The notes below the pieces were generated by a model. The model did not search any database, had not been told where the DNA came from, and saw only the letters and a program-made list of their open reading frames with translations. The position numbers were made by a program, and so were the translations under genes. From positions 1 to 64,000 of the forward strand of contig NZ_JAAFIX010000007.1 of the NCBI RefSeq assembly GCF_013297935.1: DNA of 64,000 nt, in the 5' to 3' direction. Shown piece by piece: positions 1-64,000 of this stretch. Every line of letters begins with the position of its first letter. The stretch's first letter is position 1. This stretch comes from Rhodoferax sp. (GTDB lineage Bacteria > Pseudomonadota > Gammaproteobacteria > Burkholderiales > Burkholderiaceae_C).

Positions 1-89
1 CGCGCAAGACGCTGGGCTGGTTGACTCCATTGGAGGTGTATGGCCAGTGGCTGGCCAAGCTTGAGCACTCCCCTGATGTCATCCAATAA
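1..89 (+). mobile_element. IS30-family transposase, C-terminal end (partial)
   Basis: An open frame enters from the left edge (frame 3) and stops with TAA at 87-89. Its 28 visible residues begin RKTLGWLTPLEVYGQWL. The R-K-T-L-G-W-x-T-P-x-E-V run is the typical extreme C-terminus of IS30-family DDE transposases. The rest of the gene lies outside the window, so intactness cannot be judged. It sits next to the 3' end of the uronate catabolic locus with no gene between. Family call is by motif recognition only. Confidence 0.72.
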
Positions 90-95
90 ACTACC

Positions 96-123
96 CTTGT
101 GTTGCACTTTGATTTGAGTCCGC
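96..123. repeat. putative right terminal inverted repeat of the IS30 element
   Basis: Directly after the transposase stop comes TTGTGTTGCACTTTGATTTG, continuing GAGTCCG. IS30-family ends commonly carry a GTTGCACTT-type tip close to the transposase stop. The partner repeat is outside the window, so the exact boundary and any target duplication cannot be seen. Confidence 0.4.
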
Positions 124-164
124 CCCTCGTTTTTATTGCGCAATAAGCTACAAAAACAGGAGCA
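124..164 (+). repeat. dispersed ~50-bp repeat, copy 1
   Basis: It carries the landmarks of the dispersed repeat found at least nine times in this window: CCCTCGT, then TTGCGCAA, then AAGCTA, then CAGGAGCAA. It lies between the IS30 end and the stop codon of the kdgK-like gene, so the insertion sequence may abut or have landed in this copy. Confidence 0.55.
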
Positions 165-165
165 A

Positions 166-1143
166 TTACTTGTCCAATCCGAGAGCGGGCATCGCCGCAG
201 AAGGGATGATGGCGCCCGGGTGCATCACCACCGCGGCGGCCAAGGCATTCCCCACCTGGGCCGCAGCCAGTGGCGTGCGTCCACGCAGGCGGGCTGCCAG
301 GTAGCCCGCGGCAAAGGCATCGCCCGCTGCCGTAGTGTCTACTGGCTGCCCAATAGGCGCGACCTCGGCCACCTGCACCGGCGCACCCAGCAGACTCACC
401 CAGCTGTGTTGCCCCCCCCGTTTGATGACCAACTCAGGGCACTGAAGTGCACGCAGGGCGTCCAGCGCCAGCGCTTCACTTTGCGCACCGGTCAACGCAA
501 GCCACTCGTCCATGGACACCAGCACACGGTCTGACGCGACCATGGCAGCGCAAATCGCATGCCGCGCCACGGCAGCGTCCTCCCACAGCGCGGGTCGGTA
601 ATTGGTATCAAACGACACCCACCCCCCGTTCCGCCGAATAGCCTGCGCACATGCCATCAAACGCGCACGGCCTGCGGGCGGCAGGATGGCCAGGCTGATG
701 GCGCTGAAGTGCAGCCCCTGCAGCTGGGTGCTGTGCTGCTCCAGAGGAGTGCTGCCATCGGGGGCAGCGTCAAAGTAGGTGCGGGCGGCACTGGTGTCGC
801 GCCAGTAGCTGAAATGGCGCTCTCCTTGCCCGTCCACATGGATGGCATACAGCCCCGTGCGACCACCCGACACACTGCGCAGCAGCGACAGGCCCAACCC
901 TTCCCCGACCCAGAACTCACGCATGCTGGCGGCGAACGGGTCATCGCCCGTTCCCATGGCCCAACAGACTGCGGGGCCCTGTTCTGCGAGCAAGCGCGCG
1001 AGGTACACCGCCGTATTGCAAGTGTCTCCGGCGAAGGCCTGGCGCCACAGGCCCTCCGCCTGCGGCCGCAACTCCACCATGCACTCACCGAAACAGACAA
1101 TGGGCAGCGTAGACACTGCGGAGCCTGACAAGGAAGGAGTCAC
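166..1143 (-). CDS. kdgK: 2-keto-3-deoxygluconate kinase (PfkB sugar kinase)
   Basis: The 325-residue protein belongs to the PfkB/ribokinase family. The N-terminal strand is VCFGECMVELRP, and the C-terminal signature DTTAAGDAFAAGYL (about residues 268-281) contains the catalytic Asp and anion hole. In this locus it should phosphorylate 2-keto-3-deoxygluconate (KDG), the product of KduI and KduD, to KDPG for the Entner-Doudoroff aldolase; eda is not in the window. The start is GTG at 1143, chosen because GGAGG lies 8 nt upstream, just inside the end of dctP 13 bp away. It is the last gene of the leftward operon gntR-dctQMP. KDG specificity comes from context; PfkB kinases are hard to assign by sequence alone. 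Confidence 0.82.
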   Translation of the reverse strand: MTPSLSGSAVSTLPIVCFGECMVELRPQAEGLWRQAFAGDTCNTAVYLARLLAEQGPAVCWAMGTGDDPFAASMREFWVGEGLGLSLLRSVSGGRTGLYAIHVDGQGERHFSYWRDTSAARTYFDAAPDGSTPLEQHSTQLQGLHFSAISLAILPPAGRARLMACAQAIRRNGGWVSFDTNYRPALWEDAAVARHAICAAMVASDRVLVSMDEWLALTGAQSEALALDALRALQCPELVIKRGGQHSWVSLLGAPVQVAEVAPIGQPVDTTAAGDAFAAGYLAARLRGRTPLAAAQVGNALAAAVVMHPGAIIPSAAMPALGLDK

Positions 1144-1156
1144 GCCAACCCTCCGC

Positions 1157-2146
1157 TCACTTGAGTGCCTGCACCTTCTCGAACAGCTCGCGGCTCCAAG
1201 GCGTATCGGCCGCCGTCATGGGGCCACGTACCGCAGCCGCAAAGGGCGCACGGTCCACCTTGTTGACGGTCTTGCCGCGTTTGACAAACTCATCCACCAG
1301 CTTGTTTTCCGCGTCCTGGATGTCGGCACTGGCGCGGGTGGAGGCATCCCACAGCACGGCTTCCACCGTCTTGCGGTCTTCTGCATTCAGGCGCTGCCAG
1401 GCCGAGTTGGACACGATGGTGACCAAGGATTCGGTGATGTGGCCGGTCAGCGTGATGTACTTTTGCACCTCGTAGAACTTCTTGGCGTCGATGGTGGGCA
1501 GGGGATTTTCCTGCGCGTCCACGGTGCCGTTCTGCAGCGCGAGGTACACCTCGGCAAATGCGATCGGCGTGGGGTTGGCACCCACGGCCTTGGGGAACAT
1601 CATGAAGATGGGCGCATCCGGCACCCGCAGCTTCAGGCCCTTCATGTCCTCGGGCTTGGTGATGGGCTTGTTCGACGTCATGTGGCGCAGACCGTAATAG
1701 GTGTAGCCCACGATCTGGTTGCCGCCCGACTTGGCCTCATATTGGTTGCTGAGCTCGCGCCACAAAGGGCTGGCTCGGAACGCTTCCCAGTGTGCGTGGT
1801 CGCGGAACACAAACGGCGCCGAGGACAGCGACAGCGCCGGCAGGGTGCGCCCTGCAAACGCCATACCGGTGTAAATAATGTCCACCGTGCCCATGGTCAG
1901 GCCCTGGTTGATTTCTGTTTCCTTGCCCAGCTGCGAGCTCGGGAACACATCGATCAGCACGCGGCCGGCGGTGCGCTTCTTCACCTCGTCGGCGGCCCAG
2001 AGGGCCTGCTTGTGGTACGACTCGGTGGCCTCGTAGACGTGGGCCCACTTAAGCTTGGTTTGGGCTTGCGCCAAGCTGGCGGACAAGCCGGTGACCGCGC
2101 AGAGTGCGGCTAGGGCCAGATTGCTGAGTAGTGTGCGTTTTTGCAT
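1157..2146 (-). CDS. dctP: TRAP transporter solute-binding protein DctP
   Basis: This 329-residue periplasmic binding protein starts with a Sec signal (basic MQKR, hydrophobic core, cleavage near AQAQ, about residue 28). The mature part begins KLKWAHVYEATESYHKQAL. KGLKLRVPDAPIF (about 170-180) holds the Arg that in DctP proteins grips the substrate carboxylate. GAGGAG precedes the ATG. It is encoded downstream of dctQ and dctM in the same direction, completing a three-part TRAP importer. Because it sits beside kduI, kduD and kdgK, the probable ligand is an unsaturated uronate, oligouronate, or keto-deoxy sugar acid; this is inference. Confidence 0.9.
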   Translation of the reverse strand: MQKRTLLSNLALAALCAVTGLSASLAQAQTKLKWAHVYEATESYHKQALWAADEVKKRTAGRVLIDVFPSSQLGKETEINQGLTMGTVDIIYTGMAFAGRTLPALSLSSAPFVFRDHAHWEAFRASPLWRELSNQYEAKSGGNQIVGYTYYGLRHMTSNKPITKPEDMKGLKLRVPDAPIFMMFPKAVGANPTPIAFAEVYLALQNGTVDAQENPLPTIDAKKFYEVQKYITLTGHITESLVTIVSNSAWQRLNAEDRKTVEAVLWDASTRASADIQDAENKLVDEFVKRGKTVNKVDRAPFAAAVRGPMTAADTPWSRELFEKVQALK

Positions 2147-2175
2147 GGTGTCTCCTCGTTGGTGTTGGGTTGGAA

Positions 2176-3135
2176 TCAGGCCTTGAGGCCGAGCTTATGG
2201 ATCAGGGACTTGAACGCTTCGTGGTCGCGGCGCAAGGTGGCCTTGAGGGTGGCGTCATCGCCCCAGGCGTAGCCCAGGTTGAGCTTGCCCATGGCCTCCT
2301 TCATGGCGGGCTCCCCCATGGTTTTCTGTGCCATCACCTTGAGTGCCTCTACGGCCTCAGGCGGTGTGCCCTTGGCCACTCCCAACCCGCGCCAAGTGCC
2401 AATGCTCAAATCCACGCCGCGCTCCTTGAGCGTGGGCACTTTTTCGAACCCGGCCACCCGTTGGTCCGCCATGATGGCCAGGGTCTTGAGCTTGCCGCTC
2501 TGCACAAACACGCTCACCTCGGCCGGACTCACGGCCACCGCATCCAGGTGCCCGCCCATCAAGGCCAGTACCGCAGGGTTGGCGCCGGGGAAGGGAATGT
2601 GATTGAAGGTGATGCCGGTGCGGTCTTCCAGCGAAGCTGCGGCCAGGTGCCAGATGGAGCCATTCCCCGCGTTGCCCATGGACAAGGGGTTGGGTGCCTT
2701 GCGGGCCGCCGCCAGAAACTCTTCCACAGTGTTCCAAGGGGCATCAGCACGCACGGTGATGGCAGCCGGGTCCGCATTCAAGCGGGCAATGGGTACAAAG
2801 TCTTCGTGGGTGAACTTGGTCAGACCGAGGTGTGGCAAGGTAGTAATCTCCACCGTCATCACGGCCAGTTTGTACCCTTCCGGCTTGCCATTGATCACAT
2901 CATTCCAACCTATGGCGCCACTCGCACCGGGCTTGTTCACCACCACCAGCGGTTGCGAAAAATGCTTACGGGCAGCATCGGCAAAGGCGCGTGCCAGGGC
3001 ATCGGTGCCGCCGCCGGCCTGAAACGGCACTACCAACTCCACCGGACGGTCCGGGTAATTGCTGGCCGCCAAGGCGGCAGTACTCCAGGGCAGGGATGCA
3101 CCCGCCAGGGCGGTCACAAAAGCACGTCTATGCAT
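2176..3135 (-). CDS. Bug/TctC-family periplasmic binding protein
   Basis: The protein is a Bug-type extracytoplasmic receptor as used by tripartite tricarboxylate transporters. After the signal peptide, PVELVVPFQAGGGTDALAR matches the conserved first ligand loop of the family. The start is placed at the ATG at 3135 (319 residues), giving MHRRAFVTALAGASLPWS; the N-terminus has twin arginines and could use Sec or Tat. An in-frame start at 3159 is possible but would put eight extra residues before the signal. No tctA or tctB membrane genes are nearby. It lies between dctM and dctP, so it is an orphan receptor embedded in a TRAP operon. Ligand unknown. Confidence 0.85.
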   Translation of the reverse strand: MHRRAFVTALAGASLPWSTAALAASNYPDRPVELVVPFQAGGGTDALARAFADAARKHFSQPLVVVNKPGASGAIGWNDVINGKPEGYKLAVMTVEITTLPHLGLTKFTHEDFVPIARLNADPAAITVRADAPWNTVEEFLAAARKAPNPLSMGNAGNGSIWHLAAASLEDRTGITFNHIPFPGANPAVLALMGGHLDAVAVSPAEVSVFVQSGKLKTLAIMADQRVAGFEKVPTLKERGVDLSIGTWRGLGVAKGTPPEAVEALKVMAQKTMGEPAMKEAMGKLNLGYAWGDDATLKATLRRDHEAFKSLIHKLGLKA

Positions 3136-3179
3136 GAACAGTCTCCAAGTTTGAAACAAAGATCACAGGGAATGCGCCA

Positions 3180-4583
3180 TCAACCCAAGGCGCGCGGCAG
3201 CCACAGAGAAATGGCAGGAATAAAAGTCACCAGCCCCAGGGCCAGCAGCAGCGGCACCATCCAGGGCAGGATGGCCATGGTCGTGCGCTCGACCGACAGC
3301 TTGGCGACTCGCGCCAGCACAAAGAGCACCATGCCCATGGGTGGGTGGAGCAGGCCGATCATGAGGTTGAGCACCATCACCAGACCAAAGTGCACCGGGT
3401 CGATGCCGAAGTGGTGGACGATGGGCAGCAGGATGGGAACCAGAATGGTGATAGCCGCCGTAGGCTCCAGAAAACAGCCTACGAACAGCATCAACGCATT
3501 GGCCAATAGCAAGAAGTGCCAGGGCTCGGTCGCAAAGGTCAGAATCCACTGCGCAATGACCTCGGTGGTCCGTGTGGCGGTAAGCATCCAGCCGAAGATG
3601 GAGGCCGCGGCCACGATGAACAGCACGGTCGACGTCGTCTCCACGGTGTCCATAGACGCCTTCACGAAGGTCTGCCATGTCAACGTGCGGTACCACACCA
3701 AGCCGAGGAACAGGGCCCAGATGCAAGCCGCAATGGCGCCTTCCGTGGCAGTGAAAAGGCCCGAGGTCATGCCGCCGATCAGCAGCACCGGCGTCATGAT
3801 GGGCAGCACCGCATTGAAAGCAAACCGACGGTCAGCCCACAACAAGGCCGCCAACATGCCCCCAAAAGCCAGCGGTAAACCAACACCCCATTTCACGAGC
3901 GCCCAGATGCTCAAGGGAAACGCCAACACCAGAAACAACTCGACCAACGCCTTGCGAACCTTGGTCCACTCCCACGGAATATCGCCACCCCAACCCTTGC
4001 GGTGGGCAAACCATGCCACCGTAGCCATCATCAGCAAGGTCATCACCAAGCCAGGCAGCAGTCCCGCCAAGAACAAGGACCCGACCGATACGTTGGCAAA
4101 CATGGCATAGATCACAAACGGCAACGAAGGCGGAATGATGGGCCCCAGGGTGGCAGACGCCGCCGTCACGCCAACCGCGAATTCGGCGTCGTAACCATGC
4201 TCGCGCATGGCCTTGATTTCAATGGTGCCCAGGCCCGCAGCGTCGGCCACAGCGGTGCCGCTCATGCCGGCGAAGACCACCGATCCCACAATGTTCACAT
4301 GGCCCAAGCCGCCCTTGGCCCAGCCCACCAGAGCCAACGCAAAGTTGTAGATACGGGTGGTAATGCCCCCCACGTTCATCAGGTTGCCGGCCAGAATGAA
4401 GAAGGGCACCGCCAGCAAAGGAAAGCTGTCTATACCCGACACCATGCGGTGCACCACCACAAACGCCGGGGGATTGCCTTCGGCCAGCACGTAAATGAGT
4501 GATGCACCCGCCATGGCGATGGCGACCGGAATGCCGGCCCCCATCAGCACCAAAAACAAGAGCTTGAAAGCACCGGCGCTCAT
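3180..4583 (-). CDS. dctM: TRAP transporter large permease DctM
   Basis: The 467-residue polytopic membrane protein is typical in length for DctM (about 430). Characteristic stretches include GAGIPVAIAMAGASL near the N-terminus, GIDSFPLLAVPFFILAGNLM (about 50-69), and the GPIIPPSLPFVIY segment (about 146-158). It forms the sodium-driven translocation channel with DctQ. A strong GGAGG lies 9 nt before the ATG, and the start overlaps the stop of dctQ by 4 bp, so the two are translationally coupled. Confidence 0.93.
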   Translation of the reverse strand: MSAGAFKLLFLVLMGAGIPVAIAMAGASLIYVLAEGNPPAFVVVHRMVSGIDSFPLLAVPFFILAGNLMNVGGITTRIYNFALALVGWAKGGLGHVNIVGSVVFAGMSGTAVADAAGLGTIEIKAMREHGYDAEFAVGVTAASATLGPIIPPSLPFVIYAMFANVSVGSLFLAGLLPGLVMTLLMMATVAWFAHRKGWGGDIPWEWTKVRKALVELFLVLAFPLSIWALVKWGVGLPLAFGGMLAALLWADRRFAFNAVLPIMTPVLLIGGMTSGLFTATEGAIAACIWALFLGLVWYRTLTWQTFVKASMDTVETTSTVLFIVAAASIFGWMLTATRTTEVIAQWILTFATEPWHFLLLANALMLFVGCFLEPTAAITILVPILLPIVHHFGIDPVHFGLVMVLNLMIGLLHPPMGMVLFVLARVAKLSVERTTMAILPWMVPLLLALGLVTFIPAISLWLPRALG

Positions 4584-5182
4584 GGGGACACCTCCGGGTT
4601 TTCCAACACCGACACACCTGCACGCTGATGACGAATGGCAATGGCCACCGCCCGCCAGGTCATCAGTCCAAAGCCGAGCAAGACCGCGCCATACACAATG
4701 CCCATAGGCAAATCAACGACCGCCATGGGGCTGCCACCAATGCGGTCGATCAGCTGCACCGTGAGCACACACGCCGTCCCCAGAAAGGCAACGCGCACCA
4801 CATCCACCACCGTGGCCATGGCCCGCGCCACTCGGGCGGGCAGGTGGCGGTACACATAGTCCACCTGAATATGGTTGTTGCGCCGCACCCCTACGGCGGC
4901 CCCCACAAACACCACACCAATCAACAAGTAGCGGGCAATCTCTTCGGTCCAGCTGGCCGAGTCGTTGAGCACGTAGCGGGTGAAAAATTGGTAGAACACC
5001 ACCACACCCAGCACCCAGAACAGGGCCACAGACAACCAGTCTTCCGCCCGGTAGCGAGTGAAGTCGACCGGTTCGTCGTCCACTTGAAAATGCATCTCTG
5101 CGGACACCGCCGCAAGTTTTGCATCCGGTGGAGTGGCAGTGTCGAGGCGGGGCCCCGCAACATCGGGAAGTCGTGCAGTCAT
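4580..5182 (-). CDS. dctQ: TRAP transporter small permease DctQ
   Basis: The 200-residue membrane protein has about four transmembrane segments, including WLSVALFWVLGVVVFYQFF, the RYLLIGVVFVGAAVGVRRNN region, and a segment in AFLGTACVLTVQ. FTRYVLNDSASWTEEIARY is the DctQ hallmark. A GGAGAG ribosome site precedes the ATG. The start overlaps the end of gntR by 4 bp and the stop overlaps dctM by 4 bp. The N-terminal ~45 residues before the first helix are longer than usual and hydrophilic. Confidence 0.9.
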   Translation of the reverse strand: MTARLPDVAGPRLDTATPPDAKLAAVSAEMHFQVDDEPVDFTRYRAEDWLSVALFWVLGVVVFYQFFTRYVLNDSASWTEEIARYLLIGVVFVGAAVGVRRNNHIQVDYVYRHLPARVARAMATVVDVVRVAFLGTACVLTVQLIDRIGGSPMAVVDLPMGIVYGAVLLGFGLMTWRAVAIAIRHQRAGVSVLENPEVSP

Positions 5183-5880
5183 TCGTGGGCTCTCCAGGCT
5201 GAAGCAAATCGGATTTCGGCGTTTTTCATGTGCAGGCGCATGGCATTGCGGGCAGCGTCAGGGTCGCGCGACACCACGGCGTCGAGCAGCAACTCGTGCT
5301 CGGCAAAGGCCTGGGCCCAAATACTTTGGCCGGTGAAGTGCGACTCCAGCCGCATATACAGCGGGCCCGTGCGCTGCTCCCACAGCTGCTGCACTACCAG
5401 CAGCAAGGCGCTGTTGCCACTGGCCTCGGCAATGCACTGGTGAAACGCTTGGTCAGCGGCAATGCCTTCCGGCCCATGCGACTCGTAGCGCCGCATGTCC
5501 AGCACAGCTTGGCGCATGCGCTCCAGGTGCAGTTCGGTGGCATGGCTGGCGGCCAGTGCCGCACATTCACTTTCGATGATCCAACGAGCGCGTATCAGGT
5601 CAAACGGCCCGGGCGCGATCTGGCGCTCACCCAGCGACGCCGCGCTGGGCCGCGCCAACACGGTCACACCGGCGCCCACCCGCACATCCACCACGCCCTC
5701 TACCTCCAGCGCAATCAGGGCTTCGCGCACGCTGGGCCGACTCACCTTCAGGCGCTCTGCCAGATCGCGCTCGGAGGGCAGGCGGCTTCCCACGGGAAAC
5801 TCACCGCCCAAAATCATCCGGGAAATTTGCTCCGCAATCTGGCGGTACAGACGGCGGGAATCGGTGTGAGGCAAAGACAT
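5179..5880 (-). CDS. GntR-family regulator (FadR/FCD subfamily) of the uronate locus
   Basis: The 233-residue repressor-type protein has an N-terminal winged helix (GSRLPSERDLAERLKVSRPS then VREALIALEVEGVV, about 33-66) followed by an all-helical FCD ligand domain with metal-type histidines (FHQCIAEASGN). ATG at 5880 is chosen over the GTG at 5997 because homology begins at SRRLYRQIAEQI just after it; no clear ribosome site is visible. The gene is first in the leftward transporter-kinase operon and overlaps dctQ, so it is probably autoregulated. The palindrome at 5905-5919, 25 bp before its start, is a good operator candidate. Effector by context: KDG or a related keto-deoxy uronate. Confidence 0.85.
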   Translation of the reverse strand: MSLPHTDSRRLYRQIAEQISRMILGGEFPVGSRLPSERDLAERLKVSRPSVREALIALEVEGVVDVRVGAGVTVLARPSAASLGERQIAPGPFDLIRARWIIESECAALAASHATELHLERMRQAVLDMRRYESHGPEGIAADQAFHQCIAEASGNSALLLVVQQLWEQRTGPLYMRLESHFTGQSIWAQAFAEHELLLDAVVSRDPDAARNAMRLHMKNAEIRFASAWRAHE

Positions 5881-5904
5881 AAGAAGGAGATATTGGGGAA
5901 ATAA

Positions 5905-5919
5905 ATTGGTCTGACCAAT
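5905..5919. promoter_or_regulatory. GntR/FadR-type operator palindrome
   Basis: ATTGGTC-T-GACCAAT is a perfect 15-bp palindrome. FadR-subfamily GntR regulators usually bind TGGTnnnACCA-type sites. It lies directly upstream of the gntR start and within the shared kduI/gntR intergenic region, so one bound dimer could control both directions. Confidence 0.65.
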
Positions 5920-5979
5920 ATTCTCTCCGACAGCACCAACATCACACAACCTAGAGGAATCACCTAAGGGTAAGCGATA

Positions 5980-6006
5980 TGTTTTTTCGTGATGCACGAA
6001 AAAACA
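5980..6006. promoter_or_regulatory. perfect 27-bp palindrome in the kduI/gntR intergenic region
   Basis: TGTTTTTTCGTG, spacer ATG, then CACGAAAAAACA: twelve-bp arms with no mismatch. The site is about 60 bp from the GntR-type palindrome and 140 bp before the kduI start, in A+T-rich DNA. It does not resemble the GntR site, so it may be an operator for a second regulator encoded elsewhere, or a cruciform/hairpin. No poly-T follows in the usual terminator spacing on either strand, which argues against a terminator. Confidence 0.5.
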
Positions 6007-6147
6007 CTATAAAAACAATAACTTATAAGAGCTCAAAATAGTTTATCGAGAGAATTAAGTGTCAAGGTGTTCGTACAACTCCACTACAAATGGACTGACC
6101 AATGGTTGAATAGCACCTTCTTCACTAGCTGCCCTATCGCTATCCCC

Positions 6148-6984
6148 ATGGAAATTCGCCACAACGTCCACCCCGAACACGCCCGCACTCTGGACACTGC
6201 GGGCCTGCGCCTCCACTTCCTCATCGAACAGGTGCTGGTCGATGGCGAACTGCACTTCACCTACAGCCACATTGACCGTCTGGTCCTGGGCGGCGCTGTG
6301 CCCACCCAGACGCCGCTGGCGCTGGGCGACGACCTGGCACGCCAGTTCGCCGTGCCGTTTTTTCTGGCGCGGCGCGAGCTGGGCACCATCAACATTGGTG
6401 GTGCAGGTTGGGTCATGGTGAACGGCGTGCGTTTTGACGTGAACGAACGCGAAGCCCTGTACATCGGCGCGGGGGCCAAGGACGTCGTCTTCCACAGTGT
6501 CGACCCGGCCCAACCGGCGCGCTTCTACATCAACTGCGCGCCAGCCCACACCAGCTACCCCACACGCCGCATCACGCTGGACGAGGCCGCGCCCGTTACC
6601 CTGGGCGACCCGCTCACCAGCAACCGGCGCACCATCCACAAGTTCATCGTGCCTTCGGTACTGTCCACCTGCCAGCTCACCATGGGCATGACGGTGCTGG
6701 CCCCTGGAAGCCTGTGGAACACCATGCCCTGCCACACGCACGAGCGACGCATGGAGGCGTACTTCTATTTCGACATGGCGCCGGACGCCGCCGTCTTCCA
6801 CCTCATGGGCGAGCCCTCCGAGACCCGCCACCTGGTAGTGCGCAACCAGCAGGCCGTGCTGAGCCCCAGCTGGTCGCTGCACAGTGGCGTGGGCACCCAG
6901 TCCTACACGTTTATCTGGGGCATGGTGGGTGAGAACCAGGTGTTTGACGACATGGACCACCTCAGCGTGGCGCAGCTGGCATGA
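6148..6984 (+). CDS. kduI: 5-keto-4-deoxyuronate isomerase
   Basis: KduI converts 4-deoxy-L-threo-5-hexosulose uronate (from unsaturated uronates) to 3-deoxy-D-glycero-2,5-hexodiulosonate. Starting at the ATG at 6148 gives 278 residues, the same length as the E. coli enzyme as I recall it. The zinc ligands fall at the expected numbers: His196 and His198 ([10 protein letters not shown]), Glu203 and His245 ([10 protein letters not shown]). The cupin motifs [15 protein letters not shown] and [17 protein letters not shown]-like C-terminus are also present. An upstream in-frame GTG at 6067 would add 27 residues with no homology. No strong ribosome site is seen at 6148. Its stop overlaps kduD by 4 bp. 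Confidence 0.95.
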
Positions 6985-7772
6985 GCGCCCAGCCCCTGCA
7001 AACCGCTGCCGCCTCGCCCTTTCGCCTGGACGGCCAGGTCGCCGTAGTCACCGGCGCCAGCCGGGGCCTGGGCCAGGCCATGGCCGTGGCGCTGGCCCAG
7101 GCCGGCGCCGATGTGGTCGGCATGGCATCGTCGGACCAGAGCGCCACCGCAGACCTGGTGCAAGCCACGGGTCGACGCTTTCTGTCCCTCCCCATCGACC
7201 TGGGCCGCACCAGCGCGGCAGAACAAGCGGCCTGCATGGACCGCGCCGCAGAATGGAAGGGCCGGCTCGATGTGCTGGTGAACAATGCCGGCATCATCCG
7301 CCGCGCCGACGCACTGGACACCACCGCCGAAGACTGGCGTGCAGTGTTGAACATCAACCTGGATGCGGCCTTCTACATCGCGCAGGCCGCAGCCCGCCAC
7401 ATGCAACGCCAAGCCACGGGCGGCAGCATCATCAACATCGCCTCCATGCTGTCCTTCCAGGGCGGCATTCGGGTGCCGGCCTATGCCGCGGCAAAAAGCG
7501 CCCTCACCGGCCTGACGCGCGCGCTGTGCAATGAGTGGGCGCCGCTGGGCATCCGCGTCAATGCCATCGCGCCCGGCTACATGGCTACCGACAACACCGC
7601 CGCATTGCAAGCCGATCCAGAGCGCAATGCCGCCATCCTGGCGCGCATCCCCGCCGCACGCTGGGGGCAGCCAGAAGATATGGCCGGTGCAGTGGTGTTT
7701 CTGGCGTCACCAGCGGCGGTCTATGTCAACGGACACACGCTGGCGGTGGACGGCGGCTGGCTCGCTCGATAG
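6981..7772 (+). CDS. kduD: 2-dehydro-3-deoxy-D-gluconate 5-dehydrogenase
   Basis: The 263-residue short-chain dehydrogenase reduces the KduI product (2,5-diketo-3-deoxygluconate) to KDG with NAD(P)H. The Rossmann glycine motif is [14 protein letters not shown] (about 22-35), the NNAG motif is [10 protein letters not shown], and the catalytic Ser/Tyr/Lys are in NIASML and YAAAKSAL (Tyr about 168). The C-terminal [12 protein letters not shown] is standard for the family. Co-translation with kduI (ATGA overlap) makes the KduD role much more likely than a generic SDR. Confidence 0.93.
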
Positions 7773-7780
7773 CTTTTTTT

Positions 7781-7844
7781 CGACGAAAAAGCGCATCCAG
7801 CCCTCGTGGAATATGCGCCAATAGCTACTGTTTTTATAGCAACC
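7781..7844 (+). repeat. dispersed ~50-bp repeat, copy 2
   Basis: CATCCAGCCCTCGTGGAATA, then TGCGCC, TAGCTACTG and ATAGCAAC match the other copies. It fills the whole gap between the convergent ends of kduD and the sigma-54 activator. The A/T-rich GCTTTTT...AAAAAGC repeat at 7772-7792 just before it is a weak hairpin that may serve as a terminator. Confidence 0.7.
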
Positions 7845-9826
7845 TAACAGCCAGCGACGCTGAGCTTGCGGTACAGCGTTTGCCGGCTGATACCAAGCTG
7901 GCGGGCGGCCAGCGATACGTTACCGCGCGTGGCCTCCAGAGTTTGCTGAATGGCGGCGTGCGACAAAGCCTGCAGGCTCTGGGGCAGTTGCACAGCTGCA
8001 GGCGGAGCCCCGGGAGGTGCTGTCCCCATGATGGCTGCCTGACCAGACAGACTAGCCGTGACCGCTGGTGCAATCGCTTGCAAAGCGTCCAACAAGTCGT
8101 CGGGCATGTGGGCCCAGTCGAGCGTGTCTTCGCCCTCTTGCAGCATGGCGCAGGCGGTGCGCAGCACGCTGGCGTATTGCCGCAGGTTGCCGGGCCAGGG
8201 GTAGGTGCTGAGGCGGGCCATGAGCTCGGGGGCAACTTGCACCGGCAGCTCCGGGCTCAGGTCGGCCAGCAGGCGCTCGGTCAGGGCCACCCTGTCGCTG
8301 CGCTCGCGCAGGGCTGGCAGGGTGATGGTCAGGCCGTTGATGCGGTAATACAAATCCTGGCGGAAGGCGCCTTTTTCCGACGCATCGGCCAGCTTGCAGT
8401 GGGTGGCGCAGACCAGCGCAAAGTCCACCGGCACCGCTTTGCCGGCGCCCACCGGCGTGACGGTGCGCTCTTGCAGCACGCGCAGCAGACGGGTTTGCAT
8501 AGCCAAGGGCATGTCGCCGATTTCGTCCAGGAACAGGGTGCCGCCATGGGCCTCGCGCAGGCGGCCCACGCTGCCCTCTTTGCGCGCACCGGTGAAGGCG
8601 CCGGCCACGTAGCCAAACAATTCAGACTCGATCAGGCTCTCCGGAATGGCACCGCAGTTGATAGCCACAAACGGGCCCTCGCGGCGCGGGCCAGTGGCGT
8701 GCAGGGCGCGGGCGAACATTTCTTTGCCCACGCCGGACTCCCCCTGAATCAGCAAGGGAATCGGCTTGGCCACCACGCGGCGCGCCTTGTCCGCGGCGCT
8801 GCGCCAGCGGGCGTCGCCGGTGTCCAGCGCGCCCAGGGCGTCTACGCCAGGGCGCGCGGTGGTAGCCGTGGCCACAGGAGCGGCGTGGCGGGTGGCGGGC
8901 AGGGCCGCCGGGTCCACTTGCACTTGGGCAAACACCACCGCGCCGTTGTGCAAGCGCAGCTGCTGGGCCTGCTGGGGGCGGCGTTTGTGGCGGGAGAGCA
9001 GGTCGTCCAGCCGGACATCGAGCACCCGCTCCAGCAAGGTCGCGCCAATGTCGCCGGTGTGCAGCCGCAAGAGGGCCAGCCCCACGCGGTTGGCCCCCAC
9101 AATCCAGCCGTCGTCTGACAGCGCGATGATGCCTTCGGCCACACTGCCGATTCCCTCGGGGTGGGCGTGCAGGTGCAGCCTAATGTTGCGTTTGCAGGTG
9201 GCCACCATCAGGCGGTTTTCAATCATGCGGGCAGCGGTGCTGACCAGCCCCAAGGTGTGCGCATGGCCGTTGCGGTGGTCGCCGGAAATATCCAGAATGC
9301 CGCACAACTCGCCGGTGGCCGACAAAATCGGCGAAGCCGCGCAGGTCAAAAAGCCATTGCGCTCCAAGAAATGCTCGGAGCCATGAATCTCTACCGCGCC
9401 ACGCTCGGCCACTGCGGTGCCGATGGCGTTGGTACCCCGGTGCGCCTCGGCCCAGGAGGCGCCACTGGTGAGCGCCACGCGCTCAGCCTTGTCCACAAAA
9501 TGCGGGTCGCCCAAGGTGTGCATCAGCATGCCGGCAGAGTCGGCCAGCACCACCACGCTCTGGCTCTGGCGCACCTGGTCAAACACGTATTCCATGACCG
9601 GGCGGGAGTGGGCGAGCAGCGCATGGTTGCTGGCCAGCACATGGCGCAAGTGGTGGGTGCTGGCGTGCTCGGGGGACACCCGGGCGGTGGGCGCCAGACC
9701 GGCCGCCATGCTGCGATGCCACGAGCGCGCCAGCCGCTCATCGACGATACCGCTCGGGCACTGCCCGGTTTCCAATAGCTGCTGCCGGGCCTGCCGCAGG
9801 GCCAACAAAGGGGAAGGTGATCGCAC
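7844..9826 (-). CDS. sigma-54-dependent activator, AcoR-like (GAF, AAA+, Fis)
   Basis: The 660-residue protein has an N-terminal sensory region with a GAF-like domain (about 70-210, including SWAEAHRGTNAIGTAV), then a central AAA+ domain: Walker A GESGVGKEMF (about 358), the sigma-54 contact loop GAFTGA (about 409), and Walker B GGTLFLDEIGDMP. The C-terminus has a Fis-type helix-turn-helix (NVSLAARQLGISRQTLYRKL). This architecture matches AcoR and related activators of acetoin, alcohol or aldehyde catabolism. It is divergent from the aldehyde dehydrogenase, which has a good -24/-12 promoter and an upstream palindrome. It lacks a receiver domain, so it responds to a small molecule. The exact inducer cannot be read from sequence. 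Confidence 0.9.
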   Translation of the reverse strand: MRSPSPLLALRQARQQLLETGQCPSGIVDERLARSWHRSMAAGLAPTARVSPEHASTHHLRHVLASNHALLAHSRPVMEYVFDQVRQSQSVVVLADSAGMLMHTLGDPHFVDKAERVALTSGASWAEAHRGTNAIGTAVAERGAVEIHGSEHFLERNGFLTCAASPILSATGELCGILDISGDHRNGHAHTLGLVSTAARMIENRLMVATCKRNIRLHLHAHPEGIGSVAEGIIALSDDGWIVGANRVGLALLRLHTGDIGATLLERVLDVRLDDLLSRHKRRPQQAQQLRLHNGAVVFAQVQVDPAALPATRHAAPVATATTARPGVDALGALDTGDARWRSAADKARRVVAKPIPLLIQGESGVGKEMFARALHATGPRREGPFVAINCGAIPESLIESELFGYVAGAFTGARKEGSVGRLREAHGGTLFLDEIGDMPLAMQTRLLRVLQERTVTPVGAGKAVPVDFALVCATHCKLADASEKGAFRQDLYYRINGLTITLPALRERSDRVALTERLLADLSPELPVQVAPELMARLSTYPWPGNLRQYASVLRTACAMLQEGEDTLDWAHMPDDLLDALQAIAPAVTASLSGQAAIMGTAPPGAPPAAVQLPQSLQALSHAAIQQTLEATRGNVSLAARQLGISRQTLYRKLSVAGC

Positions 9827-9935
9827 GTTGTCTCCTGCGCGGAGTCATGTCGCCCCGCTCTGGGTTTCAGTATGGGGGCTGAGCGCGCGGCCGGCAATGG
9901 CGCGGACCCTCAGAACTGTCCGAGTGTTCCATTTT

Positions 9936-9949
9936 GTGACACCTGTCAC
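9936..9949. promoter_or_regulatory. candidate upstream activating site for the sigma-54 activator
   Basis: GTGACA-CC-TGTCAC is a perfect 14-bp palindrome. A second TGACAG half-site follows at 9962. It lies about 100 bp upstream of the -24/-12 promoter, the distance usual for enhancer-type sites, and between the divergent activator and its likely target. The rest of the 304-bp intergenic region shows no gene. Confidence 0.55.
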
Positions 9950-10049
9950 TGTGGCAAAGCATGACAGTGCGGGCTCACCGACACCTTATGCATTGCCCGA
10001 CCTTAGAAAAAACCTAATGAAATCAACATCCGCCGCACCGGCCTGCGGG

Positions 10050-10064
10050 TGGCACGCCTCTTGA
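10050..10064 (+). promoter_or_regulatory. sigma-54 (-24/-12) promoter of the aldehyde dehydrogenase
   Basis: TGGCAC-N5-TTGA matches the consensus TGGCAC-N5-TTGC except for the last base. It predicts a transcript start around 10076, leaving a leader of about 55 nt with AGAGGA before the ATG at 10131. The AAA+ activator with GAFTGA next door makes a chance match unlikely. Confidence 0.7.
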
Positions 10065-10130
10065 GAGAAGAGTGCACCTGCCGGAAGCCAATCCGCAGGA
10101 AATCAAACCAAGCACAAGAGGACGACCACC

Positions 10131-11654
<1,524 letters not shown>

Positions 11655-11688
11655 GGTGTAAGCAAAGCCCCTTCTTGCCGGAGGGGTT

Positions 11689-11881
11689 GCCAAGCGGCTA
11701 CCCCAAGGGCGCCCACCTCATACTGGAGTACCAGAAATCGGTGGTCACCCTTGGGGTAGCCGCTTGGCTTTTTGCGGTGAGATGGTGGTACACCCACCAC
11801 CCAGCGTCGGGGGCTGTGCGGGCGGACGCCGATTTCTGGTACCCCAGTATGAGGCGGCCGCCCGCACAGCCCCCGACGCTG
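11689..11881. repeat. paired perfect hairpins with mutually complementary loops
   Basis: Hairpin A has 21-bp perfect arms at 11689-11709 and 11748-11768 around a 38-nt loop, and is followed by TTTTT. Hairpin B has 24-bp perfect arms at 11802-11825 and 11858-11881 around a 32-nt loop. The arms of A and B are unrelated. The loop segments 11716-11741 and 11829-11854 are reverse complements over 26 nt with one mismatch, and each contains a small CTGG-N4-CCAG hairpin. A weaker C/G-rich hairpin at 11668-11686 precedes A. The element fills the 264-bp gap between the aldehyde dehydrogenase and the DUF779 gene. Hairpin A alone could be an intrinsic terminator; the loop duplication is not explained by that. 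Confidence 0.9.
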
Positions 11882-11918
11882 CGAGCGCCAATAATCCGAA
11901 AAACAGGAGACAAAAACT

Positions 11919-12293
11919 ATGGTCGACAAAGTAGTAGCCACCCCCGCCGCACTGGAACTGGTGGCCTTCCTCAAAACCAAACACGGCCCCGACCTCATGT
12001 TCCACCAAAGCGGGGGCTGCTGCGACAACAGCGCGGCTAACTGCTACCTGCCCGGTGAAATCACCATGGGTGCGGGCGACGTGTATTTGGGTGACATCGG
12101 CGGCAGCCCGTTCTACATCGGCATCGGGCAATACGAGTACTGGAAACACACCCAACTCATCATCGACGTGATCGAAGGCCACGGCGGCACGTTTTCACTG
12201 GAAGGGCCCGAGGGCAAGGCCTTTCACACCCGCTCGCGCGTGTTCACGGATGCCGAGTTGGCGGAATTGGGAATCCCAAAACCAGCCGCTTGA
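11919..12293 (+). CDS. DUF779 domain protein
   Basis: The 124-residue cytoplasmic protein begins MVDKVVATPAALELVAFLK. It has a conserved Cys/His-rich block HQSGGCCDNSAANC (about 29-42) and the aromatic stretch GIGQYEYWKHTQ. These are the marks of the DUF779 family, commonly encoded next to aldehyde dehydrogenases; its biochemical role is unknown to me. An accessory or metal/redox function for the dehydrogenase is a guess from the cysteines and context. The start has a good AGGAGA site. It lies downstream of the double-hairpin element, so its expression may differ from the dehydrogenase. Confidence 0.88.
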   Translation: MVDKVVATPAALELVAFLKTKHGPDLMFHQSGGCCDNSAANCYLPGEITMGAGDVYLGDIGGSPFYIGIGQYEYWKHTQLIIDVIEGHGGTFSLEGPEGKAFHTRSRVFTDAELAELGIPKPAA

Positions 12294-12302
12294 AATTGGC
12301 AC

Positions 12303-12357
12303 AAAATAGGGCTCTAGCCCCCTATTTCATTGCGCAATCAGCTCCTGATTTCATAGC
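12303..12357 (+). repeat. dispersed ~50-bp repeat, copy 3
   Basis: GGCTCTAGCCCCCTATTTCA, then TTGCGCAA, CAGCTCCTG and TTTCATAGC give an almost complete copy. It fills the gap between the convergent DUF779 and DUF1501 genes. Confidence 0.7.
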
Positions 12358-12358
12358 G

Positions 12359-13864
12359 TCACGCCATAAACTCCATGTCCCACGGGTAGTCGGCCCGGCC
12401 GGCTGGTGTGCCGAAGTTATTGATGTTGGCCAACACCCCCGGCATTTCGGCATCGGTCACCCCGAACCATTTGGCCAAGGTCGCGGCGTACTGATCTACC
12501 GAAGTGCGCGGCAGCAATCGGCCCTGCCCCACATGCCACTGCTCCGCAGCCGAGTACACGCGGGGTGAGCCGGTGCCATCGGTCACGTTGATGGGCGGGG
12601 CTTCGCCATAAAAGCGTTTGCCGTTCACCGCACCACCCACCACAAAATGGTGACTGCCCCAGCCATGGTCTGAGCCGTCCCCGTTGGAGGCGAGTGTGCG
12701 ACCGAAGTCGGATGCGGTAAACGCCGTTACCTGGTTCGCCAACCCCATCTCGTCGGTAGCGTTGTAAAACGCAGTCATAGCGGCACTGACTCGGCCCAAC
12801 AAGCCCCCGTGGTCCCGGATCAGGTTGTCATGCAGGTCAAACCCGCCCATAGAAACAAAGAACACCTGCCGCCGCGCGCCCAGCTGGCTGCGGCCTTTGA
12901 TCAAGCGCGCCACCATTTTCAGCTGCTGGCCCAGAGAGTCGGTGGGAAACACCGTGCTGGGCTCTGCAAGGGCCAGTGCCGTGGTGACGGCAGCTTCGGC
13001 ATCCAGCGCCCGCTTGGTAACGGCGTTGTACTCGTTCTCAAGTTTGTGTGCCCGGTTCTCACGCAGCATGTTGTTAATGGCTGTGGCCACCGCCGCGCTG
13101 CCGTAGACCGTGGAGTTGGTGGCCGGTCTGATCTTGATTGCTCCATTCGTGCTACTGACCTGGTACTGCAACGCAGTATCACCCGACAAAAACACCGCAT
13201 TGCCCGATACCGAGATTGCGGTAAACACCGAGGTGCTGTTCAAGCTGTTGCTCAGCGCCAGATCGCCCAGATTCCCGCCCCAGCCCACGGTCGACCCTTC
13301 GGGTGAGGACGACTGCCAGATACTTTGCTGGTCATTGTGCGAAAAAAGCTGCGGAGGCCGCGGGTTCGTCACCCGGTCGCTGCTGTTGTACTGGGTGCGG
13401 GTGAGTGGCTTGACCAGCGGGCCGACATTGAGTTGCACCGCCATCTTGCCGGAGTTGAACAGCCCGGCCAAGCCTGTCATCGCCGGGTTCAGTGCAAATT
13501 GGCGGGTCGTCTGCCCCTGGCTATCGGTCAATGCCACGGAAGGGCTCAGCAGGGTGGGGGTCAGTGCAGATTTGGCCAGGGCAATACCCCCGGCCGTTTG
13601 CCCCGAGCCACCGCCCCGGATGGTGCTGTAGAGGTTGTAGTTGGCATCGTCGTAGGGGATCAGGGTGTTGGCATAGTCGTTGCCACCGAACAAAAACACG
13701 CACACCAGCGCCTTGTAATCATTGCCCGGGGCGTTGAAGGCAGCCGCTTCCCCCATGGCTGCCAGATTCAAGGCAAAAGGAAGAGCCGTTCCGGTCAAGG
13801 CCAGCTGGCCTGAGCGCCGCAAAAAAGCGCGACGTTGGGGGTTGTGCAGATCGTGAGAATTCAT
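12359..13864 (-). CDS. DUF1501 exported protein
   Basis: The 501-residue protein has a twin-arginine type leader (RRAFLRRSGQLALTG, residues 12-26) ending near MGEAAAF, so export folded by Tat is likely. The body shows DUF1501 features: LVCVFLFGGNDYANTL, VFFVSMGGFDLHDN and FTASDFGRTLASNG followed by DGSDHGWGSHHF. The family is related to alkaline-phosphatase/sulfatase-like folds, and the Asp/His residues suggest metal binding, but no reaction is established. AAGGCGGA precedes the ATG. It lies 10 bp after a DUF1800 gene; the two families are repeatedly found as neighbours, suggesting a common exported system. Confidence 0.9.
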   Translation of the reverse strand: MNSHDLHNPQRRAFLRRSGQLALTGTALPFALNLAAMGEAAAFNAPGNDYKALVCVFLFGGNDYANTLIPYDDANYNLYSTIRGGGSGQTAGGIALAKSALTPTLLSPSVALTDSQGQTTRQFALNPAMTGLAGLFNSGKMAVQLNVGPLVKPLTRTQYNSSDRVTNPRPPQLFSHNDQQSIWQSSSPEGSTVGWGGNLGDLALSNSLNSTSVFTAISVSGNAVFLSGDTALQYQVSSTNGAIKIRPATNSTVYGSAAVATAINNMLRENRAHKLENEYNAVTKRALDAEAAVTTALALAEPSTVFPTDSLGQQLKMVARLIKGRSQLGARRQVFFVSMGGFDLHDNLIRDHGGLLGRVSAAMTAFYNATDEMGLANQVTAFTASDFGRTLASNGDGSDHGWGSHHFVVGGAVNGKRFYGEAPPINVTDGTGSPRVYSAAEQWHVGQGRLLPRTSVDQYAATLAKWFGVTDAEMPGVLANINNFGTPAGRADYPWDMEFMA

Positions 13865-13874
13865 GGGGTCCGCC

Positions 13875-15698
13875 TTATTTCTGCACTAGGTACTCAACAT
13901 TGGCCATCACCATCAGCACCGCCGCGCAGACACGGTTGCGTTTGACGGTTGCGCTACTGCTGGCGGTAACACTCACGCTCAGCAGGGCATTCACGATGGC
14001 CGTGACCGTGGTCCCGGAGAGTTGGCCGCCGGCTAGCAACAAATTGAGGCGCTGCACCAGCGCGGCTGGGTCCAGCACCAAGGTCAATTCAGTGGCGTAG
14101 CCGGCTTTGATGTCCGCAGAGCTCAGACCACTGTCAATCACCGTCATCATGTAATTGAGGTAGCCGCCCACGCTACTTTCGTTCACGATCTGGAACTCAG
14201 GTGCGACCTTACCCGTACTCAACCCGGTTGCAGGTGGAGCCACTGTCGATGGTGGAACGTAACCCGGCCTGAAAAAGTTGAACACCGACGGCGAGCGCAA
14301 AGGGCTTTGCCCTAAGGCGCTGCCGGGCGAACTCAGGTCACCGATCTTCCAGGCACCGCTGGCGGACACTACGCCGAATGTGCGCACCCACTGCACCAGG
14401 CGCAGCATGGGTTCGCGCAGTTTCCCGAACTCCGGAGCACTCAGGCCTGTGGCGTTGCGGGCCTCGTCATCCAGCAAGATGGCCGCAAACACGTGCGCGA
14501 GGTCACCGCGCACACCGCTCCCGTTATTCACAAACACGGCCGCGACGCGACCGACATACGCAGCGCTGGGATTGCTGGTCACCAGCCGCTGAATCAATTG
14601 TTTGCAAATAAACGGGGGCGTGTTGGCATGGTTGAACAAGGTGTCCAACGCCGTTTTCAGGGCCGCTGCACCGGCCGTGTTGGCGGGCACCGTCACACCC
14701 AGAAAGCTGGCCGCCAGCGTAGAGTGGTTCGAGGCGGTGAGCTTCATCGGAAGCCGCACGTACGTGGTGTTGGGGATATTGCGCGTACCGCCGCCGGTTT
14801 GCGCGATCACGGTGTCGACGTTCTGGCTGCGGTCCACGTCGTAGCCGGTAAACACCCGGGCCAGGTTGCTGACATCGCTGGAGGTGTAGGTCTCTTGAGC
14901 TTTGCCGCTGCCATCGAGTTTCAAACTGCCGTCCGCATTCAAAAGATTCAGGCCGACGGTAAACAGCTGCATGACCTCGCGGGCATAGTTCTCGTCGGGC
15001 TGGCGGCCGGTGCTGGTGTTTTCTTTGAGGTTGCCTTTGGTGTTGAGGTAGTACCCCATCGCAGGGTTGAGGGTGATGGCCTCCAGCAGATCCCGGAAGT
15101 TGCCAAAGGCATGCTTTACCAAGGTATCCCAATAGTGCGCGATTCCGTGACTGCGCCACGAAAAGTCCAGGCCCGCCAGCGAGACAACCAATATCTCCGA
15201 CAGCGCCAAGGCAGCCCGTTTGCGCATGGGGTCCGGTGCGGTCATGAGCTGACTCCAGATCATGTAGTTGCCCGGGGAATCGCTGTCGTAGTAGTTGGCG
15301 GTGTTGTACACATCGCCGTAACCTTGGCTGTTGAGCCAATCCCAACCACTGATACCGGAAGACTTGCCTATTTCCGCTTGTATCCAACCCGCATACCCCC
15401 GACTGCGCACCGAAGCGACATCTGCGTCTGTGGCGGCAAAACCGGCTTGCAATAAAAACCGGGCTGCTTGGGTGTCGGTCACGCTGGCCAGCGCACTGTA
15501 GGCCGTCGTGTTGAGCGCGACTGCGCGGCCTGCCGTGACCGGCGTGTAAGCGCTGGTCGCTGTGGAGCCACCATCACCGCCCCCTCCGCATGCACTCAAT
15601 GCGGCACTCGCCAACGCAGCCACAGCCGTTGCGCTCAGTGGATGACCGGGGTCTTGCGTCTCTGGAACGCGTCGGGAAGAGAGAGTTGATGTTTCCAT
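13875..15698 (-). CDS. DUF1800 exported lipoprotein
   Basis: From the ATG at 15698 the protein has 607 residues with an N-terminal hydrophobic stretch and a lipobox-like LSAC followed by GGGGDGG, so a lipid-anchored envelope protein is likely. An alternative ATG at 15779 adds 27 polar residues before the leader. DUF1800 features include AARFLLQAGFAATDADVAS near the N-terminus, MRKRAALALSEILVV, GRQPDENYAREVMQLFTVGL and the C-terminal SPSVFNFFRPGYVPP. Function unknown. The Gly/Ser-rich linker after the Cys would hold the domain away from the membrane. It is followed directly by the DUF1501 gene. Confidence 0.88.
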   Translation of the reverse strand: METSTLSSRRVPETQDPGHPLSATAVAALASAALSACGGGGDGGSTATSAYTPVTAGRAVALNTTAYSALASVTDTQAARFLLQAGFAATDADVASVRSRGYAGWIQAEIGKSSGISGWDWLNSQGYGDVYNTANYYDSDSPGNYMIWSQLMTAPDPMRKRAALALSEILVVSLAGLDFSWRSHGIAHYWDTLVKHAFGNFRDLLEAITLNPAMGYYLNTKGNLKENTSTGRQPDENYAREVMQLFTVGLNLLNADGSLKLDGSGKAQETYTSSDVSNLARVFTGYDVDRSQNVDTVIAQTGGGTRNIPNTTYVRLPMKLTASNHSTLAASFLGVTVPANTAGAAALKTALDTLFNHANTPPFICKQLIQRLVTSNPSAAYVGRVAAVFVNNGSGVRGDLAHVFAAILLDDEARNATGLSAPEFGKLREPMLRLVQWVRTFGVVSASGAWKIGDLSSPGSALGQSPLRSPSVFNFFRPGYVPPSTVAPPATGLSTGKVAPEFQIVNESSVGGYLNYMMTVIDSGLSSADIKAGYATELTLVLDPAALVQRLNLLLAGGQLSGTTVTAIVNALLSVSVTASSSATVKRNRVCAAVLMVMANVEYLVQK

Positions 15699-15811
15699 AC
15701 AGGCCTTGGCATGGCGACATGCCGGCCATCCGGAATGTGCTCTTTCACTAGAGGTTACGGAAAGAACCCGCTTTTTCATCAGCGGGCTTACAAACCGTTA
15801 CCCCTGAAACA

Positions 15812-16654
15812 TCACGTAGCAGCAGCCCGCTGCAAAGTCTCGCGGGTCCGGATGGCCTCTGAACGGGCAGATTCAGCAAAATCCATGCCCGCAGACGCAT
15901 ACAAAATGGCCCGCGAGGAGTTGACCGCAATCGGTGCTGTGGTCTCACCGTTGACCGACTTCCAGCCTGCTTTGACGGTGGCAACCGCATCGCCACCTTG
16001 TGCGCCCACTCCGGGGATCAGCAAGGGCACGGTAGGGGCCAGCGCCCGCACCCGCTCGATTTCTGCGGGGTACGTGGCACCCACTACCAGGCCGAGCTGG
16101 CCATTCAGGTTCCAGGGGCCTTGCGCTAGCGCGGCAATGTGCTCGTAGAGGCGTGGCTGGCCGGGCAGGTCGCGCAAATGCTGGGGCTGAAAATCGTCAC
16201 CACCCGGGTTGGAGGTGCGGCACAGCAAAAAGGCGCCCTTGCCGTGGTACTTCAAGTAAGGCGCCACAGAATCAAACCCCATGAAGGGCGACAGCGTCAC
16301 GGCATCGGCCCCGTAGCGCTCGAAGGCCTCTTTGGCGTACTGCTCCGCGGTGCTGCCGATGTCGCCACGCTTGGCATCCAGAATCACCGGCACGCCGGGG
16401 GCGGTGCGGCGCATATGCTCCATCAGCTTTTCCAACTGGGCTTCAGCGCCATGGGCGGCAAAGTAGGCAATCTGGGGCTTAAAGGAGTTCACCAGGTCCG
16501 CCGTGGCATCGACGATAGCGGCGCAGAAGTCGTAAATCTTGCTGGCGTCCCCGCGCAAGTGGGTCGGGAACTTGGCAGGCTCGGGGTCCAGGCCCACGCA
16601 CAAGAGGGAGCCGTTTTGGCGCTCGGCGGCGCGCAATTGTTCAGTAAAGGTCAT
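15812..16654 (-). CDS. pyrF: orotidine 5'-phosphate decarboxylase (type 2)
   Basis: This 280-residue enzyme makes UMP from OMP, the last step of pyrimidine synthesis. The catalytic Lys/Asp block is [17 protein letters not shown] (about 97-113), preceded by the [12 protein letters not shown] start typical of the longer type-2 (group III) enzymes. It is the last gene of the leftward tsaB-rimI-udg-pyrF run, 11 bp after the glycosylase gene. Confidence 0.95.
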
Positions 16655-16665
16655 GGGTGCCTATT

Positions 16666-17514
16666 TTAAGAAGGGGTCACACTGTCCATGGCCAGGCACA
16701 AATCGGCCCAGGCTTTGGCTTTGTCGGCGCTGTTGCGCAGCAACAGCTTGGGGTGGTAGCTCACCACCACCGGAATGCCGCGGTAGCGGTACACCTGCCC
16801 GCGCAATTTGCCCAAGGGCTGGGTCGCCAGCGCGCCGTGCTCGGACAACAGGGTCAGAATAGCAAAGCGGCCGACCGCAAAAATCACCCTGGGTTGCACC
16901 AACTCAATTTCACGCTGCAGGTACTGGGCGCACTGCGCCAGATCTGCGGGCGACGGGTTGCGCCCGTGGGGTGGGCGGCACTTCACCACGTTGGTGGCAT
17001 AGGCACCCTGCGCGCCGGTGCCACTGCGGCTCACGCCCACGGCTTTGAGCATGTTGTCGAGCAGCAGGCCGGGGGCCTCTACAAAGGCTTGGGCGGCACT
17101 GTCTTCATCTTCTTCCGGCGGGTCGCCCACCACCATCCAGTCCGCTTGCAGCTGAGCAGCGGGTTGCAAGGTGGCGTGTTTGCGACCGGCGCACAGCCCG
17201 CACAACTCGCAGGCGGCGGCTGTATCGGCCAGTCCGTTCCAGTCCAGCGCGGCCAGCTCGGAAGGCTGCACGGGACGCTCGGCTGCCGGTAACACCGGGG
17301 CGGCGACCGGTGCCGGACGCAAGGGTGCCACCACGGGCATGGGTGCACTGGCACGGGGTGTTTGCGCCGCCACCGGCGCAGTGCGCGCAGGCAAGGCCGC
17401 GGCTTGCGCCGGCGCGTCCTCGGATACGGTTGCGAATGCGGTACCGGGTAGCCACACGCGCACGCCCATTTCCAGCAGCATGGCGCGTTGGCGCTCGTCG
17501 AGTTGCAGTGCCAT
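16666..17514 (-). CDS. family-4-type uracil-DNA glycosylase
   Basis: The 282-residue DNA repair enzyme has an Ala/Pro-rich N-terminal extension (residues ~30-85) and a catalytic C-terminal domain. The iron-sulphur cysteines include CELCGLCAGRKHA (about 103-115) and later VVKCRPPHGRNP. The uracil-recognition motif is MVVGDPPEEDED (motif I, GEPPGxxE-like) and the His motif is VVSYHPKLLLRN. GDPP replaces the more usual GEAPG, a mild departure. It removes uracil from DNA. It lies between rimI and pyrF, as in many Burkholderiales. Confidence 0.88.
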   Translation of the reverse strand: MALQLDERQRAMLLEMGVRVWLPGTAFATVSEDAPAQAAALPARTAPVAAQTPRASAPMPVVAPLRPAPVAAPVLPAAERPVQPSELAALDWNGLADTAAACELCGLCAGRKHATLQPAAQLQADWMVVGDPPEEDEDSAAQAFVEAPGLLLDNMLKAVGVSRSGTGAQGAYATNVVKCRPPHGRNPSPADLAQCAQYLQREIELVQPRVIFAVGRFAILTLLSEHGALATQPLGKLRGQVYRYRGIPVVVSYHPKLLLRNSADKAKAWADLCLAMDSVTPS

Positions 17515-17519
17515 GGTGT

Positions 17520-18011
17520 TCAGTGCTCCAGTGCCAGGCTCATGACGATGGCGTCTTCACGTTGCCCGCGATCTGCGGGGTAATAGGCTTTGCGCATGCC
17601 CACGCGGCGGTAGCCATGCGCCTCGTACACCTTGATGGCGCGCGCATTGTGCACCCGCACTTCCAGCCACAGCCACTGCGCGCCTTGGCCGCGCGCCCAG
17701 ACGGCCAGTGCGTCGAGCATGATGCGCGCCCAGCCTTGGCCTTGGTACTCCGGCGCGACCGTGATGTTAAGGAGGTGCACCTCGTCCACTCCCTTCATGG
17801 CCACAAAATAGCCGAGCAACTGGCCGTTGGCGGTGACCATCTGGGCCTGGTAGCCGCTGTGCAGGGCATCGATAAAGTTGGCGCGGTTCCAAGGGTGGGC
17901 ATACGTGCGCTGCTCTACATGCAACACCTGGTCCAATGAATCGGCCAGCAGCGGCTCAAACACCGCCTCGTGCAGGACCTCCGGGGCAGGCACAGCGCGG
18001 TACGGGCTCAT
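17520..18011 (-). CDS. rimI: ribosomal-protein S18-alanine N-acetyltransferase
   Basis: The 163-residue GNAT acetyltransferase has the acetyl-CoA loop YQGQGWARIMLDAL (R/Q-x-x-G-x-G/A form) and the C-terminal motif WLEVRVHNARAIKVYEAHGY, FxxVGxRKxYY-like, that is typical of RimI. The stop lies 5 bp before the glycosylase gene, and its start overlaps the end of tsaB by 4 bp, the usual tsaB-rimI pairing. Confidence 0.92.
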   Translation of the reverse strand: MSPYRAVPAPEVLHEAVFEPLLADSLDQVLHVEQRTYAHPWNRANFIDALHSGYQAQMVTANGQLLGYFVAMKGVDEVHLLNITVAPEYQGQGWARIMLDALAVWARGQGAQWLWLEVRVHNARAIKVYEAHGYRRVGMRKAYYPADRGQREDAIVMSLALEH

Positions 18012-18751
18012 GGCGCAGCCGCCGCTGCAGCGGCCTTTTCAGCCTCGCGCTCGGCGGTGGTTTTGGCAACCTTGTCGCGGATATAGCTGGGCATGGCCAA
18101 CGCGGCATCGACAGCCAGACCTTGCGCCAGCAGCACCGGTGCCAGCCGCAACATGGCGGCCGCCGTAGGCAAGGCCGGGACGACCTCCGCGGCGTCCAGA
18201 GAGGTGGCTGGCAAGCGGTCGGCATACACGGTAAACACATTGCCCGCCACCAGGTGGGGCGCGCCCTCCACGGGGCTTGCCACCCAGTCTTGCGGGCGCA
18301 CAAGGGCACTAGGGCTCAGGGTGCGCCACTGCCCGCCGGTGTAGAGGTAGCGGGCGGCATACATCTCGTCCATGCGTGCGTCCAGCAGCGCGGTCACGGT
18401 GAGCTCCGGGGCATCGGGCAGGGTGCGGAAGCGGGCGTCCTCGGCCACAGCCAAGAGCGAGTCCACCGGCAGCACAGGCACATCCGCCCCGAAAGCCAAC
18501 CCCTGCACCACGGAACACGCGGTGCGCAAGCCGGTGAAAGAGCCAGGTCCACTGCCAAAGCAAATCGCGTCCAGGTCCGCCAGCCGCACACCGGCATCCG
18601 CCAACATGCCCAGGATCGCCGCAATCAGGTCGGTAGAGGCCTTGGCGCCACCAGCGCTCAGGTGCTCCACAACACGCGAGCCATCGGCCCCGTCGGTGCG
18701 CAGCGCGATCGAGAGAAATTCGGTTCCGGTATCCAGGGCCAACAGGTTCAT
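18008..18751 (-). CDS. tsaB: tRNA threonylcarbamoyladenosine protein TsaB
   Basis: The start at 18751 yields MNLLALDTGTEFLSIAL, the canonical TsaB N-terminus (247 residues); a longer frame upstream overlaps dacB and is not conserved. GSGPGSFTGLRTACSVVQGL (about 69-88) is the ASKHA-family signature. TsaB is the inactive partner of TsaD in adding threonylcarbamoyl to A37 of ANN-decoding tRNAs. The substrate-forming enzyme (Sua5/TsaC) is also in this window at 20300-21361. Confidence 0.93.
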   Translation of the reverse strand: MNLLALDTGTEFLSIALRTDGADGSRVVEHLSAGGAKASTDLIAAILGMLADAGVRLADLDAICFGSGPGSFTGLRTACSVVQGLAFGADVPVLPVDSLLAVAEDARFRTLPDAPELTVTALLDARMDEMYAARYLYTGGQWRTLSPSALVRPQDWVASPVEGAPHLVAGNVFTVYADRLPATSLDAAEVVPALPTAAAMLRLAPVLLAQGLAVDAALAMPSYIRDKVAKTTAEREAEKAAAAAAAP

Positions 18752-18792
18752 GCCCCAATTATCCCTGTTGGGCAGGGCCGGATAATGCCCGC

Positions 18793-20265
18793 ATGTTGAT
18801 CCCCCGCCCACTCTCCCGACTTGCCTGCGCGGCCATTGCCCTGTGGGCGTGGCAAGCCACCGCCCAAGCCCTCCCCCCTGAAGTGGACGCCGCCCTGGCC
18901 CGCGCCAAAGTACCGCGCGACGCGGTGTCGTTTTTAGTGACCGAGGCCCAAGGGGGTGCAGCGCCCCGGCTGGCGCACCGAGCCACCAGCCCCATGAACC
19001 CGGCATCCACCATGAAACTGGTCACCACCATTGCTGCGCTCGACCTGCTGGGCCCGGCCTACACCTGGGCCACCCCGGTGTATGTGGACGGCACGGTGCA
19101 AAACGGCGTGCTCAATGGCAACCTGCACATCAAAGGCCAGGGCGACCCCAAGCTGGTGCTGGAGCGCCTGTGGCTGCTGCTGCACCGGGTACAGGGCCTG
19201 GGTATCAAAACCATTGCGGGCGACATCGTGCTCGACCGCAGCGCCCTGGAGGTGCCCGAGCCGGACCCGGCCAAGTTCGACGGCGAGCCGCTGCGCCCCT
19301 ACAACGTGGCGCCGGACGCCCTGCTGATCAACTACAAGTCGGTGGTCATGACCTTCAGCCCCGACCGCGGCGCCAATGTTGCCTATGTGCAATACGACCC
19401 GCCGCTGGCCGGCGTCAGCCTCCCGGCCACTGTGCCCCTGGCACCCGGCGCGGCCGACTGCGGGGACTACCGCAGCGCGCTCAAGGCCGACTTTGCCGAC
19501 CCGGCGCGCATCCGGTTTGCCGGTAGCTACCCGGCCAGCTGCGGCGAAAAAGTGTGGCCGGTGGCCTACGCCGACCCCAAATCCTATGCAGCCCGTACGG
19601 TGCAGGGCTTGTGGGAAAGCATGGGCGGAAAAGTGCTCGGCAGTGTGCGCAACGGCGCTGTGCCAGCTACCTTGCTGGCGGCCAAGCCGGCGCTGGTGGT
19701 GAACTCAGCGTCGCTCGCGGAGGTGATTCGCGACATCAACAAATACAGCAACAACGTGATGGCCCAGCAGGTGTTTTTGACGCTGGGCCGGGTCGCAGGC
19801 AATGCCCAAGGCCTGCCGACCGATGTAGTGGCCGATGCCAACCTGCCCCCAGGCAGCTTTGCCGCCAGCCGAACTTTGCTACAGCGCTGGTGGAAAGACC
19901 GCATTGGCACGGACGATGCGCCGGTGCTGGAGAACGGCTCTGGCCTCTCGCGCCAGGAGCGCATCAGCGCACAGGCCATGGGCCGGCTGCTCCAGGCCAC
20001 CTTTGCGGCCCCCTTCATGCCGGAGCTGATGTCGTCGCTGCCAATCACCGGGGTCGATGGCACGCTCAAGCGCATCAAAACCCGCACCAGCGGCACCGCC
20101 CATCTGAAGACCGGCACCTTGAACGGCGTGGTCACACTGGCCGGCTATGTGCACGCGGCGAGTGGCAAACGCTATGTGTTGGTGGCCTTTATCAACCACG
20201 CCAATGCCAACGAAGCCCGGCCTGCGCTGGACGCCTTGGTGGACTGGGCCGGGCGCGACCAATAG
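18793..20265 (+). CDS. dacB: D-alanyl-D-alanine carboxypeptidase/endopeptidase (PBP4)
   Basis: The 490-residue periplasmic protein has a signal peptide (ACAAIALWAWQATAQA) and the three penicillin-binding motifs: SxxK in PASTMKLVTT (Ser about 72), SxN in YSNNVMAQ (about 317) and KTG in HLKTGTLNGVV (about 438). The large insertion between SxxK and SxN is typical for class-C PBP4/DacB. It trims or cleaves peptidoglycan cross-links. It is divergent from tsaB with only 41 bp between the two starts. Confidence 0.95.
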   Translation: MLIPRPLSRLACAAIALWAWQATAQALPPEVDAALARAKVPRDAVSFLVTEAQGGAAPRLAHRATSPMNPASTMKLVTTIAALDLLGPAYTWATPVYVDGTVQNGVLNGNLHIKGQGDPKLVLERLWLLLHRVQGLGIKTIAGDIVLDRSALEVPEPDPAKFDGEPLRPYNVAPDALLINYKSVVMTFSPDRGANVAYVQYDPPLAGVSLPATVPLAPGAADCGDYRSALKADFADPARIRFAGSYPASCGEKVWPVAYADPKSYAARTVQGLWESMGGKVLGSVRNGAVPATLLAAKPALVVNSASLAEVIRDINKYSNNVMAQQVFLTLGRVAGNAQGLPTDVVADANLPPGSFAASRTLLQRWWKDRIGTDDAPVLENGSGLSRQERISAQAMGRLLQATFAAPFMPELMSSLPITGVDGTLKRIKTRTSGTAHLKTGTLNGVVTLAGYVHAASGKRYVLVAFINHANANEARPALDALVDWAGRDQ

Positions 20266-20299
20266 GCACCGCGCCGGTTCGACCGCTATGGCGCCGGGC

Positions 20300-21361
20300 T
20301 TACGCCGCGGCGCGGGTCAGGCGGTCACGCACGCCGTCCCACTCGGGGGTGTCGGGCGGGGCTTCGACCCAGATCAGCTTGACGCCCTGCGCATCCATCT
20401 CGCGCAGTTTGGAAAACAGCTCATGGGCGGCAGGTTGGGCATGCAGGGGCATGCGGTGGGCTGCGACCAAGGGTGAGCGCACCTGCAGCGGGCTGCGGTG
20501 GTACAGCGCGATGGTAGGCCGCTGGTCGGGTGCGGTGACACTGCTGAGCAGGTCCAGCGCCGCTTGCAGGGCCTTGGCATCCATCAAGCGCACCGTGGCG
20601 CTGGGCGCATAGTGCGACTCCAGGGTCCCGGAGGCTCTTGGCCCCGGCTGGTTCTTCGCCTCCAGCTCCTCTTTCGATAGCAATTTGCGGCCGCAGGCGT
20701 CTTCCACCTGCTGCGCCGTGATGGAGCCCGGGCGCAACAACACCGGCGCGCCCCGTGTGCAGTCGATGATGGTGGACTCGATGCCCACTTCGCAGGGGCC
20801 ACCGTCCAGGATCAGTAAGTCGTCACCGAATTCGCTGTGCACATGGGCCGCCGTCGTGGGGCTCACGCGGCCGAACTTGTTGGCGCTGGGCGCCGCAATG
20901 CCCCAGACCACGCGCCCGCCGTCCGAAGGCTTACGCAGAGTGGCCAGCACCGCTTGAGCGACCGGGTGCGCGGGGCAGCGCAGGCCGATGCTGTTTTGGC
21001 CGCCGGCAGCCGCTTCACCCACGCCCTCTTTGCGCGGCAGGATGAGGGTGAGCGGGCCGGGCCAAAAGGCCGACATGAGCTGCTGCGCAAACGCCGGCAC
21101 CCGGGCGCAGTAGTGCGCCACACCGCCCATGCCGCCGTCAAACGCCGCCACATGCACGATCAGTGGGTGGTCCGCAGGCCGGCCTTTGGCAGTGAATATC
21201 TGGCCCACGGCCGCCGGGTCCGACGCATCCGCGCCCAGGCCATAGACTGTCTCGGTAGGCAAGCCCAATAGACCTCCAGCACTCACCACATCTGCGCTGG
21301 CAGCTATGGAATCAGGAGCAAGCTCTACGCCATCAGCGAATTGGTAGGCAGCAACAATCAT
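20300..21361 (-). CDS. L-threonylcarbamoyladenylate synthase, long Sua5 form
   Basis: The 353-residue protein has the YrdC domain (GLLGLPTETVYGLGADA at about 31-47, KGRPADHPLIVHV) and the extra C-terminal Sua5 domain (ASGTLESHYAPSATVRL then a Rossmann-like part). It makes threonylcarbamoyl-AMP from threonine, bicarbonate and ATP for tRNA t6A. It is the third gene of the leftward purE-purK-sua5 run. The DNA encoding residues about 13-30, just before the PTET motif, matches the dispersed repeat (21272-21323), so part of helix 1 seems to be repeat-derived. Confidence 0.94.
   Translation of the reverse strand: MIVAAYQFADGVELAPDSIAASADVVSAGGLLGLPTETVYGLGADASDPAAVGQIFTAKGRPADHPLIVHVAAFDGGMGGVAHYCARVPAFAQQLMSAFWPGPLTLILPRKEGVGEAAAGGQNSIGLRCPAHPVAQAVLATLRKPSDGGRVVWGIAAPSANKFGRVSPTTAAHVHSEFGDDLLILDGGPCEVGIESTIIDCTRGAPVLLRPGSITAQQVEDACGRKLLSKEELEAKNQPGPRASGTLESHYAPSATVRLMDAKALQAALDLLSSVTAPDQRPTIALYHRSPLQVRSPLVAAHRMPLHAQPAAHELFSKLREMDAQGVKLIWVEAPPDTPEWDGVRDRLTRAAA
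21272..21323. repeat. dispersed ~50-bp repeat, copy 4, inside the sua5 coding region
   Basis: On the plus strand CCTCCAGCACTCACC, then ATCTGCGC, GGCAGCTATGGAATCAGGAG and CAAGC match copies 1 and 8 at most landmark bases. It is read on the opposite strand as an N-terminal helix of the Sua5 protein. The match is imperfect, so chance resemblance cannot be fully excluded. Confidence 0.55.
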
Positions 21362-21387
21362 GCGCGGGGCGACACAGTAGCAAGCAT

Positions 21388-22602
21388 TCAGAACGCGGCG
21401 ATGCCGAGGATGCGCGCGGCCTCCAACGCGGTGGCGCGCACGCCCTCCACGGCGGCGCCGGTGATATTGAGGTGACCCATCTTGCGGCCCTTTTTCGCAT
21501 CCAACTTGCCGTACAGGTGCAGGTGAGTGCCGGGCAAGGCCAGCACAGCCGCCCAGTCAGGCACACCGCCATTGCGACCGTCCTCGGGCCAGATGTCGCC
21601 CAAGAGGTTGAGCATCAGCGCGGGGCTGTGCTGACGCGGCTGCACCAGCGGCAGGCCGGCCAGGGTGCGCACCTGCAGGTGGAATTGCGACACGTCGCAG
21701 GCGTCCATGCTGTAGTGGCCGCTGTTGTGCGGGCGCGGGGCCATCTCGTTCACCACCAGACCCCCCAAGCCCGCAGCGGCGGGGTGGGACTCGTCCAGCA
21801 CAAAAAACTCAACGCACAACACACCCACGTAATCCACGCCGCTTGCTATCGATTTTGCAGCAGCTACCGCACGTTCTGCGAGGGCTGGAGGCAGATTTCC
21901 CTCATAAACCTCGGTCACCGCCAGAATACCGTCGCGGTGCAGATTGCGCTGTACCGGCAAGTTCACGCAGGTGCCATCGGCGCCGCGCGCCACGATCACG
22001 CTGCACTCCAGCTGCAGGGGCAGCATTTTTTCGAGCACGCAGGGCACGCCGTGGAGGTCGGCCCAGGCGGCGGCCAACTCGGCAGGCGTTTTCACCCGGA
22101 CCTGGCCTTTGCCGTCGTAGCCCATGCGAGCGGTTTTCAAGATCCCTGGCAGCAAATTAGCGTCAATGGCAGCCAACTGCTCGGCGGTTTCAATGACTGC
22201 GTAAGGCGCGCACGGCACGCCGCACTTCACAAAATGCGCCTTCTCCGCCGCGCGGTCCTGCGCAATCGCCACCGCGGCACCACTGGGTGCCACCGGCCGG
22301 CTCTGGGCCAGCTGGTTCAGCGCTTGGGCGGGCACGTTCTCAAACTCGGTGGTGATGGCTACCGACACGGCCGCCAAGCGGGCCAGACCCTCAGGGTCGG
22401 TATACGCAGTTTGCACATGGTGGTGGCTGATGCGCCCGGCCGGGCTGGTGGTATCCGGGTCCAGCACCGCGGTGAAAAAGCCCATTTGCTGCGCCGCGTG
22501 GGCAAACATGCGACCCAACTGGCCACCACCCATCACGCCCAGGGTCGTTTCTGTGCTGGCGCCCAACGCAGCGGCTGCCGATCCGGTATCTGTTGCAGCC
22601 AT
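21388..22602 (-). CDS. purK: N5-carboxyaminoimidazole ribonucleotide synthetase
   Basis: This 404-residue ATP-grasp enzyme carboxylates AIR to N5-CAIR in purine synthesis. MGGGQLGRMFAHAAQQMGF (about 24-42) is the PurK N-terminal signature; KTARMGYDGKGQVRV is the ATP-grasp loop; VNEMAPRPHNSGHYSMDAC is the C-terminal active-site motif. It overlaps purE by 1 bp. A dispersed repeat copy (21841-21894) codes for the ALAERAVAAAKSIASG region between conserved blocks. The first ~18 residues are extra compared with the family. Confidence 0.96.
   Translation of the reverse strand: MAATDTGSAAAALGASTETTLGVMGGGQLGRMFAHAAQQMGFFTAVLDPDTTSPAGRISHHHVQTAYTDPEGLARLAAVSVAITTEFENVPAQALNQLAQSRPVAPSGAAVAIAQDRAAEKAHFVKCGVPCAPYAVIETAEQLAAIDANLLPGILKTARMGYDGKGQVRVKTPAELAAAWADLHGVPCVLEKMLPLQLECSVIVARGADGTCVNLPVQRNLHRDGILAVTEVYEGNLPPALAERAVAAAKSIASGVDYVGVLCVEFFVLDESHPAAAGLGGLVVNEMAPRPHNSGHYSMDACDVSQFHLQVRTLAGLPLVQPRQHSPALMLNLLGDIWPEDGRNGGVPDWAAVLALPGTHLHLYGKLDAKKGRKMGHLNITGAAVEGVRATALEAARILGIAAF
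21841..21894 (-). repeat. dispersed ~50-bp repeat, copy 5, inside the purK coding region
   Basis: Read on the minus strand: CCTCCAGCCCTCGCAGAAC, then GTGCGG, TAGCTGCTG and ATCGATAGCAAGC. It matches copy 2 closely (CCAGCCCTCG, GAA, TGCG, TAGCT-CTG, ATAGCAA). Here the repeat has the same direction as the gene and its length leaves the frame open. Confidence 0.7.
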
Positions 22603-23105
22603 TACGTAGCGCTGCCGGTCACCGGCAGGGTCATGTTGCGGGCGGTTTGGGTCTGGTCGATGCGGAAAGCGTCGAGCTCCATGCGCAGGTCCGGGTTTTC
22701 GTTGGCCAAGAGCGCCACCGCAAACAAGGCCGCGTTCGCCGCACCGGCGTTGCCGATAGCGAATGTCGCCACCGGAATGCCTTTGGGCATTTGCACAATG
22801 CTGTGCAAGGAGTCCACGCCGGAGAGCGCTTTGCTCTGCACCGGAACGCCCAGTACGGGCACCGTAGTTTTTGCGGCCAACATGCCCGGCAAATGCGCCG
22901 CACCGCCGGCACCGGCAATGATGGCTTTGAGGCCACGGCCTGCCGCCGCTTCGGCGTAGCGGAACATGTCATCGGGCATGCGGTGCGCGGAAATCACGCG
23001 CGCCTCGAAGCCGATACCAAACTGTTGGAGAATCTGGACTGCGTGTTGCATGGTGTCCCAATCCGAGTTGGAACCCATGACGACGCCGATTTGAATTGTT
23101 TTCAT
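22602..23105 (-). CDS. purE: N5-carboxyaminoimidazole ribonucleotide mutase
   Basis: The 167-residue enzyme converts N5-CAIR to CAIR. The phosphate loop is [14 protein letters not shown] (about 9-22), the catalytic His motif is [10 protein letters not shown] (about 38-47), and [13 protein letters not shown] follows. It is the first gene of purE-purK-sua5, divergent from cnoX with 37 bp between. Confidence 0.96.
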
Positions 23106-23142
23106 TGTTGAATTTTACTTTTTCACCCCGAGCTACTTCCCC

Positions 23143-24099
23143 ATGATCGACGTCACCCTTGAAAACTTCGAAACCGAAGTCATCGCCGCCTCCCACCAGG
23201 TGCCCGTTCTGGTGGACTTTTGGGCGCCTTGGTGCGGCCCGTGCAAGACGCTGGGCCCCTTGCTGGAGAAGGTGGAGGCCGACTACGCCGGTCGCTTCAA
23301 GCTGGTGAAAATCGACTCCGACCAGGAGCAGCAGCTCGCCCAGGCCTTCGGCATCCGCAGTATTCCGACCTGCGTGTTGATGATCAATGGCAAACCGGCC
23401 GACGGCTTCATGGGCGCGGTACCCGAGAGCAAGCTCAAAGAGTTTCTGGACAAGCATGTGCCCACCGAAGAGGTGCTGGAAGCAGAAGCCGACGTTCAGG
23501 ACGCCGAAGCGCTGGCAGAAGCCGGTGACCCGCTGGCCGCTTTGACCAAGCTGCACGAGGCGTTGACCCTGAACCCCGGTAACGATGACGCCCGCTACGA
23601 CTACGTCAAGCTGCTGATTGAGAGCGACATGATTGAAGACGCCGAGGCCGCCCTGGCCCCGACGCTGGCCTACATCCCCAAGCAGCAGCGCTTTGAGGCT
23701 TTGGCCCAGTTTCTGGATGCCATCAAGTTCGTGCTGACCGACGACAAGGGCCTGTGGACGCCTGCCCAGTTTGACGAAATCATTGCCACCAACAAGCGCG
23801 ACTTCGAGACCCGCCTGGCCAAAGCCCGCGTGCTCATGGTGGGCGGCGACTGGACCGGCTCCATGGACGAGCTGCTGGAAATCATCATGCGCGACAAAGC
23901 CTGGAACGCCGAAGTACCCCGCAAGACCTTTGTGGCCATCCTCGAACTGCTGACCCCACCCAAGCCCAAAGCAGACCCCGCTGCTGCCGGTAAAGCCACG
24001 GGCGGTATCGAGGTGCTGGGCAAAGTGGTGCCTGAGCAGGACCCTCAAGCACAGCTGGTGGCCAGCTACCGCCGCAAGCTCAGCATGGCGCTGAACTGA
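23143..24099 (+). CDS. cnoX: thioredoxin-TPR chaperone CnoX (YbbN)
   Basis: The 318-residue protein joins an N-terminal thioredoxin domain (FWAPWCGPCKTLGPLLEKV, Cys31 and Cys34) to C-terminal TPR-like helices (about 125-290: EALAEAGDPLAALTKLHEAL and following). CnoX proteins protect and hand over stress-damaged clients. E. coli YbbN has SxxC; here the full redox-active CGPC motif is present, so an oxidoreductase activity is plausible. A clean intrinsic terminator follows 21 bp after the stop. Confidence 0.9.
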   Translation: MIDVTLENFETEVIAASHQVPVLVDFWAPWCGPCKTLGPLLEKVEADYAGRFKLVKIDSDQEQQLAQAFGIRSIPTCVLMINGKPADGFMGAVPESKLKEFLDKHVPTEEVLEAEADVQDAEALAEAGDPLAALTKLHEALTLNPGNDDARYDYVKLLIESDMIEDAEAALAPTLAYIPKQQRFEALAQFLDAIKFVLTDDKGLWTPAQFDEIIATNKRDFETRLAKARVLMVGGDWTGSMDELLEIIMRDKAWNAEVPRKTFVAILELLTPPKPKADPAAAGKATGGIEVLGKVVPEQDPQAQLVASYRRKLSMALN

Positions 24100-24120
24100 T
24101 AACGCACTGCCTCCCCCAAC

Positions 24121-24142
24121 AGCCGCCTTGTGGCGGCTTTTT
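24121..24142 (+). terminator. intrinsic terminator of cnoX
   Basis: AGCCGCC-TTGT-GGCGGCT forms a 7-bp GC-rich stem followed by TTTTTC. It closes cnoX and insulates it from the regulator-transporter operon that starts at 24256. Confidence 0.9.
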
Positions 24143-24255
24143 CATTTCTGGGGCCTTAGGCACGCGGATAGCGGTGCCCACATTTCAAGATTCTTTCACT
24201 CAACCTGCGCGCTAACCCCATTGCAGGGCGAGCCCGCGGACAGCACGATACCGGC

Positions 24256-24942
24256 ATGGATGTGCTGTTGGTTGAAGATGATCTGGATCTGGTGGACGCC
24301 TTGGGTCGTGTATTGGCGTCGCGTGGGTTCAAGCCGGTGTGCTGTGCCGATGGGCATGAGGCATTGGCGTGGATGCGCAAACGCAGCTTCGACGCGGTCA
24401 TTCTGGACCTGAGCTTGCCGGGGTTGGATGGTCTGGACGTATTGCAACGCATGCGGGACTTGGGCTTACGTCTGCCCGTGCTCGTGGTCACCGCCAGAGC
24501 CTCCATCGGCGAGCGGGTCACCGGTCTAACCCTTGGTGCCGATGACTATCTGACCAAGCCTTTCGACACCGAGGAACTGGTGGCTCGCCTGCGCGCCCTG
24601 ATGAGGCGCAGCCAGGGCACCGAAGACTTCCGCTGCGGGCACTTGCAGCTCGACACAAACCAGGGGCTGTTCCTGCGATCCGGGCGCCCCTTGGAGATTG
24701 CCCCCCGAGAAAGCGCTATGTTGCGCGCCTTGATCACCAAGCCGGGCCGTCCGGTGTCCAAAGACGACTTGTTTCAGGCCATCTTCGGCGACGATGCCAG
24801 CCACCAAAGCGATGCCATCGATCTGCTGGCGCACCGTTTGCGCAAGCGCTTGGCAGGCAGTGGCGCAGCTTTGTTGACGATGCGCGGTATCGGCTACCTT
24901 CTGGTGGACGAACTGGGTCACGACAGCAAGGACTCAGCATGA
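24256..24942 (+). CDS. OmpR-family response regulator
   Basis: The 228-residue regulator has a receiver domain with acidic pocket (LLVEDDLDL), phospho-acceptor Asp51 (AVILDLSLPGLDGL), Thr in VVTARAS and Lys in YLTKPFD, and a C-terminal winged helix ending in LTMRGIGYLLV. It is similar in layout to QseB/TctD. It is first in a six-gene unit with a kinase and an ABC importer; gene overlaps (ATGA with the kinase) suggest that it controls this operon. Confidence 0.92.
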   Translation: MDVLLVEDDLDLVDALGRVLASRGFKPVCCADGHEALAWMRKRSFDAVILDLSLPGLDGLDVLQRMRDLGLRLPVLVVTARASIGERVTGLTLGADDYLTKPFDTEELVARLRALMRRSQGTEDFRCGHLQLDTNQGLFLRSGRPLEIAPRESAMLRALITKPGRPVSKDDLFQAIFGDDASHQSDAIDLLAHRLRKRLAGSGAALLTMRGIGYLLVDELGHDSKDSA

Positions 24943-26006
24943 CCCGGGCCAACGGCAAAGCCGCCCTGTCGATGCGAAGGCAATTACTACTGATGTTCTT
25001 GCTCTGCACAGGCCTGGGTACGGCCATCGGTGCACTCGGGTTCACAGCGCCCTGGCTGGTGGTCTTCATTGCGGTGGCGGGCGCACCGACGCTATGGTGG
25101 CTGGCGGGGCTGTGCCTGCGGCCGGTGCAGCTACTGGCTAAGACCGTGGCGGGCCGTCAGCCCCAGGAAACAACGCCCTTGGACCATACCCCGGCAGCAG
25201 AGCTGGAACCGATCATGCGTGCCTTGAACGTGCAATGGCAACAACAACAAGATGCTTTGGAGCAACAGCAGCGCTTCATTGCGGAAGCCTCGCACCAGCT
25301 GCGCACGCCATTGGCAGTGCTGAAAACCCAGTTACAGGGCGTGACGTCCGGGGAGCTTCCAGCCTCTGACACCCTACTAAAAATGCTGCGTACGCTGGAT
25401 CGTGCAAGCCATCTTGCGAATCAACTGCTGTCGCAGGCGAAAGTGGAGCAGAAGGTGCGTCATGCGCAATGGACCACCGTAGACCTGCACCATCTGGCCA
25501 GTGATGTTTTGGTCGAATTCGCGCCCTTGATTGCCCGCAAACAGTTGGAAGTTTCTCTGGACGCCGAACCCGTGCGGCTCATGAGCGACAGCTGGCTAGT
25601 CGGTGAATTGCTACGCAATCTGTTGGCCAATGCAATACGCCAATCCGCGTCCGGGGCGAGTCTGGGGGTAGTCGTTCGCCATCTACCGGACGAAATAGAA
25701 CTTCTGGTCTGGGACAACGCCGGTGGATTGGACGAAGCGGTGCGGGAGCGTCTGTTCCAGCCTTTCGAATCGGCCAGCGGGGGCACCGGCGTGGGTTTGG
25801 GCCTGTCGATCTGCAAGCAAATCGCCGTTTCCATGCACGCGACGCTGGACCTCTACAACCGTATCCAGCAGGGTGCCGTGCTGGGCGTAGACGCCGTGGT
25901 CCGCTGGCCCCGGCCCGAGCATGCCATGGCACAAGACTCCGCCGAACAAGCTCACTCGATGCCGAATGTGGCACTGTCGAAAGCTATCTTGAGGATGCCG
26001 GCATGA
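24939..26006 (+). CDS. sensor histidine kinase with no periplasmic domain
   Basis: The 355-residue kinase has two closely spaced membrane segments (about 15-34 and 37-56) with almost no loop between, then a short linker, the H-box ASHQLRTPLAVLKTQ (His119), N-box ELLRNLLANAIRQS, and G-boxes DNAGGLDEAVRERLF and GTGVGLGLSICKQ. TctE/QseC-type relatives usually have a periplasmic sensor of over 100 residues; this one does not. It overlaps both the response regulator and the downstream ATPase by 4 bp. Signal reception may go through the membrane or the partner ABC importer (inference). Confidence 0.9.
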   Translation: MTRANGKAALSMRRQLLLMFLLCTGLGTAIGALGFTAPWLVVFIAVAGAPTLWWLAGLCLRPVQLLAKTVAGRQPQETTPLDHTPAAELEPIMRALNVQWQQQQDALEQQQRFIAEASHQLRTPLAVLKTQLQGVTSGELPASDTLLKMLRTLDRASHLANQLLSQAKVEQKVRHAQWTTVDLHHLASDVLVEFAPLIARKQLEVSLDAEPVRLMSDSWLVGELLRNLLANAIRQSASGASLGVVVRHLPDEIELLVWDNAGGLDEAVRERLFQPFESASGGTGVGLGLSICKQIAVSMHATLDLYNRIQQGAVLGVDAVVRWPRPEHAMAQDSAEQAHSMPNVALSKAILRMPA

Positions 26007-27079
26007 GGGCTGGCCTGGAGATCCTCGGGGTGACCAAGACCTATGCCAATGGGTACCGGGCACTGCACGGAGTGGACGTGCACATACCGGATCGCCGATT
26101 AACGACACTTCTGGGCCCCTCCGGATGCGGCAAAACCACACTGCTGCGTCTGGTAGCCGGACTGGAAAGACCCGATGCCGGGCACCTGATTTTTCACGGG
26201 GAAGACGTCACCTCCAAGAGCGCAGAGCAACGGGACCTCAGCCTGGTGTTCCAGAACTACGCCCTGTTTCCCTACCTGAGCGTGGAAGACAATGTCTGCT
26301 ACGGCTTGCGCATGCAAGGCCTGTCTGTGGCGAGCCAGCGTGAGCGCAGTACCCAGGCCATCGCGCTGGTTGGTCTGCATGGCTTGGAAAAGCGTATGCC
26401 GCATGAGCTCTCCGGCGGCCAGCAACAGCGCACGGCATTGGCCCGCGCCCTCGCACTGCAACCCCGCATCTTGTTGCTGGATGAGCCCCTCTCCAACCTC
26501 GACAGCAACTTGCGACGCCATATCCGTGAAGACATCCGCGCACTGCAACAGAGGCTGGAACTGACGGTGCTGTACGTCACCCACGACCATGCAGAAGCCA
26601 TGTCAGTCAGTGACCGCGTCGTCGTCATGCAAGAGGGCCGGATTGTGCAGATCGGCTCTCCACGGGATCTTTATGAACGCCCCCTGTCGGAGTTCATTGC
26701 CGGCTTTATGGGTGACGCAGCCACCTTTGATGCGGAGGTGAACATCCAGGGATTGGTGCATCTGGGTCCCTTACAGATCGGCCCCTACCCCGGACTGCGC
26801 CGTGGCGCTGTACGCGTCGTCGTACGGCCCCACGCCTGGCGTATCGCGCCAGCAAGTTCAGCGGGCTTACCGGGCAAAGTCTTGCGGAGCGCTTTTTTGG
26901 GCCCCTCGTCGGAAGTGTGCGTACGCACCACCTTGGGTGAAATATTGGTACAGATCCCGTCCGAGGGCACGGCCTATACCCCCGGCGCCCCGGTCAGCTT
27001 GTTTTTGTCAGCGCAGGGGGTCAGCGTGTTACTGCCCTCCATTTTTTCCAACGTTCCCGAACCCCTAGTCCAACTCTAA
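26003..27079 (+). CDS. ABC importer ATPase 1 (FbpC/AfuC/PotA type)
   Basis: The 358-residue ATPase has Walker A GPSGCGKTTLLR (about 37-48), Q-loop FQNYALFPYLS, signature LSGGQQQRTALARAL, Walker B ILLLDEPLSNLD and H-loop VTHDHAEAMS, followed by a C-terminal TOBE-like domain. It pairs with a second ATPase at the end of the same operon. The 4-bp overlap with the kinase gene couples signalling and transport genes. Confidence 0.9.
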   Translation: MRAGLEILGVTKTYANGYRALHGVDVHIPDRRLTTLLGPSGCGKTTLLRLVAGLERPDAGHLIFHGEDVTSKSAEQRDLSLVFQNYALFPYLSVEDNVCYGLRMQGLSVASQRERSTQAIALVGLHGLEKRMPHELSGGQQQRTALARALALQPRILLLDEPLSNLDSNLRRHIREDIRALQQRLELTVLYVTHDHAEAMSVSDRVVVMQEGRIVQIGSPRDLYERPLSEFIAGFMGDAATFDAEVNIQGLVHLGPLQIGPYPGLRRGAVRVVVRPHAWRIAPASSAGLPGKVLRSAFLGPSSEVCVRTTLGEILVQIPSEGTAYTPGAPVSLFLSAQGVSVLLPSIFSNVPEPLVQL

Positions 27080-27090
27080 AGGAGACTTCC

Positions 27091-28116
27091 ATGAAGAAAA
27101 ACCACCTGATCGCCGCTGCGTGTATCGCGCTCTCGCAAGCCAGTGTTTATGCCCAATCCGGCAACGAGGTCAACATCATTTGCTCCGGCCAAGCGCCATG
27201 GTGCAGCATGATTGCCGTCACCTTCGAGAAGAGCCAGGGCATCAAGGTCAATATGACGCTCAAGGGCTCAGGCGAAGCGGTCGCCCAACTCATGGCCGAA
27301 AAAGCAAACCCCAAGACAGACATCTTTTTCGGAGGTACGGGGGACCCGCATCTGGTGGCTGCAGAGCAAAACCTGACCCAGGAATACAAGTCTCCCCTGC
27401 TGCCGAAGTTGTACGACTGGGCGCAAAAGCAGGCCGCACAGTCCGGCTACAAGACGGTAGGCATTTATTCCGGACCTTTGGGTTTTGGATACAACACCGA
27501 GCTGATTGCCAAGAAGAAGCTGCCCATCCCGAAGACGTGGGCGGATCTGATCAAGCCTGAGTACAAAGGCGAAATCCAATCCGCCAACCCGTCCTCCAGC
27601 GGTACGGCATACACCATGATTGCCACTCTCGTGCAACTAATGGGAGAAGACAAGGCCTTTGATTATCTGGCCAAGCTGCACAAAAACATTGCCACCTACC
27701 AACGCTCCGGCGTAGGCCCCATCAAGGCAGTGGCACGTGGAGAAGCCGCAATATCCATCAGTTTTGTGCACGATGGCCCCGGAGAAAAAGCCCAAGGCTT
27801 CCCCTTGGAAACTGTCACCCCCACCGACGGCACCGGTGCAGAGATCGGCTCCATGTCCATCGTGCGCGGTGCGCGCAACTTGGAAGCGGCCAAGAAGTTT
27901 TATGACTGGGCTTTGACGCCGGGCGCACAGGCGCTGGGCGCTGCCACGCTGCAGTTCCAGCTACCTTCTAACCGGGACACCAAGGTGGACCCGCGCGTGC
28001 CGGATTTCCGCAAGATCAAGATGATCGACTACGACTATGCCAAGTACGGTCAGTCCGCTGAGCGCAAACGACTGATCCAGCGCTGGGAGCGCGATGTGAA
28101 CGGCCAATCACGCTAA
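27091..28116 (+). CDS. periplasmic binding protein, AfuA/FbpA type
   Basis: The 341-residue protein has a signal peptide ending at VYAQS and a type-II binding fold with VNIICSGQAPWCSMIAVTFE at the mature N-terminus, including a C-x6-C pair that could form a disulphide. The family (AfuA, FutA, FbpA, PhnS-like) binds ferric iron, sugar phosphates or phosphonates. The iron-ligand Tyr-Tyr pair of FbpA is not obvious at the C-terminus (KMIDYDYAKYG lies there instead), so the ligand is open. A strong AAGGAGA lies before the ATG. The small hairpin GCTGC-GTTCT-GCAGC at about 28150 after the stop may favour higher binding-protein yield. Confidence 0.85.
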   Translation: MKKNHLIAAACIALSQASVYAQSGNEVNIICSGQAPWCSMIAVTFEKSQGIKVNMTLKGSGEAVAQLMAEKANPKTDIFFGGTGDPHLVAAEQNLTQEYKSPLLPKLYDWAQKQAAQSGYKTVGIYSGPLGFGYNTELIAKKKLPIPKTWADLIKPEYKGEIQSANPSSSGTAYTMIATLVQLMGEDKAFDYLAKLHKNIATYQRSGVGPIKAVARGEAAISISFVHDGPGEKAQGFPLETVTPTDGTGAEIGSMSIVRGARNLEAAKKFYDWALTPGAQALGAATLQFQLPSNRDTKVDPRVPDFRKIKMIDYDYAKYGQSAERKRLIQRWERDVNGQSR

Positions 28117-28190
28117 TTCCCCTCCTTCCCTGCCAACCCGCCCGCCGCTGCGTTCTGCAGCAGGCCGGGCCCTGCCTCACGCCGAATCTC

Positions 28191-30392
28191 ATGACCTCTT
28201 TACACCCGTGGCGAACACGCCGCGTCATTGCCCTTTGGGCAGCCCTGGGTGCTGCGGCCTTTGTGCTGTTGCCCTGGTATTTTCTTCAACGAGGGGGGCT
28301 GTGGGAGGCCCTGCCCGGCCTGTGGGGGCCCGCTGTCAGTGCCAACGGCTGGACGCACATGGCGAGTCATGCCCACCCCTGGCTGGGGGTCGGCCTCGCG
28401 GGTCTGCTCCTCGCAGCCTCTGCCGTTTTCACGGACACACCGCGCCGTCAGGGCCTATTGCTATGCAGTGGCGCCGGCCTGGGTCTGGCAGGGCTGGTGA
28501 TCAGCGGATTTGCCATCGGTATGGTGGGATGGACCTGGGACTGGCTTACTGCATTGGCAGGTACCACAGACTACGCCCAACCCGGCATGGGATGGGGTGC
28601 CATGGTGTTGATAGTGAGCCTGCTGGCACTGCTCTCCATCGGTGTGGCCCGGCTGGGGGGATTCAAGGGTGACGCCTTCGTGGCCGGTGTCGTGTTGTGT
28701 TGCACTGCTTTGCTGGCGCTGTTTGTGGTGTACCCGGTCCTCAAGTCCTTGGTGGGCAGCGTACTCAATGATGAAGGAATTTTCTCCATCAGCGCCTTGT
28801 GGGACCGGATCGGCACAACTCGAATCTGGGGGCTTGGATGTATCAGTGGCCAAGGTCGCTGCGGTGTGGCGTGGAACACACTGGGTCTTGCATTGCTCAC
28901 CGCCACGGGGACCACGATCCTAGGCACGTTGATCGCGCTATGGGCAGAGCGTGAAGCGAAAGTATTGGCAAAGCCACTCAATATCTTGGCCATGCTGCCC
29001 ATCATCACGCCACCGTTTGTGGTGGGCTTAGGGCTGATTTTGTTGTTCGGGCGTGCCGGGCTCTTCAATCAGTTTCTGGAGTGGGCTTTTGGCATCGAGC
29101 CCACGCGCTGGTTCTATGGTTTCTTCGGTGTCTGGCTGGCCCAGTTGTTTGCCTTCACCCCTATTGCCTTCATGATCATGCGCGGTGTGGTGCAAGGCGT
29201 GAGCCCTTCCATGGAGGAGGCCTCGCAAACATTGCGCGCCAGCCGAATGCAGACTTTTTGGACAGTCACTCTGCCCCTCCTCAAGCCGGGCTTGGCCAAT
29301 GCATTTCTGGTGGGATTCATCGAGAGCATGGCGGACTTCGGGAACCCGATCGTAGTGGGCGGACAGTTCGCCGTGTTATCCACTGAGATCTTCTTTGCCA
29401 TCGTGGGAGCTTCTCTGGACCCCGGCATGGCCGCGGCCTTGTCGTTGATCCTGACGGTGTTTGCGCTTGCGGTCTTCTTCATCCAGCGCAGGGTGCTGGG
29501 AAAAGGCAGTTTCACCACGGTTGCAGGCAAGGGCGATGCGGGTTTGCCCATGCCCCTGCCTACGGGTATCCGCAAGCTATGTCTCGGTGTGGCAGGCCCT
29601 TGGCTGGTGTTTACGTTGATCGTGTACTTGTTTGCCTTCGCAGGTGGTTTTGTCCAGACCTGGGGCAGGGACTACACCCTCACGCTGAACCACTTCCGCA
29701 CGGCCTTTGACGTGCAATGGGGAGAGTACGGTGTGGTCTGGGCAGGCACTGCATGGAACTCGCTGTTTACCACCGTATCGCTGGCGGCCATGGCCGCCCC
29801 TTTGTGTGCGTGCCTCGGCCTGCTGATCGCCTGGTTGCTGGCACGTGCGGAGTTCCGGGGTAAAGCCAGCTTCGAATTCGCAGCACTCTTGACCTTTGCA
29901 GTCCCGGGTACCGTTCTTGGTGTCAGCTATATCCTGGCTTTCAACGTCCCTCCGGTGGAGTTAACCGGTACGGGCCTGATCATCGTTTTGTGCTTTGTGT
30001 TCCGCAACCTGCCCGTCGGGGTACGTGCGGGGACCGCGGCCTTCAAGCAATTGGATCGCTCCCTGGACGAGGCGTCCCTGATGCTGCGCGCCAACACTCT
30101 CACCACTTTGCGGCTGGTGGTACTGCCCCTCATCAAGTCAGCGCTGGTAGCGGCGCTGGTGTATTCATTTGTGCGCTCCATCACGACGGTGTCTGCCGTA
30201 ATCTTTCTGGTCACTGCGCAGTACGAGCTGTCCACCACTTACATCATCGGCCGTGTCGGCAATGGTGACTACGGCGTAGCGTTGGCGTATTGCACGGTGC
30301 TGATCCTGCTCATGTCCTGCAGCACCCTTCTGGTCCAAGCCTTAGTGGGTGAACGCAAACTCGGCCGTCGCAATGCTGCGACTGCCCATTGA
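28191..30392 (+). CDS. fused ABC permease (two transmembrane halves)
   Basis: The 733-residue protein has two BPD-type permease domains. Each half has an EAA coupling loop: EEASQTLRASRMQTFWTVTL (about 343-362) and DEASLMLRANTLTTLRLVVL (about 626-645). The first ~190 residues hold extra membrane segments, as in AfuB/FbpB-type fused permeases. One such chain supplies the whole channel, so the two ATPases of this operon could dock as a heterodimer. It ends 4 bp inside the possible upstream start of ATPase 2. Confidence 0.9.
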   Translation: MTSLHPWRTRRVIALWAALGAAAFVLLPWYFLQRGGLWEALPGLWGPAVSANGWTHMASHAHPWLGVGLAGLLLAASAVFTDTPRRQGLLLCSGAGLGLAGLVISGFAIGMVGWTWDWLTALAGTTDYAQPGMGWGAMVLIVSLLALLSIGVARLGGFKGDAFVAGVVLCCTALLALFVVYPVLKSLVGSVLNDEGIFSISALWDRIGTTRIWGLGCISGQGRCGVAWNTLGLALLTATGTTILGTLIALWAEREAKVLAKPLNILAMLPIITPPFVVGLGLILLFGRAGLFNQFLEWAFGIEPTRWFYGFFGVWLAQLFAFTPIAFMIMRGVVQGVSPSMEEASQTLRASRMQTFWTVTLPLLKPGLANAFLVGFIESMADFGNPIVVGGQFAVLSTEIFFAIVGASLDPGMAAALSLILTVFALAVFFIQRRVLGKGSFTTVAGKGDAGLPMPLPTGIRKLCLGVAGPWLVFTLIVYLFAFAGGFVQTWGRDYTLTLNHFRTAFDVQWGEYGVVWAGTAWNSLFTTVSLAAMAAPLCACLGLLIAWLLARAEFRGKASFEFAALLTFAVPGTVLGVSYILAFNVPPVELTGTGLIIVLCFVFRNLPVGVRAGTAAFKQLDRSLDEASLMLRANTLTTLRLVVLPLIKSALVAALVYSFVRSITTVSAVIFLVTAQYELSTTYIIGRVGNGDYGVALAYCTVLILLMSCSTLLVQALVGERKLGRRNAATAH

Positions 30393-30403
30393 AATTTTTC
30401 CGG

Positions 30404-31462
30404 ATGATTACCTCCATGAACAACACTGGAATTTCTTTCCGTCAGGTCTCCAAGCGCTATGGCGGCGCCCACAGCCCTCTGGTAGTCAACGCGATTGACT
30501 TTCATGTTCCCAAAGGGACGCTGACTACCATCCTCGGCCCATCCGGCTGTGGCAAGACCACCACCCTGCGCATGATCGCCGGGCTGGAGTCGCCCTCCAG
30601 CGGCCAAATTTTCATTGACGGCCGCGACGTCACCCACTTGGGGCCGGCGGAGCGCAACGTGAGCATGGTCTTTCAGAGCTATGCCTTGTTCCCCCACATG
30701 TCGGTACTGGAGAACGTGTCCTACGGACTGAACGTCAGCGGCGTACCGAAGCAGGAGGTAAGCGAACGAGCCCGCTCTGCAATGTCCATTGTGGGCTTGG
30801 GAGGGTACGAAAGTCGCTACCCCGCCGAGTTGTCAGGGGGGCAACAGCAACGCGTGGCTTTGGCACGTGCACTGGTGCTGGAGCCCTCTGTTCTCTTGTT
30901 TGATGAGCCGCTATCCAACCTGGACGCACGCTTGCGCCGCTCCATGCGCGAAGAAATCAGGGCACTCCAACAGCGGCTGAAACTGACGGTGGCCTATGTG
31001 ACCCATGACCAGAGCGAAGCGTTGGCTGTCAGTGACCAGATCATTGTGATGAATGGAGGGCAGATTGCGCAGGCCGGAAGTCCGCGCGAACTGTACGAAA
31101 ACCCGCAAACGGAGTTTGTGGCCGGCTTCATGGGCGAAGCCGTGTTGCTCAATGGCCAATGCCTGGAAAATGGATCGGTGGAATTGGGTCCCCTCACGCT
31201 CTCCACACCGCGTCGCTTGAACGCAGGCCCGGTAAAAGTGGCGATTCGCCCCGAAGCATGGTCCGTCCATCCCGGACACAGCGCGGGCCTGCAAGGCACT
31301 GTGAGCAAAGCGGCTTATCTGGGGAGTTTTCAGGAATTAACGGTAGATACCGTTCTAGGACCCATCTTTGTCGTGGCCTCGGATGCCCAAGGCCACTGGT
31401 CTCCCCAGGATGAGGTCACCTTGAACATCACCCAACGAGGCGTATCCGTCGTAGCAGCTTGA
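30404..31462 (+). CDS. ABC importer ATPase 2 (FbpC/AfuC type)
   Basis: From the ATG at 30404 the protein has 352 residues; ATG at 30416 (MNNTGISFRQVSKRYGG) is an equally good start and TTG at 30389 is less likely. Motifs: Walker A GPSGCGKTTTLR, Q-loop FQSYALFPHMS, signature LSGGQQQRVALARAL, Walker B VLLFDEPLSNLD, H-loop VTHDQSEALA, then a TOBE domain (ILNITQRGV-like end). It is clearly paralogous to ATPase 1 but diverged throughout. It is the last gene of the operon; no clear terminator follows, and the purC relic starts 18 bp later. Confidence 0.9.
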   Translation: MITSMNNTGISFRQVSKRYGGAHSPLVVNAIDFHVPKGTLTTILGPSGCGKTTTLRMIAGLESPSSGQIFIDGRDVTHLGPAERNVSMVFQSYALFPHMSVLENVSYGLNVSGVPKQEVSERARSAMSIVGLGGYESRYPAELSGGQQQRVALARALVLEPSVLLFDEPLSNLDARLRRSMREEIRALQQRLKLTVAYVTHDQSEALAVSDQIIVMNGGQIAQAGSPRELYENPQTEFVAGFMGEAVLLNGQCLENGSVELGPLTLSTPRRLNAGPVKVAIRPEAWSVHPGHSAGLQGTVSKAAYLGSFQELTVDTVLGPIFVVASDAQGHWSPQDEVTLNITQRGVSVVAA

Positions 31463-31479
31463 ACGGCATGCGGGGGCCA

Positions 31480-31536
31480 GTAACTCTCCACCGGCCAGTA
31501 GCGGCCGGAGTCCGGTGTCAGCACCTTGTCCATCAA
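31480..31536 (-). pseudogene. 57-bp relic of purC
   Basis: Read on the minus strand it encodes [19 protein letters not shown]. The intact purC at 32726-33631 encodes [19 protein letters not shown] at 32903-32959, on the same strand. The DNA is identical at 51 of 57 positions by my alignment, and similarity stops abruptly at both ends. There is no start, stop or flanking purC sequence, so this is a fragment. It lies between the end of the ABC operon and the RHH gene, 1.4 kb from the intact gene. Confidence 0.88.
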
Positions 31537-31556
31537 CGGCCCGTAGGCGCTGCGCC

Positions 31557-31934
31557 TCAGGCGGCGCGCACGTGCAGGCCGGCGTGCAACACAGCCTGGC
31601 GCTCGGTGGCCAGCACACGCTGGGCGTTGAGGCTGGCGATCGGAATGCTTGCGTCCTGCGGAATGCCGCCGCTGAGCTGCAGCGCCAGGTAGCGGCCACA
31701 GCACACCCGCAGAAAGGACGCAAAGTTCTCCACCTCGCCACGCTCCTCCACCAACTCGTCATAGAGCTTGGTGCAGAGTTGAGGCACGGTCATGCTGTCG
31801 CGTGTGGCAATCTCATCCAGCACACGCCAGAACAGGTTTTCCAGCTTGATGCTGGTTGCCACGCCGTGCAGGCGCACCGAGCGGGCGCGGCTTTCGTACA
31901 GGGCGGGGTCGGCGCTGATGAACACTTGGCACAT
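31557..31934 (-). CDS. ribbon-helix-helix domain protein
   Basis: The start at 31934 (with GAGGAG upstream) gives 125 residues beginning MCQVFISADPALYESRARSV. The SVRLHGVATSIKLENLFWRV segment (about 18-37) is the RHH_4 pattern, a possible DNA-binding beta strand and helix, followed by DSMTVPQLCTKLYDEL. The family is annotated as ribbon-helix-helix (often mislabelled arylsulfate sulfotransferase-like). A small transcription factor is plausible, target unknown. It sits 52 bp downstream of a DJ-1/PfpI gene in the same direction. Confidence 0.8.
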   Translation of the reverse strand: MCQVFISADPALYESRARSVRLHGVATSIKLENLFWRVLDEIATRDSMTVPQLCTKLYDELVEERGEVENFASFLRVCCGRYLALQLSGGIPQDASIPIASLNAQRVLATERQAVLHAGLHVRAA

Positions 31935-31986
31935 AGCTGTCTCCTCGGTAGGCTGCCCCGCATGGTGCGGGCCAGCCCCCACGGCG

Positions 31987-32568
31987 TCAATGGGAGATAC
32001 GTGTACCCAGCAGCGCGAGGAACTGCGCAATCCAGGCCGGGTGCGCAGGCCAAGCGGGCGCGCTGACCAGGTTGCCTTCGGTCACTGCTGCGTCTATAGC
32101 GATGTCGGCGTAGGTACCGCCCGCCATCTCCACCTCCACCCGGCAGGCCGGGTAGGCCGAGCAGGTACGGCCCTTGAGCACACCGGCACCGGCCAGTAGC
32201 TGCGCACCATGGCACACCGCAGCCACGGGCTTGTTGGCCTCAAAGAAGTGCTTCACCGCAGCCACTACAGCAGGGTAGGTGCGCAGGTACTCAGGGCCAC
32301 GGCCGCCAGGAATCACCAGCGCGTCATAGGCCTCAGGTTTCACCTCGGCAAAGCTGGCGTTCAAGGTGAAGTTGTGCCCGGGCTTTTCGCTATAGGTCTG
32401 CGCGCCCTCGAAGTCGTGGATGGCGGTCTTGATGTGGTCGCCCGCCTTCTTATCAGGGCACACGGCGTGCACCGTGTGGCCGACTGCCAGCAGCGCTTGG
32501 AAGGGCACCATGGTTTCGTAGTCTTCGCAGTAGTCACCGCAAATCATCAGGATCTTTTTCGCTGCCAT
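31987..32568 (-). CDS. DJ-1/PfpI family protein
   Basis: The 193-residue protein has the family nucleophile elbow in [14 protein letters not shown] (Cys about 119), the acidic helper Glu early in [11 protein letters not shown], and the motif [16 protein letters not shown]-1/PfpI members act as glyoxalases, deglycases, chaperones or proteases; the sequence does not choose among these. GGAGAC precedes the ATG. It is in line with the RHH gene and downstream of purC, separated from purC by a repeat copy. Confidence 0.88.
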
Positions 32569-32658
32569 GTTGGTCTCCTCGTTATGGATGGAAGACCAAT
32601 TTTTAGAGCGAAGCGCACCGGCGTGGTGGTACCGGGTTGTTACATCACGCGCACCGCG

Positions 32659-32710
32659 AAAGCACTATCAAAATAGTAGCAGCTTGCGCAGTGTTGACCT
32701 GGGCCAGAGC
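32659..32710 (-). repeat. dispersed ~50-bp repeat, copy 6
   Basis: On the minus strand: GGCTCTGGCCCAGGTCAACA, then CTGCGCAAGC, TGCTACTATTTTGATAGTGC. The 3' half forms the hairpin ACTATCAAAATAGT. It occupies part of the 157-bp gap between purC and the DJ-1/PfpI gene. Nothing else is seen in that gap. Confidence 0.72.
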
Positions 32711-32725
32711 CCCAAACACCCGGAA

Positions 32726-33631
32726 TCAGGCGGTCAGGCGCTGCAAGGCTTCGCGGTACTTGTCGGCCGTCTTTTCGATCACCTCGCGCGGCACGCGGGG
32801 TGCAGGGGGAGTTTTGTCCCAAGGCTTGCCGTCCACCAGGGCCTGTTCCAGCCAGTCGCGCACGAACTGCTTGTCGTAGCTTGGCGGGTTGGTGCCAACC
32901 TCGTAACTTTCCACCGGCCAGTAGCGGCTGGAGTCCGGGGTGAGTACCTCGTCCATCAAGGTCAGGGTGCCGTCGTTGTCCAATCCGAACTCGAATTTGG
33001 TGTCGGCAATGATGATGCCTTTGGTGAGCGCAAACTCGGCTGCCACCTTGTAGATCTGGATGCTGATGTCGCGGATTTGGGTCGCCAAGTCCAAGCCGAT
33101 CATTTCCACGGTTTGCTCGAAAGTGATGTTCTCATCGTGGTCGCCCACGGCCGCCTTCGCAGCCGGCGTGTAAATCGGCTCTGGCAGCTTGCTGGCGTTT
33201 TGCAAGCCCGCGGGCAGGGCTACGCCACAGACTGCGCCGTTGTGCTGGTATTCCTTCCAACCGCTGCCGGCCAGATAGCCACGCACAACAGCCTCCACGG
33301 GCAAGGGCTTCAGGCGTTTGACCAGCATGGAGCGCCCTGTGACTTGCGCCACTTCCGCCGCCGTTACGACGCTCTCAGGGGCATCGCCGGTCAAATGATT
33401 GGGGCACACATCGGCACCGTTTTTGCCCAGCTTCTCGAACCAGAACAAGGCCATCTGGGTCAGCAGCGCGCCTTTGCCGGGAATAGGCTCGCCCATGATC
33501 ACGTCGAACGCACTCAGGCGGTCGCTGGCCACCATCAGGATACGGTCGTCACCCACTGCATAGTTGTCACGCACTTTGCCGCGGGCAAGCAGAGGAAGGG
33601 ACAGGGCGGAAGTGTGCAAAGCTGAAGTCAT
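32726..33631 (-). CDS. purC: SAICAR synthetase
   Basis: PurC ligates aspartate to CAIR in purine synthesis. The start at 33631 gives [20 protein letters not shown] (301 residues); a TTG at 33643 would add four residues. KGKVRDNY-like [11 protein letters not shown], the [10 protein letters not shown] motif (about 41-50), SGWKEYQ and [18 protein letters not shown] are all family signatures. It is isolated from fba by a strong terminator. The purE and purK genes lie 10 kb away. Confidence 0.95.
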
Positions 33632-33644
33632 GGCGTCCAACAAA

Positions 33645-33682
33645 ATAAAAAGGCTTCGCCCCGGAATGGAGGGCGAAGCCTT
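33645..33682 (-). terminator. intrinsic terminator of fba
   Basis: On the minus strand AAGGCTTCGCCC, a 9-nt loop and GGGCGAAGCCTT form a perfect 12-bp stem (33650-33682) followed by TTTTATTTTG. It ends fba transcription just before purC. Confidence 0.92.
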
Positions 33683-33724
33683 GGATTATCGCAAGTTCGC
33701 GCCGGCATGCGGCGCGGCAGCGAC

Positions 33725-34807
33725 TCAGGCGGTGATCGCGCTGTCCTGCACCACTTGAGACAACTCGCCCCGGGCGTATTGGCCCGCCACCACTTGCAGG
33801 CTGTGGCCCTTGATGCTGGCAGCACGGCCTTCGCAGCCGAATTCAATGTAGCGCTGCTTGCACAGTTGCTTGGCGGCCTCGCGCGCGGGCTTGAGCCACT
33901 CGCGGGCATCGAACTTTTCAGGGTTCTCGAACATGAACTTGCGCACGGCGGCTGTCATGGCCATGCGGATGTCGGTGTCGATGTTGACCTTGCGTACACC
34001 AAAGGGAATAGCGCGCTGCACTTCTTCAACCGGCACACCCCAGGTCTGGGCCATCTTTCCGCCGTATTGGTTGATTGCGGCCAGCAACTCTTGCGGCACT
34101 GCACTGGAACCATGCATCACCAAGTGGGTGTTGGGAATGCGGGCGTGGATTTCTTTGATGCGCTCGATCGCCAAAATGTCCCCGGTGGGCTGGCGGGTGA
34201 ACTTGTAGGCGCCGTGGCTGGTGCCGATGGCAATCGCCAGAGCATCCAACTGCGTCAGTTTGACGAACTCAGCAGCCTCTTCCGGATCGGTGAGGAGCTG
34301 TTCACGGGTCATGACAGCGTCGGTGCCGTGGCCGTCTTCCTTGTCACCCTTCATGGTTTCCAGGGAGCCGAGGCAACCCAACTCGCCTTCCACCGTCACG
34401 CCCAGCTTGTGGGCCATGTCGACCACTTTGCGGGTGACTTCGACGTTGTATTCAAAGCTGGCAATCGTCTTGCCGTCCGCTTCCAGCGAGCCGTCCATCA
34501 TGACGGAGCTAAAACCGAGGTCAATCGCACCTTGGCACACCGCAGGGCTTTGGCCATGGTCTTGGTGCATCACCACGGGAATGGTGGGGTAGCTTTCCAC
34601 AGCGGCCTGGATCAGGTGCTTGAGAAAGTGCTCGCCGGCATATTTGCGGGCACCGGCGCTGGCCTGCATGATCACGGGGGCACCCGCTTCTTTAGCCGCC
34701 TCCATGATGGCCTGGACTTGTTCCAGGTTGTTGACGTTAAACGCAGGAATCGCATAGTTGTGCGTTGCCGCGTGGTCCAGAAGCTCGCGCATCGAAACGA
34801 GTGCCAT
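33725..34807 (-). CDS. fba: fructose-bisphosphate aldolase, class II
   Basis: The 360-residue zinc aldolase cleaves or forms fructose-1,6-bisphosphate. [20 protein letters not shown] holds the zinc/active-site His and Asp; [20 protein letters not shown] and [13 protein letters not shown] are class-II B (Calvin-type, CbbA-like) features. It follows pyk on the same strand with a terminator in between. Length and motifs match the subtype common in Burkholderiales; no other Calvin genes are in the window. Confidence 0.95.
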
Positions 34808-34928
34808 TTTTTCTATCCCCAGGAAGTTAAAAATCCGTCAACGGACCGCTTTGGTAACCGCTTGGTAACTTTTACCATTGCCGGATTCTACTCGCCAAGG
34901 GTTAACCCCCGCCATCGGAGCTTGGGGC

Positions 34929-34955
34929 ATAAAAAAAGGGAGCCTGCGCTCCCTT
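34929..34955 (-). terminator. intrinsic terminator of pyk
   Basis: On the minus strand GGGAGC-GCAG-GCTCCC is followed by TTTTTTT. It lies 22 bp after the pyk stop. Confidence 0.92.
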
Positions 34956-34976
34956 CTCTTGATGCCTGAAGCCCGC

Positions 34977-36410
34977 TCAGCTCACTGCGCAAATTTTCAA
35001 CATATTCGTGCCCCCCGGTGCGCCCATGGGCTCACCGCAAGTGATGGCGTAAATGTCGCCCTTTTGCACGATGCCGCGGGTCTTGAGGTGCTTTTCAGCA
35101 TCCATCAGCGCCGTGTCGCGGTCTGCGCTGGTGCCCATCAGCAGGGGGCGCACATTGCGGTAGAGCGTCATCTTGCGCTGGGTGCTGACTTTGGGGGTCA
35201 GCGCGTAGATCGGCACATGGATCAGGTGGCGGCTCATCCACAGCGCGGTGCTGCCGCTGTCGGTCATGGCCACAATGGCTTTGGCGCCCAGGTGGTGGGC
35301 CGTGAACAATGCGCCCATGGCGATGGACTGGTCGATGCGGGTGAAGGTTTTGCCGGTGAAGTCGGCATCCAGCTTGACCATCTCGCTGCTCTCGGCAGCC
35401 AAACAAATCTTGGCCATCTCGATCACGGTTTCCAGCGGGTACTTGCCGGCTGCGGTTTCAGCGGACAACATCACCGCGTCGGTGCCGTCGAGCACCGCAT
35501 TGGCCACATCGCTCACTTCCGCGCGGGTCGGCACGGGGTTGGTGATCATGGACTCCATCATTTGCGTGGCGGTAATCACCACCTTGTCATGCTCGCGGGC
35601 CAACTTGATCATGCGCTTTTGCAGTGCGGGAACTGCCGCGTTGCCCACCTCGACAGCCAGGTCACCACGGGCGACCATGATGCCGTCGGAAGCCAGCAGG
35701 ATTTCTTCCAGCTTGGGGATAGCCTCAGCGCGCTCGATCTTGGCAATCAAACCGGGCTTGTGGTTGTACTCGGCGGCAGCCACGTTGCAGAGCTGGCGCG
35801 CCATTTCCATGTCGGTCGCGTTTTTCGGGAAACTCACCGCCACGTAGTCGGCCTGGAAGCTCATCGCTGTGCGGATGTCTTCCATGTCTTTGCCGGTCAG
35901 GGCGGGCGCCGTCAAGCCACCGCCTTGTTTGTTAATGCCCTTGTTGTTGGACAACTCGCCACCCAATTTGACGGTGGTGTGGACTTGGTCACCGACGACG
36001 GCGTCCACCACAATCACGATCAAACCGTCGTTGAGCAAAAGCACGTCGCCGGCTTTGACTTCTGAGGGCAGCGACTTGTAGTCGAGACCCACGGCATCGA
36101 TATCGCCGAGCTCGGTGCGGCCGGCATCGAGCACAAACTTCTGGCCCTGTTCCAGAAACACTTTGCCTTCGGCAAATTTACCAACGCGGATTTTCGGGCC
36201 CTGCAGGTCGGCCATGATGGCCACTTCGCGGCCGGCGCGCTGCGCGGCTTCGCGCACCAAGCGGGCGCGGTCGATATGGTCTTGCGCCTTGCCGTGGCTG
36301 AAGTTCAGCCGGACCACGTTGACGCCGGCTCGGATCATCTGCTCCAGAATGGCGGCATCGCTGGAGGCGGGTCCGAGGGTGGCAACAATTTTGGTGGCGC
36401 GGCGCGGCAT
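34977..36410 (-). CDS. pyk: pyruvate kinase
   Basis: The 477-residue enzyme makes pyruvate and ATP from phosphoenolpyruvate. It opens RRATKIVATLGPASSD; VRLNFSHG carries the substrate Arg/Asn/Ser; IMVARGDLAVEVG and ITATQMMESMI are the signature region (Lys/Glu/Asp metal site in KIERAEAIPKLEEIL). C-terminal allosteric domain is present. No regulator or partner is encoded beside it. Confidence 0.96.
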   Translation of the reverse strand: MPRRATKIVATLGPASSDAAILEQMIRAGVNVVRLNFSHGKAQDHIDRARLVREAAQRAGREVAIMADLQGPKIRVGKFAEGKVFLEQGQKFVLDAGRTELGDIDAVGLDYKSLPSEVKAGDVLLLNDGLIVIVVDAVVGDQVHTTVKLGGELSNNKGINKQGGGLTAPALTGKDMEDIRTAMSFQADYVAVSFPKNATDMEMARQLCNVAAAEYNHKPGLIAKIERAEAIPKLEEILLASDGIMVARGDLAVEVGNAAVPALQKRMIKLAREHDKVVITATQMMESMITNPVPTRAEVSDVANAVLDGTDAVMLSAETAAGKYPLETVIEMAKICLAAESSEMVKLDADFTGKTFTRIDQSIAMGALFTAHHLGAKAIVAMTDSGSTALWMSRHLIHVPIYALTPKVSTQRKMTLYRNVRPLLMGTSADRDTALMDAEKHLKTRGIVQKGDIYAITCGEPMGAPGGTNMLKICAVS

Positions 36411-36575
36411 ATGTCTGTCTCCTAGAGGTAGTTACCTATTTTTACACGCTTGTATGTATCTTGGTTACATGCAAGGCACAAGATCGCACAGTGGCGGGTA
36501 TCTACGGGGTCCGGCGAGTTACATGGCATGGTGGAATCGAAAGCTTTTCCGCCTCATTCGTTCACACCCCGCACC

Positions 36576-37547
36576 ATGAATGCCGCCGCCCTACACACTG
36601 CTGCGCTGCTGGACAGCACCCACGGCAAGCCCAAGTTGCTGGTGGTGGACGATCAGCCCGTGCACCTGCAATTGCTGATGCATACGCTGTCTTCGGACTA
36701 CCAGGTGTATATGGCGACCAGCGGCGAGCAGGCGTTGGCTCTGTGCCGGAGCGACCCGCCCGACCTGGTGTTGCTGGACGTTTTGATGCCGGGTATGGAC
36801 GGGTTCTCGGTCTGCAAAGCCCTCAAGGCGGACCCGCGCACTGCCGGGCTCCCCATTATTTTTGTGACCGCCCGCTCGGACCCCGGCCAGGAGACCCACG
36901 GACTGAGCCTCGGGGCGGTGGACTTTATTGCCAAACCCATCAACCCGGCCGTGGTGAAGGCACGGGTGCACACCCACCTGACCCTCAAGTTTCAGTCCGA
37001 CATGCTGAAAAAGCTGGTGTTGTTAGACGGCTTGTCGGGCGTATTCAACCGCCGCTATTTCGATCAGCAGCTGGCCTCGGAATGGGCCCGCTCTACCCGC
37101 AGCAATCAGCCGCTTTCGCTGATTCTGGTCGACGTTGACCACTTTGAAGCCTACAACGCGCGCTACGGCCATCAAGCCGGAGACGACTGCCTGCGCATGA
37201 TCGCCGTAGCGCTCAAAGGGGTTTTGCGCCGGCCGGCGGACCTGGTGGCCCGCTTTGCGGGCGAAGAATTTGCATGCCTTTTGCCGGACACCTCGCCGGC
37301 CCACGCGCGCAAACTCGCCAATGACATGGAGCAACGGGTGCGGGAACTCGCGGGCCTCAAACCGGAACATGCGGCACTCCGGCAAGTCACCGTCAGCCTG
37401 GGGCTCATCACCCGCCTGCAGGCAGCACCGGTGTCGTGGGAGACTTTTCTACACACAGCCAGTGAGCAACTTCAACTCGCCAAGAGGGCCGGCACCGGAC
37501 AAATCAGGGCAACCCAGCTCGAAGGCGTGGCCAACCCCACCTCTTGA
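36576..37547 (+). CDS. receiver-GGDEF protein (PleD-like diguanylate cyclase)
   Basis: From the ATG at 36576 (MNAAALHTAALLDS) the protein has 323 residues; ATG at 36528 is an alternative. The receiver has LVVDDQPVH, phospho-acceptor Asp in VLLDVLMPGMDG and Lys in IAKPINP. The GGDEF domain has DGLSGVFNRRYFD, DVDHFEAYN and active-site AGEEF in place of GGDEF, a form still compatible with activity. The product-inhibition site RxxD (RPAD) is intact five residues upstream. Likely makes c-di-GMP when phosphorylated; partner kinase not in the window. The 165 bp before it show no recognisable element. Confidence 0.88.
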   Translation: MNAAALHTAALLDSTHGKPKLLVVDDQPVHLQLLMHTLSSDYQVYMATSGEQALALCRSDPPDLVLLDVLMPGMDGFSVCKALKADPRTAGLPIIFVTARSDPGQETHGLSLGAVDFIAKPINPAVVKARVHTHLTLKFQSDMLKKLVLLDGLSGVFNRRYFDQQLASEWARSTRSNQPLSLILVDVDHFEAYNARYGHQAGDDCLRMIAVALKGVLRRPADLVARFAGEEFACLLPDTSPAHARKLANDMEQRVRELAGLKPEHAALRQVTVSLGLITRLQAAPVSWETFLHTASEQLQLAKRAGTGQIRATQLEGVANPTS

Positions 37548-37562
37548 TACCGGTAGCTTGCA

Positions 37563-37599
37563 CAAAAAAGGCACTTCCGGTTTAGAACCAAAAGTGCCT
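37563..37599 (-). terminator. intrinsic terminator of pgk
   Basis: On the minus strand AGGCACTT, a 15-nt loop and AAGTGCCT form an 8-bp stem (37569-37599 window) followed by TTTTTTG. It lies about 50 bp after the pgk stop, beyond a dispersed repeat copy, and may also serve the convergent GGDEF gene. Confidence 0.75.
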
Positions 37600-37645
37600 C
37601 CAGCCCTTGCCTTATATGCGCAAGTAGCTACTAATTTAATAGTAT
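37596..37645 (+). repeat. dispersed ~50-bp repeat, copy 7
   Basis: GCCTCCAGCCCTTGCCTTAT, then ATGCGCAAG, TAGCTACTAATTTAATAGTA. The last part forms the small hairpin CTACTAATTTAATAG-like. It lies between the GGDEF gene and pgk, ending at the pgk stop codon. Confidence 0.75.
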
Positions 37646-38839
37646 TCAGGCCCCGGCGCGCTTACCCAGAATCTCAAACGCGGGCAGTGTTTTGCCCTCC
37701 AAAACTTCCAGGAAGGCACCGCCACCGGTCGAGATGTAGCCCACCTGTTGTTCGATGCCGTACTTCGCAATCGCCGCCAGGGTGTCGCCGCCGCCGGCAA
37801 TGCTGAACGCACTGCTCTCGGCAATCGCTTGGGCAATGACCTTGGTGCCATTTTCAAACGCAGCGAACTCGAAAACGCCTACCGGGCCATTCCAGACGAT
37901 GGTGCCGGCTTTTTTGAGTTGCTCCGCCAGCGCCTGGGCGGTTTGCGGGCCGATGTCCAGAATCAGATCGTCATCCGCCACGTCGGTCGCCGCCTTGATG
38001 GTGGCGGGAGCGTCGGCCGCAAAAGTCTTGGCGGTCACGACATCGGTGGGGATAGGCACTGCCGCGCCACGGGCCTTCATGGCCTCAATGACTGCTGTGG
38101 CTTCGGCCAACAAATCAGGCTCCGCCAAGCTCTTTCCGATCTTCAGGCCGGCGGCCAACATGAAGGTGTTGGCAATGCCGCCACCGACAATCAGTTGGTC
38201 TACATTGTCTGCAAGGCTCTTCAGAATCGTGAGCTTGGTAGACACCTTGGAGCCGGCCACGATAGCCACCAGTGGGCGCTTGGGCGCCAACAAGGCTTTG
38301 CTGATGGCATCCATTTCCGCGGCCAACAAGGGGCCGGCGCATGCCACAGGGGCAAACTGGGCGATTCCGTAGGTGGATGCCTCTGCACGGTGGGCGGTGC
38401 CGAAGGCGTCGTGCACAAAAATGTCGCACAGGGCCGCCATTTGTCGGGCTAGCTCTTCGTTGTTCTTTTTCTCACCCTTGTTGACCCGGCAGTTCTCCAG
38501 CATCACCAGCTGGCCGGGAGCCACGGTCACGCCAGTGGTCCAACCAGACACCACGTCAATGTCCCGGCCCATGAGTTCCCCCATGCGCTTGGCGACCGGC
38601 GCCAGGGAATCCCCGGGTTTGAACTCGCCTTCGGTGGGGCGGCCCAAGTGGCTCGTCACCATGACTGCGGCGCCGGCCTTCAGGGCCATTTCGATGCAGG
38701 GAATGCTGGCTCGGATGCGGGTGTCTTCGGTGATGTGGCCTGCGTCGTCCTGGGGCACATTCAAGTCGGCGCGGATAAAAACACGTTTGCCGGCCACTTG
38801 GCCTTGGGCCACCAGATCAGAAAAGCGGATCACTTGCAT
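37646..38839 (-). CDS. pgk: phosphoglycerate kinase
   Basis: The 397-residue glycolytic kinase shows [14 protein letters not shown] (about 20-33), the substrate His/Arg region [25 protein letters not shown] and the C-terminal nucleotide motif [13 protein letters not shown]. It stands alone here with its own terminator. Together with fba and pyk nearby it gives a glycolytic cluster, broken by the GGDEF gene. Confidence 0.96.
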
Positions 38840-38957
38840 GAAAAAACCTCGGGATAGTTAATGGAAAGCCGGTACAGATGCCACGCAGGGCCCGTAGTGC
38901 GCGCATTGTAGAAGCGCCCCGGTGGTCGCCGGGTTCCCTACCGGGTACGGTGCAGTG

Positions 38958-39320
38958 CTACCAGCCCCAACCGATATGCAGCGGCAGGTAGACCGCCATG
39001 CCGGACATGATGGTCCCCAGCACCGCCTGCCCTTTGCCGTGGCGCCAGAAAAAATAGCCCAGCCCGGCCACCACGGCATAGAGGCGGGCGTCTTTCAGGG
39101 TGTGAATCAGCTGGCCCTGCAGCATCACGATTTCGGGCACGATCACCGCCGCCAGCGCCGCAATCGGCGCATATTGCAGGCCTCGCTGGGCCCATGGCGG
39201 CAGCGCCCAGTTTCTATCGAGGATGAAAAAGAAAGAGCGTGCAAGCACGGTAATACAGGCCAAGCCGAGGATGGTGAGCAAGGTCCATCCATCGGTGCGT
39301 CCGTCAAGCCAGGTCATCAT
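38958..39320 (-). CDS. azlD: AzlD-family membrane protein
   Basis: The 120-residue protein begins MMTWLDGRTDGWTLLTILGL and has about four transmembrane segments; RSFFFILDRNWALPPWAQRG and FWRHGKGQAVLGTIMSGMAV are AzlD features. It is the small subunit of an AzlC-AzlD branched-chain amino acid exporter. The ATGATG start overlaps the azlC stop. The longer open frame extending upstream is a shadow of azlC. Confidence 0.88.
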   Translation of the reverse strand: MMTWLDGRTDGWTLLTILGLACITVLARSFFFILDRNWALPPWAQRGLQYAPIAALAAVIVPEIVMLQGQLIHTLKDARLYAVVAGLGYFFWRHGKGQAVLGTIMSGMAVYLPLHIGWGW

Positions 39321-40057
39321 GCAGCCCCCTGCTGTTCCGGCGCGGCCTGAAGGCGGGACTCCAGCAACAGACACACGGCCACCGCAGCGGCAATCGCCAC
39401 CAGAATGTTGAGCTTGAGCGGCAACGCAAACGCAGCCACCGCCGCCGTGCCCGCCACCCCTGCAGACAACCAGCGCATGCGGGTGCTTGCCAACGAGGCG
39501 AGCATGCCCACCAGCGCCAAAATACCGGCAAAGCCCAGCCCCCAGGATGTCGGGACAAAGTTGGCCAGAATCACGCCCGCCACACTGCTCAACACCCAGC
39601 TGGCCCAATTGATGCCCCCATTGCCCGCCAAGTAGGCCATTTGCCTGCGCTGCTCTTGCGGACTTTGCCCCGGGTGGGGAAATCGCTTGGTAAACAGCAC
39701 ATACGTCAGGTCTGCTGACAAGTAGCCGGTCACGAGGCGCTGCCAGCGCGGCAGATGCATCAGGTAGGGCCGCAAATGGGCACTGAAAACCACGAAACGC
39801 AGATTGACGCAGAAGCCCGTGGCCAGAATCACCCACATGGGCGCGCCGGCTTGAATCAAAGGCATAGCCGCCAGTTGCGAGCTGCCGGCGAACACGGTGA
39901 GCGCCATCAGCAAGGCCTCGGCAGTGCTGAGGCCCGACTTCACCATCGCCACGCCGGTCATCAGCCCCCATGCTGCAATGCCAGGGGCCACCCCGGCCAT
40001 ATCGGCAAATCCTTTGCGGAACTCTGGGTGCCTGTAGTTGGCGGGTAAGAAAAACAT
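39317..40057 (-). CDS. azlC: AzlC-family branched-chain amino acid exporter subunit
   Basis: The 246-residue membrane protein has GFADMAGVAPGIAAWGLMTG, the FAGSSQLAAM motif (about 57-66) and ATGFCVNLRFVVFSAHLRPY, all typical of AzlC. It works with AzlD in the inner membrane. Its ATG overlaps the fmt stop by 1 bp (TGATG), so it is probably co-transcribed with def-fmt; that placement is common in Burkholderiales. Confidence 0.92.
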   Translation of the reverse strand: MFFLPANYRHPEFRKGFADMAGVAPGIAAWGLMTGVAMVKSGLSTAEALLMALTVFAGSSQLAAMPLIQAGAPMWVILATGFCVNLRFVVFSAHLRPYLMHLPRWQRLVTGYLSADLTYVLFTKRFPHPGQSPQEQRRQMAYLAGNGGINWASWVLSSVAGVILANFVPTSWGLGFAGILALVGMLASLASTRMRWLSAGVAGTAAVAAFALPLKLNILVAIAAAVAVCLLLESRLQAAPEQQGAA

Positions 40058-41085
40058 CAGGTAGACGAGGCAGGGCTGCCCGCCCCCTCAAACCGCTGCC
40101 CGGACTCAACGGGGGTTCCGCGCAAAAAGTCAGCGGCCGCCAGGCGCTTGCCGCCGGGCTTTTGCAGCTCCGTCAAAAGCACTACGGAATTCATAGCAGC
40201 CACCGCAATACCCTCCTGGGATACCGCCTCAATTCGGCCATTTTCTGCCGATGGCGCATTCGACAGGACACGGGCATTCCAGACCTTGATGACCTCGCCA
40301 TTCAACACCGTACTCGCGCCCGGAAACGGATTGAACGCACGGATACGCCTGACGATGCTCGCACCGTCATCGGACCAACGGATCGGGGCTTCGTCCTTCT
40401 CGATTTTGTGCGCGTAGGTCACGCCATCGGCTGGCTGGGCAGTGGCCACCAAAGTGCCCGCTTGGGCCAGTGCCAGCGCCTGAACTATCAGGTCCGCGCC
40501 CAAGGCTGCCACTTTGTCGTGCAGGGTGGCGGTGCTGTCTTCTTGCGTGATCAGCACCGGCTCCTTCAACAGCATGTCGCCGGTGTCGAGCCCCGCATCC
40601 ATTTGCATGATGGTGACGCCTGTCTCCGCGTCGCCCGCTTCAATCGCCCGGTGTATGGGCGCCGCGCCACGCCATCTGGGCAGCAGCGAGCCGTGGATAT
40701 TGAGGCAACCGAATCGGGCTCTCCCCTCGGGGCTCTGGCAAGACATGTCATCCAGTACCCATTGGGGCAGTATCAAACCGTAGGCTGCGACGACCATCAC
40801 ATCGGCATTGGCGTCCGCCAGTGACTTGCGCGCCTGGGCAGCATCTTCCGGGAATTTTCCATCCAGGCGCAGGCTACGGGGTTGGGCCACCGGAATCTGG
40901 TGCTCCACCGCGAATTGCTTAACGGCAGAGGCTTGCAGCTTCATCCCCCGGCCAGCCGGCCGGTCCGGCTGACTCAACACCAGCGCAATGGTGTGGCCGG
41001 CCGCATGCAGCCGCTCTAGGGCCAAACGGGCGAACTCAGGGGTCCCTGCGAAAACAATCCGCAAGGGGGTGTGCGATGCCGGCAC
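40057..41085 (-). CDS. fmt: methionyl-tRNA formyltransferase
   Basis: The 342-residue enzyme formylates initiator Met-t[21 protein letters not shown] opens it; the formyl-THF site is [20 protein letters not shown] (Asn/His about 127-129), followed by the catalytic Asp region [11 protein letters not shown] and C-terminal tRNA-binding domain. The GTG/ATG-region start lies directly after def, the usual def-fmt pair. Confidence 0.96.
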
Positions 41086-41595
41086 CTAGCGCGCGTCCTC
41101 GCGCTTGGCTTTGATCATTTTGGTTTTGATGCGGTTACGTTTGAGGGGCGACAAATACTCAACGAATACTTTGCCCATCAGGTGGTCCATCTCGTGTTGT
41201 ATGCATACGGCCAGCAAACCATCGGCTTCGATAGTCCGGCTATTGCCATCTGCATCGAGTGCTTTGCAGTGCACTGCGTTAAAGCGTGTCACGCCGTCAT
41301 AAACACCGGGCACAGAGAGACAGCCCTCTTCGTTCAAGTGGGTCTCCGGGCTGGTCCACACCAGTTCCGGATTGATGAGGACCATCGGCTGGTCGCGATC
41401 TTCAGAAACATCGATCACGATGACCCGTTCGTGGACATCGATCTGGCTCGCCGCCAGCCCGATGCCACTGGCGTCGTACATGGTTTCGAGCATGTCAGTG
41501 GTCAGGGTACGGATGCGTGCGTCCACTGCTTGGACGGGCTTGGCCACCGTGTGCAAACGGGGATCGGGATAACAAAGAATGGGAAGTAGAGCCAT
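41086..41595 (-). CDS. def: peptide deformylase
   Basis: The 169-residue metalloenzyme removes N-formyl groups. The three motifs are GIGLAASQ (about 45-52), EEGCLSVPG (Cys metal ligand) and QHEMDHLMG (HExxH). ATG at 41595 gives [15 protein letters not shown], the standard start; the longer frame upstream is not conserved. It is divergent from the LysM gene. Confidence 0.96.
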
Positions 41596-41736
41596 AAGTG
41601 CCGCCTTGGAGATGTGGGTATTTTCGCCACTTTTACGCTTGCTTGCATTACAGGCAGTCCAAAAACGTTGCTGAATCAAGGGGTTGAGCGCAAAATCGCG
41701 CGTAAATTATCAAGTTCACACCCTGATTTGCACCCT

Positions 41737-42954
41737 ATGACGACACACCTGATGGCGAAATCCCGCTTGGCAATTGCCGCCTTGGCAACATTGGCGGGCG
41801 CGCTGGCGAGCTCCGAAGCGTGGGCGCAAAACTTTCCGATCAGCAGCGGGCAGCGCCAAACCGCAACGGCGGTAGCCCAAAAGGGGGTTCCACTGAGTGA
41901 GCTGGCAGCCAATGCCCCTGAGCGCTACACCATCAAGAGCGGCGACACGCTGTGGGGTATTTCCAGTCTCTTCCTGAAAAGCCCTTGGCGCTGGCCCGAG
42001 TTGTGGGGCATGAATCTCGACGAGATCAAGAACCCGCACCGGATTTACCCCGGTCAAATTTTGATTCTGGAGCGCGTCAACGGTGTTGCTACCCTCAAGT
42101 TAGCCAATGCGGTCGGCTCCAGCAACCAGCCCGTCGATACGGTGCGGGTCAGCCCTCGCACGCGCTTTGAGAGTTTGCCGGACTTCGCACTCCCTACGCT
42201 GCGCACCAGCGTGATTGAAGCCTTTCTGGCCGAGCCGTTGATCGTGGACGCAGCCGGACTGAGCGCGGCCGCACGAATCGTTGCCACCCAGGAGGAGCGT
42301 GTACTTCTGGCGCGCGGTGACCGCGCTTACGCGCGAGGCACCGAGACCCCGCTGCTGGACAACCAGGAGAAAGAGCAGCTTTTCCGCGTTTTCCGGAACG
42401 CCACTCCACTGAAAGACCCCGGCACCGGCGAAATTCTGGCCTACGAGGCCCAATATGTGGGCAAGGCAACTCTGGCGAGAAGCGAATCAACCTCTGATGT
42501 GCCGGGTCCGGACGGCACCACCGTGAGTGCGATTGTGCCGGCCACTATCGATATTATTTCGGCCAAAGAAGAGATGCGGGTAGGCGACCGCCTTTTGCCG
42601 GAGCCACCCAAACAGTTCGCGAGTTATACGCCCCGGGCACCTGAAGGCAAGGTCGCTGGCCGCATCGTCTCGGTGTACGGAAGCACATCGATCGTGAACG
42701 CTTCACAGAATCAGGTGGTTGCCATCAGCCTTGGCAAGCGGGACGGTATCGAATCGGGCCATGTTCTGGCAATTCAAAAAGACGGTGCGCGGGTGATGGA
42801 TAAGTCAGACCCCAGCCGTCCGCTGATGAAGTTGCCTGATGAGCGCAACGGCATCCTGATGGTGTTCAGCGCTTACGAAAAGGTCTCTTACGCACTGATT
42901 CTTGAAATCACAGATGGCGTGCGCGTTGGTGACCGGTTGATGAACCCTCGGTAA
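41737..42954 (+). CDS. LysM peptidoglycan-binding protein
   Basis: From ATG at 41737 the protein has 405 residues: a signal peptide (cleavage near AWAQN), then one LysM domain, YTIKSGDTLWGISSLFLKSP followed by NLDEIKNPHRIYPGQILIL (about 65-115), and a long C-terminal region rich in beta strands (KVAGRIVSVYG, GDRLMNPR end). LysM binds the glycan backbone. The order def/LysM/dprA is a standard betaproteobacterial arrangement. ATG at 41752 is an alternative start. Confidence 0.9.
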   Translation: MTTHLMAKSRLAIAALATLAGALASSEAWAQNFPISSGQRQTATAVAQKGVPLSELAANAPERYTIKSGDTLWGISSLFLKSPWRWPELWGMNLDEIKNPHRIYPGQILILERVNGVATLKLANAVGSSNQPVDTVRVSPRTRFESLPDFALPTLRTSVIEAFLAEPLIVDAAGLSAAARIVATQEERVLLARGDRAYARGTETPLLDNQEKEQLFRVFRNATPLKDPGTGEILAYEAQYVGKATLARSESTSDVPGPDGTTVSAIVPATIDIISAKEEMRVGDRLLPEPPKQFASYTPRAPEGKVAGRIVSVYGSTSIVNASQNQVVAISLGKRDGIESGHVLAIQKDGARVMDKSDPSRPLMKLPDERNGILMVFSAYEKVSYALILEITDGVRVGDRLMNPR

Positions 42955-42972
42955 GCGCCAGCGGGTTTAGCG

Positions 42973-44133
42973 ATGGACTCGGCTGAGCTCAAGGCGTGGC
43001 TCCGTCTTGGCCTGACGGAGGGCGTCGGGGACGTCTCTGCGCGGGCACTTCTGCAGCACTTTGGTCTACCGGACGCTGTATTCAGTGCCAGTGAAGCTGC
43101 GCTTCGCGAATGTGTTTCTCCGCGGCAAGCACTAGCGCTACTCCGCGAGCCTCCAGAATTGGAGGATTTGCTTGCAAAAACTGAATCGTGGCTTTCCGGG
43201 GCACCGCAGCAACGTTGTGTTGTTACGCTTGGAGACAGCGCCTATCCTGAGGCTCTGCTCAACACCGAAGACCCTCCGCTACTACTTTACGTTTTAGGGC
43301 GCATTGATATTTTGGCGGCCGGGTTTGCCGAGTGCAGCCGGACCGGGGTGGCCATCGTCGGTAGCCGGAATCCCACACCACAGGGCACGCAGAATGCGCG
43401 CCAGTTTTCAGCCGCCCTTGGCGAGGCGGGTATGACTGTCGTCTCAGGCTTGGCTTTGGGCATTGATGGCGCTGCCCACGAGGGTGCGCTATCAGGATAT
43501 GCACATTCCGGCTGGAGCACTGTGGCAGTGGTGGGCACGGGCCTTGACCGGGTATATCCCAGAGCACATCTGGACCTTGCGCACCGCATTGCTGAGCGCG
43601 GCGTGCTCATCAGTGAGTACCCGCTAGGCACCGCGCCGCATTCCGCCAATTTCCCCAAGCGGAACCGGATCATCTCCGGTCTGTGTAAAGCAACGCTGGT
43701 GGTCGAGGCAGCACTCAAGTCCGGGTCCTTGATCACTGCGCGAATGGCGGTGGAGCAAGGCAAGGATGTTTTTGCGATCCCCGGCTCTATCCACTCCCCC
43801 CAAGCCCGGGGGTGTCATGCTCTGATTAAGCAAGGTGCGAAGTTGGTGGAGTCTGCACAAGACATTCTGGATGAACTACCTGCGACCTCATCTCCAAGTT
43901 CCGATGGGTCAGTGGGAGCGGGCTCATCGGTAGCCGCGCCCAGCGTAGAGCTGTCATCTCTAGAGTTGGGGCTGTTGAATGCCCTGGGTTTCGAGCCCAC
44001 GTCGCTGGATATGCTTCAGCAACGCAGTGGAATGGATACTGCAACCCTTCAGGCCCTGCTGATGGGGCTAGAGCTCTCCGGCTGGGTCGCGCGCTTGCCG
44101 GGGGGCAAGTTTCAGCAGCTCGGCCGCGCCTGA
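42973..44133 (+). CDS. dprA: DNA-processing protein DprA
   Basis: The 386-residue protein has the DprA Rossmann core: AIVGSRNPTPQGTQNARQF, SGLALGIDGAAHEGAL, FPKRNRIISGLCKATLVVEA and AIPGSIHSPQARGCHALI. There is an N-terminal SAM-like domain and a C-terminal winged-helix region (about 325-386). DprA loads RecA on incoming single-stranded DNA in natural transformation. It follows the LysM gene by 18 bp. Confidence 0.95.
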   Translation: MDSAELKAWLRLGLTEGVGDVSARALLQHFGLPDAVFSASEAALRECVSPRQALALLREPPELEDLLAKTESWLSGAPQQRCVVTLGDSAYPEALLNTEDPPLLLYVLGRIDILAAGFAECSRTGVAIVGSRNPTPQGTQNARQFSAALGEAGMTVVSGLALGIDGAAHEGALSGYAHSGWSTVAVVGTGLDRVYPRAHLDLAHRIAERGVLISEYPLGTAPHSANFPKRNRIISGLCKATLVVEAALKSGSLITARMAVEQGKDVFAIPGSIHSPQARGCHALIKQGAKLVESAQDILDELPATSSPSSDGSVGAGSSVAAPSVELSSLELGLLNALGFEPTSLDMLQQRSGMDTATLQALLMGLELSGWVARLPGGKFQQLGRA

Positions 44134-44222
44134 AAACTGCTTTTAACAGTTCAATCCTTGGAAAAGGGGGGCAGTTTGCAAGGCCCCACAAAGTCCTGTT
44201 TTTGTGCGCTATATTGGGCTCC

Positions 44223-44720
44223 ATGTTTGAAGTCCTCGCCTTTGTTTACGAAAATTTTTGCGCTGAAGACGGCTGTCCCGAGCCCATGCATCTTCAGAAA
44301 AAACTCAGTGCCGTGGGCTTCGATGCCGAGGAAATAGCCGACGCATTGGACTGGCTCTCCGGCTTGAGCAATGCCGCACGATTTGCCAAGCCTGCGGTGG
44401 CTTCAGCGCCTACCGTGCAGCACCTCACCGGTTTGCATCTGCCGTCCAGCGACAGCACCCGAATCTATTCTCCGCAAGAGCAGAGTCAATTGGGCTCGAC
44501 CTGTTTGGGATACCTGCACTTCTTGGACTACGCGGGAATTGTCCCGCACCATATCCGTGAAGTTGTCATGGAGCGAGCAATGGCAGTGCAAGACGGCCCG
44601 GTTACCTTGGAAGACTTAAAACTCATCATCCTGATGGTCTTCTGGAGCTTTGGTCAGGAACCCGATGCGTTGGCGCTGGACGAGTTGTGCAACGGGGACG
44701 ATATCCGCGTCGTCCATTGA
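44223..44720 (+). CDS. smg: Smg family protein (DUF494)
   Basis: The 165-residue acidic protein starts MFEVLAFVYENF at 44223; an upstream frame start at 44202 is less likely. The C-terminal LDELCNGDDIRVVH is typical of Smg. Its function is not established. It is the last of LysM-dprA-smg and is convergent with DUF1631 across 21 bp that hold no visible terminator. Confidence 0.88.
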   Translation: MFEVLAFVYENFCAEDGCPEPMHLQKKLSAVGFDAEEIADALDWLSGLSNAARFAKPAVASAPTVQHLTGLHLPSSDSTRIYSPQEQSQLGSTCLGYLHFLDYAGIVPHHIREVVMERAMAVQDGPVTLEDLKLIILMVFWSFGQEPDALALDELCNGDDIRVVH

Positions 44721-44741
44721 GTCGCGCCCTGCCGATGACAA

Positions 44742-47330
44742 TTACGCGAGCAGGCGCTCCGGGTTGGCTTCCAGCTTAGCGAGTGCATCACGGGTGGCCC
44801 GCACCGTGAGCGCCTCTTCTTCCTGTGGGAGCAACAGGCCGGCCTGCAAATAGGCAGCCAAGCGCCCTCCCTGAATAAGAAAACTCTTGCCCGCAGTCGA
44901 AGCGAATAAATTCAGGTGCTTCTTGTCACTGCGCCACGCAAACTGCACCTGTGTGATCTGGTGGTTATGGTCCAAGGTGTACCAGGTACCCAGTTGTAAT
45001 TCGTGGGCCCAAGCCATCATGGCGGCGGTCGGTTTGGAGCCGCCGTTGGCCACCACCTCGATAGCGGAGGCATCGATTCCGAGCATCATCTCTATGCTTT
45101 CGGCATCGAGAGGCAGATCGCCCATACCGTCTTCGGAAACGAAATCTTCCAGATTCCCTAAGCGCTGGGCCATGGCATCGATCTGTGCTTGCGGAATCGC
45201 CTGCGTCTTGGACATAAATGCATCGGCCAAGGTGTCGCTGATCCGTTTCACATGGGCTTCTTGCTCGGAAGGCGCCATCGCAAGCAGCGTCATCCCCGAT
45301 CGGAGTCGCAACAGCAGATTCGGCAGGTCTTGGATGACACGGGCCCGATCCGAGCGATTGGGTTTCGCACTGGCAGCCCAGACCAGATCGGTCGCCGATT
45401 TTTTGAGTACCAACGTATCGGCGTGCTGAGGCCCTTTGCGCACTGCCGAAACCGCCAACGCCTCCGCCCAGACTTTGAACAAAAAGTCACGGATTTCTTC
45501 GCGTACCGGCATGCCCTTCAACATGTTGCGCATCTCAATCGTGTATTGGATGGCAAGGGTTTCCTTTTGCTCCACTTGCTGGGCTACGCCCACGACCTTC
45601 TGTGCCGGGCCTTTTTCTGTCAAAAACTTGGCAAGGAACTTTTGAAACTCATCAAAAACGATCTGATAGACCTTTTTCCCGGTTTCAGGGTACTGCTCAA
45701 TCACCTGCACAATGCGTTTGATCTCGGCCTCCATGGCACTGCCATGCACACCGACCGCATCAAACCCCATCACACAGGACCCCATGCGATCAATCAGCAT
45801 GCGCGCAGGATGTGTCGCGGTGCCAAAAAAGTCAGGGTCTTCCAAAGCGACGCGCAAGACGGGCATCTGAAGACGAGCAAACCAAACACGGATACCGGGA
45901 GGGATACGCTCTTCTGCCAAGATGGCCTGAAACATCAACGCAACGATCTCAATCGTTGCCTTTTCACCTTTGGTCTCCGCTTTCTTTTTGAGCTCCGCAG
46001 TTTTTTCTCGCAAATCTCCCGCAACACGTGCCACTCCGGCAGGGCTGTAGTCTTCAAACTGGGTTCCACCCGGGGCATAGGTCCCTGACGGCCCGGGCCG
46101 GTAGGCCATAGCCTCCGCCAATGCTGGAGACGGAGCATGATGCTCCGTACCTACAAAGTCGCCACCACCGTGGGTCACAAACAGTTTGCGGATCTGACCG
46201 ATCACCCCTTGTGCTCGGCTCCGCGCGCGTGCCAGCGGTGTGGTGGCGGTCAACATGCGAGTTTCCTCTGCAGCACCATAGGCCACACCAGGGCCACTGG
46301 TCGGGCTCGATTGGCGCCAGAAAGGCGTGGGTGTGGAGGTGCTCACACCTTGCGGACCAGATGCCGCTCCCGGGCCTGTTGGCGCGGAGGCAGCAGGCCC
46401 ACCCCAGCCTAGACGGCCACTGAAAAAGCCACCGCCACGCCCTTGGGAACCCGGGGCCTCCGCACCAGGATACCCCGCGCCTGATGGACTTTGATGGGCA
46501 GACTGGCCTTGCAATCCGCCTCGCGAAGTGGGTTGCCCGTAAGAGGTCCCGCCGAAGCCACCGCCTTGCGGCCCTGAACCTTGCTCAGCGTAGTTAACGG
46601 GACCATGGCCACTCATACCCGCTTCTTGCGGGCTTTCCATAGCGGGGGCATGGCCCGTTGGGGGTGCATTGTTTGCTCTGACAGGGGCTTTGACGCGGTC
46701 CTTCAGCTCTATGCTTGGCATTACGCCTTTGTTGATGAGCACCTCATTGGCATTTTTATAAGCCACGGTCAGGCGCTCGATCAACAGCCGCTGAACCACC
46801 TCGGTCACCAAAGGCCAGGATTCGCCCGGCATTCCGGAGTTTGCCCATTGCTCCACAAGCAACAAAACTAGAACTTCAGGGCGAAAGAGATCTCTCCCGT
46901 CCAGATCGTCGGAGGCCTCGAGGTACTTGATTCGAATGCGCAAGTCATCCAGTTGCGGCAAGACTTTTTCGTTGACCGCCAGAACCATGCGGGAGGCCAA
47001 AATTTTGTTTTCAACCACCTCAGTTCCAACCAGCTCCAGCCCGGCTGCTTCCAAACCGAGCGACTTTTTCTGAACTGGAGGGTCCAGACACTCGCGCCAG
47101 GCTTTATTCGTACCCTCAATCCACAGTGGCTTGCTTTGTTTGTAAGCCATCCAAAAGTCCCGCCGCAGCTGCGCTTCACGGGCATTGGTCAGTTCATCCA
47201 TGAGGGTCGTCAGTCGCTCCTGCACTGCCTCACTGATTTCCAGCAAGGCCTTACCAGCCTCTGCAAGAAACCGCTCACGCAAAGCACGGGTCAGCTGCAA
47301 ACGGGGTGAAAGCGCCTGACGGGTAACCAT
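44742..47330 (-). CDS. DUF1631 family protein
   Basis: The 862-residue protein matches the DUF1631 family, which I know from beta- and gammaproteobacteria with no settled function. The N-terminal third is helical (RERFLAEAGKALLEISEAVQ), a low-complexity Gly/Pro/Ser-rich linker spans about 215-365 (GPQGGGFGGTSYGQPTSRGG), and the C-terminal half (about 470-860) is again helical with YTLDHNHQITQVQFAWRSD near the end, a PilZ-like stretch by eye. No signal peptide. It follows secF on the same strand by 18 bp. Confidence 0.82.
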   Translation of the reverse strand: MVTRQALSPRLQLTRALRERFLAEAGKALLEISEAVQERLTTLMDELTNAREAQLRRDFWMAYKQSKPLWIEGTNKAWRECLDPPVQKKSLGLEAAGLELVGTEVVENKILASRMVLAVNEKVLPQLDDLRIRIKYLEASDDLDGRDLFRPEVLVLLLVEQWANSGMPGESWPLVTEVVQRLLIERLTVAYKNANEVLINKGVMPSIELKDRVKAPVRANNAPPTGHAPAMESPQEAGMSGHGPVNYAEQGSGPQGGGFGGTSYGQPTSRGGLQGQSAHQSPSGAGYPGAEAPGSQGRGGGFFSGRLGWGGPAASAPTGPGAASGPQGVSTSTPTPFWRQSSPTSGPGVAYGAAEETRMLTATTPLARARSRAQGVIGQIRKLFVTHGGGDFVGTEHHAPSPALAEAMAYRPGPSGTYAPGGTQFEDYSPAGVARVAGDLREKTAELKKKAETKGEKATIEIVALMFQAILAEERIPPGIRVWFARLQMPVLRVALEDPDFFGTATHPARMLIDRMGSCVMGFDAVGVHGSAMEAEIKRIVQVIEQYPETGKKVYQIVFDEFQKFLAKFLTEKGPAQKVVGVAQQVEQKETLAIQYTIEMRNMLKGMPVREEIRDFLFKVWAEALAVSAVRKGPQHADTLVLKKSATDLVWAASAKPNRSDRARVIQDLPNLLLRLRSGMTLLAMAPSEQEAHVKRISDTLADAFMSKTQAIPQAQIDAMAQRLGNLEDFVSEDGMGDLPLDAESIEMMLGIDASAIEVVANGGSKPTAAMMAWAHELQLGTWYTLDHNHQITQVQFAWRSDKKHLNLFASTAGKSFLIQGGRLAAYLQAGLLLPQEEEALTVRATRDALAKLEANPERLLA

Positions 47331-47348
47331 GGATGAAGCGCCCTCTCG

Positions 47349-48302
47349 TTAAACCGTTGCGCCGGCGTTGGGGTCGGAAGGATCCAATTCTTTTTTAGGC
47401 CCGCCCTTGACCAAGTCCTCACGCTGGATGCCCAACCACATTGCAATCGCGGCCGCCACGAAAACGGAGGAGTAGATTCCGAACAGGATGCCGATGGTGA
47501 GCGCCAGCGCAAAATAATGGAGCGTGGCACCGCCGAACACCAACATGGACAACACCATCAATTGCGTCGATCCATGGGTGATGATGGTCCGGCTGATGGT
47601 TGAAGTGATCGCGTTGTCAATGATCTGCTCGGTATTCATCTTGCGGTACCGGCGGAAGTTTTCCCGGATTCGGTCGAAGATAACCACGGACTCGTTCACC
47701 GAGTAACCCAGCACGGCCAATACCGCCGCCAACACGGGCAGCGAAAACTCCCACTGGAAGAATGCGAAGAAACCGAGAATGATGATCACGTCATGCAAGT
47801 TGGCAATGATGGCTGCTACTGCAAACTTCCATTCGAAACGGATCGCCAAGTAGATCATGATGCCAACGACCACGAAGGCAAGCGCCTTCAGGCCATCTGC
47901 CGCCAGTTCGTCGCCCACTTGAGGGCCCACGAACTCTGTGCGACGCATGGTGGCCGACGGGTCTGCAGCCTGGAGCGCTGCCATGACTTTTTCACTTTGC
48001 TGGCCGGATGTGCTGCCTTTTTGCACTGGCATGCGGATCAAGACATCTTGTGCCGTACCGAAGTTTTGGACCTGCACATCATTGATACCCAAGGTATCAA
48101 CCGTGCTACGGATTTTGTTGAGGTCGGCCGGCTGCGAGTAGCTCACCTCCATCAACGTGCCGCCTGTGAACTCCACCGACAAATGCAGGCCACGGGAGAA
48201 CAAGAAGAACACAGCCGCCACGAAGGTGACGAACGAAATCAGATTGAAAACTAACGCATTCCGCATAAACGGAATGTCACGGCGGATCTTAAAAAATTCC
48301 AT
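47349..48302 (-). CDS. secF: protein translocase subunit SecF
   Basis: The 317-residue membrane protein has SVEFTGGTLMEVSY (the SecF periplasmic P1 start, about 36-49) and the membrane motifs LGYSVNESVVIFDRIRENFR and DNAITSTISRTIITHGSTQL. It works with SecD in proton-driven protein export. It follows secD by 9 bp. Confidence 0.96.
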   Translation of the reverse strand: MEFFKIRRDIPFMRNALVFNLISFVTFVAAVFFLFSRGLHLSVEFTGGTLMEVSYSQPADLNKIRSTVDTLGINDVQVQNFGTAQDVLIRMPVQKGSTSGQQSEKVMAALQAADPSATMRRTEFVGPQVGDELAADGLKALAFVVVGIMIYLAIRFEWKFAVAAIIANLHDVIIILGFFAFFQWEFSLPVLAAVLAVLGYSVNESVVIFDRIRENFRRYRKMNTEQIIDNAITSTISRTIITHGSTQLMVLSMLVFGGATLHYFALALTIGILFGIYSSVFVAAAIAMWLGIQREDLVKGGPKKELDPSDPNAGATV

Positions 48303-48311
48303 GACTTTTCC

Positions 48312-50192
48312 TTAAGGGGTGGTGACTTCGTTACCCGAATCAGGGCGCCACACCGTGCCGATAGAAACCGTTTTCAGCTTCTTTTGGCGACCGTACCACA
48401 AATTCACCAAGCCACGCGAGAAGAACACGCCGGAGAACATGCTGGTCAAAATGCCCAGGCAGTGCACCACAGCAAAGCCCCGCACCGGACCGGAACCGAA
48501 TGCCAGCAAAGCCAAGCCTGCGATCAGCGTGGTGACGTTGGAGTCGATGATGGTGGCCCATGCACGGTCATAGCCGGCGTGAATCGCGGCTTGGGGCGAT
48601 GCCCCGTTGCGCAACTCTTCGCGCACCCGTTCATTGATCAACACGTTGGCGTCAATCGCCATACCCAGTACCAGAGCCATGGCCGCCATACCGGGCAGCG
48701 TCAAGGTGGCTTGCAACATCGACAACACTGCCACCAGCAGCAGCAAGTTGAATGCTAATGCCACGCTGGAAATTACGCCAAACAGCATGTAATACATGCA
48801 CATGAAAACCGCCACCGCCAAGAAACCCCAGGTCACGCTGTTGAAGCCTTTGGCAATGTTTTCAGCACCCAAGCTCGGGCCGATGGTCCGCTCTTCAATG
48901 ATTTCCATAGGGGCAGCCAAAGAACCCGCACGCAACAGCAGTGCTGTATCGGCCGCCTCTACGGTGGTCATACGACCGGAAATCTGAACGCGACCGCCAC
49001 TGATTTCAGAGCGAATCACCGGTGCGGTGACCACTTCGCCTTTGCCTTTTTCAAAGAGCAGAATCGCCATCCGCTTGTTGATGTTCTCCCGCGTCACATC
49101 GCGGAAGATACGGGCACCCTTCGCGTCCAGCGACAGATTCACCGTGGGTTCCTGTGTCTGACCATCGAAACCGGGCTGTGCATCTGTCAGATTTTCACCG
49201 GTCAGAATGACCTGCTTTTTGACAATAACCGCATTGCCCTCGCGGTCCAGATAACGCTCGGAGCCAAATGGCACCGGACCCGTACCGGTTTCCGCGGAGC
49301 GGGCTTCTGTGCCCTCGTCAACCAGACGAACTTCCAAGGTCGCTGTGCGACCCAGAATATCTTTGGCTTTGGCGGTGTCTTGCACGCCGGGCAACTGCAC
49401 CACGATGCGGTCCAGTCCCTGCTGCTGAATCACCGGTTCGGCCACGCCCAGCTCGTTGATCCGGTTGTGCAGGGTCGTGATGTTTTGCTTGAGCGCTTGC
49501 TCTTGGATTGTCTTGCCGGAAACGGGTTTGATGGTGGCTACCAGCTTCACATCAGCGCCGTCGGCCGCGGTCACTGCATCCAGATCCGCAAACTGGTCTT
49601 GGATAATGCGTTGCGCAGATGCTGCGGTGGCAGCATCCCGGAAACGGACTTCAATGGTTTGGCCGTTGCGGGCAATACCGCTGTGACGGACATTCTTCTC
49701 GCGCAAGACGGTGCGGATATCGCCAGACAGGGACTCGGCCCGTTTGGTCAGTGCGGCCTGCATATCGACCTGCAGCATGAAGTGCACACCACCTCGCAAA
49801 TCCAACCCCAAGTACATGGGGGAAGCGCGCAACGAAGTGAGCCATACCGGCGAACGCGACAGCAAGTTCAAAGCAACGATGTACGCCGGGTCCGAACCTT
49901 CCGGGTTGAGCGCTTTCTGAACCGCGTCCTTGGCCTTGAGCTGCGCGTCAGTGTCGGTAAACCGAACTTTTATCGAGGCGCCATCTAAAGAAACCGCATC
50001 CGGGGTCAGTCCGGCGGTTTTCAACGACTGCTCTACCTTGGCCAGCGTTGCTGCATCCACCTTCACTGAAGATTTGGCCGCAGACACCTGCACAGCCGGA
50101 GCCTCACCAAACACATTGGGCAGGGCATATAAGCCACTAACCACCAGCGCGACCAGAATGATCGCGTACTTCCACACCGGATAACGGTTCAT
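48312..50192 (-). CDS. secD: protein translocase subunit SecD
   Basis: The 626-residue protein has YLGLDLRGGVHFMLQVD (about 126-142), a long periplasmic P1 domain, and C-terminal membrane helices with ALVLGMAIDANVLINERVRE. It pulls exported chains through SecYEG. Start MNRYPVWKYAIILVALVV contains the first helix. Confidence 0.96.
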   Translation of the reverse strand: MNRYPVWKYAIILVALVVSGLYALPNVFGEAPAVQVSAAKSSVKVDAATLAKVEQSLKTAGLTPDAVSLDGASIKVRFTDTDAQLKAKDAVQKALNPEGSDPAYIVALNLLSRSPVWLTSLRASPMYLGLDLRGGVHFMLQVDMQAALTKRAESLSGDIRTVLREKNVRHSGIARNGQTIEVRFRDAATAASAQRIIQDQFADLDAVTAADGADVKLVATIKPVSGKTIQEQALKQNITTLHNRINELGVAEPVIQQQGLDRIVVQLPGVQDTAKAKDILGRTATLEVRLVDEGTEARSAETGTGPVPFGSERYLDREGNAVIVKKQVILTGENLTDAQPGFDGQTQEPTVNLSLDAKGARIFRDVTRENINKRMAILLFEKGKGEVVTAPVIRSEISGGRVQISGRMTTVEAADTALLLRAGSLAAPMEIIEERTIGPSLGAENIAKGFNSVTWGFLAVAVFMCMYYMLFGVISSVALAFNLLLLVAVLSMLQATLTLPGMAAMALVLGMAIDANVLINERVREELRNGASPQAAIHAGYDRAWATIIDSNVTTLIAGLALLAFGSGPVRGFAVVHCLGILTSMFSGVFFSRGLVNLWYGRQKKLKTVSIGTVWRPDSGNEVTTP

Positions 50193-50225
50193 GATCGCGC
50201 TTTACTAACGGTTAAGAACGGCTGC

Positions 50226-50552
50226 TTACTTGATAGAGCCTTTGGGCAGCACTTGAACCACTGCGCTGCGCTGCACCTGCACTTCGACTCCGCTGGCGAC
50301 TTCCAGGCCGACATAGCTGTCACCCAGCTTGCTCACTTTGCCCAGCACGCCGCCGGCAGTTACCACTTCATCACCCTTGGCTAGGGCGTCAATCATGGCG
50401 CGGTGCTCTTTTTGCTTCTTCATCTGGGGGCGGATCATCACGAAGTACAGCACCACAAACATCAACACCAAAGGCAGCATGCTCATCAAAGAGGATTGCA
50501 TGTCTCCGCCAGCGGCAGCAGGAGCAGTTTGGGCAAAAGCAGAAGAAATGAA
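50226..50552 (-). CDS. yajC: preprotein translocase subunit YajC
   Basis: A GTG start at 50552 is preferred: GGAG lies 7 nt upstream and the protein then begins MFISSAFAQ, the usual YajC N-terminus (108 residues). A TTG at 50570 would add six residues. One membrane helix (LPLVLMFVVLYFVMIRPQMK) and the conserved MIRPQ/KKQKEHRAM and GDEVVTAGGVLGKV blocks are seen. First gene of yajC-secD-secF. Confidence 0.94.
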   Translation of the reverse strand, partial: FISSAFAQTAPAAAGGDMQSSLMSMLPLVLMFVVLYFVMIRPQMKKQKEHRAMIDALAKGDEVVTAGGVLGKVSKLGDSYVGLEVASGVEVQVQRSAVVQVLPKGSIK

Positions 50553-50693
50553 CACAGGCAAACTCCACAAAAGGGATCAGAGAAAAGAATTTCAACCCGC
50601 GGCACGGCCGCAAGCGAACCGACCGGCTTGCAGCCAGTCAACCGGTCATTGTAAGCGGGGGAAAAGGCCCGCCCGTGATGGGCGGGCATGGCC

Positions 50694-53600
50694 CTAGGCG
50701 GCCCGGGCCTGTTGGCTTGCGGGCTCGGCGTGATAGCGGGCCAACAGATCTACCCACTGGCGGCGGGCGGCTTTCAGATGGCGAACCTTGACGTGGCCGA
50801 ATCCTCGGATTTGCTCCGGCACCCTTGCAAACGCAGTGGCCGCCTCCCGGTTGGACGCCGTCAACCCGGGGAGAATGCCTTCAATAGCGGCCTGGTATTG
50901 CGCAATCAAAGCCCGCTCTTCGCGTCGTTCCCCGGTGTACCCGAACACATCCAGGGCAGTACCCCGCAGCACCTTCAAAGGTGCCAGGAGACGGAAGCCC
51001 CACACCATCCAGGCGCCGAACCGGGACTTCAAGGCTTCACCCTGTGCGTTCTTGCGGGACCAGAGCGGGGGTGCCAAGTGGTAGGCGAGGGAGAAGTCCC
51101 CCTCAAACATGGCGTCCACCTTGGCACGAAAAGCGGGGTCGGTTTGCAAGCGCGCCACCTCGTATTCGTCTTTGTACGCCATCAACTTGAACAAATAGCG
51201 CGCCACGGCTTCGGTCAATTGCAGCTTGTCCCCTTGCAGCGCAGCCTCGGCGGCCCTCACCCGATTCACAAAATCGGTATAGCGACCGGCGTAGGCTTCA
51301 TTCTGGTAGGCCGCCAAGAAGCCGCTGCGTCGCTTAATCATTTCGTCCAGTGTTTCTTTGCTCCGGGGAACAAAGCTCAGCACCTGCCCCGGCGTCAGGG
51401 CCCGCTGCACCGCAGGCCAATCGACCGCCGCACGGCGACCCCACTCAAACGCTGCCTTGTTGTTGCCCACGGCAACCGCATTGAGCTCAATGGCGCGCAT
51501 CAGCGCAGCCAGCCCCAGGGGAATCCAACCTTTCTGCCAGGCATAGCCCAGCATCATGGGGTTGGTGTAGATGCTGTCGCCCATGACCTTGGTGGCCACC
51601 GCATCGGCATCGAACAAGCCCACATGGCTCTCGCCCACCGTGCGGGTGATATCGCTCACACACTGGTCGCCAGGGTTGGTCCAGTCGGCGTTGCGCACAA
51701 ATCCGGCCGTCGGCACGGTGTTGGTATTCAAGGCCACATGGGTACGGCCCGGACGCATTCGGATCAAGGTTTCCTTGCCGGCGACCACCACCGGGTCGCA
51801 ACCCAAGACAAGGTCTGCCGACGCGGTGCCGACTCGCGTGGTGCGGATCGCGTCTTGAGAGGCGCCAATCAATACGTGGCTCCAGGTCGCGCCGCCTTTT
51901 TGAGCAAGGCCCCCGGCGTCCTGGGTGACGATGCCTTTGCCTTCCAAGTGCGCAGCCACGCCCAGCAACTGGCCAATGGTGATGACCCCCGTGCCCCCCA
52001 CCCCTGCCACGATGGTTCCCCAGACACCCCCGGGTGCCGTGGAAAGGTCGGGGATCTGCGGGTCCGGCAACGCAGGCCAACCACTGGCGTCGGTTTGCAG
52101 CTTTGCGGGCTTTTTGAGCTGCCCGCCTTCGACGGTGACAAAACTGGGGCAGAACCCTTTGACGCAGGAGATATCTTTGTTACAGGTGCTCTGATTGATC
52201 TGGCGTTTGCGTCCGAAATGTGTTTCCAGAGGCTCCACGCTCATGCAGTTGCTTTGCACACCACAGTCGCCACAGCCCTCACACACCAAATCGTTGATGA
52301 CTACGCGCTTGGCAGGGTCCAACAAGGTGCCGCGCTTACGGCGGCGGCGCTTTTCGGTGGCGCAGGTCTGGTCATAAATGATGACGGTGGTGCCTTTGAT
52401 TTCGCGGAACTCGCGCTGGATGCGGTCCAGCTCGTCACGGTGCTCAATGGCAATGCCCTCGGGCAGCCCATCCACTGCGTCGTATTTCTCGGGCTCGTCC
52501 GTCACTACTATGATTTTGATAGCACCTTCCGCACGCATGCTCTGGGCTATCTGCACTACCGAGTGCCCTTCCGGCCGCTCACCCACCTGCTGGCCGCCCG
52601 TCATGGCGACCGCCTCGTTGTAGAGGATTTTGTAGGTGATGTTGACGCCGGCTGCAATGCTTTGGCGCACCGCCAGCAGGCCGCTGTGGAAGTAGGTGCC
52701 ATCGCCCAGGTTGGCGAAAATGTGCTTGTCGTTGGTGAAGGGCTGCTGCCCGACCCACGGCACGCCCTCCCCACCCATTTGGGTAAAGCCATCGGTGCTG
52801 CGGTCCATCCAGATGGTCATGAAATGGCAGCCGATGCCGGCCATCGCCCGCGAGCCCTCCGGCACCTTGGTGCTGGTGTTGTGCGGGCAGCCTGAACAAA
52901 ACCAGGGTTGGCGAACCGCTGCCGCCGCACCGGCGTTGCCCAAGTCGATCACGTGCATGGCCCGCTCTTTGGCTTCCAGAATCGCCATCTGGGCGTCGAT
53001 GCGGGCGCTGGTGTCGGCATCCAGCCCCAGCTTTTTGATGCGCTGGGCAATGGCACGGGCAATGATGGCCGGCGACAAATCGGCGTTTGCGCGCAACAGG
53101 GTGTTGGCGCTCGGGTTGGGCATGGACCACTCGCCCCCGGCACCATAGTGGTCAGGCGTTTCCACTTCATTGAACTTGCCCAGCACCGTGGGGCGCACGT
53201 CAGAGCGCCAGTTGTAGAGCTCTTCTTTGAGCTGGTATTCGATGACCTGGCGCTTTTCCTCCACCACCAGAATCTCCTGCAGGCCGGTGGCGAACTCGCG
53301 GGTCAGCTGCGCCTCCAGCGGCCACACCACGCCCACCTTGTGCACACGGATGCCGATGCGGCGGCAGGTGTCGTCATCCAGCCCCAAGTCGAGCAGCGCC
53401 TGGCGGGTGTCGTTGTAGGCCTTGCCGCTCGAAATGATGCCGAAGCGGTCGTGCGGCCCCTCAACCACGTTGTGGTTCAACCGGTTGGCGCGGATGTAGG
53501 CCAGCGCGGCATACCACTTGTAGTCAAACAGGCGGGCTTCCTGGTCCAGCGCATGGTCGGGCCAGCGGATGTGCAGGCCACCGGGCGGCAGCTCAAAGTC

Positions 53601-54323
53601 GGCCGGCATACGAGTGAGGACGCGCTCCGGGTCGATGGTGACCGTGGCGCTGGATTCCACGATTTCCTGAATCGTCTTCATACCCGCCCACACGCCCGAG
53701 AAACGGCTCATGGCGAAGGCGTGCAGACCGAGATCCAAAATTTCCTGCACATTGGCCGGGAAGAACACCGGGAACCCGCAAGCCTTGAAGATGTGATCGC
53801 TCTGGTGGGCGGCGGTAGAGCTTTTGGAAATGTGGTCATCCCCCGCCACGGCAATCACACCGCCCCAGGGCGTGGTGCCGGCCATGTTGGCGTGCTTGAA
53901 CACATCGGAGCAGCGATCGACCCCCGGGCCTTTGCCGTACCAGATGCCGAACACACCGTCGTATTTATTGGTGCCCGGCGGTGCAAAACCCAACTGCTGC
54001 GTGCCCCACAAGGCAGTAGCAGCCAACTCCTCATTCACCCCCGGCTGAAACTTGATGTGGTGGGCCTCCAGGTACTTTTGCGCTTTGACCAGCGACTGGT
54101 CATAGGTGCCCAAGGGCGAGCCGCGGTAGCCGCTGATAAAGCCGGCCGTGTTTTTGCCGGCACGCTGGTCGCGCACGCGCTGCAGCATGGGTAACTTGAC
54201 CAGCGCCTGCACGCCGCTCATGAAAGCGCGGCCGTGGTCGAGGGCGTATTTGTCGTCGAGGGTGACGGTGTCCAGCGCCGTGCGGATGTGCGCGGGCAGG
54301 TCCCGGTTGAGGGGGGCATTCAT
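50694..54323 (-). CDS. indolepyruvate ferredoxin oxidoreductase, fused IorA-IorB type
   Basis: The 1209-residue enzyme oxidatively decarboxylates aryl-2-oxoacids (from aromatic or branched amino acids) to acyl-CoA. The N-terminal part carries GFISGYRGSPLGTYDQSL; the TPP-binding part carries GIGCHFMTIWMD and NLGDGTYFHSG; a 4Fe-4S region has VCEGCGDCGVQSNC and STCNKDISCVKGFCP; the gamma-type part has GVGGTGVITIGQLLG. The start at 54323 gives MNAPLNRDLPAHIRTALDTV; the frame extends 36 codons upstream across the operator region and is not used. It is divergent from an AsnC-type regulator. Confidence 0.94.
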   Translation of the reverse strand: MNAPLNRDLPAHIRTALDTVTLDDKYALDHGRAFMSGVQALVKLPMLQRVRDQRAGKNTAGFISGYRGSPLGTYDQSLVKAQKYLEAHHIKFQPGVNEELAATALWGTQQLGFAPPGTNKYDGVFGIWYGKGPGVDRCSDVFKHANMAGTTPWGGVIAVAGDDHISKSSTAAHQSDHIFKACGFPVFFPANVQEILDLGLHAFAMSRFSGVWAGMKTIQEIVESSATVTIDPERVLTRMPADFELPPGGLHIRWPDHALDQEARLFDYKWYAALAYIRANRLNHNVVEGPHDRFGIISSGKAYNDTRQALLDLGLDDDTCRRIGIRVHKVGVVWPLEAQLTREFATGLQEILVVEEKRQVIEYQLKEELYNWRSDVRPTVLGKFNEVETPDHYGAGGEWSMPNPSANTLLRANADLSPAIIARAIAQRIKKLGLDADTSARIDAQMAILEAKERAMHVIDLGNAGAAAAVRQPWFCSGCPHNTSTKVPEGSRAMAGIGCHFMTIWMDRSTDGFTQMGGEGVPWVGQQPFTNDKHIFANLGDGTYFHSGLLAVRQSIAAGVNITYKILYNEAVAMTGGQQVGERPEGHSVVQIAQSMRAEGAIKIIVVTDEPEKYDAVDGLPEGIAIEHRDELDRIQREFREIKGTTVIIYDQTCATEKRRRRKRGTLLDPAKRVVINDLVCEGCGDCGVQSNCMSVEPLETHFGRKRQINQSTCNKDISCVKGFCPSFVTVEGGQLKKPAKLQTDASGWPALPDPQIPDLSTAPGGVWGTIVAGVGGTGVITIGQLLGVAAHLEGKGIVTQDAGGLAQKGGATWSHVLIGASQDAIRTTRVGTASADLVLGCDPVVVAGKETLIRMRPGRTHVALNTNTVPTAGFVRNADWTNPGDQCVSDITRTVGESHVGLFDADAVATKVMGDSIYTNPMMLGYAWQKGWIPLGLAALMRAIELNAVAVGNNKAAFEWGRRAAVDWPAVQRALTPGQVLSFVPRSKETLDEMIKRRSGFLAAYQNEAYAGRYTDFVNRVRAAEAALQGDKLQLTEAVARYLFKLMAYKDEYEVARLQTDPAFRAKVDAMFEGDFSLAYHLAPPLWSRKNAQGEALKSRFGAWMVWGFRLLAPLKVLRGTALDVFGYTGERREERALIAQYQAAIEGILPGLTASNREAATAFARVPEQIRGFGHVKVRHLKAARRQWVDLLARYHAEPASQQARAA

Positions 54324-54385
54324 GGTGCTTGTCTCCGTGTTTTTGTTCGGCAAAGTGTATGCCTCACTCGCAGATAAGTCTTTGC

Positions 54386-54425
54386 GTTCTTTGCCCTCAA
54401 TAAGCCTTTCAAAGAACGATTCTTT
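54386..54425. promoter_or_regulatory. AsnC/Lrp-type operator cluster
   Basis: Three half-sites alternate in direction: GTTCTTTG at 54386-54393, CAAAGAAC at 54410-54417 and ATTCTTT at 54419-54425. The second and third form AAAGAA-CGA-TTCTTT, a perfect 15-bp palindrome (54411-54425); the first and second form 8-bp arms spaced by 16. The cluster lies just before the regulator gene and 60-100 bp before the oxidoreductase start. Confidence 0.6.
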
Positions 54426-54441
54426 CTCCATAATGCGTTTT

Positions 54442-54948
54442 ATGGAAACACTCGACCGCTATGACCTGGCCATTCTGAGCGAACTGCAAACCGACGGTCG
54501 CCTGAGCAATGCTGAACTTGCCACCCGCGTAGGCCTGAGTGCGGCGCCGTGCTGGCGGCGGGTGAAGGCGCTGGAGGACAGCGGCTTTATTACCGGCTAC
54601 CGCGCCGAGATCAACCGCCACAAAATCGGGCTGGGCGTGCTGGCGTTTGTACGCCTGGACGCCAACCGCAACAGCGGTGATGTGCTGCACGAACTCGAAG
54701 AGGCGATACGGCGGATCCCGGAGGTCATCAGCTGCCACTACATCAGCGGCACCGGCACGTTTGAGCTGCAAGTGGTCAGCCGCGACCTCAACAGCTTCAG
54801 CCAGTTCGCGCGCGAGGTGCTGATCAACCTGCCCAACGTCAAAGACCTGCACACCAGCTTCTCGCTGGGCGAGGTGAAGGCCAGCAGTGCGCTGCCGCTG
54901 GCCCAACTGACAAGCACACCAGACCCCAGCCGCAAGGGACGCCCATGA
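54442..54948 (+). CDS. AsnC/Lrp-family regulator
   Basis: The 168-residue protein begins METLDRYDLAILSELQTDGR (an ATG at 54433 would add three residues). The HTH is RLSNAELATRVGLSAAPCWR (about 20-39) and the RAM ligand domain follows (GLGVLAFVRL, ISCHYISGTGTFELQVVSRD). It most likely regulates the divergent indolepyruvate oxidoreductase in response to an amino acid; this neighbour pairing is common. It ends 4 bp inside the next gene. Confidence 0.92.
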   Translation: METLDRYDLAILSELQTDGRLSNAELATRVGLSAAPCWRRVKALEDSGFITGYRAEINRHKIGLGVLAFVRLDANRNSGDVLHELEEAIRRIPEVISCHYISGTGTFELQVVSRDLNSFSQFAREVLINLPNVKDLHTSFSLGEVKASSALPLAQLTSTPDPSRKGRP

Positions 54949-55592
54949 ACCGCAAACAATTCTTCACTTTGATGTGTTTTTGGCCTCTAGCCCTGGTCAT
55001 TCATGCGCAACCAGCTATCAATTCAGGAGCGCTTGAGTCTACACTCCCGATGCGTAACCTGATGATCGAAGTGCGACAACTCCAGTCAGACCAAGGCCGG
55101 CAAGCCACCCTCGGGGTGGAGCAGGGCCGGATTTCAGGCGCCCTGGAGCAAGGCCGCAACAGCACCGCCACCGTGCAACAGGTGCTGGTGCTGAACGGGC
55201 GGCCTGCGCGAATTGCGGTGCAGGCCCAGACACCGCTGCGCCTGCTGCAGCAGGTGCTACGGGGCGGTCAGGTCCTGACCTTGCAGAGCACGGTGCTGAT
55301 TGAAGCCGGCACCGGCTTCAGTGCACTGCCCCGCTGGAACGGGGCCCAGCAGGTCGACGTGGAGCTCAACACGCAGCAGGCCTTGCGCCCCCTGTTCCCG
55401 CCCCCCGGCATGGCCGTGGCTCCCACTGCGCAAGCCAGCGTCGGCAGCAACATGGTGCTGCCGCTGGGTGAGTGGGTCACCGTCGCGGAGTCTGAGCAAA
55501 GTCTGGACAATAGTCGGGCTGATCTGCGGGGCGCAGACACCCAAACCGGCGTGTCTCGCACCGAGGTGCAACTGCGGATTTCGGTGCGCTGA
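54945..55592 (+). CDS. hypothetical exported protein
   Basis: The 215-residue protein is not one I recognise. MNRKQFFTLMCFWPLALVIH is a signal peptide, with cleavage likely after IHAQ. The rest is rich in Gln, Val, Thr and Leu with beta-strand character (IEVRQLQSDQ, TVQQVLVLNGRPARI) and ends TEVQLRISVR. Its start overlaps the AsnC-type gene (ATGA). The signal-peptide region is encoded by a copy of the dispersed repeat, so the leader may be recruited. Loosely like the N-terminal part of some secretin-type beta proteins, but this is weak. Confidence 0.75.
   Translation: MNRKQFFTLMCFWPLALVIHAQPAINSGALESTLPMRNLMIEVRQLQSDQGRQATLGVEQGRISGALEQGRNSTATVQQVLVLNGRPARIAVQAQTPLRLLQQVLRGGQVLTLQSTVLIEAGTGFSALPRWNGAQQVDVELNTQQALRPLFPPPGMAVAPTAQASVGSNMVLPLGEWVTVAESEQSLDNSRADLRGADTQTGVSRTEVQLRISVR
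54979..55030 (+). repeat. dispersed ~50-bp repeat, copy 8, inside a signal-peptide coding region
   Basis: GGCCTCTAGCCCTGGTCATT, then CATGCGCAACCAGCTATCAA and TTCAGGAGCG. This is one of the best copies. It codes for PLALVIHAQPAINSG, so the hydrophobic core end and cleavage site of the exported protein come from repeat DNA. Confidence 0.78.
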
Positions 55593-55604
55593 ACCGAAAT
55601 CCGC
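55574..55604. terminator. 12-bp perfect hairpin spanning a stop codon, between convergent genes
   Basis: GCGGATTTCGGT at 55574-55585, a 7-nt loop holding the TGA stop of the exported-protein gene, and ACCGAAATCCGC at 55593-55604. No T-run follows on either strand, so it could be a bidirectional terminator of low strength or an mRNA 3' stabiliser. Confidence 0.6.
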
Positions 55605-55612
55605 CCTCAGAC

Positions 55613-56563
55613 TCAGCGGTGCAGCACTTCGCGGATGGTGGCGGCTAACTCTTCTTCCACGAACTTGGCGATGTAGGCATCCGCACCCACGCTCTTCACA
55701 TGGCTCTCGTTGGTGGCACCGGTCAAGGACGAGTGGATGATGACCGGCAACGAGCTGAAACGGCCGTCCTGCTTTATGTTGCGAGTGAGCGTGAACCCAT
55801 CCATCTCTGGCATTTCGAGATCGGTCAACATCAAAGCCACTTTGTCCTTGATCGTCTTGCCTTCCTCTGTCGCCTGGGCGTGCATGGCTTGCAGCTTTTC
55901 CCAGGCTTCTTTACCGGTTTTGGTCATGATGTACGGCACATCCATGCCCTTGAGACCCTTCTCGATCATCATGCGGGCCACCGCGGAATCGTCGGCCGCC
56001 AGAATGATCTGACCCGGCTCCAAACGCAGCTTGGGCGCCGTGCTTGGCACCTCTTCTTTGACCTCTTGGGGCATCACGTCGCGCAGGATCTGCTCCACAT
56101 CCAGCACCTGGGCCAAGCGGGTGTTTTCGGCATTGCCATCGAGGCGGGCAATGCTGGTGACCAGCCCCCCGCCTGTGTTTTCAGCGGACAGCACCTGCTT
56201 CCACTCCAAGCGGACGATTTCGTTGACTTCTTCGACCGCAAAGGCTTGCGTGGTGCGGGCGAACTCGGTCACCAGCAGAATCCCCAGACCCTTGGTCGGC
56301 GTGCAGCCCACCACTTGGGGCAGGTTGATCACGGTAATCATCTGGCCACGGATGTTGGCAACGCCCATCACGGCGGGCGGAGAATTCACCATAGCGGTGA
56401 TTTCCGGCATCACCAGAATTTCACGGACCTTGAACACATTGATGCCGAACAACTCCCGGCGCTGCGTACCCGGAGCTTCGCCCAAGCGGAACAACAATAG
56501 TTCGAACATGCTGTTGGCGGCGAGGTTGGTCCGCTCATCAATGTCGCGCATTTCTTTGCTCAT
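55613..56563 (-). CDS. cheV: chemotaxis coupling protein CheV
   Basis: The 316-residue protein has a CheW-like domain (about 10-165: FGINVFKVREILVM, VMGVANIRGQMITVINLP) and a C-terminal receiver (ILAADDSAVARMMIEKGL, phospho-acceptor in MLTDLEMPEMDG, Lys in AYIAKFVEEEL). It links chemoreceptors to CheA and adapts through phosphorylation. It follows mltA on the same strand by 61 bp; no other chemotaxis genes are present. Confidence 0.95.
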   Translation of the reverse strand: MSKEMRDIDERTNLAANSMFELLLFRLGEAPGTQRRELFGINVFKVREILVMPEITAMVNSPPAVMGVANIRGQMITVINLPQVVGCTPTKGLGILLVTEFARTTQAFAVEEVNEIVRLEWKQVLSAENTGGGLVTSIARLDGNAENTRLAQVLDVEQILRDVMPQEVKEEVPSTAPKLRLEPGQIILAADDSAVARMMIEKGLKGMDVPYIMTKTGKEAWEKLQAMHAQATEEGKTIKDKVALMLTDLEMPEMDGFTLTRNIKQDGRFSSLPVIIHSSLTGATNESHVKSVGADAYIAKFVEEELAATIREVLHR

Positions 56564-56624
56564 AGGTCCGTCCTTAAGTTCCGAATCTCACAGATTGAAT
56601 GTATCCATAGTAACGGTTTTTGGC

Positions 56625-57770
56625 TTATTTAGGCCACAAAATCCACATCTGCAATGGTTGCCGCAAACGCCCTGCCAGCTCTGCCGCGTCTGAACCCCAA
56701 CCCGCAAAGTAGTCCGCGCGCACTGCTCCGGTGATGGCACTGCCCGTATCTTGGGCAAGTACCAATTTTTGTAAATTTGTTTGATTTCCGTTCGAAACCA
56801 ACCAGACCGGTGCACCATAGGGAATGCTTCCGGGATCCACCGCGATCGAACGGCCCGGCGTTAGCGCCACCCCCTGCGCACCTTTGGGGCCAAAGGCAGC
56901 ATCGAGTTCGCCGAGGGGCTCTTCTTTGAAGAAAACGACCCGGGGATTCGCCCACAGCATTTCCTGCTGGCGTTGCGGGTTCTGCGCCAACCAGGCTTTG
57001 ATGCCGGGCCACGACGCGTCCTTGATCAGGCCTTGGTCCAACAACCAACGCCCCACGCTGCGATAGGGCTGATCATTGGTGCCGGCGTAGGCCAAACGGA
57101 TCCACCGGGCCCCGCCATCGGAAGATGCCATGCGGATGCGACCCGAACCTTGAATTTGCAAAACAAGAGCATCCACCGGATCTGCAAGGTACGCAATAGC
57201 TTTGCCGCGCAATGCGGCCTGGGCTTCGGGCAAGGTGTCCATTTCCTGCCGGGTAAACCAAGGCTTGCGCTGCCCCATTCCCACCGGTAACTGGTACAGG
57301 GGTACCGAAAAGCCCGGGGCTGCTTGGCGGCTGGCATCGAGCGTGGGCTCGTAATAGCCGGTCAACAAGCCGGTGGGCTCGCCCTGCAATGTCTCCACCC
57401 GGTAGGGCTGGAGCCGGGCCTGCATCCACTCCAGCTGCTCCTGCGGGGTCCCAATACTCAATCGACGGACTTCTGCGCACAACGCGGCGAGCGGTGCTGG
57501 GGGTTTTTCGCAGCTCTTCAGCCACGCGTTCCACGCCTCAAACAAGTTGTCATTGCCCCACCCGGGCAAGGTCTCCCACCCGACCGGCACCCAGCGGCTA
57601 CGCGACTGTGTCAGGGCGGGTCCAACGGCAGGAGCCATTGCTGCAGGTGCCGAAGGCGCTGCGGTGCGCGCCGGCTCGACCGGCGCCCGTACCAAAGGAG
57701 GTGCACTGCCACAGGCCGCCAAAATTCCTACAATGGAAGCCCCTAGCAACCACCCCAACCACCGACGCAT
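56625..57770 (-). CDS. mltA: membrane-bound lytic murein transglycosylase A
   Basis: The start at 57770 yields MRRWLGWLLGASIVGILAAC, a lipoprotein leader with lipobox LAAC (Cys20), 381 residues. GLLTGYYEPTLDASR opens the MltA domain; the catalytic Asp is in LVLAQDTGSAITGAVRADYF near the end; the 3D domain follows. It cleaves peptidoglycan strands to anhydromuropeptides. Its start codon overlaps that of a 43-codon gene on the other strand. Confidence 0.94.
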   Translation of the reverse strand: MRRWLGWLLGASIVGILAACGSAPPLVRAPVEPARTAAPSAPAAMAPAVGPALTQSRSRWVPVGWETLPGWGNDNLFEAWNAWLKSCEKPPAPLAALCAEVRRLSIGTPQEQLEWMQARLQPYRVETLQGEPTGLLTGYYEPTLDASRQAAPGFSVPLYQLPVGMGQRKPWFTRQEMDTLPEAQAALRGKAIAYLADPVDALVLQIQGSGRIRMASSDGGARWIRLAYAGTNDQPYRSVGRWLLDQGLIKDASWPGIKAWLAQNPQRQQEMLWANPRVVFFKEEPLGELDAAFGPKGAQGVALTPGRSIAVDPGSIPYGAPVWLVSNGNQTNLQKLVLAQDTGSAITGAVRADYFAGWGSDAAELAGRLRQPLQMWILWPK

Positions 57771-57900
57771 GACTTTGCTACTTCTCGAAGCGCTAGGCGC
57801 GGGCCTGATATTTGTGGGCATCATCTGGTGGACCATGTTTTCCGGACGCAAAGGCGGGGAACTCCCCCCGGAAGAAGATAAAGACGAAAAAGGCCATTAG
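57769..57900 (+). CDS. 43-residue membrane peptide
   Basis: MTLLLLEALGAGLIFVGIIW begins a single transmembrane helix, then WTMFSGRKGGELPPEEDKDE, a charged cytoplasmic-type tail. I recall similar small hydrophobic proteins with the ...WWTMFSGRK... motif in related genera, which supports reality. Its ATG overlaps the mltA ATG on the opposite strand by 2 bp, so each promoter and ribosome site must lie inside the other gene; no Shine-Dalgarno is evident. Its last codons and stop TAG lie in a dispersed repeat copy. Confidence 0.6.
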   Translation: MTLLLLEALGAGLIFVGIIWWTMFSGRKGGELPPEEDKDEKGH

Positions 57901-57944
57901 CCCTCGTAGATAAATCGCAATAAGCTATCATTTCAATAGCAATC
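57886..57944 (+). repeat. dispersed ~50-bp repeat, copy 9, overlapping a stop codon
   Basis: AAAAAGGCCATTAGCCCTCG, then TCGCAATAAGCTATCATTTC and AATAGCAA. GCTAT-CATTTCA-ATAGC is a small hairpin. The TAG in the CATTAGCCC stretch is the stop of the 43-residue gene. It ends at the stop of the nitrilase-family gene. Confidence 0.75.
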
Positions 57945-58761
57945 AACCAAGAACCCGGTGCTGCAAAGCCGGCAACTGCGCCCGGCAGTGCTGGAGCTGC
58001 CGGTAGTCCAGATCGGCCAGAACAACACCCGGGCCTTCGGCCTGCTCGGCCAGCACCTTGCCCCAAGGGTCGATGAGAAGGCTTTGCCCCCAGGTCCGCC
58101 GACCGCTCGGGTGCACGCCGCCTTGGGCGGCGGCGGCTACAAAAGAGAGGTTCTCAATCGCTCTTGCCCGAAGCAATACCTCCCAATGCGCTTCGCCGGT
58201 GGTGTGCGTGAAGGCACTGGGTGCCAAGAGCAAGTCGACTCCCCGGGCAGCGTACTCCCGGTACAGCTCGGCAAAGCGCATGTCGTAGCACACGCTCATG
58301 CCGACCGACCAAGTGTGGCCGTCGCCCGACGGCAGACTGAACACGGTCGGTGTACTACCCCGCTCCAGCACCCGCGATTCGTCGTAGCTTTCAGCGCCGT
58401 TGTTGAACCGGAACAAATGAATCTTGTCGTACCGGGCGACACACTCCCCCTGCGGGTTGAAGGCGAGCGAGCTGTTGAACACATGGTCAGCTTGACTGGC
58501 CGCGAGCGGCAGGGTCCCGGCAACGACCCACAAGCCCAGCGTGCGGGCTGTTTCGGCCACGAAGTCCTGGATAGGACCGGCCCCGAAGGGCTCCTGGATG
58601 GTCAGCTTGTCTGCATCGCGCAGACCGATCAGGCAAAAATACTCCGGCAACACCGCCAGCTCGACGCCTTGGTGGGCCGCCTCGGTCAGCAAAGCATGAG
58701 CGACCTTCAGGTTGTCCTGCACGTCCCCGGTAGACACCATCTGGATAGCTGCGACTTTCAT
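57943..58761 (-). CDS. nitrilase-superfamily amidase (Nit/YafV-like)
   Basis: The 272-residue protein has the Glu-Lys-Cys triad: Glu in LAVLPEYFCL (about 40), Lys in RYDKIHLFRF (about 110) and Cys in GMSVCYDMRFAELYRE (about 154). It is closest by eye to Nit1/Nit2-like deaminated-glutathione or omega-amidase enzymes, cleaving a C-N amide bond. Substrate not determinable. It is downstream of yhdP on the same strand, 33 bp apart. Confidence 0.9.
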   Translation of the reverse strand: MKVAAIQMVSTGDVQDNLKVAHALLTEAAHQGVELAVLPEYFCLIGLRDADKLTIQEPFGAGPIQDFVAETARTLGLWVVAGTLPLAASQADHVFNSSLAFNPQGECVARYDKIHLFRFNNGAESYDESRVLERGSTPTVFSLPSGDGHTWSVGMSVCYDMRFAELYREYAARGVDLLLAPSAFTHTTGEAHWEVLLRARAIENLSFVAAAAQGGVHPSGRRTWGQSLLIDPWGKVLAEQAEGPGVVLADLDYRQLQHCRAQLPALQHRVLG

Positions 58762-58794
58762 GTTTCGACTCCCTATTTCAAACGTATCCGTCGT

Positions 58795-61700
58795 TCAGGG
58801 CTTGCGTGGCACCTGGGTCACTTTAGGATCCAGCCAGGTGCCGTCCACCACAAACTCCTGGGTCGCGGCATTCACCAGCGGACCACGCAACAGCAGTTGG
58901 GCCAGAAAAGTACTCAGGCCCACCACCGGATTAATGGCCGAGGCAATCAGCGAGGCACTCCCAGCGTTGATCTCAGGCACCACCACCACCCGCAGATTCT
59001 GGGTTTCTTTGGCGATGTCGGCCTGGCCGTCCATCAGCACCGCGGCGTTGACGCCTTTCATTTGCAAATTATTGGTTTTGGCAACACCCTGCTCGATCGC
59101 AATGTCGCCCCGGAAATAGTCAAACGCAAAGCCTTCGCTGAACACATCGCGAAAGTCCAGCATAAGCCGACGGGGCAGGCTTTGCAGGCTCAACACACCC
59201 AAGAGCTTGGCAATACCGGGCTCGGCTTTAAGAAACTGTCCTGTCTCCACATTCACATTGAACTTGCCGCTCATGCTGGGGTAGTCCACCGTAATCGGCG
59301 AGCCGGCCCACGCGACCTGCCCCTCGACTTTGCCGCTGCCTTTGCGGACCACACCGGTCATCCCGAGCCGGCTCAGCAGTTCGCCGGAGTCCCGCAGGTC
59401 GAGCTTGAAATTCAAAACCGTTCGGCGGCGCTCGCGCACGCTCTTGCCGGCGGGTGCCGCCGATGCGTTGATCGCAGCCCAGTTGCCGCTGGCCGAGAAG
59501 TCGGCCTCCGGGGTCTGGATGTTGAACCGGTTCAGGCGCCACTCCCGCGTACCGGCACTGCCCAGGTTCACGGCCTCTATGTCGATACGCCCCAGGCGCT
59601 TGCCGCGCAACACGAAGTCTTCCACCTCGATATCCAAGGCCGGTATGGCCGCGGGCTGCTCGTCGAGCAGTGACTCCACATCCTGGGCACTGCTTTGCTC
59701 AATCGACAGGCGTGCCAGGCGTGCATACAAGCGCCCTGCATTGGCGCCCGAGGGCTGCCGGTATTCCATGTAGCCAGAGAGCTCGGTGGCATCCAGGTTG
59801 GCGCGCCACAAGGGGCCTTCACGCCCGCCGCCCACCACCACGTTATTGAGCTGGCGACCCGACACTACAAGCTCCTTGGAGCGCAACACCATCACGGTGG
59901 GCAGGTATTCCGCCATGGCGCTAGTTGCCGCAGCCACAGGCTTGCCGGGCTCGGCAGCCGGCTCGGCGCCCAGTTTGTCCACCACCGCTATCCAGGCATC
60001 AACATCCAGGCGGGGGATATTGAGGTTGGCGACCACCCCGGTGTCCGGCAATGGCGCGGACTCACCCGCTGTTAAGCCCACGCCGATCGCGCCGCTCAGC
60101 ACATGGGGCTCAGGCCCTGACTGGTCCCGCACAAACACGACCGAGGCGACCCGACCGATGTCCAACTGCAAGCGATCCCGCAAACGTGCTCCGGCAAGCT
60201 GTGACGCCGGGCGCAGCGCCGCCAACTCCAAGCGCAGAGGCAGCAGCGCTTCTGCCGGCTTGCCCAGAGGCGCAGGAAGGTTCAGCGCCAAACCGGCCAG
60301 GCTGCTGTTGATTTGCAACTCCGGCAGTCCGGAGCGGAAACCCAGCGTTGCGTTGTAGCTGGCGGTGCCGGTGGCATAGTGGGCCAAGCGCGCCACTGCC
60401 GCCAGCTCACGGGCTTGGCGCAACCCGTCTGCACTAACTGTTCCGCTGAAGCGCAGTTGCATCGGCACGGCTTTGGCAGGATTTGCCGCAGTGTTTGTTG
60501 CAGCCGAAAGCCCCCCTTCGATACGGACATCTCCCCCCAGAGCACGGGCCTGAGCACCAGCCAAAGAAAAGCCGGTTTCACTGAAGTTGATGGTGCCGCG
60601 GGCCCGCGTGAGCTTGGGTGTGTCGGGGCGAATCTGCACATCATTGCCGCCCAAAACAATCGCGCCCTGGACGGTGGCCTTCTCCACATCGGCCACGGGA
60701 AATGCCAGTTTAAATTTGTAGTCTGCCGCCCCTGTCGCCGTCGCTTGCGACAAGGCCTTGTCTAACAAGGTGTTCAAGGGCGAGCTGTTGACCATGGTCA
60801 GGATGTCGGTGAGCGGCCCTTTGGCCTCGGCATTCACTGTGACGGCAGACGCGTCATACAGGGGGTTGACCTGTACGTCTGCCTTGCCGATTTGCACGGC
60901 GCTGCTGCCCAGCGTGCCGCGCGTGAGCTTGACTTGGATCTGGTCCTTGTCGAGCAAAAAGTCACCCTGCAATTGAGTCAAGCCCGGCCAGGGAGGGCTG
61001 TCTTTGGGAAGCACCACCGGCGGGGCGAACGCAAAACTCCCGTTCTGAAACGCCGCCGCAATCCGGAACTCTCCTTGCTGTGCCGTGCGGAACGGGAACC
61101 GCGCCAGATCGCCCTTGACCTTGTACGAGCCATTCGACAATGTGCCCCCCAGCAGCGCTGCTTTCAGGTAGTCATGGCTCTCTCGCTCCATAGCGGTAGG
61201 TAGGTACCGGTAGAGACGCGCCCCATCCAACCGCGACATGGTCCCCTGCAAATCCAGCACCCCGGGGTTGAACGCGCTCAACACGCCAGCGGCCGGGCTG
61301 GTCCATTTGAATTGGAGCTCGCCCGCACCATCGGCATTGGCGAAGCGCACATTGCTGCCGCTAAGTTGTACCCGGCTCCCCTCCAGCTTCCACTGTACAT
61401 CCGCAGAAAGTTGCTCGAAAAACACTTCGGGCTCATCGAGCAAGCCGTAGGCATCCCAGACACCACGTTGAAGCGAAAGGTTTGCTTTTCCGCCGGATTG
61501 GTCGAGCTCAAAAGACGCATTCAAGCCCTGTATCCCGGGGTAGCTGTCTGACCCGCACCGGCATGCCGGCAGATGGAGCCGGCTCACACGCCCTTTGGCC
61601 TTGTAGCTTGCCGGTGCCGCGGCTGCGCCGGTCCAACTGGCTTGCACTTCGTCCACCATGCCCTCGGGCGCCAGCCGTGTCAGTTGCGCACGGAACTCCG

Positions 61701-62844
61701 GCTGCAAGGGGAGGCGCCCGGCAATTTGAGCCAGCGCGGCCATGTCCAATTTGTCAGCCACCAGCGTGCCGCGCTCCGGCTGGCTCTTTGCTTGTCCAAA
61801 CCACTGCAAGGTCACATTGCCACCGGGCCAGTGCAGTCCGTCGTCGGTGACGAATTGCAAGGCTTCGGTACTGAACTCCCGGCCGCCCTCCACCTCTTTG
61901 AAACCCAAGCGCCCGGACACCGTGCTCAGGGCCAGAGGCTCCAGCCCGGGCCCCGTCGTCATGTGGACCCCGGCCAAGCTGACATCAGCGATCGCGCCAC
62001 TGGCGGTGCCATTCGCCACATCTACCCACGCGCGTAAGCCACCCTGACCCCGGTCGAGCCGGACACCCAGGTCCACATAGCGGCCCAACTCCAACAGGTT
62101 CACACGGGGAAAGTCTGCAAATACCTGACCGTCCCAGCGTTGCCATTGGCCCTCGTGACGGGACAGCAGCGGCTGGCGAAAGAGCCCCCGCAGGCTGAGG
62201 CGCTCACCCCACTGCGCCGGCGGATTGGCATCCAGACGCAGTGCGTGCCCGCGCAAGCGATTGCGCAGTACCAGGTTTACTTGCTCAAACGTCACCGGCT
62301 CAACCGGTCTGGTTTCGTCTGTCCAAGTCACCTTACCCTGAACCAGGGCAATCTCGGGCTGGGAAAACAACCAATCGGCCACCGCACTGTCCGGGCTGGC
62401 AGCGCTGTCTACCGGCAAACCAGCGACCCACCACTTGCCATCGGCAGAGCGCCGGATGTCGAGCTCTGCGCCGTCAATGTGGAGCTGCTCCAGCCCGCCA
62501 CTCAGCAAGGACCGCGGGGAGAACGCAGCCGAGACGCTCGGTAACACCAGTGCGTCACGGCCGGCTTGGTCTAACACCGTGAGGCGCAGCAGTTCAATGG
62601 AGGGAATGACGCCGTTGGATCGGGCCCGCATATCCCCGATACGGACCTGCAACCCCAGTACTTCCGTGGCCTGCGATTCCACCCACGGGCGGAATTCTGC
62701 AATTCGCGGCACAATCAGAAAATGCAGCCCGCACCACAGCAAGCCGATGGCCACCCAACCCATAGCCAGCAATCGCAGCGCCCACTTTGCCAGGACTGCG
62801 AACACCCGGAGCCGGAGTGAGGGAGCGGAAATCAAATCGTTCAT
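58795..62844 (-). CDS. yhdP: YhdP family AsmA-like envelope protein
   Basis: The 1349-residue protein has a single N-terminal membrane helix (LAKWALRLLAMGWVAIGLLW, about 18-37) and a long repetitive beta-rich periplasmic body (AsmA-like/DUF3971), ending in RVVVVPEINAGSASLIASAI and a C-terminal STFLAQLLLRGPLVNAATQE segment. YhdP proteins bridge inner and outer membranes and affect phospholipid transport. Length is typical for the family. It is divergent from glnE with only 26 bp between starts. Confidence 0.92.
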   Translation of the reverse strand: MNDLISAPSLRLRVFAVLAKWALRLLAMGWVAIGLLWCGLHFLIVPRIAEFRPWVESQATEVLGLQVRIGDMRARSNGVIPSIELLRLTVLDQAGRDALVLPSVSAAFSPRSLLSGGLEQLHIDGAELDIRRSADGKWWVAGLPVDSAASPDSAVADWLFSQPEIALVQGKVTWTDETRPVEPVTFEQVNLVLRNRLRGHALRLDANPPAQWGERLSLRGLFRQPLLSRHEGQWQRWDGQVFADFPRVNLLELGRYVDLGVRLDRGQGGLRAWVDVANGTASGAIADVSLAGVHMTTGPGLEPLALSTVSGRLGFKEVEGGREFSTEALQFVTDDGLHWPGGNVTLQWFGQAKSQPERGTLVADKLDMAALAQIAGRLPLQPEFRAQLTRLAPEGMVDEVQASWTGAAAAPASYKAKGRVSRLHLPACRCGSDSYPGIQGLNASFELDQSGGKANLSLQRGVWDAYGLLDEPEVFFEQLSADVQWKLEGSRVQLSGSNVRFANADGAGELQFKWTSPAAGVLSAFNPGVLDLQGTMSRLDGARLYRYLPTAMERESHDYLKAALLGGTLSNGSYKVKGDLARFPFRTAQQGEFRIAAAFQNGSFAFAPPVVLPKDSPPWPGLTQLQGDFLLDKDQIQVKLTRGTLGSSAVQIGKADVQVNPLYDASAVTVNAEAKGPLTDILTMVNSSPLNTLLDKALSQATATGAADYKFKLAFPVADVEKATVQGAIVLGGNDVQIRPDTPKLTRARGTINFSETGFSLAGAQARALGGDVRIEGGLSAATNTAANPAKAVPMQLRFSGTVSADGLRQARELAAVARLAHYATGTASYNATLGFRSGLPELQINSSLAGLALNLPAPLGKPAEALLPLRLELAALRPASQLAGARLRDRLQLDIGRVASVVFVRDQSGPEPHVLSGAIGVGLTAGESAPLPDTGVVANLNIPRLDVDAWIAVVDKLGAEPAAEPGKPVAAATSAMAEYLPTVMVLRSKELVVSGRQLNNVVVGGGREGPLWRANLDATELSGYMEYRQPSGANAGRLYARLARLSIEQSSAQDVESLLDEQPAAIPALDIEVEDFVLRGKRLGRIDIEAVNLGSAGTREWRLNRFNIQTPEADFSASGNWAAINASAAPAGKSVRERRRTVLNFKLDLRDSGELLSRLGMTGVVRKGSGKVEGQVAWAGSPITVDYPSMSGKFNVNVETGQFLKAEPGIAKLLGVLSLQSLPRRLMLDFRDVFSEGFAFDYFRGDIAIEQGVAKTNNLQMKGVNAAVLMDGQADIAKETQNLRVVVVPEINAGSASLIASAINPVVGLSTFLAQLLLRGPLVNAATQEFVVDGTWLDPKVTQVPRKP

Positions 62845-62870
62845 CGTGCTATGGGGACTAGTCAGGAATT

Positions 62871-64000
62871 ATGACCCGCCTTGAGAATCCGGATATCGCG
62901 GCGCATGCCCGTTTTGTTCAGCGTATCAGACGCCGGTACAACGCAGAATCAGCCTTGCTTCCCCCGGGGTTACCCGGCAAAGCAGCTATTGCGGCTTTAA
63001 CGGCATCACTCACTGCTCCGGGTCACGACAACGGCACGGCGTTGCGGATCACCCGGCAACTGGTGCTGGAGCGGCTTGCAACACTGGACTGCGAGGGCAA
63101 CACCGGCGTAGATGCCGTCACCGCCGCCATGACCAGCCTGGCCGAGCATGCGCTGGACCAGGCCTTCCAGCTCAGCTACACAAGCCTCACCGCTCAGCAC
63201 GGGGTTCCGCTCTCGGAGTCGGGAACGCCCTCCCAGTTGCTGGTGATCGGCATGGGCAAGCTGGGGGCCCGCGAGCTCAATGTCTCCAGCGACATTGACC
63301 TCATTTATGTGTACGACCTGGATGGCGAGACGACCGGCGACAGCGTAGGTCGCGGGAAAATTTCTAATCAGGAATTTTTCGCCAAGATGGTGCGGGGCAT
63401 TTATGCCCTGGTGGGCGACAGCACAGACCACGGTTTCGTGTTCCGGGTCGATTTGGCCCTGCGGCCGAACGGAAACTCGGGTCCGGCGGCCGTGTCGCTC
63501 AGCGCACTGGAGGAGTACTTCCATGTCCAGGGGCGGGAATGGGAGCGATTTGCGTGGCTGAAAAGCCGTGTCGTCGCACCTGCGGCTGCGGTGGGGGGTG
63601 CCGCTGCTTTGCAACTGCGGGCCATCGTGGTGCCTTTTGTGTTCAGGCGTTATCTTGACTACAACGTGTTTGATGCACTGCGGGTGTTGCACCGTCAGAT
63701 TCGTGACCACGCCGCCAAGCGCAGTGCAGGTCGCCCGGAGCGCAGTAACGACGTCAAACTCTCGCGCGGCGGCATCCGGGAGATAGAGTTCACGGTTCAA
63801 TTGCTGCAAGTCGTGCGGGGCGGTCAGTTCCCAGAGTTGCGGACCCGTCCGACCGTGAGTGCATTGACCCGGCTGGTGCAAGCCGGATTGATGCCGCAAG
63901 GCAGTGCAAGCGCCTTGGCGGAGGCCTATGTCTTCCTGCGCAAGACTGAACACCGCATTCAGTACCTGGACGACCAGCAAACCCATGTCTTGCCCACGCA
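62871..64000 (+). CDS. glnE: glutamate-ammonia-ligase adenylyltransferase, N-terminal part
   Basis: The frame starts at ATG 62871 and runs off the right edge after 376 complete codons (family length about 900-950). LLVIGMGKLGARELNVSSDI followed by DLIYVYD (about 123-149) is the first nucleotidyltransferase active site, the deadenylating half; FEREGRE-like VQGREWERFAWLKSR and RGGIREIEFTVQLLQ are also present. It adjusts glutamine synthetase activity with PII signals. No full-length call can be made; the second half lies outside the window. Confidence 0.92.
   Translation, partial: MTRLENPDIAAHARFVQRIRRRYNAESALLPPGLPGKAAIAALTASLTAPGHDNGTALRITRQLVLERLATLDCEGNTGVDAVTAAMTSLAEHALDQAFQLSYTSLTAQHGVPLSESGTPSQLLVIGMGKLGARELNVSSDIDLIYVYDLDGETTGDSVGRGKISNQEFFAKMVRGIYALVGDSTDHGFVFRVDLALRPNGNSGPAAVSLSALEEYFHVQGREWERFAWLKSRVVAPAAAVGGAAALQLRAIVVPFVFRRYLDYNVFDALRVLHRQIRDHAAKRSAGRPERSNDVKLSRGGIREIEFTVQLLQVVRGGQFPELRTRPTVSALTRLVQAGLMPQGSASALAEAYVFLRKTEHRIQYLDDQQTHVLPT

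Follow-up and report, generated by a model that had tools for sequence, protein, structure and literature searches.

Between an aldehyde dehydrogenase gene (10131..11654, + strand; Pfam PF00171, E 1e-153) and a downstream DUF779 gene (11919..12293, + strand; Pfam PF05610, E 2.1e-38) of Rhodoferax sp., two long hairpins with different stems carry the same short core in opposite directions. What kind of element places one core inside two such palindromes, and how does it come to lie here? A first-pass annotation of the window (the whole stretch of 64,000 nucleotides analysed) had suggested either a mobile hairpin unit or a two-state RNA switch controlling DUF779. The analysis supports the mobile half of this proposal and speaks against the switch. 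We consider it probable (about 0.6) that the two hairpins form a single inverted pair belonging to a REP/BIME-like family of Comamonadaceae repeats.

The hairpin pair and its fold

Hairpin A (11689..11768), seen in the sequence and in the predicted fold, has a 21-bp outer stem without mismatch (11689-11709 with 11748-11768) that extends inward by 1 bp and then by 5 bp, past two mismatches. The + strand carries its core, and the − strand would be the folded strand under selection. Hairpin B (11802..11881) ends 37 nt before the DUF779 start codon and has an equally perfect outer stem of 24 bp (11802-11825 with 11858-11881), extended inward by 4 bp past one mismatch. Here the core lies on the − strand, and the + strand, codirectional with both genes, would be the one that folds. 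When G-T pairs are allowed on the folded strand, the registers of A and B are both 29 positions long.

The first copy of the core, CCTCATACTGGAGTACCAGAAATCGG (11716..11741, + strand), comprises a CTGG-N4-CCAG mini-hairpin and the strands of an internal loop, and is conserved in the 96 hairpins aligned below. The second copy (11829..11854, − strand) is inverted and identical to it at 25 of 26 positions, and the stems around the two copies are unrelated to each other. In each of these structural features, from the perfect stems to the shared core and its mini-hairpin, the first-pass annotation was accurate. A 21-nt version of the core occurs twice in the window at up to three mismatches (0.00 expected), and the RNA fold of 11670-11900 reaches -160.7 kcal/mol (z -13.2), with none of 200 shuffled sequences folding as well. 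Directly 3′ of hairpin A lies TTTTT (11769..11773, + strand), followed by the spacer that separates the hairpins (11774..11801). This tract is a possible intrinsic-terminator tail of the aldehyde dehydrogenase transcript; a terminator consensus scan returned 0 terminator-like sites, probably because it admits loops of 3-8 only.

Architecture of the hairpin and the strand that folds

Related hairpins were collected from other genomes and aligned. From 335 occurrences, clustering at 86% identity left 119; removal of 15 with an extra base near the loop and of four with fewer than 15 of 26 pairs gave 100, and four more (two at L062, one each at L063 and L185) were left out of the final alignment. 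The resulting 96 hairpins align without gaps over 75 columns, 26 of which form the stem. Each unit consists of some 28 bp of hairpin stem, a conserved 5x5 internal loop (5′-GATTT / TATGA-3′) and a 4-bp tip stem, the folded strand reading GATTTCTGGTACNCCAGTATGAGG. Full stems have a median length of 28 bp, and 84 of the 100 fall between 25 and 32 bp.

While stem sequence varies in every column, pairing is retained. Changes on both sides were observed for 28 of 30 pairs, with a covariation score of 0.859 compared to 0.184 for shuffled and at most 0.153 for slid partners. Paired cells make up 93.6% of the stems (a figure that is somewhat high, since the four omitted hairpins pair at 16-17 of 26 in three cases and at 24 of 26 in one), compared to 59.2% when shuffled and at most 46.5% when slid. 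The tip covaries too: among 249 hairpins the tip stem contains CT/AG in 235, GT/AC in eight, CG/CG in one and GC/GC in one, with a mismatch or wobble in the other four. Compensatory changes thus abound, around a core that is found well beyond this locus. A covariance model of the hairpin (R1) matches hairpin A at 11692-11766 (− strand, 80.8 bits) and hairpin B at 11804-11878 (+ strand, 89.7 bits); both sequences are in its training set, so that these matches arise by construction.

The imperfections of the stems indicate which strand folds. On the core strand, 245 of the 249 hairpins (related copies included) contain 352 A-C, 24 G-T and 192 other mismatches. On the complementary strand, the 96 de-duplicated hairpins contain 160 G-T, 10 A-C and 73 others. 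Counted by hairpin, 71 of the 96 lean one way, two lean the other way and 23 are tied. Without a favoured strand, A-C and G-T mismatches would be expected in roughly equal numbers; the asymmetry therefore identifies the complement of the core strand as the folded one. This strand is also predicted to be the more stable in 86 of the 96 hairpins with RNA parameters and in 85 with DNA parameters, and because the bias appears under both, it favours neither RNA nor DNA. G-T wobble also occurs naturally in RNA, which counts against a reading in terms of DNA only.

Distribution, neighbourhoods and turnover

The annotation had proposed to look for the core, and for the arms around it, in Comamonadaceae genomes. 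An exact scan of genome contigs with the 21-nt core found at least 118 stretches, the stems differing between copies. Among the matches listed, the stretches are labelled Rhodoferax, Limnohabitans, Polaromonas, Curvibacter or unnamed Comamonadaceae, Burkholderiales or betaproteobacteria, with Comamonadaceae or their genera predominating. Two contigs labelled Singulisphaera (L058, CALPYQ020000011.1, and L095, CALPYQ020000042.1) carry Limnohabitans-type hairpins, L058 with GGGGTCAGATCAAC ends; they are probably mis-binned contaminants. The exact core was present in 21 of 103 genomes of the window's own genus, beside DUF779 in 18 of these and elsewhere, by comparison of coordinates, in G004, G032 and G072. 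It was present in 12 of 299 genomes of a wider family sample, one of which (G162) has 57 exact copies, and in 46 of 80 genomes of the genus that contains Limnohabitans (g84), with up to 27. Most core-bearing genomes of the own-genus and wider-family samples have one or a few copies.

Under strict filters, the covariance model was positive in five of 300 genomes from the order, and each of these belongs to the same family as the window. In six chosen genomes it matched 62, 27, 22, 17, 6 and 5 times, a maximum in the tens and not the hundreds, and of the six matches in the genome of the window the weakest (E 8e-4) probably arose by chance. More distant hairpins keep the GATTT/ATGA loop with different tips; the window's genome has one at G000:C26:188855 and five inside its uvrA gene, two of which reach the model threshold. 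Searches of plasmids with a 291-nt region and a 35-nt core gave no match. Viral contigs gave no match to the exact core; a looser pattern found at least 120 stretches there, none of the 80 checked (L241-L320) having a stem of 19 or more pairs in 26. Searches of the open-licence PMC literature gave no description of this Comamonadaceae hairpin repeat among the matches listed; it is probably a new REP-like family.

The uvrA copies were found with the looser GATTT...ATGA pattern at a minimum of 17 of 26 pairs. In the window's genome, where the gene was identified by Pfam, five hairpins (two pairs and a solo) lie in linker-like stretches of a 1968-aa open frame. The uvrA-like frames of G008 and G415, recognised by sequence likeness, have one hairpin each in the middle linker, giving seven in-frame hairpins in three genomes; by eye, the G415 protein is without the first insert. 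At L234:1-5908 (G000:C25:52000-58000) the gene product is a UvrA of double length (1968 aa within the stretch retrieved), in which hairpin-encoded peptides such as ASSTRFASSKSA and FAVAQQMHE are repeated in the same frame. Since REPs have been described inside uvrA of other bacteria, as single units and as dimers (PMC3733652), these copies follow a REP habit.

Genomic layout was examined with our own gene calls from codon usage, not those of a standard gene finder (coding fraction 0.82-0.89). The 121 groups with both neighbours within 500 nt lie between 78 tandem, 34 convergent and 9 divergent gene pairs, compared to 160, 41 and 64 among 265 background gaps without the repeat. Divergent gaps are thus depleted (9/121 versus 64/265, p 7e-5) and convergent gaps enriched (34/121 versus 41/265, p 0.005). 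The groups comprise 55 inverted pairs, 64 solo hairpins, one '--' and one '+-+'; two-member groups of mixed strand occur in a single order, 55 to 0. Five groups lie inside predicted genes. Copies are often about 50-120 nt from the end of the preceding gene, and the adjoining genes are unrelated. Solo hairpins between tandem genes lie on the gene strand in 17 cases and on the opposite strand in 17. Against local GC skew, which over a few kilobases is a weak and noisy proxy for replication direction, the orientations of 60 hairpins divided into 28 and 25, with seven weak cases. The combination of a strand-specific structure with no chromosomal strand preference argues for a function at the level of DNA or for a mobile unit.

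The idea that the hairpins delimit a cassette array or a toxin-antitoxin cargo was considered and dropped: by eye, the genes between neighbouring hairpins are mostly ordinary (20 gaps, 33 called genes). Three of the 20 gaps are without a called gene, one of them (L106) holding a likely toxin-antitoxin pair. Such pairs, judged by eye, lie between core hairpins of Limnohabitans-type contigs at L055:3018-4118, L106:3081-4290 and L103:1199-6990, without forming a general rule. At L040:5520-7400 and L063:3380-5430, a DNA methyltransferase gene and a second gene that looks like its restriction partner lie between or beside core hairpins. Genes inserted in a hairpin tip were not seen, since in the 18 candidates the paired arms come from separate copies or from a tandem half.

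Mobility of the unit is suggested by G410, where about 225 bp comprising both hairpins and the spacer occur four times within 6 kb, with flanks that differ from copy to copy. Used as a query with its flanks, this unit gave many matches in the same and other genomes that start at positions 575-594 and end at 808-819 of the query, the others being partial. A clean empty site with both flanks was not obtained; at the one site examined, G463 is without the first hairpin and its left flank, the rest being present.

A search for a mobilising enzyme of the core hairpins found none. A RAYT-type (Y1_Tnp) gene is present in 12 of 13 genomes; it was set aside as the mobiliser, its flanks holding another repeat or none. 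Across 16 RAYT-type loci, no core was found within five mismatches in the fetched flanks, and GGGGTCAGATCAAC flanks the gene within two mismatches in six. In Limnohabitans-type copies the core hairpin lies within a long palindrome ending in GGGGTCAGATCAAC / GGGGTCAGATCAACATTAATTT (a TTAATTT filter listed 38 such copies, of which a few are one-sided). This RAYT-flanking repeat is absent from the window copy and from most of the Rhodoferax and Polaromonas hairpins examined, and the core hairpin therefore does not depend on it. In several core-bearing genomes a single RAYT-type gene lies upstream of an MTTAAEIQ... gene, presumably glutamate synthase, as at L132 (G000:C23:302807-303031); in most of these genomes a GGGGTCAG-like repeat lies near the site.

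Possible traces of stem replacement were observed as extra halves. Among 236 hairpins, extra 3′ halves were detected downstream of six and upstream of none, and extra 5′ halves upstream of none and downstream of one; all six hairpins with an extra 3′ half belong to Limnohabitans-type clusters. In G410, the extra 3′ half behind the present hairpin aligns with the 3′ arm that the related genome G463 retains in its hairpin. Half-hairpins in tandem, spaced by about 41 bp in L217 (9243-9400, 10721-10860), and others in L387, L221 and L394, lie downstream of right-hand hairpins like fossils of earlier stems. Mismatched hybrid hairpins were seen in L010 and L040, the arms in L040 being mismatched as after recombination.

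At the ALDH-DUF779 site itself, a DUF779 match was found in 53 of the 103 genomes of the genus, and the best 30 of these loci were examined, every intact core being scored as a hairpin regardless of stem pairing (L170 A, 12 of 26 pairs; L175 B, 14; L185 B, 16). Both hairpins were present in 14 loci, B only in 13, neither in two and A only in none, with one sequence too short. Hairpin B, in sense orientation, is thus retained more often than A, which counts against the mobile reading. Hairpin B lies upstream of DUF779 in sense orientation in 27 of the 30 (27 of 29 assessable), 80-139 nt upstream in the 21 loci with a located start codon. Among seven further DUF779 loci, two have A only (L038, L047), L064 is unreadable and the rest have A and B or B only. 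By eye, the B stems at this site form about seven lineages, and in L185 (G042) each arm of B resembles a different lineage. Between the window's genome and R. bucti, A is nearly unchanged; B differs at many paired positions with pairing kept. The ALDH-DUF779 copy is best read as an old resident, shared by most of the related genomes examined. The appearance of orthologous copies, old and with their structure preserved, suits a local function as well as mobility, and hairpin B may have a role in the DUF779 mRNA.

The B stems at the DUF779 site, together with the extra 3′ half in G410, suggest that stems may be replaced blockwise, with an exchange at the core and subsequent copying of one arm from the other. 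In such a self-rewriting palindrome a new 3′ half would be spliced in at CCAG/TATGAGG and the other arm then copied by fold-back synthesis, giving stems that are hypervariable yet paired. We offer this scheme tentatively and think it somewhat unlikely; the extra 3′ halves could also have arisen by plain tandem duplication and later divergence.

Explanations and comparison with known repeats

The core recurs at many intergenic sites in many self-complementary stems, and this and the four G410 sites support the mobile hairpin unit that had been proposed. In our model, the one strand reading GATTTCTGGTACNCCAGTATGAGG would be the folded form under selection, and a recombinase or nuclease may act on it as single-stranded DNA (or as a cruciform). 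The hairpins would be spread and exchanged like REPs, independently of the direction of transcription and replication. At the ALDH-DUF779 site, hairpin A with its T-tract may end the aldehyde dehydrogenase transcript, and hairpin B would stand in the DUF779 leader.

The repeat could instead act as RNA, in cis or in trans, with the GAUUU/UAUGA loop as a protein- or metabolite-binding motif in leaders and 3′ ends and its dispersal secondary. The internal loop can be drawn with tandem G-A pairs, G-U is tolerated on one strand, and that strand is the more stable as RNA; the consistent placement of sense hairpin B upstream of DUF779 and the frequent position of copies shortly after a preceding gene are also in keeping with such a role. 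This explanation is nevertheless unlikely. Solo hairpins between tandem genes are evenly split between strands, flanking genes are unrelated, and the same strand is favoured with DNA parameters. No Rfam 15 family scored above its gathering score over 11000-12600 of the window, where four of six sub-threshold matches were to microRNA families. Still less probable are ordinary bidirectional terminators or mRNA 3′ stabilisers that share a tip sequence by chance. An intergenic location, the excess of convergent and rarity of divergent gaps, and the TTTTT after hairpin A would all suit them, but terminators do not need a conserved 25-nt tip, a near-constant stem length, a fixed order within pairs or strand-specific wobble, and the copies within uvrA would cut the gene short.

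A two-state RNA switch, in which two hairpins alternate with one long cross-loop helix to control DUF779, is very improbable. The loops are complementary, as the annotation had pointed out, and the inverted arms are 84% complementary over 44 nt; this is a by-product of the two copies being inverted. Folds of comparable energy were not obtained: the loop-side arms of A and B paired as a free duplex reach -71.5 kcal/mol, compared to -147.5 kcal/mol for the two-hairpin fold of 11689-11881. Moreover, the 13 of the best 30 DUF779 loci that have a single hairpin offer it no partner, and the same hairpins stand beside many unrelated genes, with solos on both strands alike.

The preferred reading, an inverted pair of a REP/BIME-like family, can be set against the superfamilies described in PMC3733652. 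There, GTAG REPs are short palindromes that, like the core hairpins, lie between unidirectional or convergent genes, often as dimers, with G-T pairs in their stems. Their stems are 6-13 bp long and they are linked to a RAYT/TnpA-REP transposase (PMC3733652), and the E. coli enzyme is reported to act on a single-stranded folded REP (PMC8266576). In contrast, the core hairpins lack the GTAG tag (1 of 95 5′ flanks and 4 of 95 3′ flanks of 12 nt each; shuffled means 1.6 and 2.1), have stems with a median of 28 bp whose sequence is not conserved, an internal loop and tip being conserved instead, and are not beside a RAYT-type gene (16 loci). The CGTC superfamily (PMC3733652) resembles them in being reported without a dedicated transposase and in including the Rickettsia elements inside genes; it differs in its stems of 8-9 bp, and CGTC occurs in 8 of 95 5′ flanks (shuffled mean 3.9, maximum 11) and 2 of 95 3′ flanks here. 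A further likeness, limited to Limnohabitans-type copies and not shared by the window copy, is to REPINs (PMC3116915) and TIRtrons (PMC3733652): the end repeat of the Limnohabitans-type palindrome also flanks the RAYT-type gene at six loci, and the GGGGTCAGATCAACATTAATTT repeat fits the TIRtron motif GGGGWSAS given there. By tags, stem lengths and, for GTAG, transposase link, the core hairpins are outside both superfamilies.

Integron attC sites are strand-specific hairpins of variable sequence that are defined by their structure, with the R box at the stem ends, and Rickettsia palindromic elements are in-frame palindromic inserts in protein genes. The core hairpins resemble attC in being structure-defined and strand-specific with variable sequence; they differ in that conservation lies towards the tip instead of the ends of the stem, and that the genes between them are mostly ordinary by eye. 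Unlike the Rickettsia elements, most copies are intergenic, the in-frame ones looked into being those of uvrA. For annotators, the family accounts for a repeat seen between genes in many genomes of the Comamonadaceae. Limnohabitans and Rhodoferax offer a natural system in which to study how long palindromes change sequence without losing pairing, what enzyme or protein recognises the loop and why inserts within uvrA are tolerated. In being intergenic and seldom divergent, in forming inverted dimers and in having intragenic copies in DNA repair genes, the core hairpins behave like REPs. They would add to the REP world a family in which only the structure, a small internal loop and the tip are conserved, and in which the folded strand is unusually clear.
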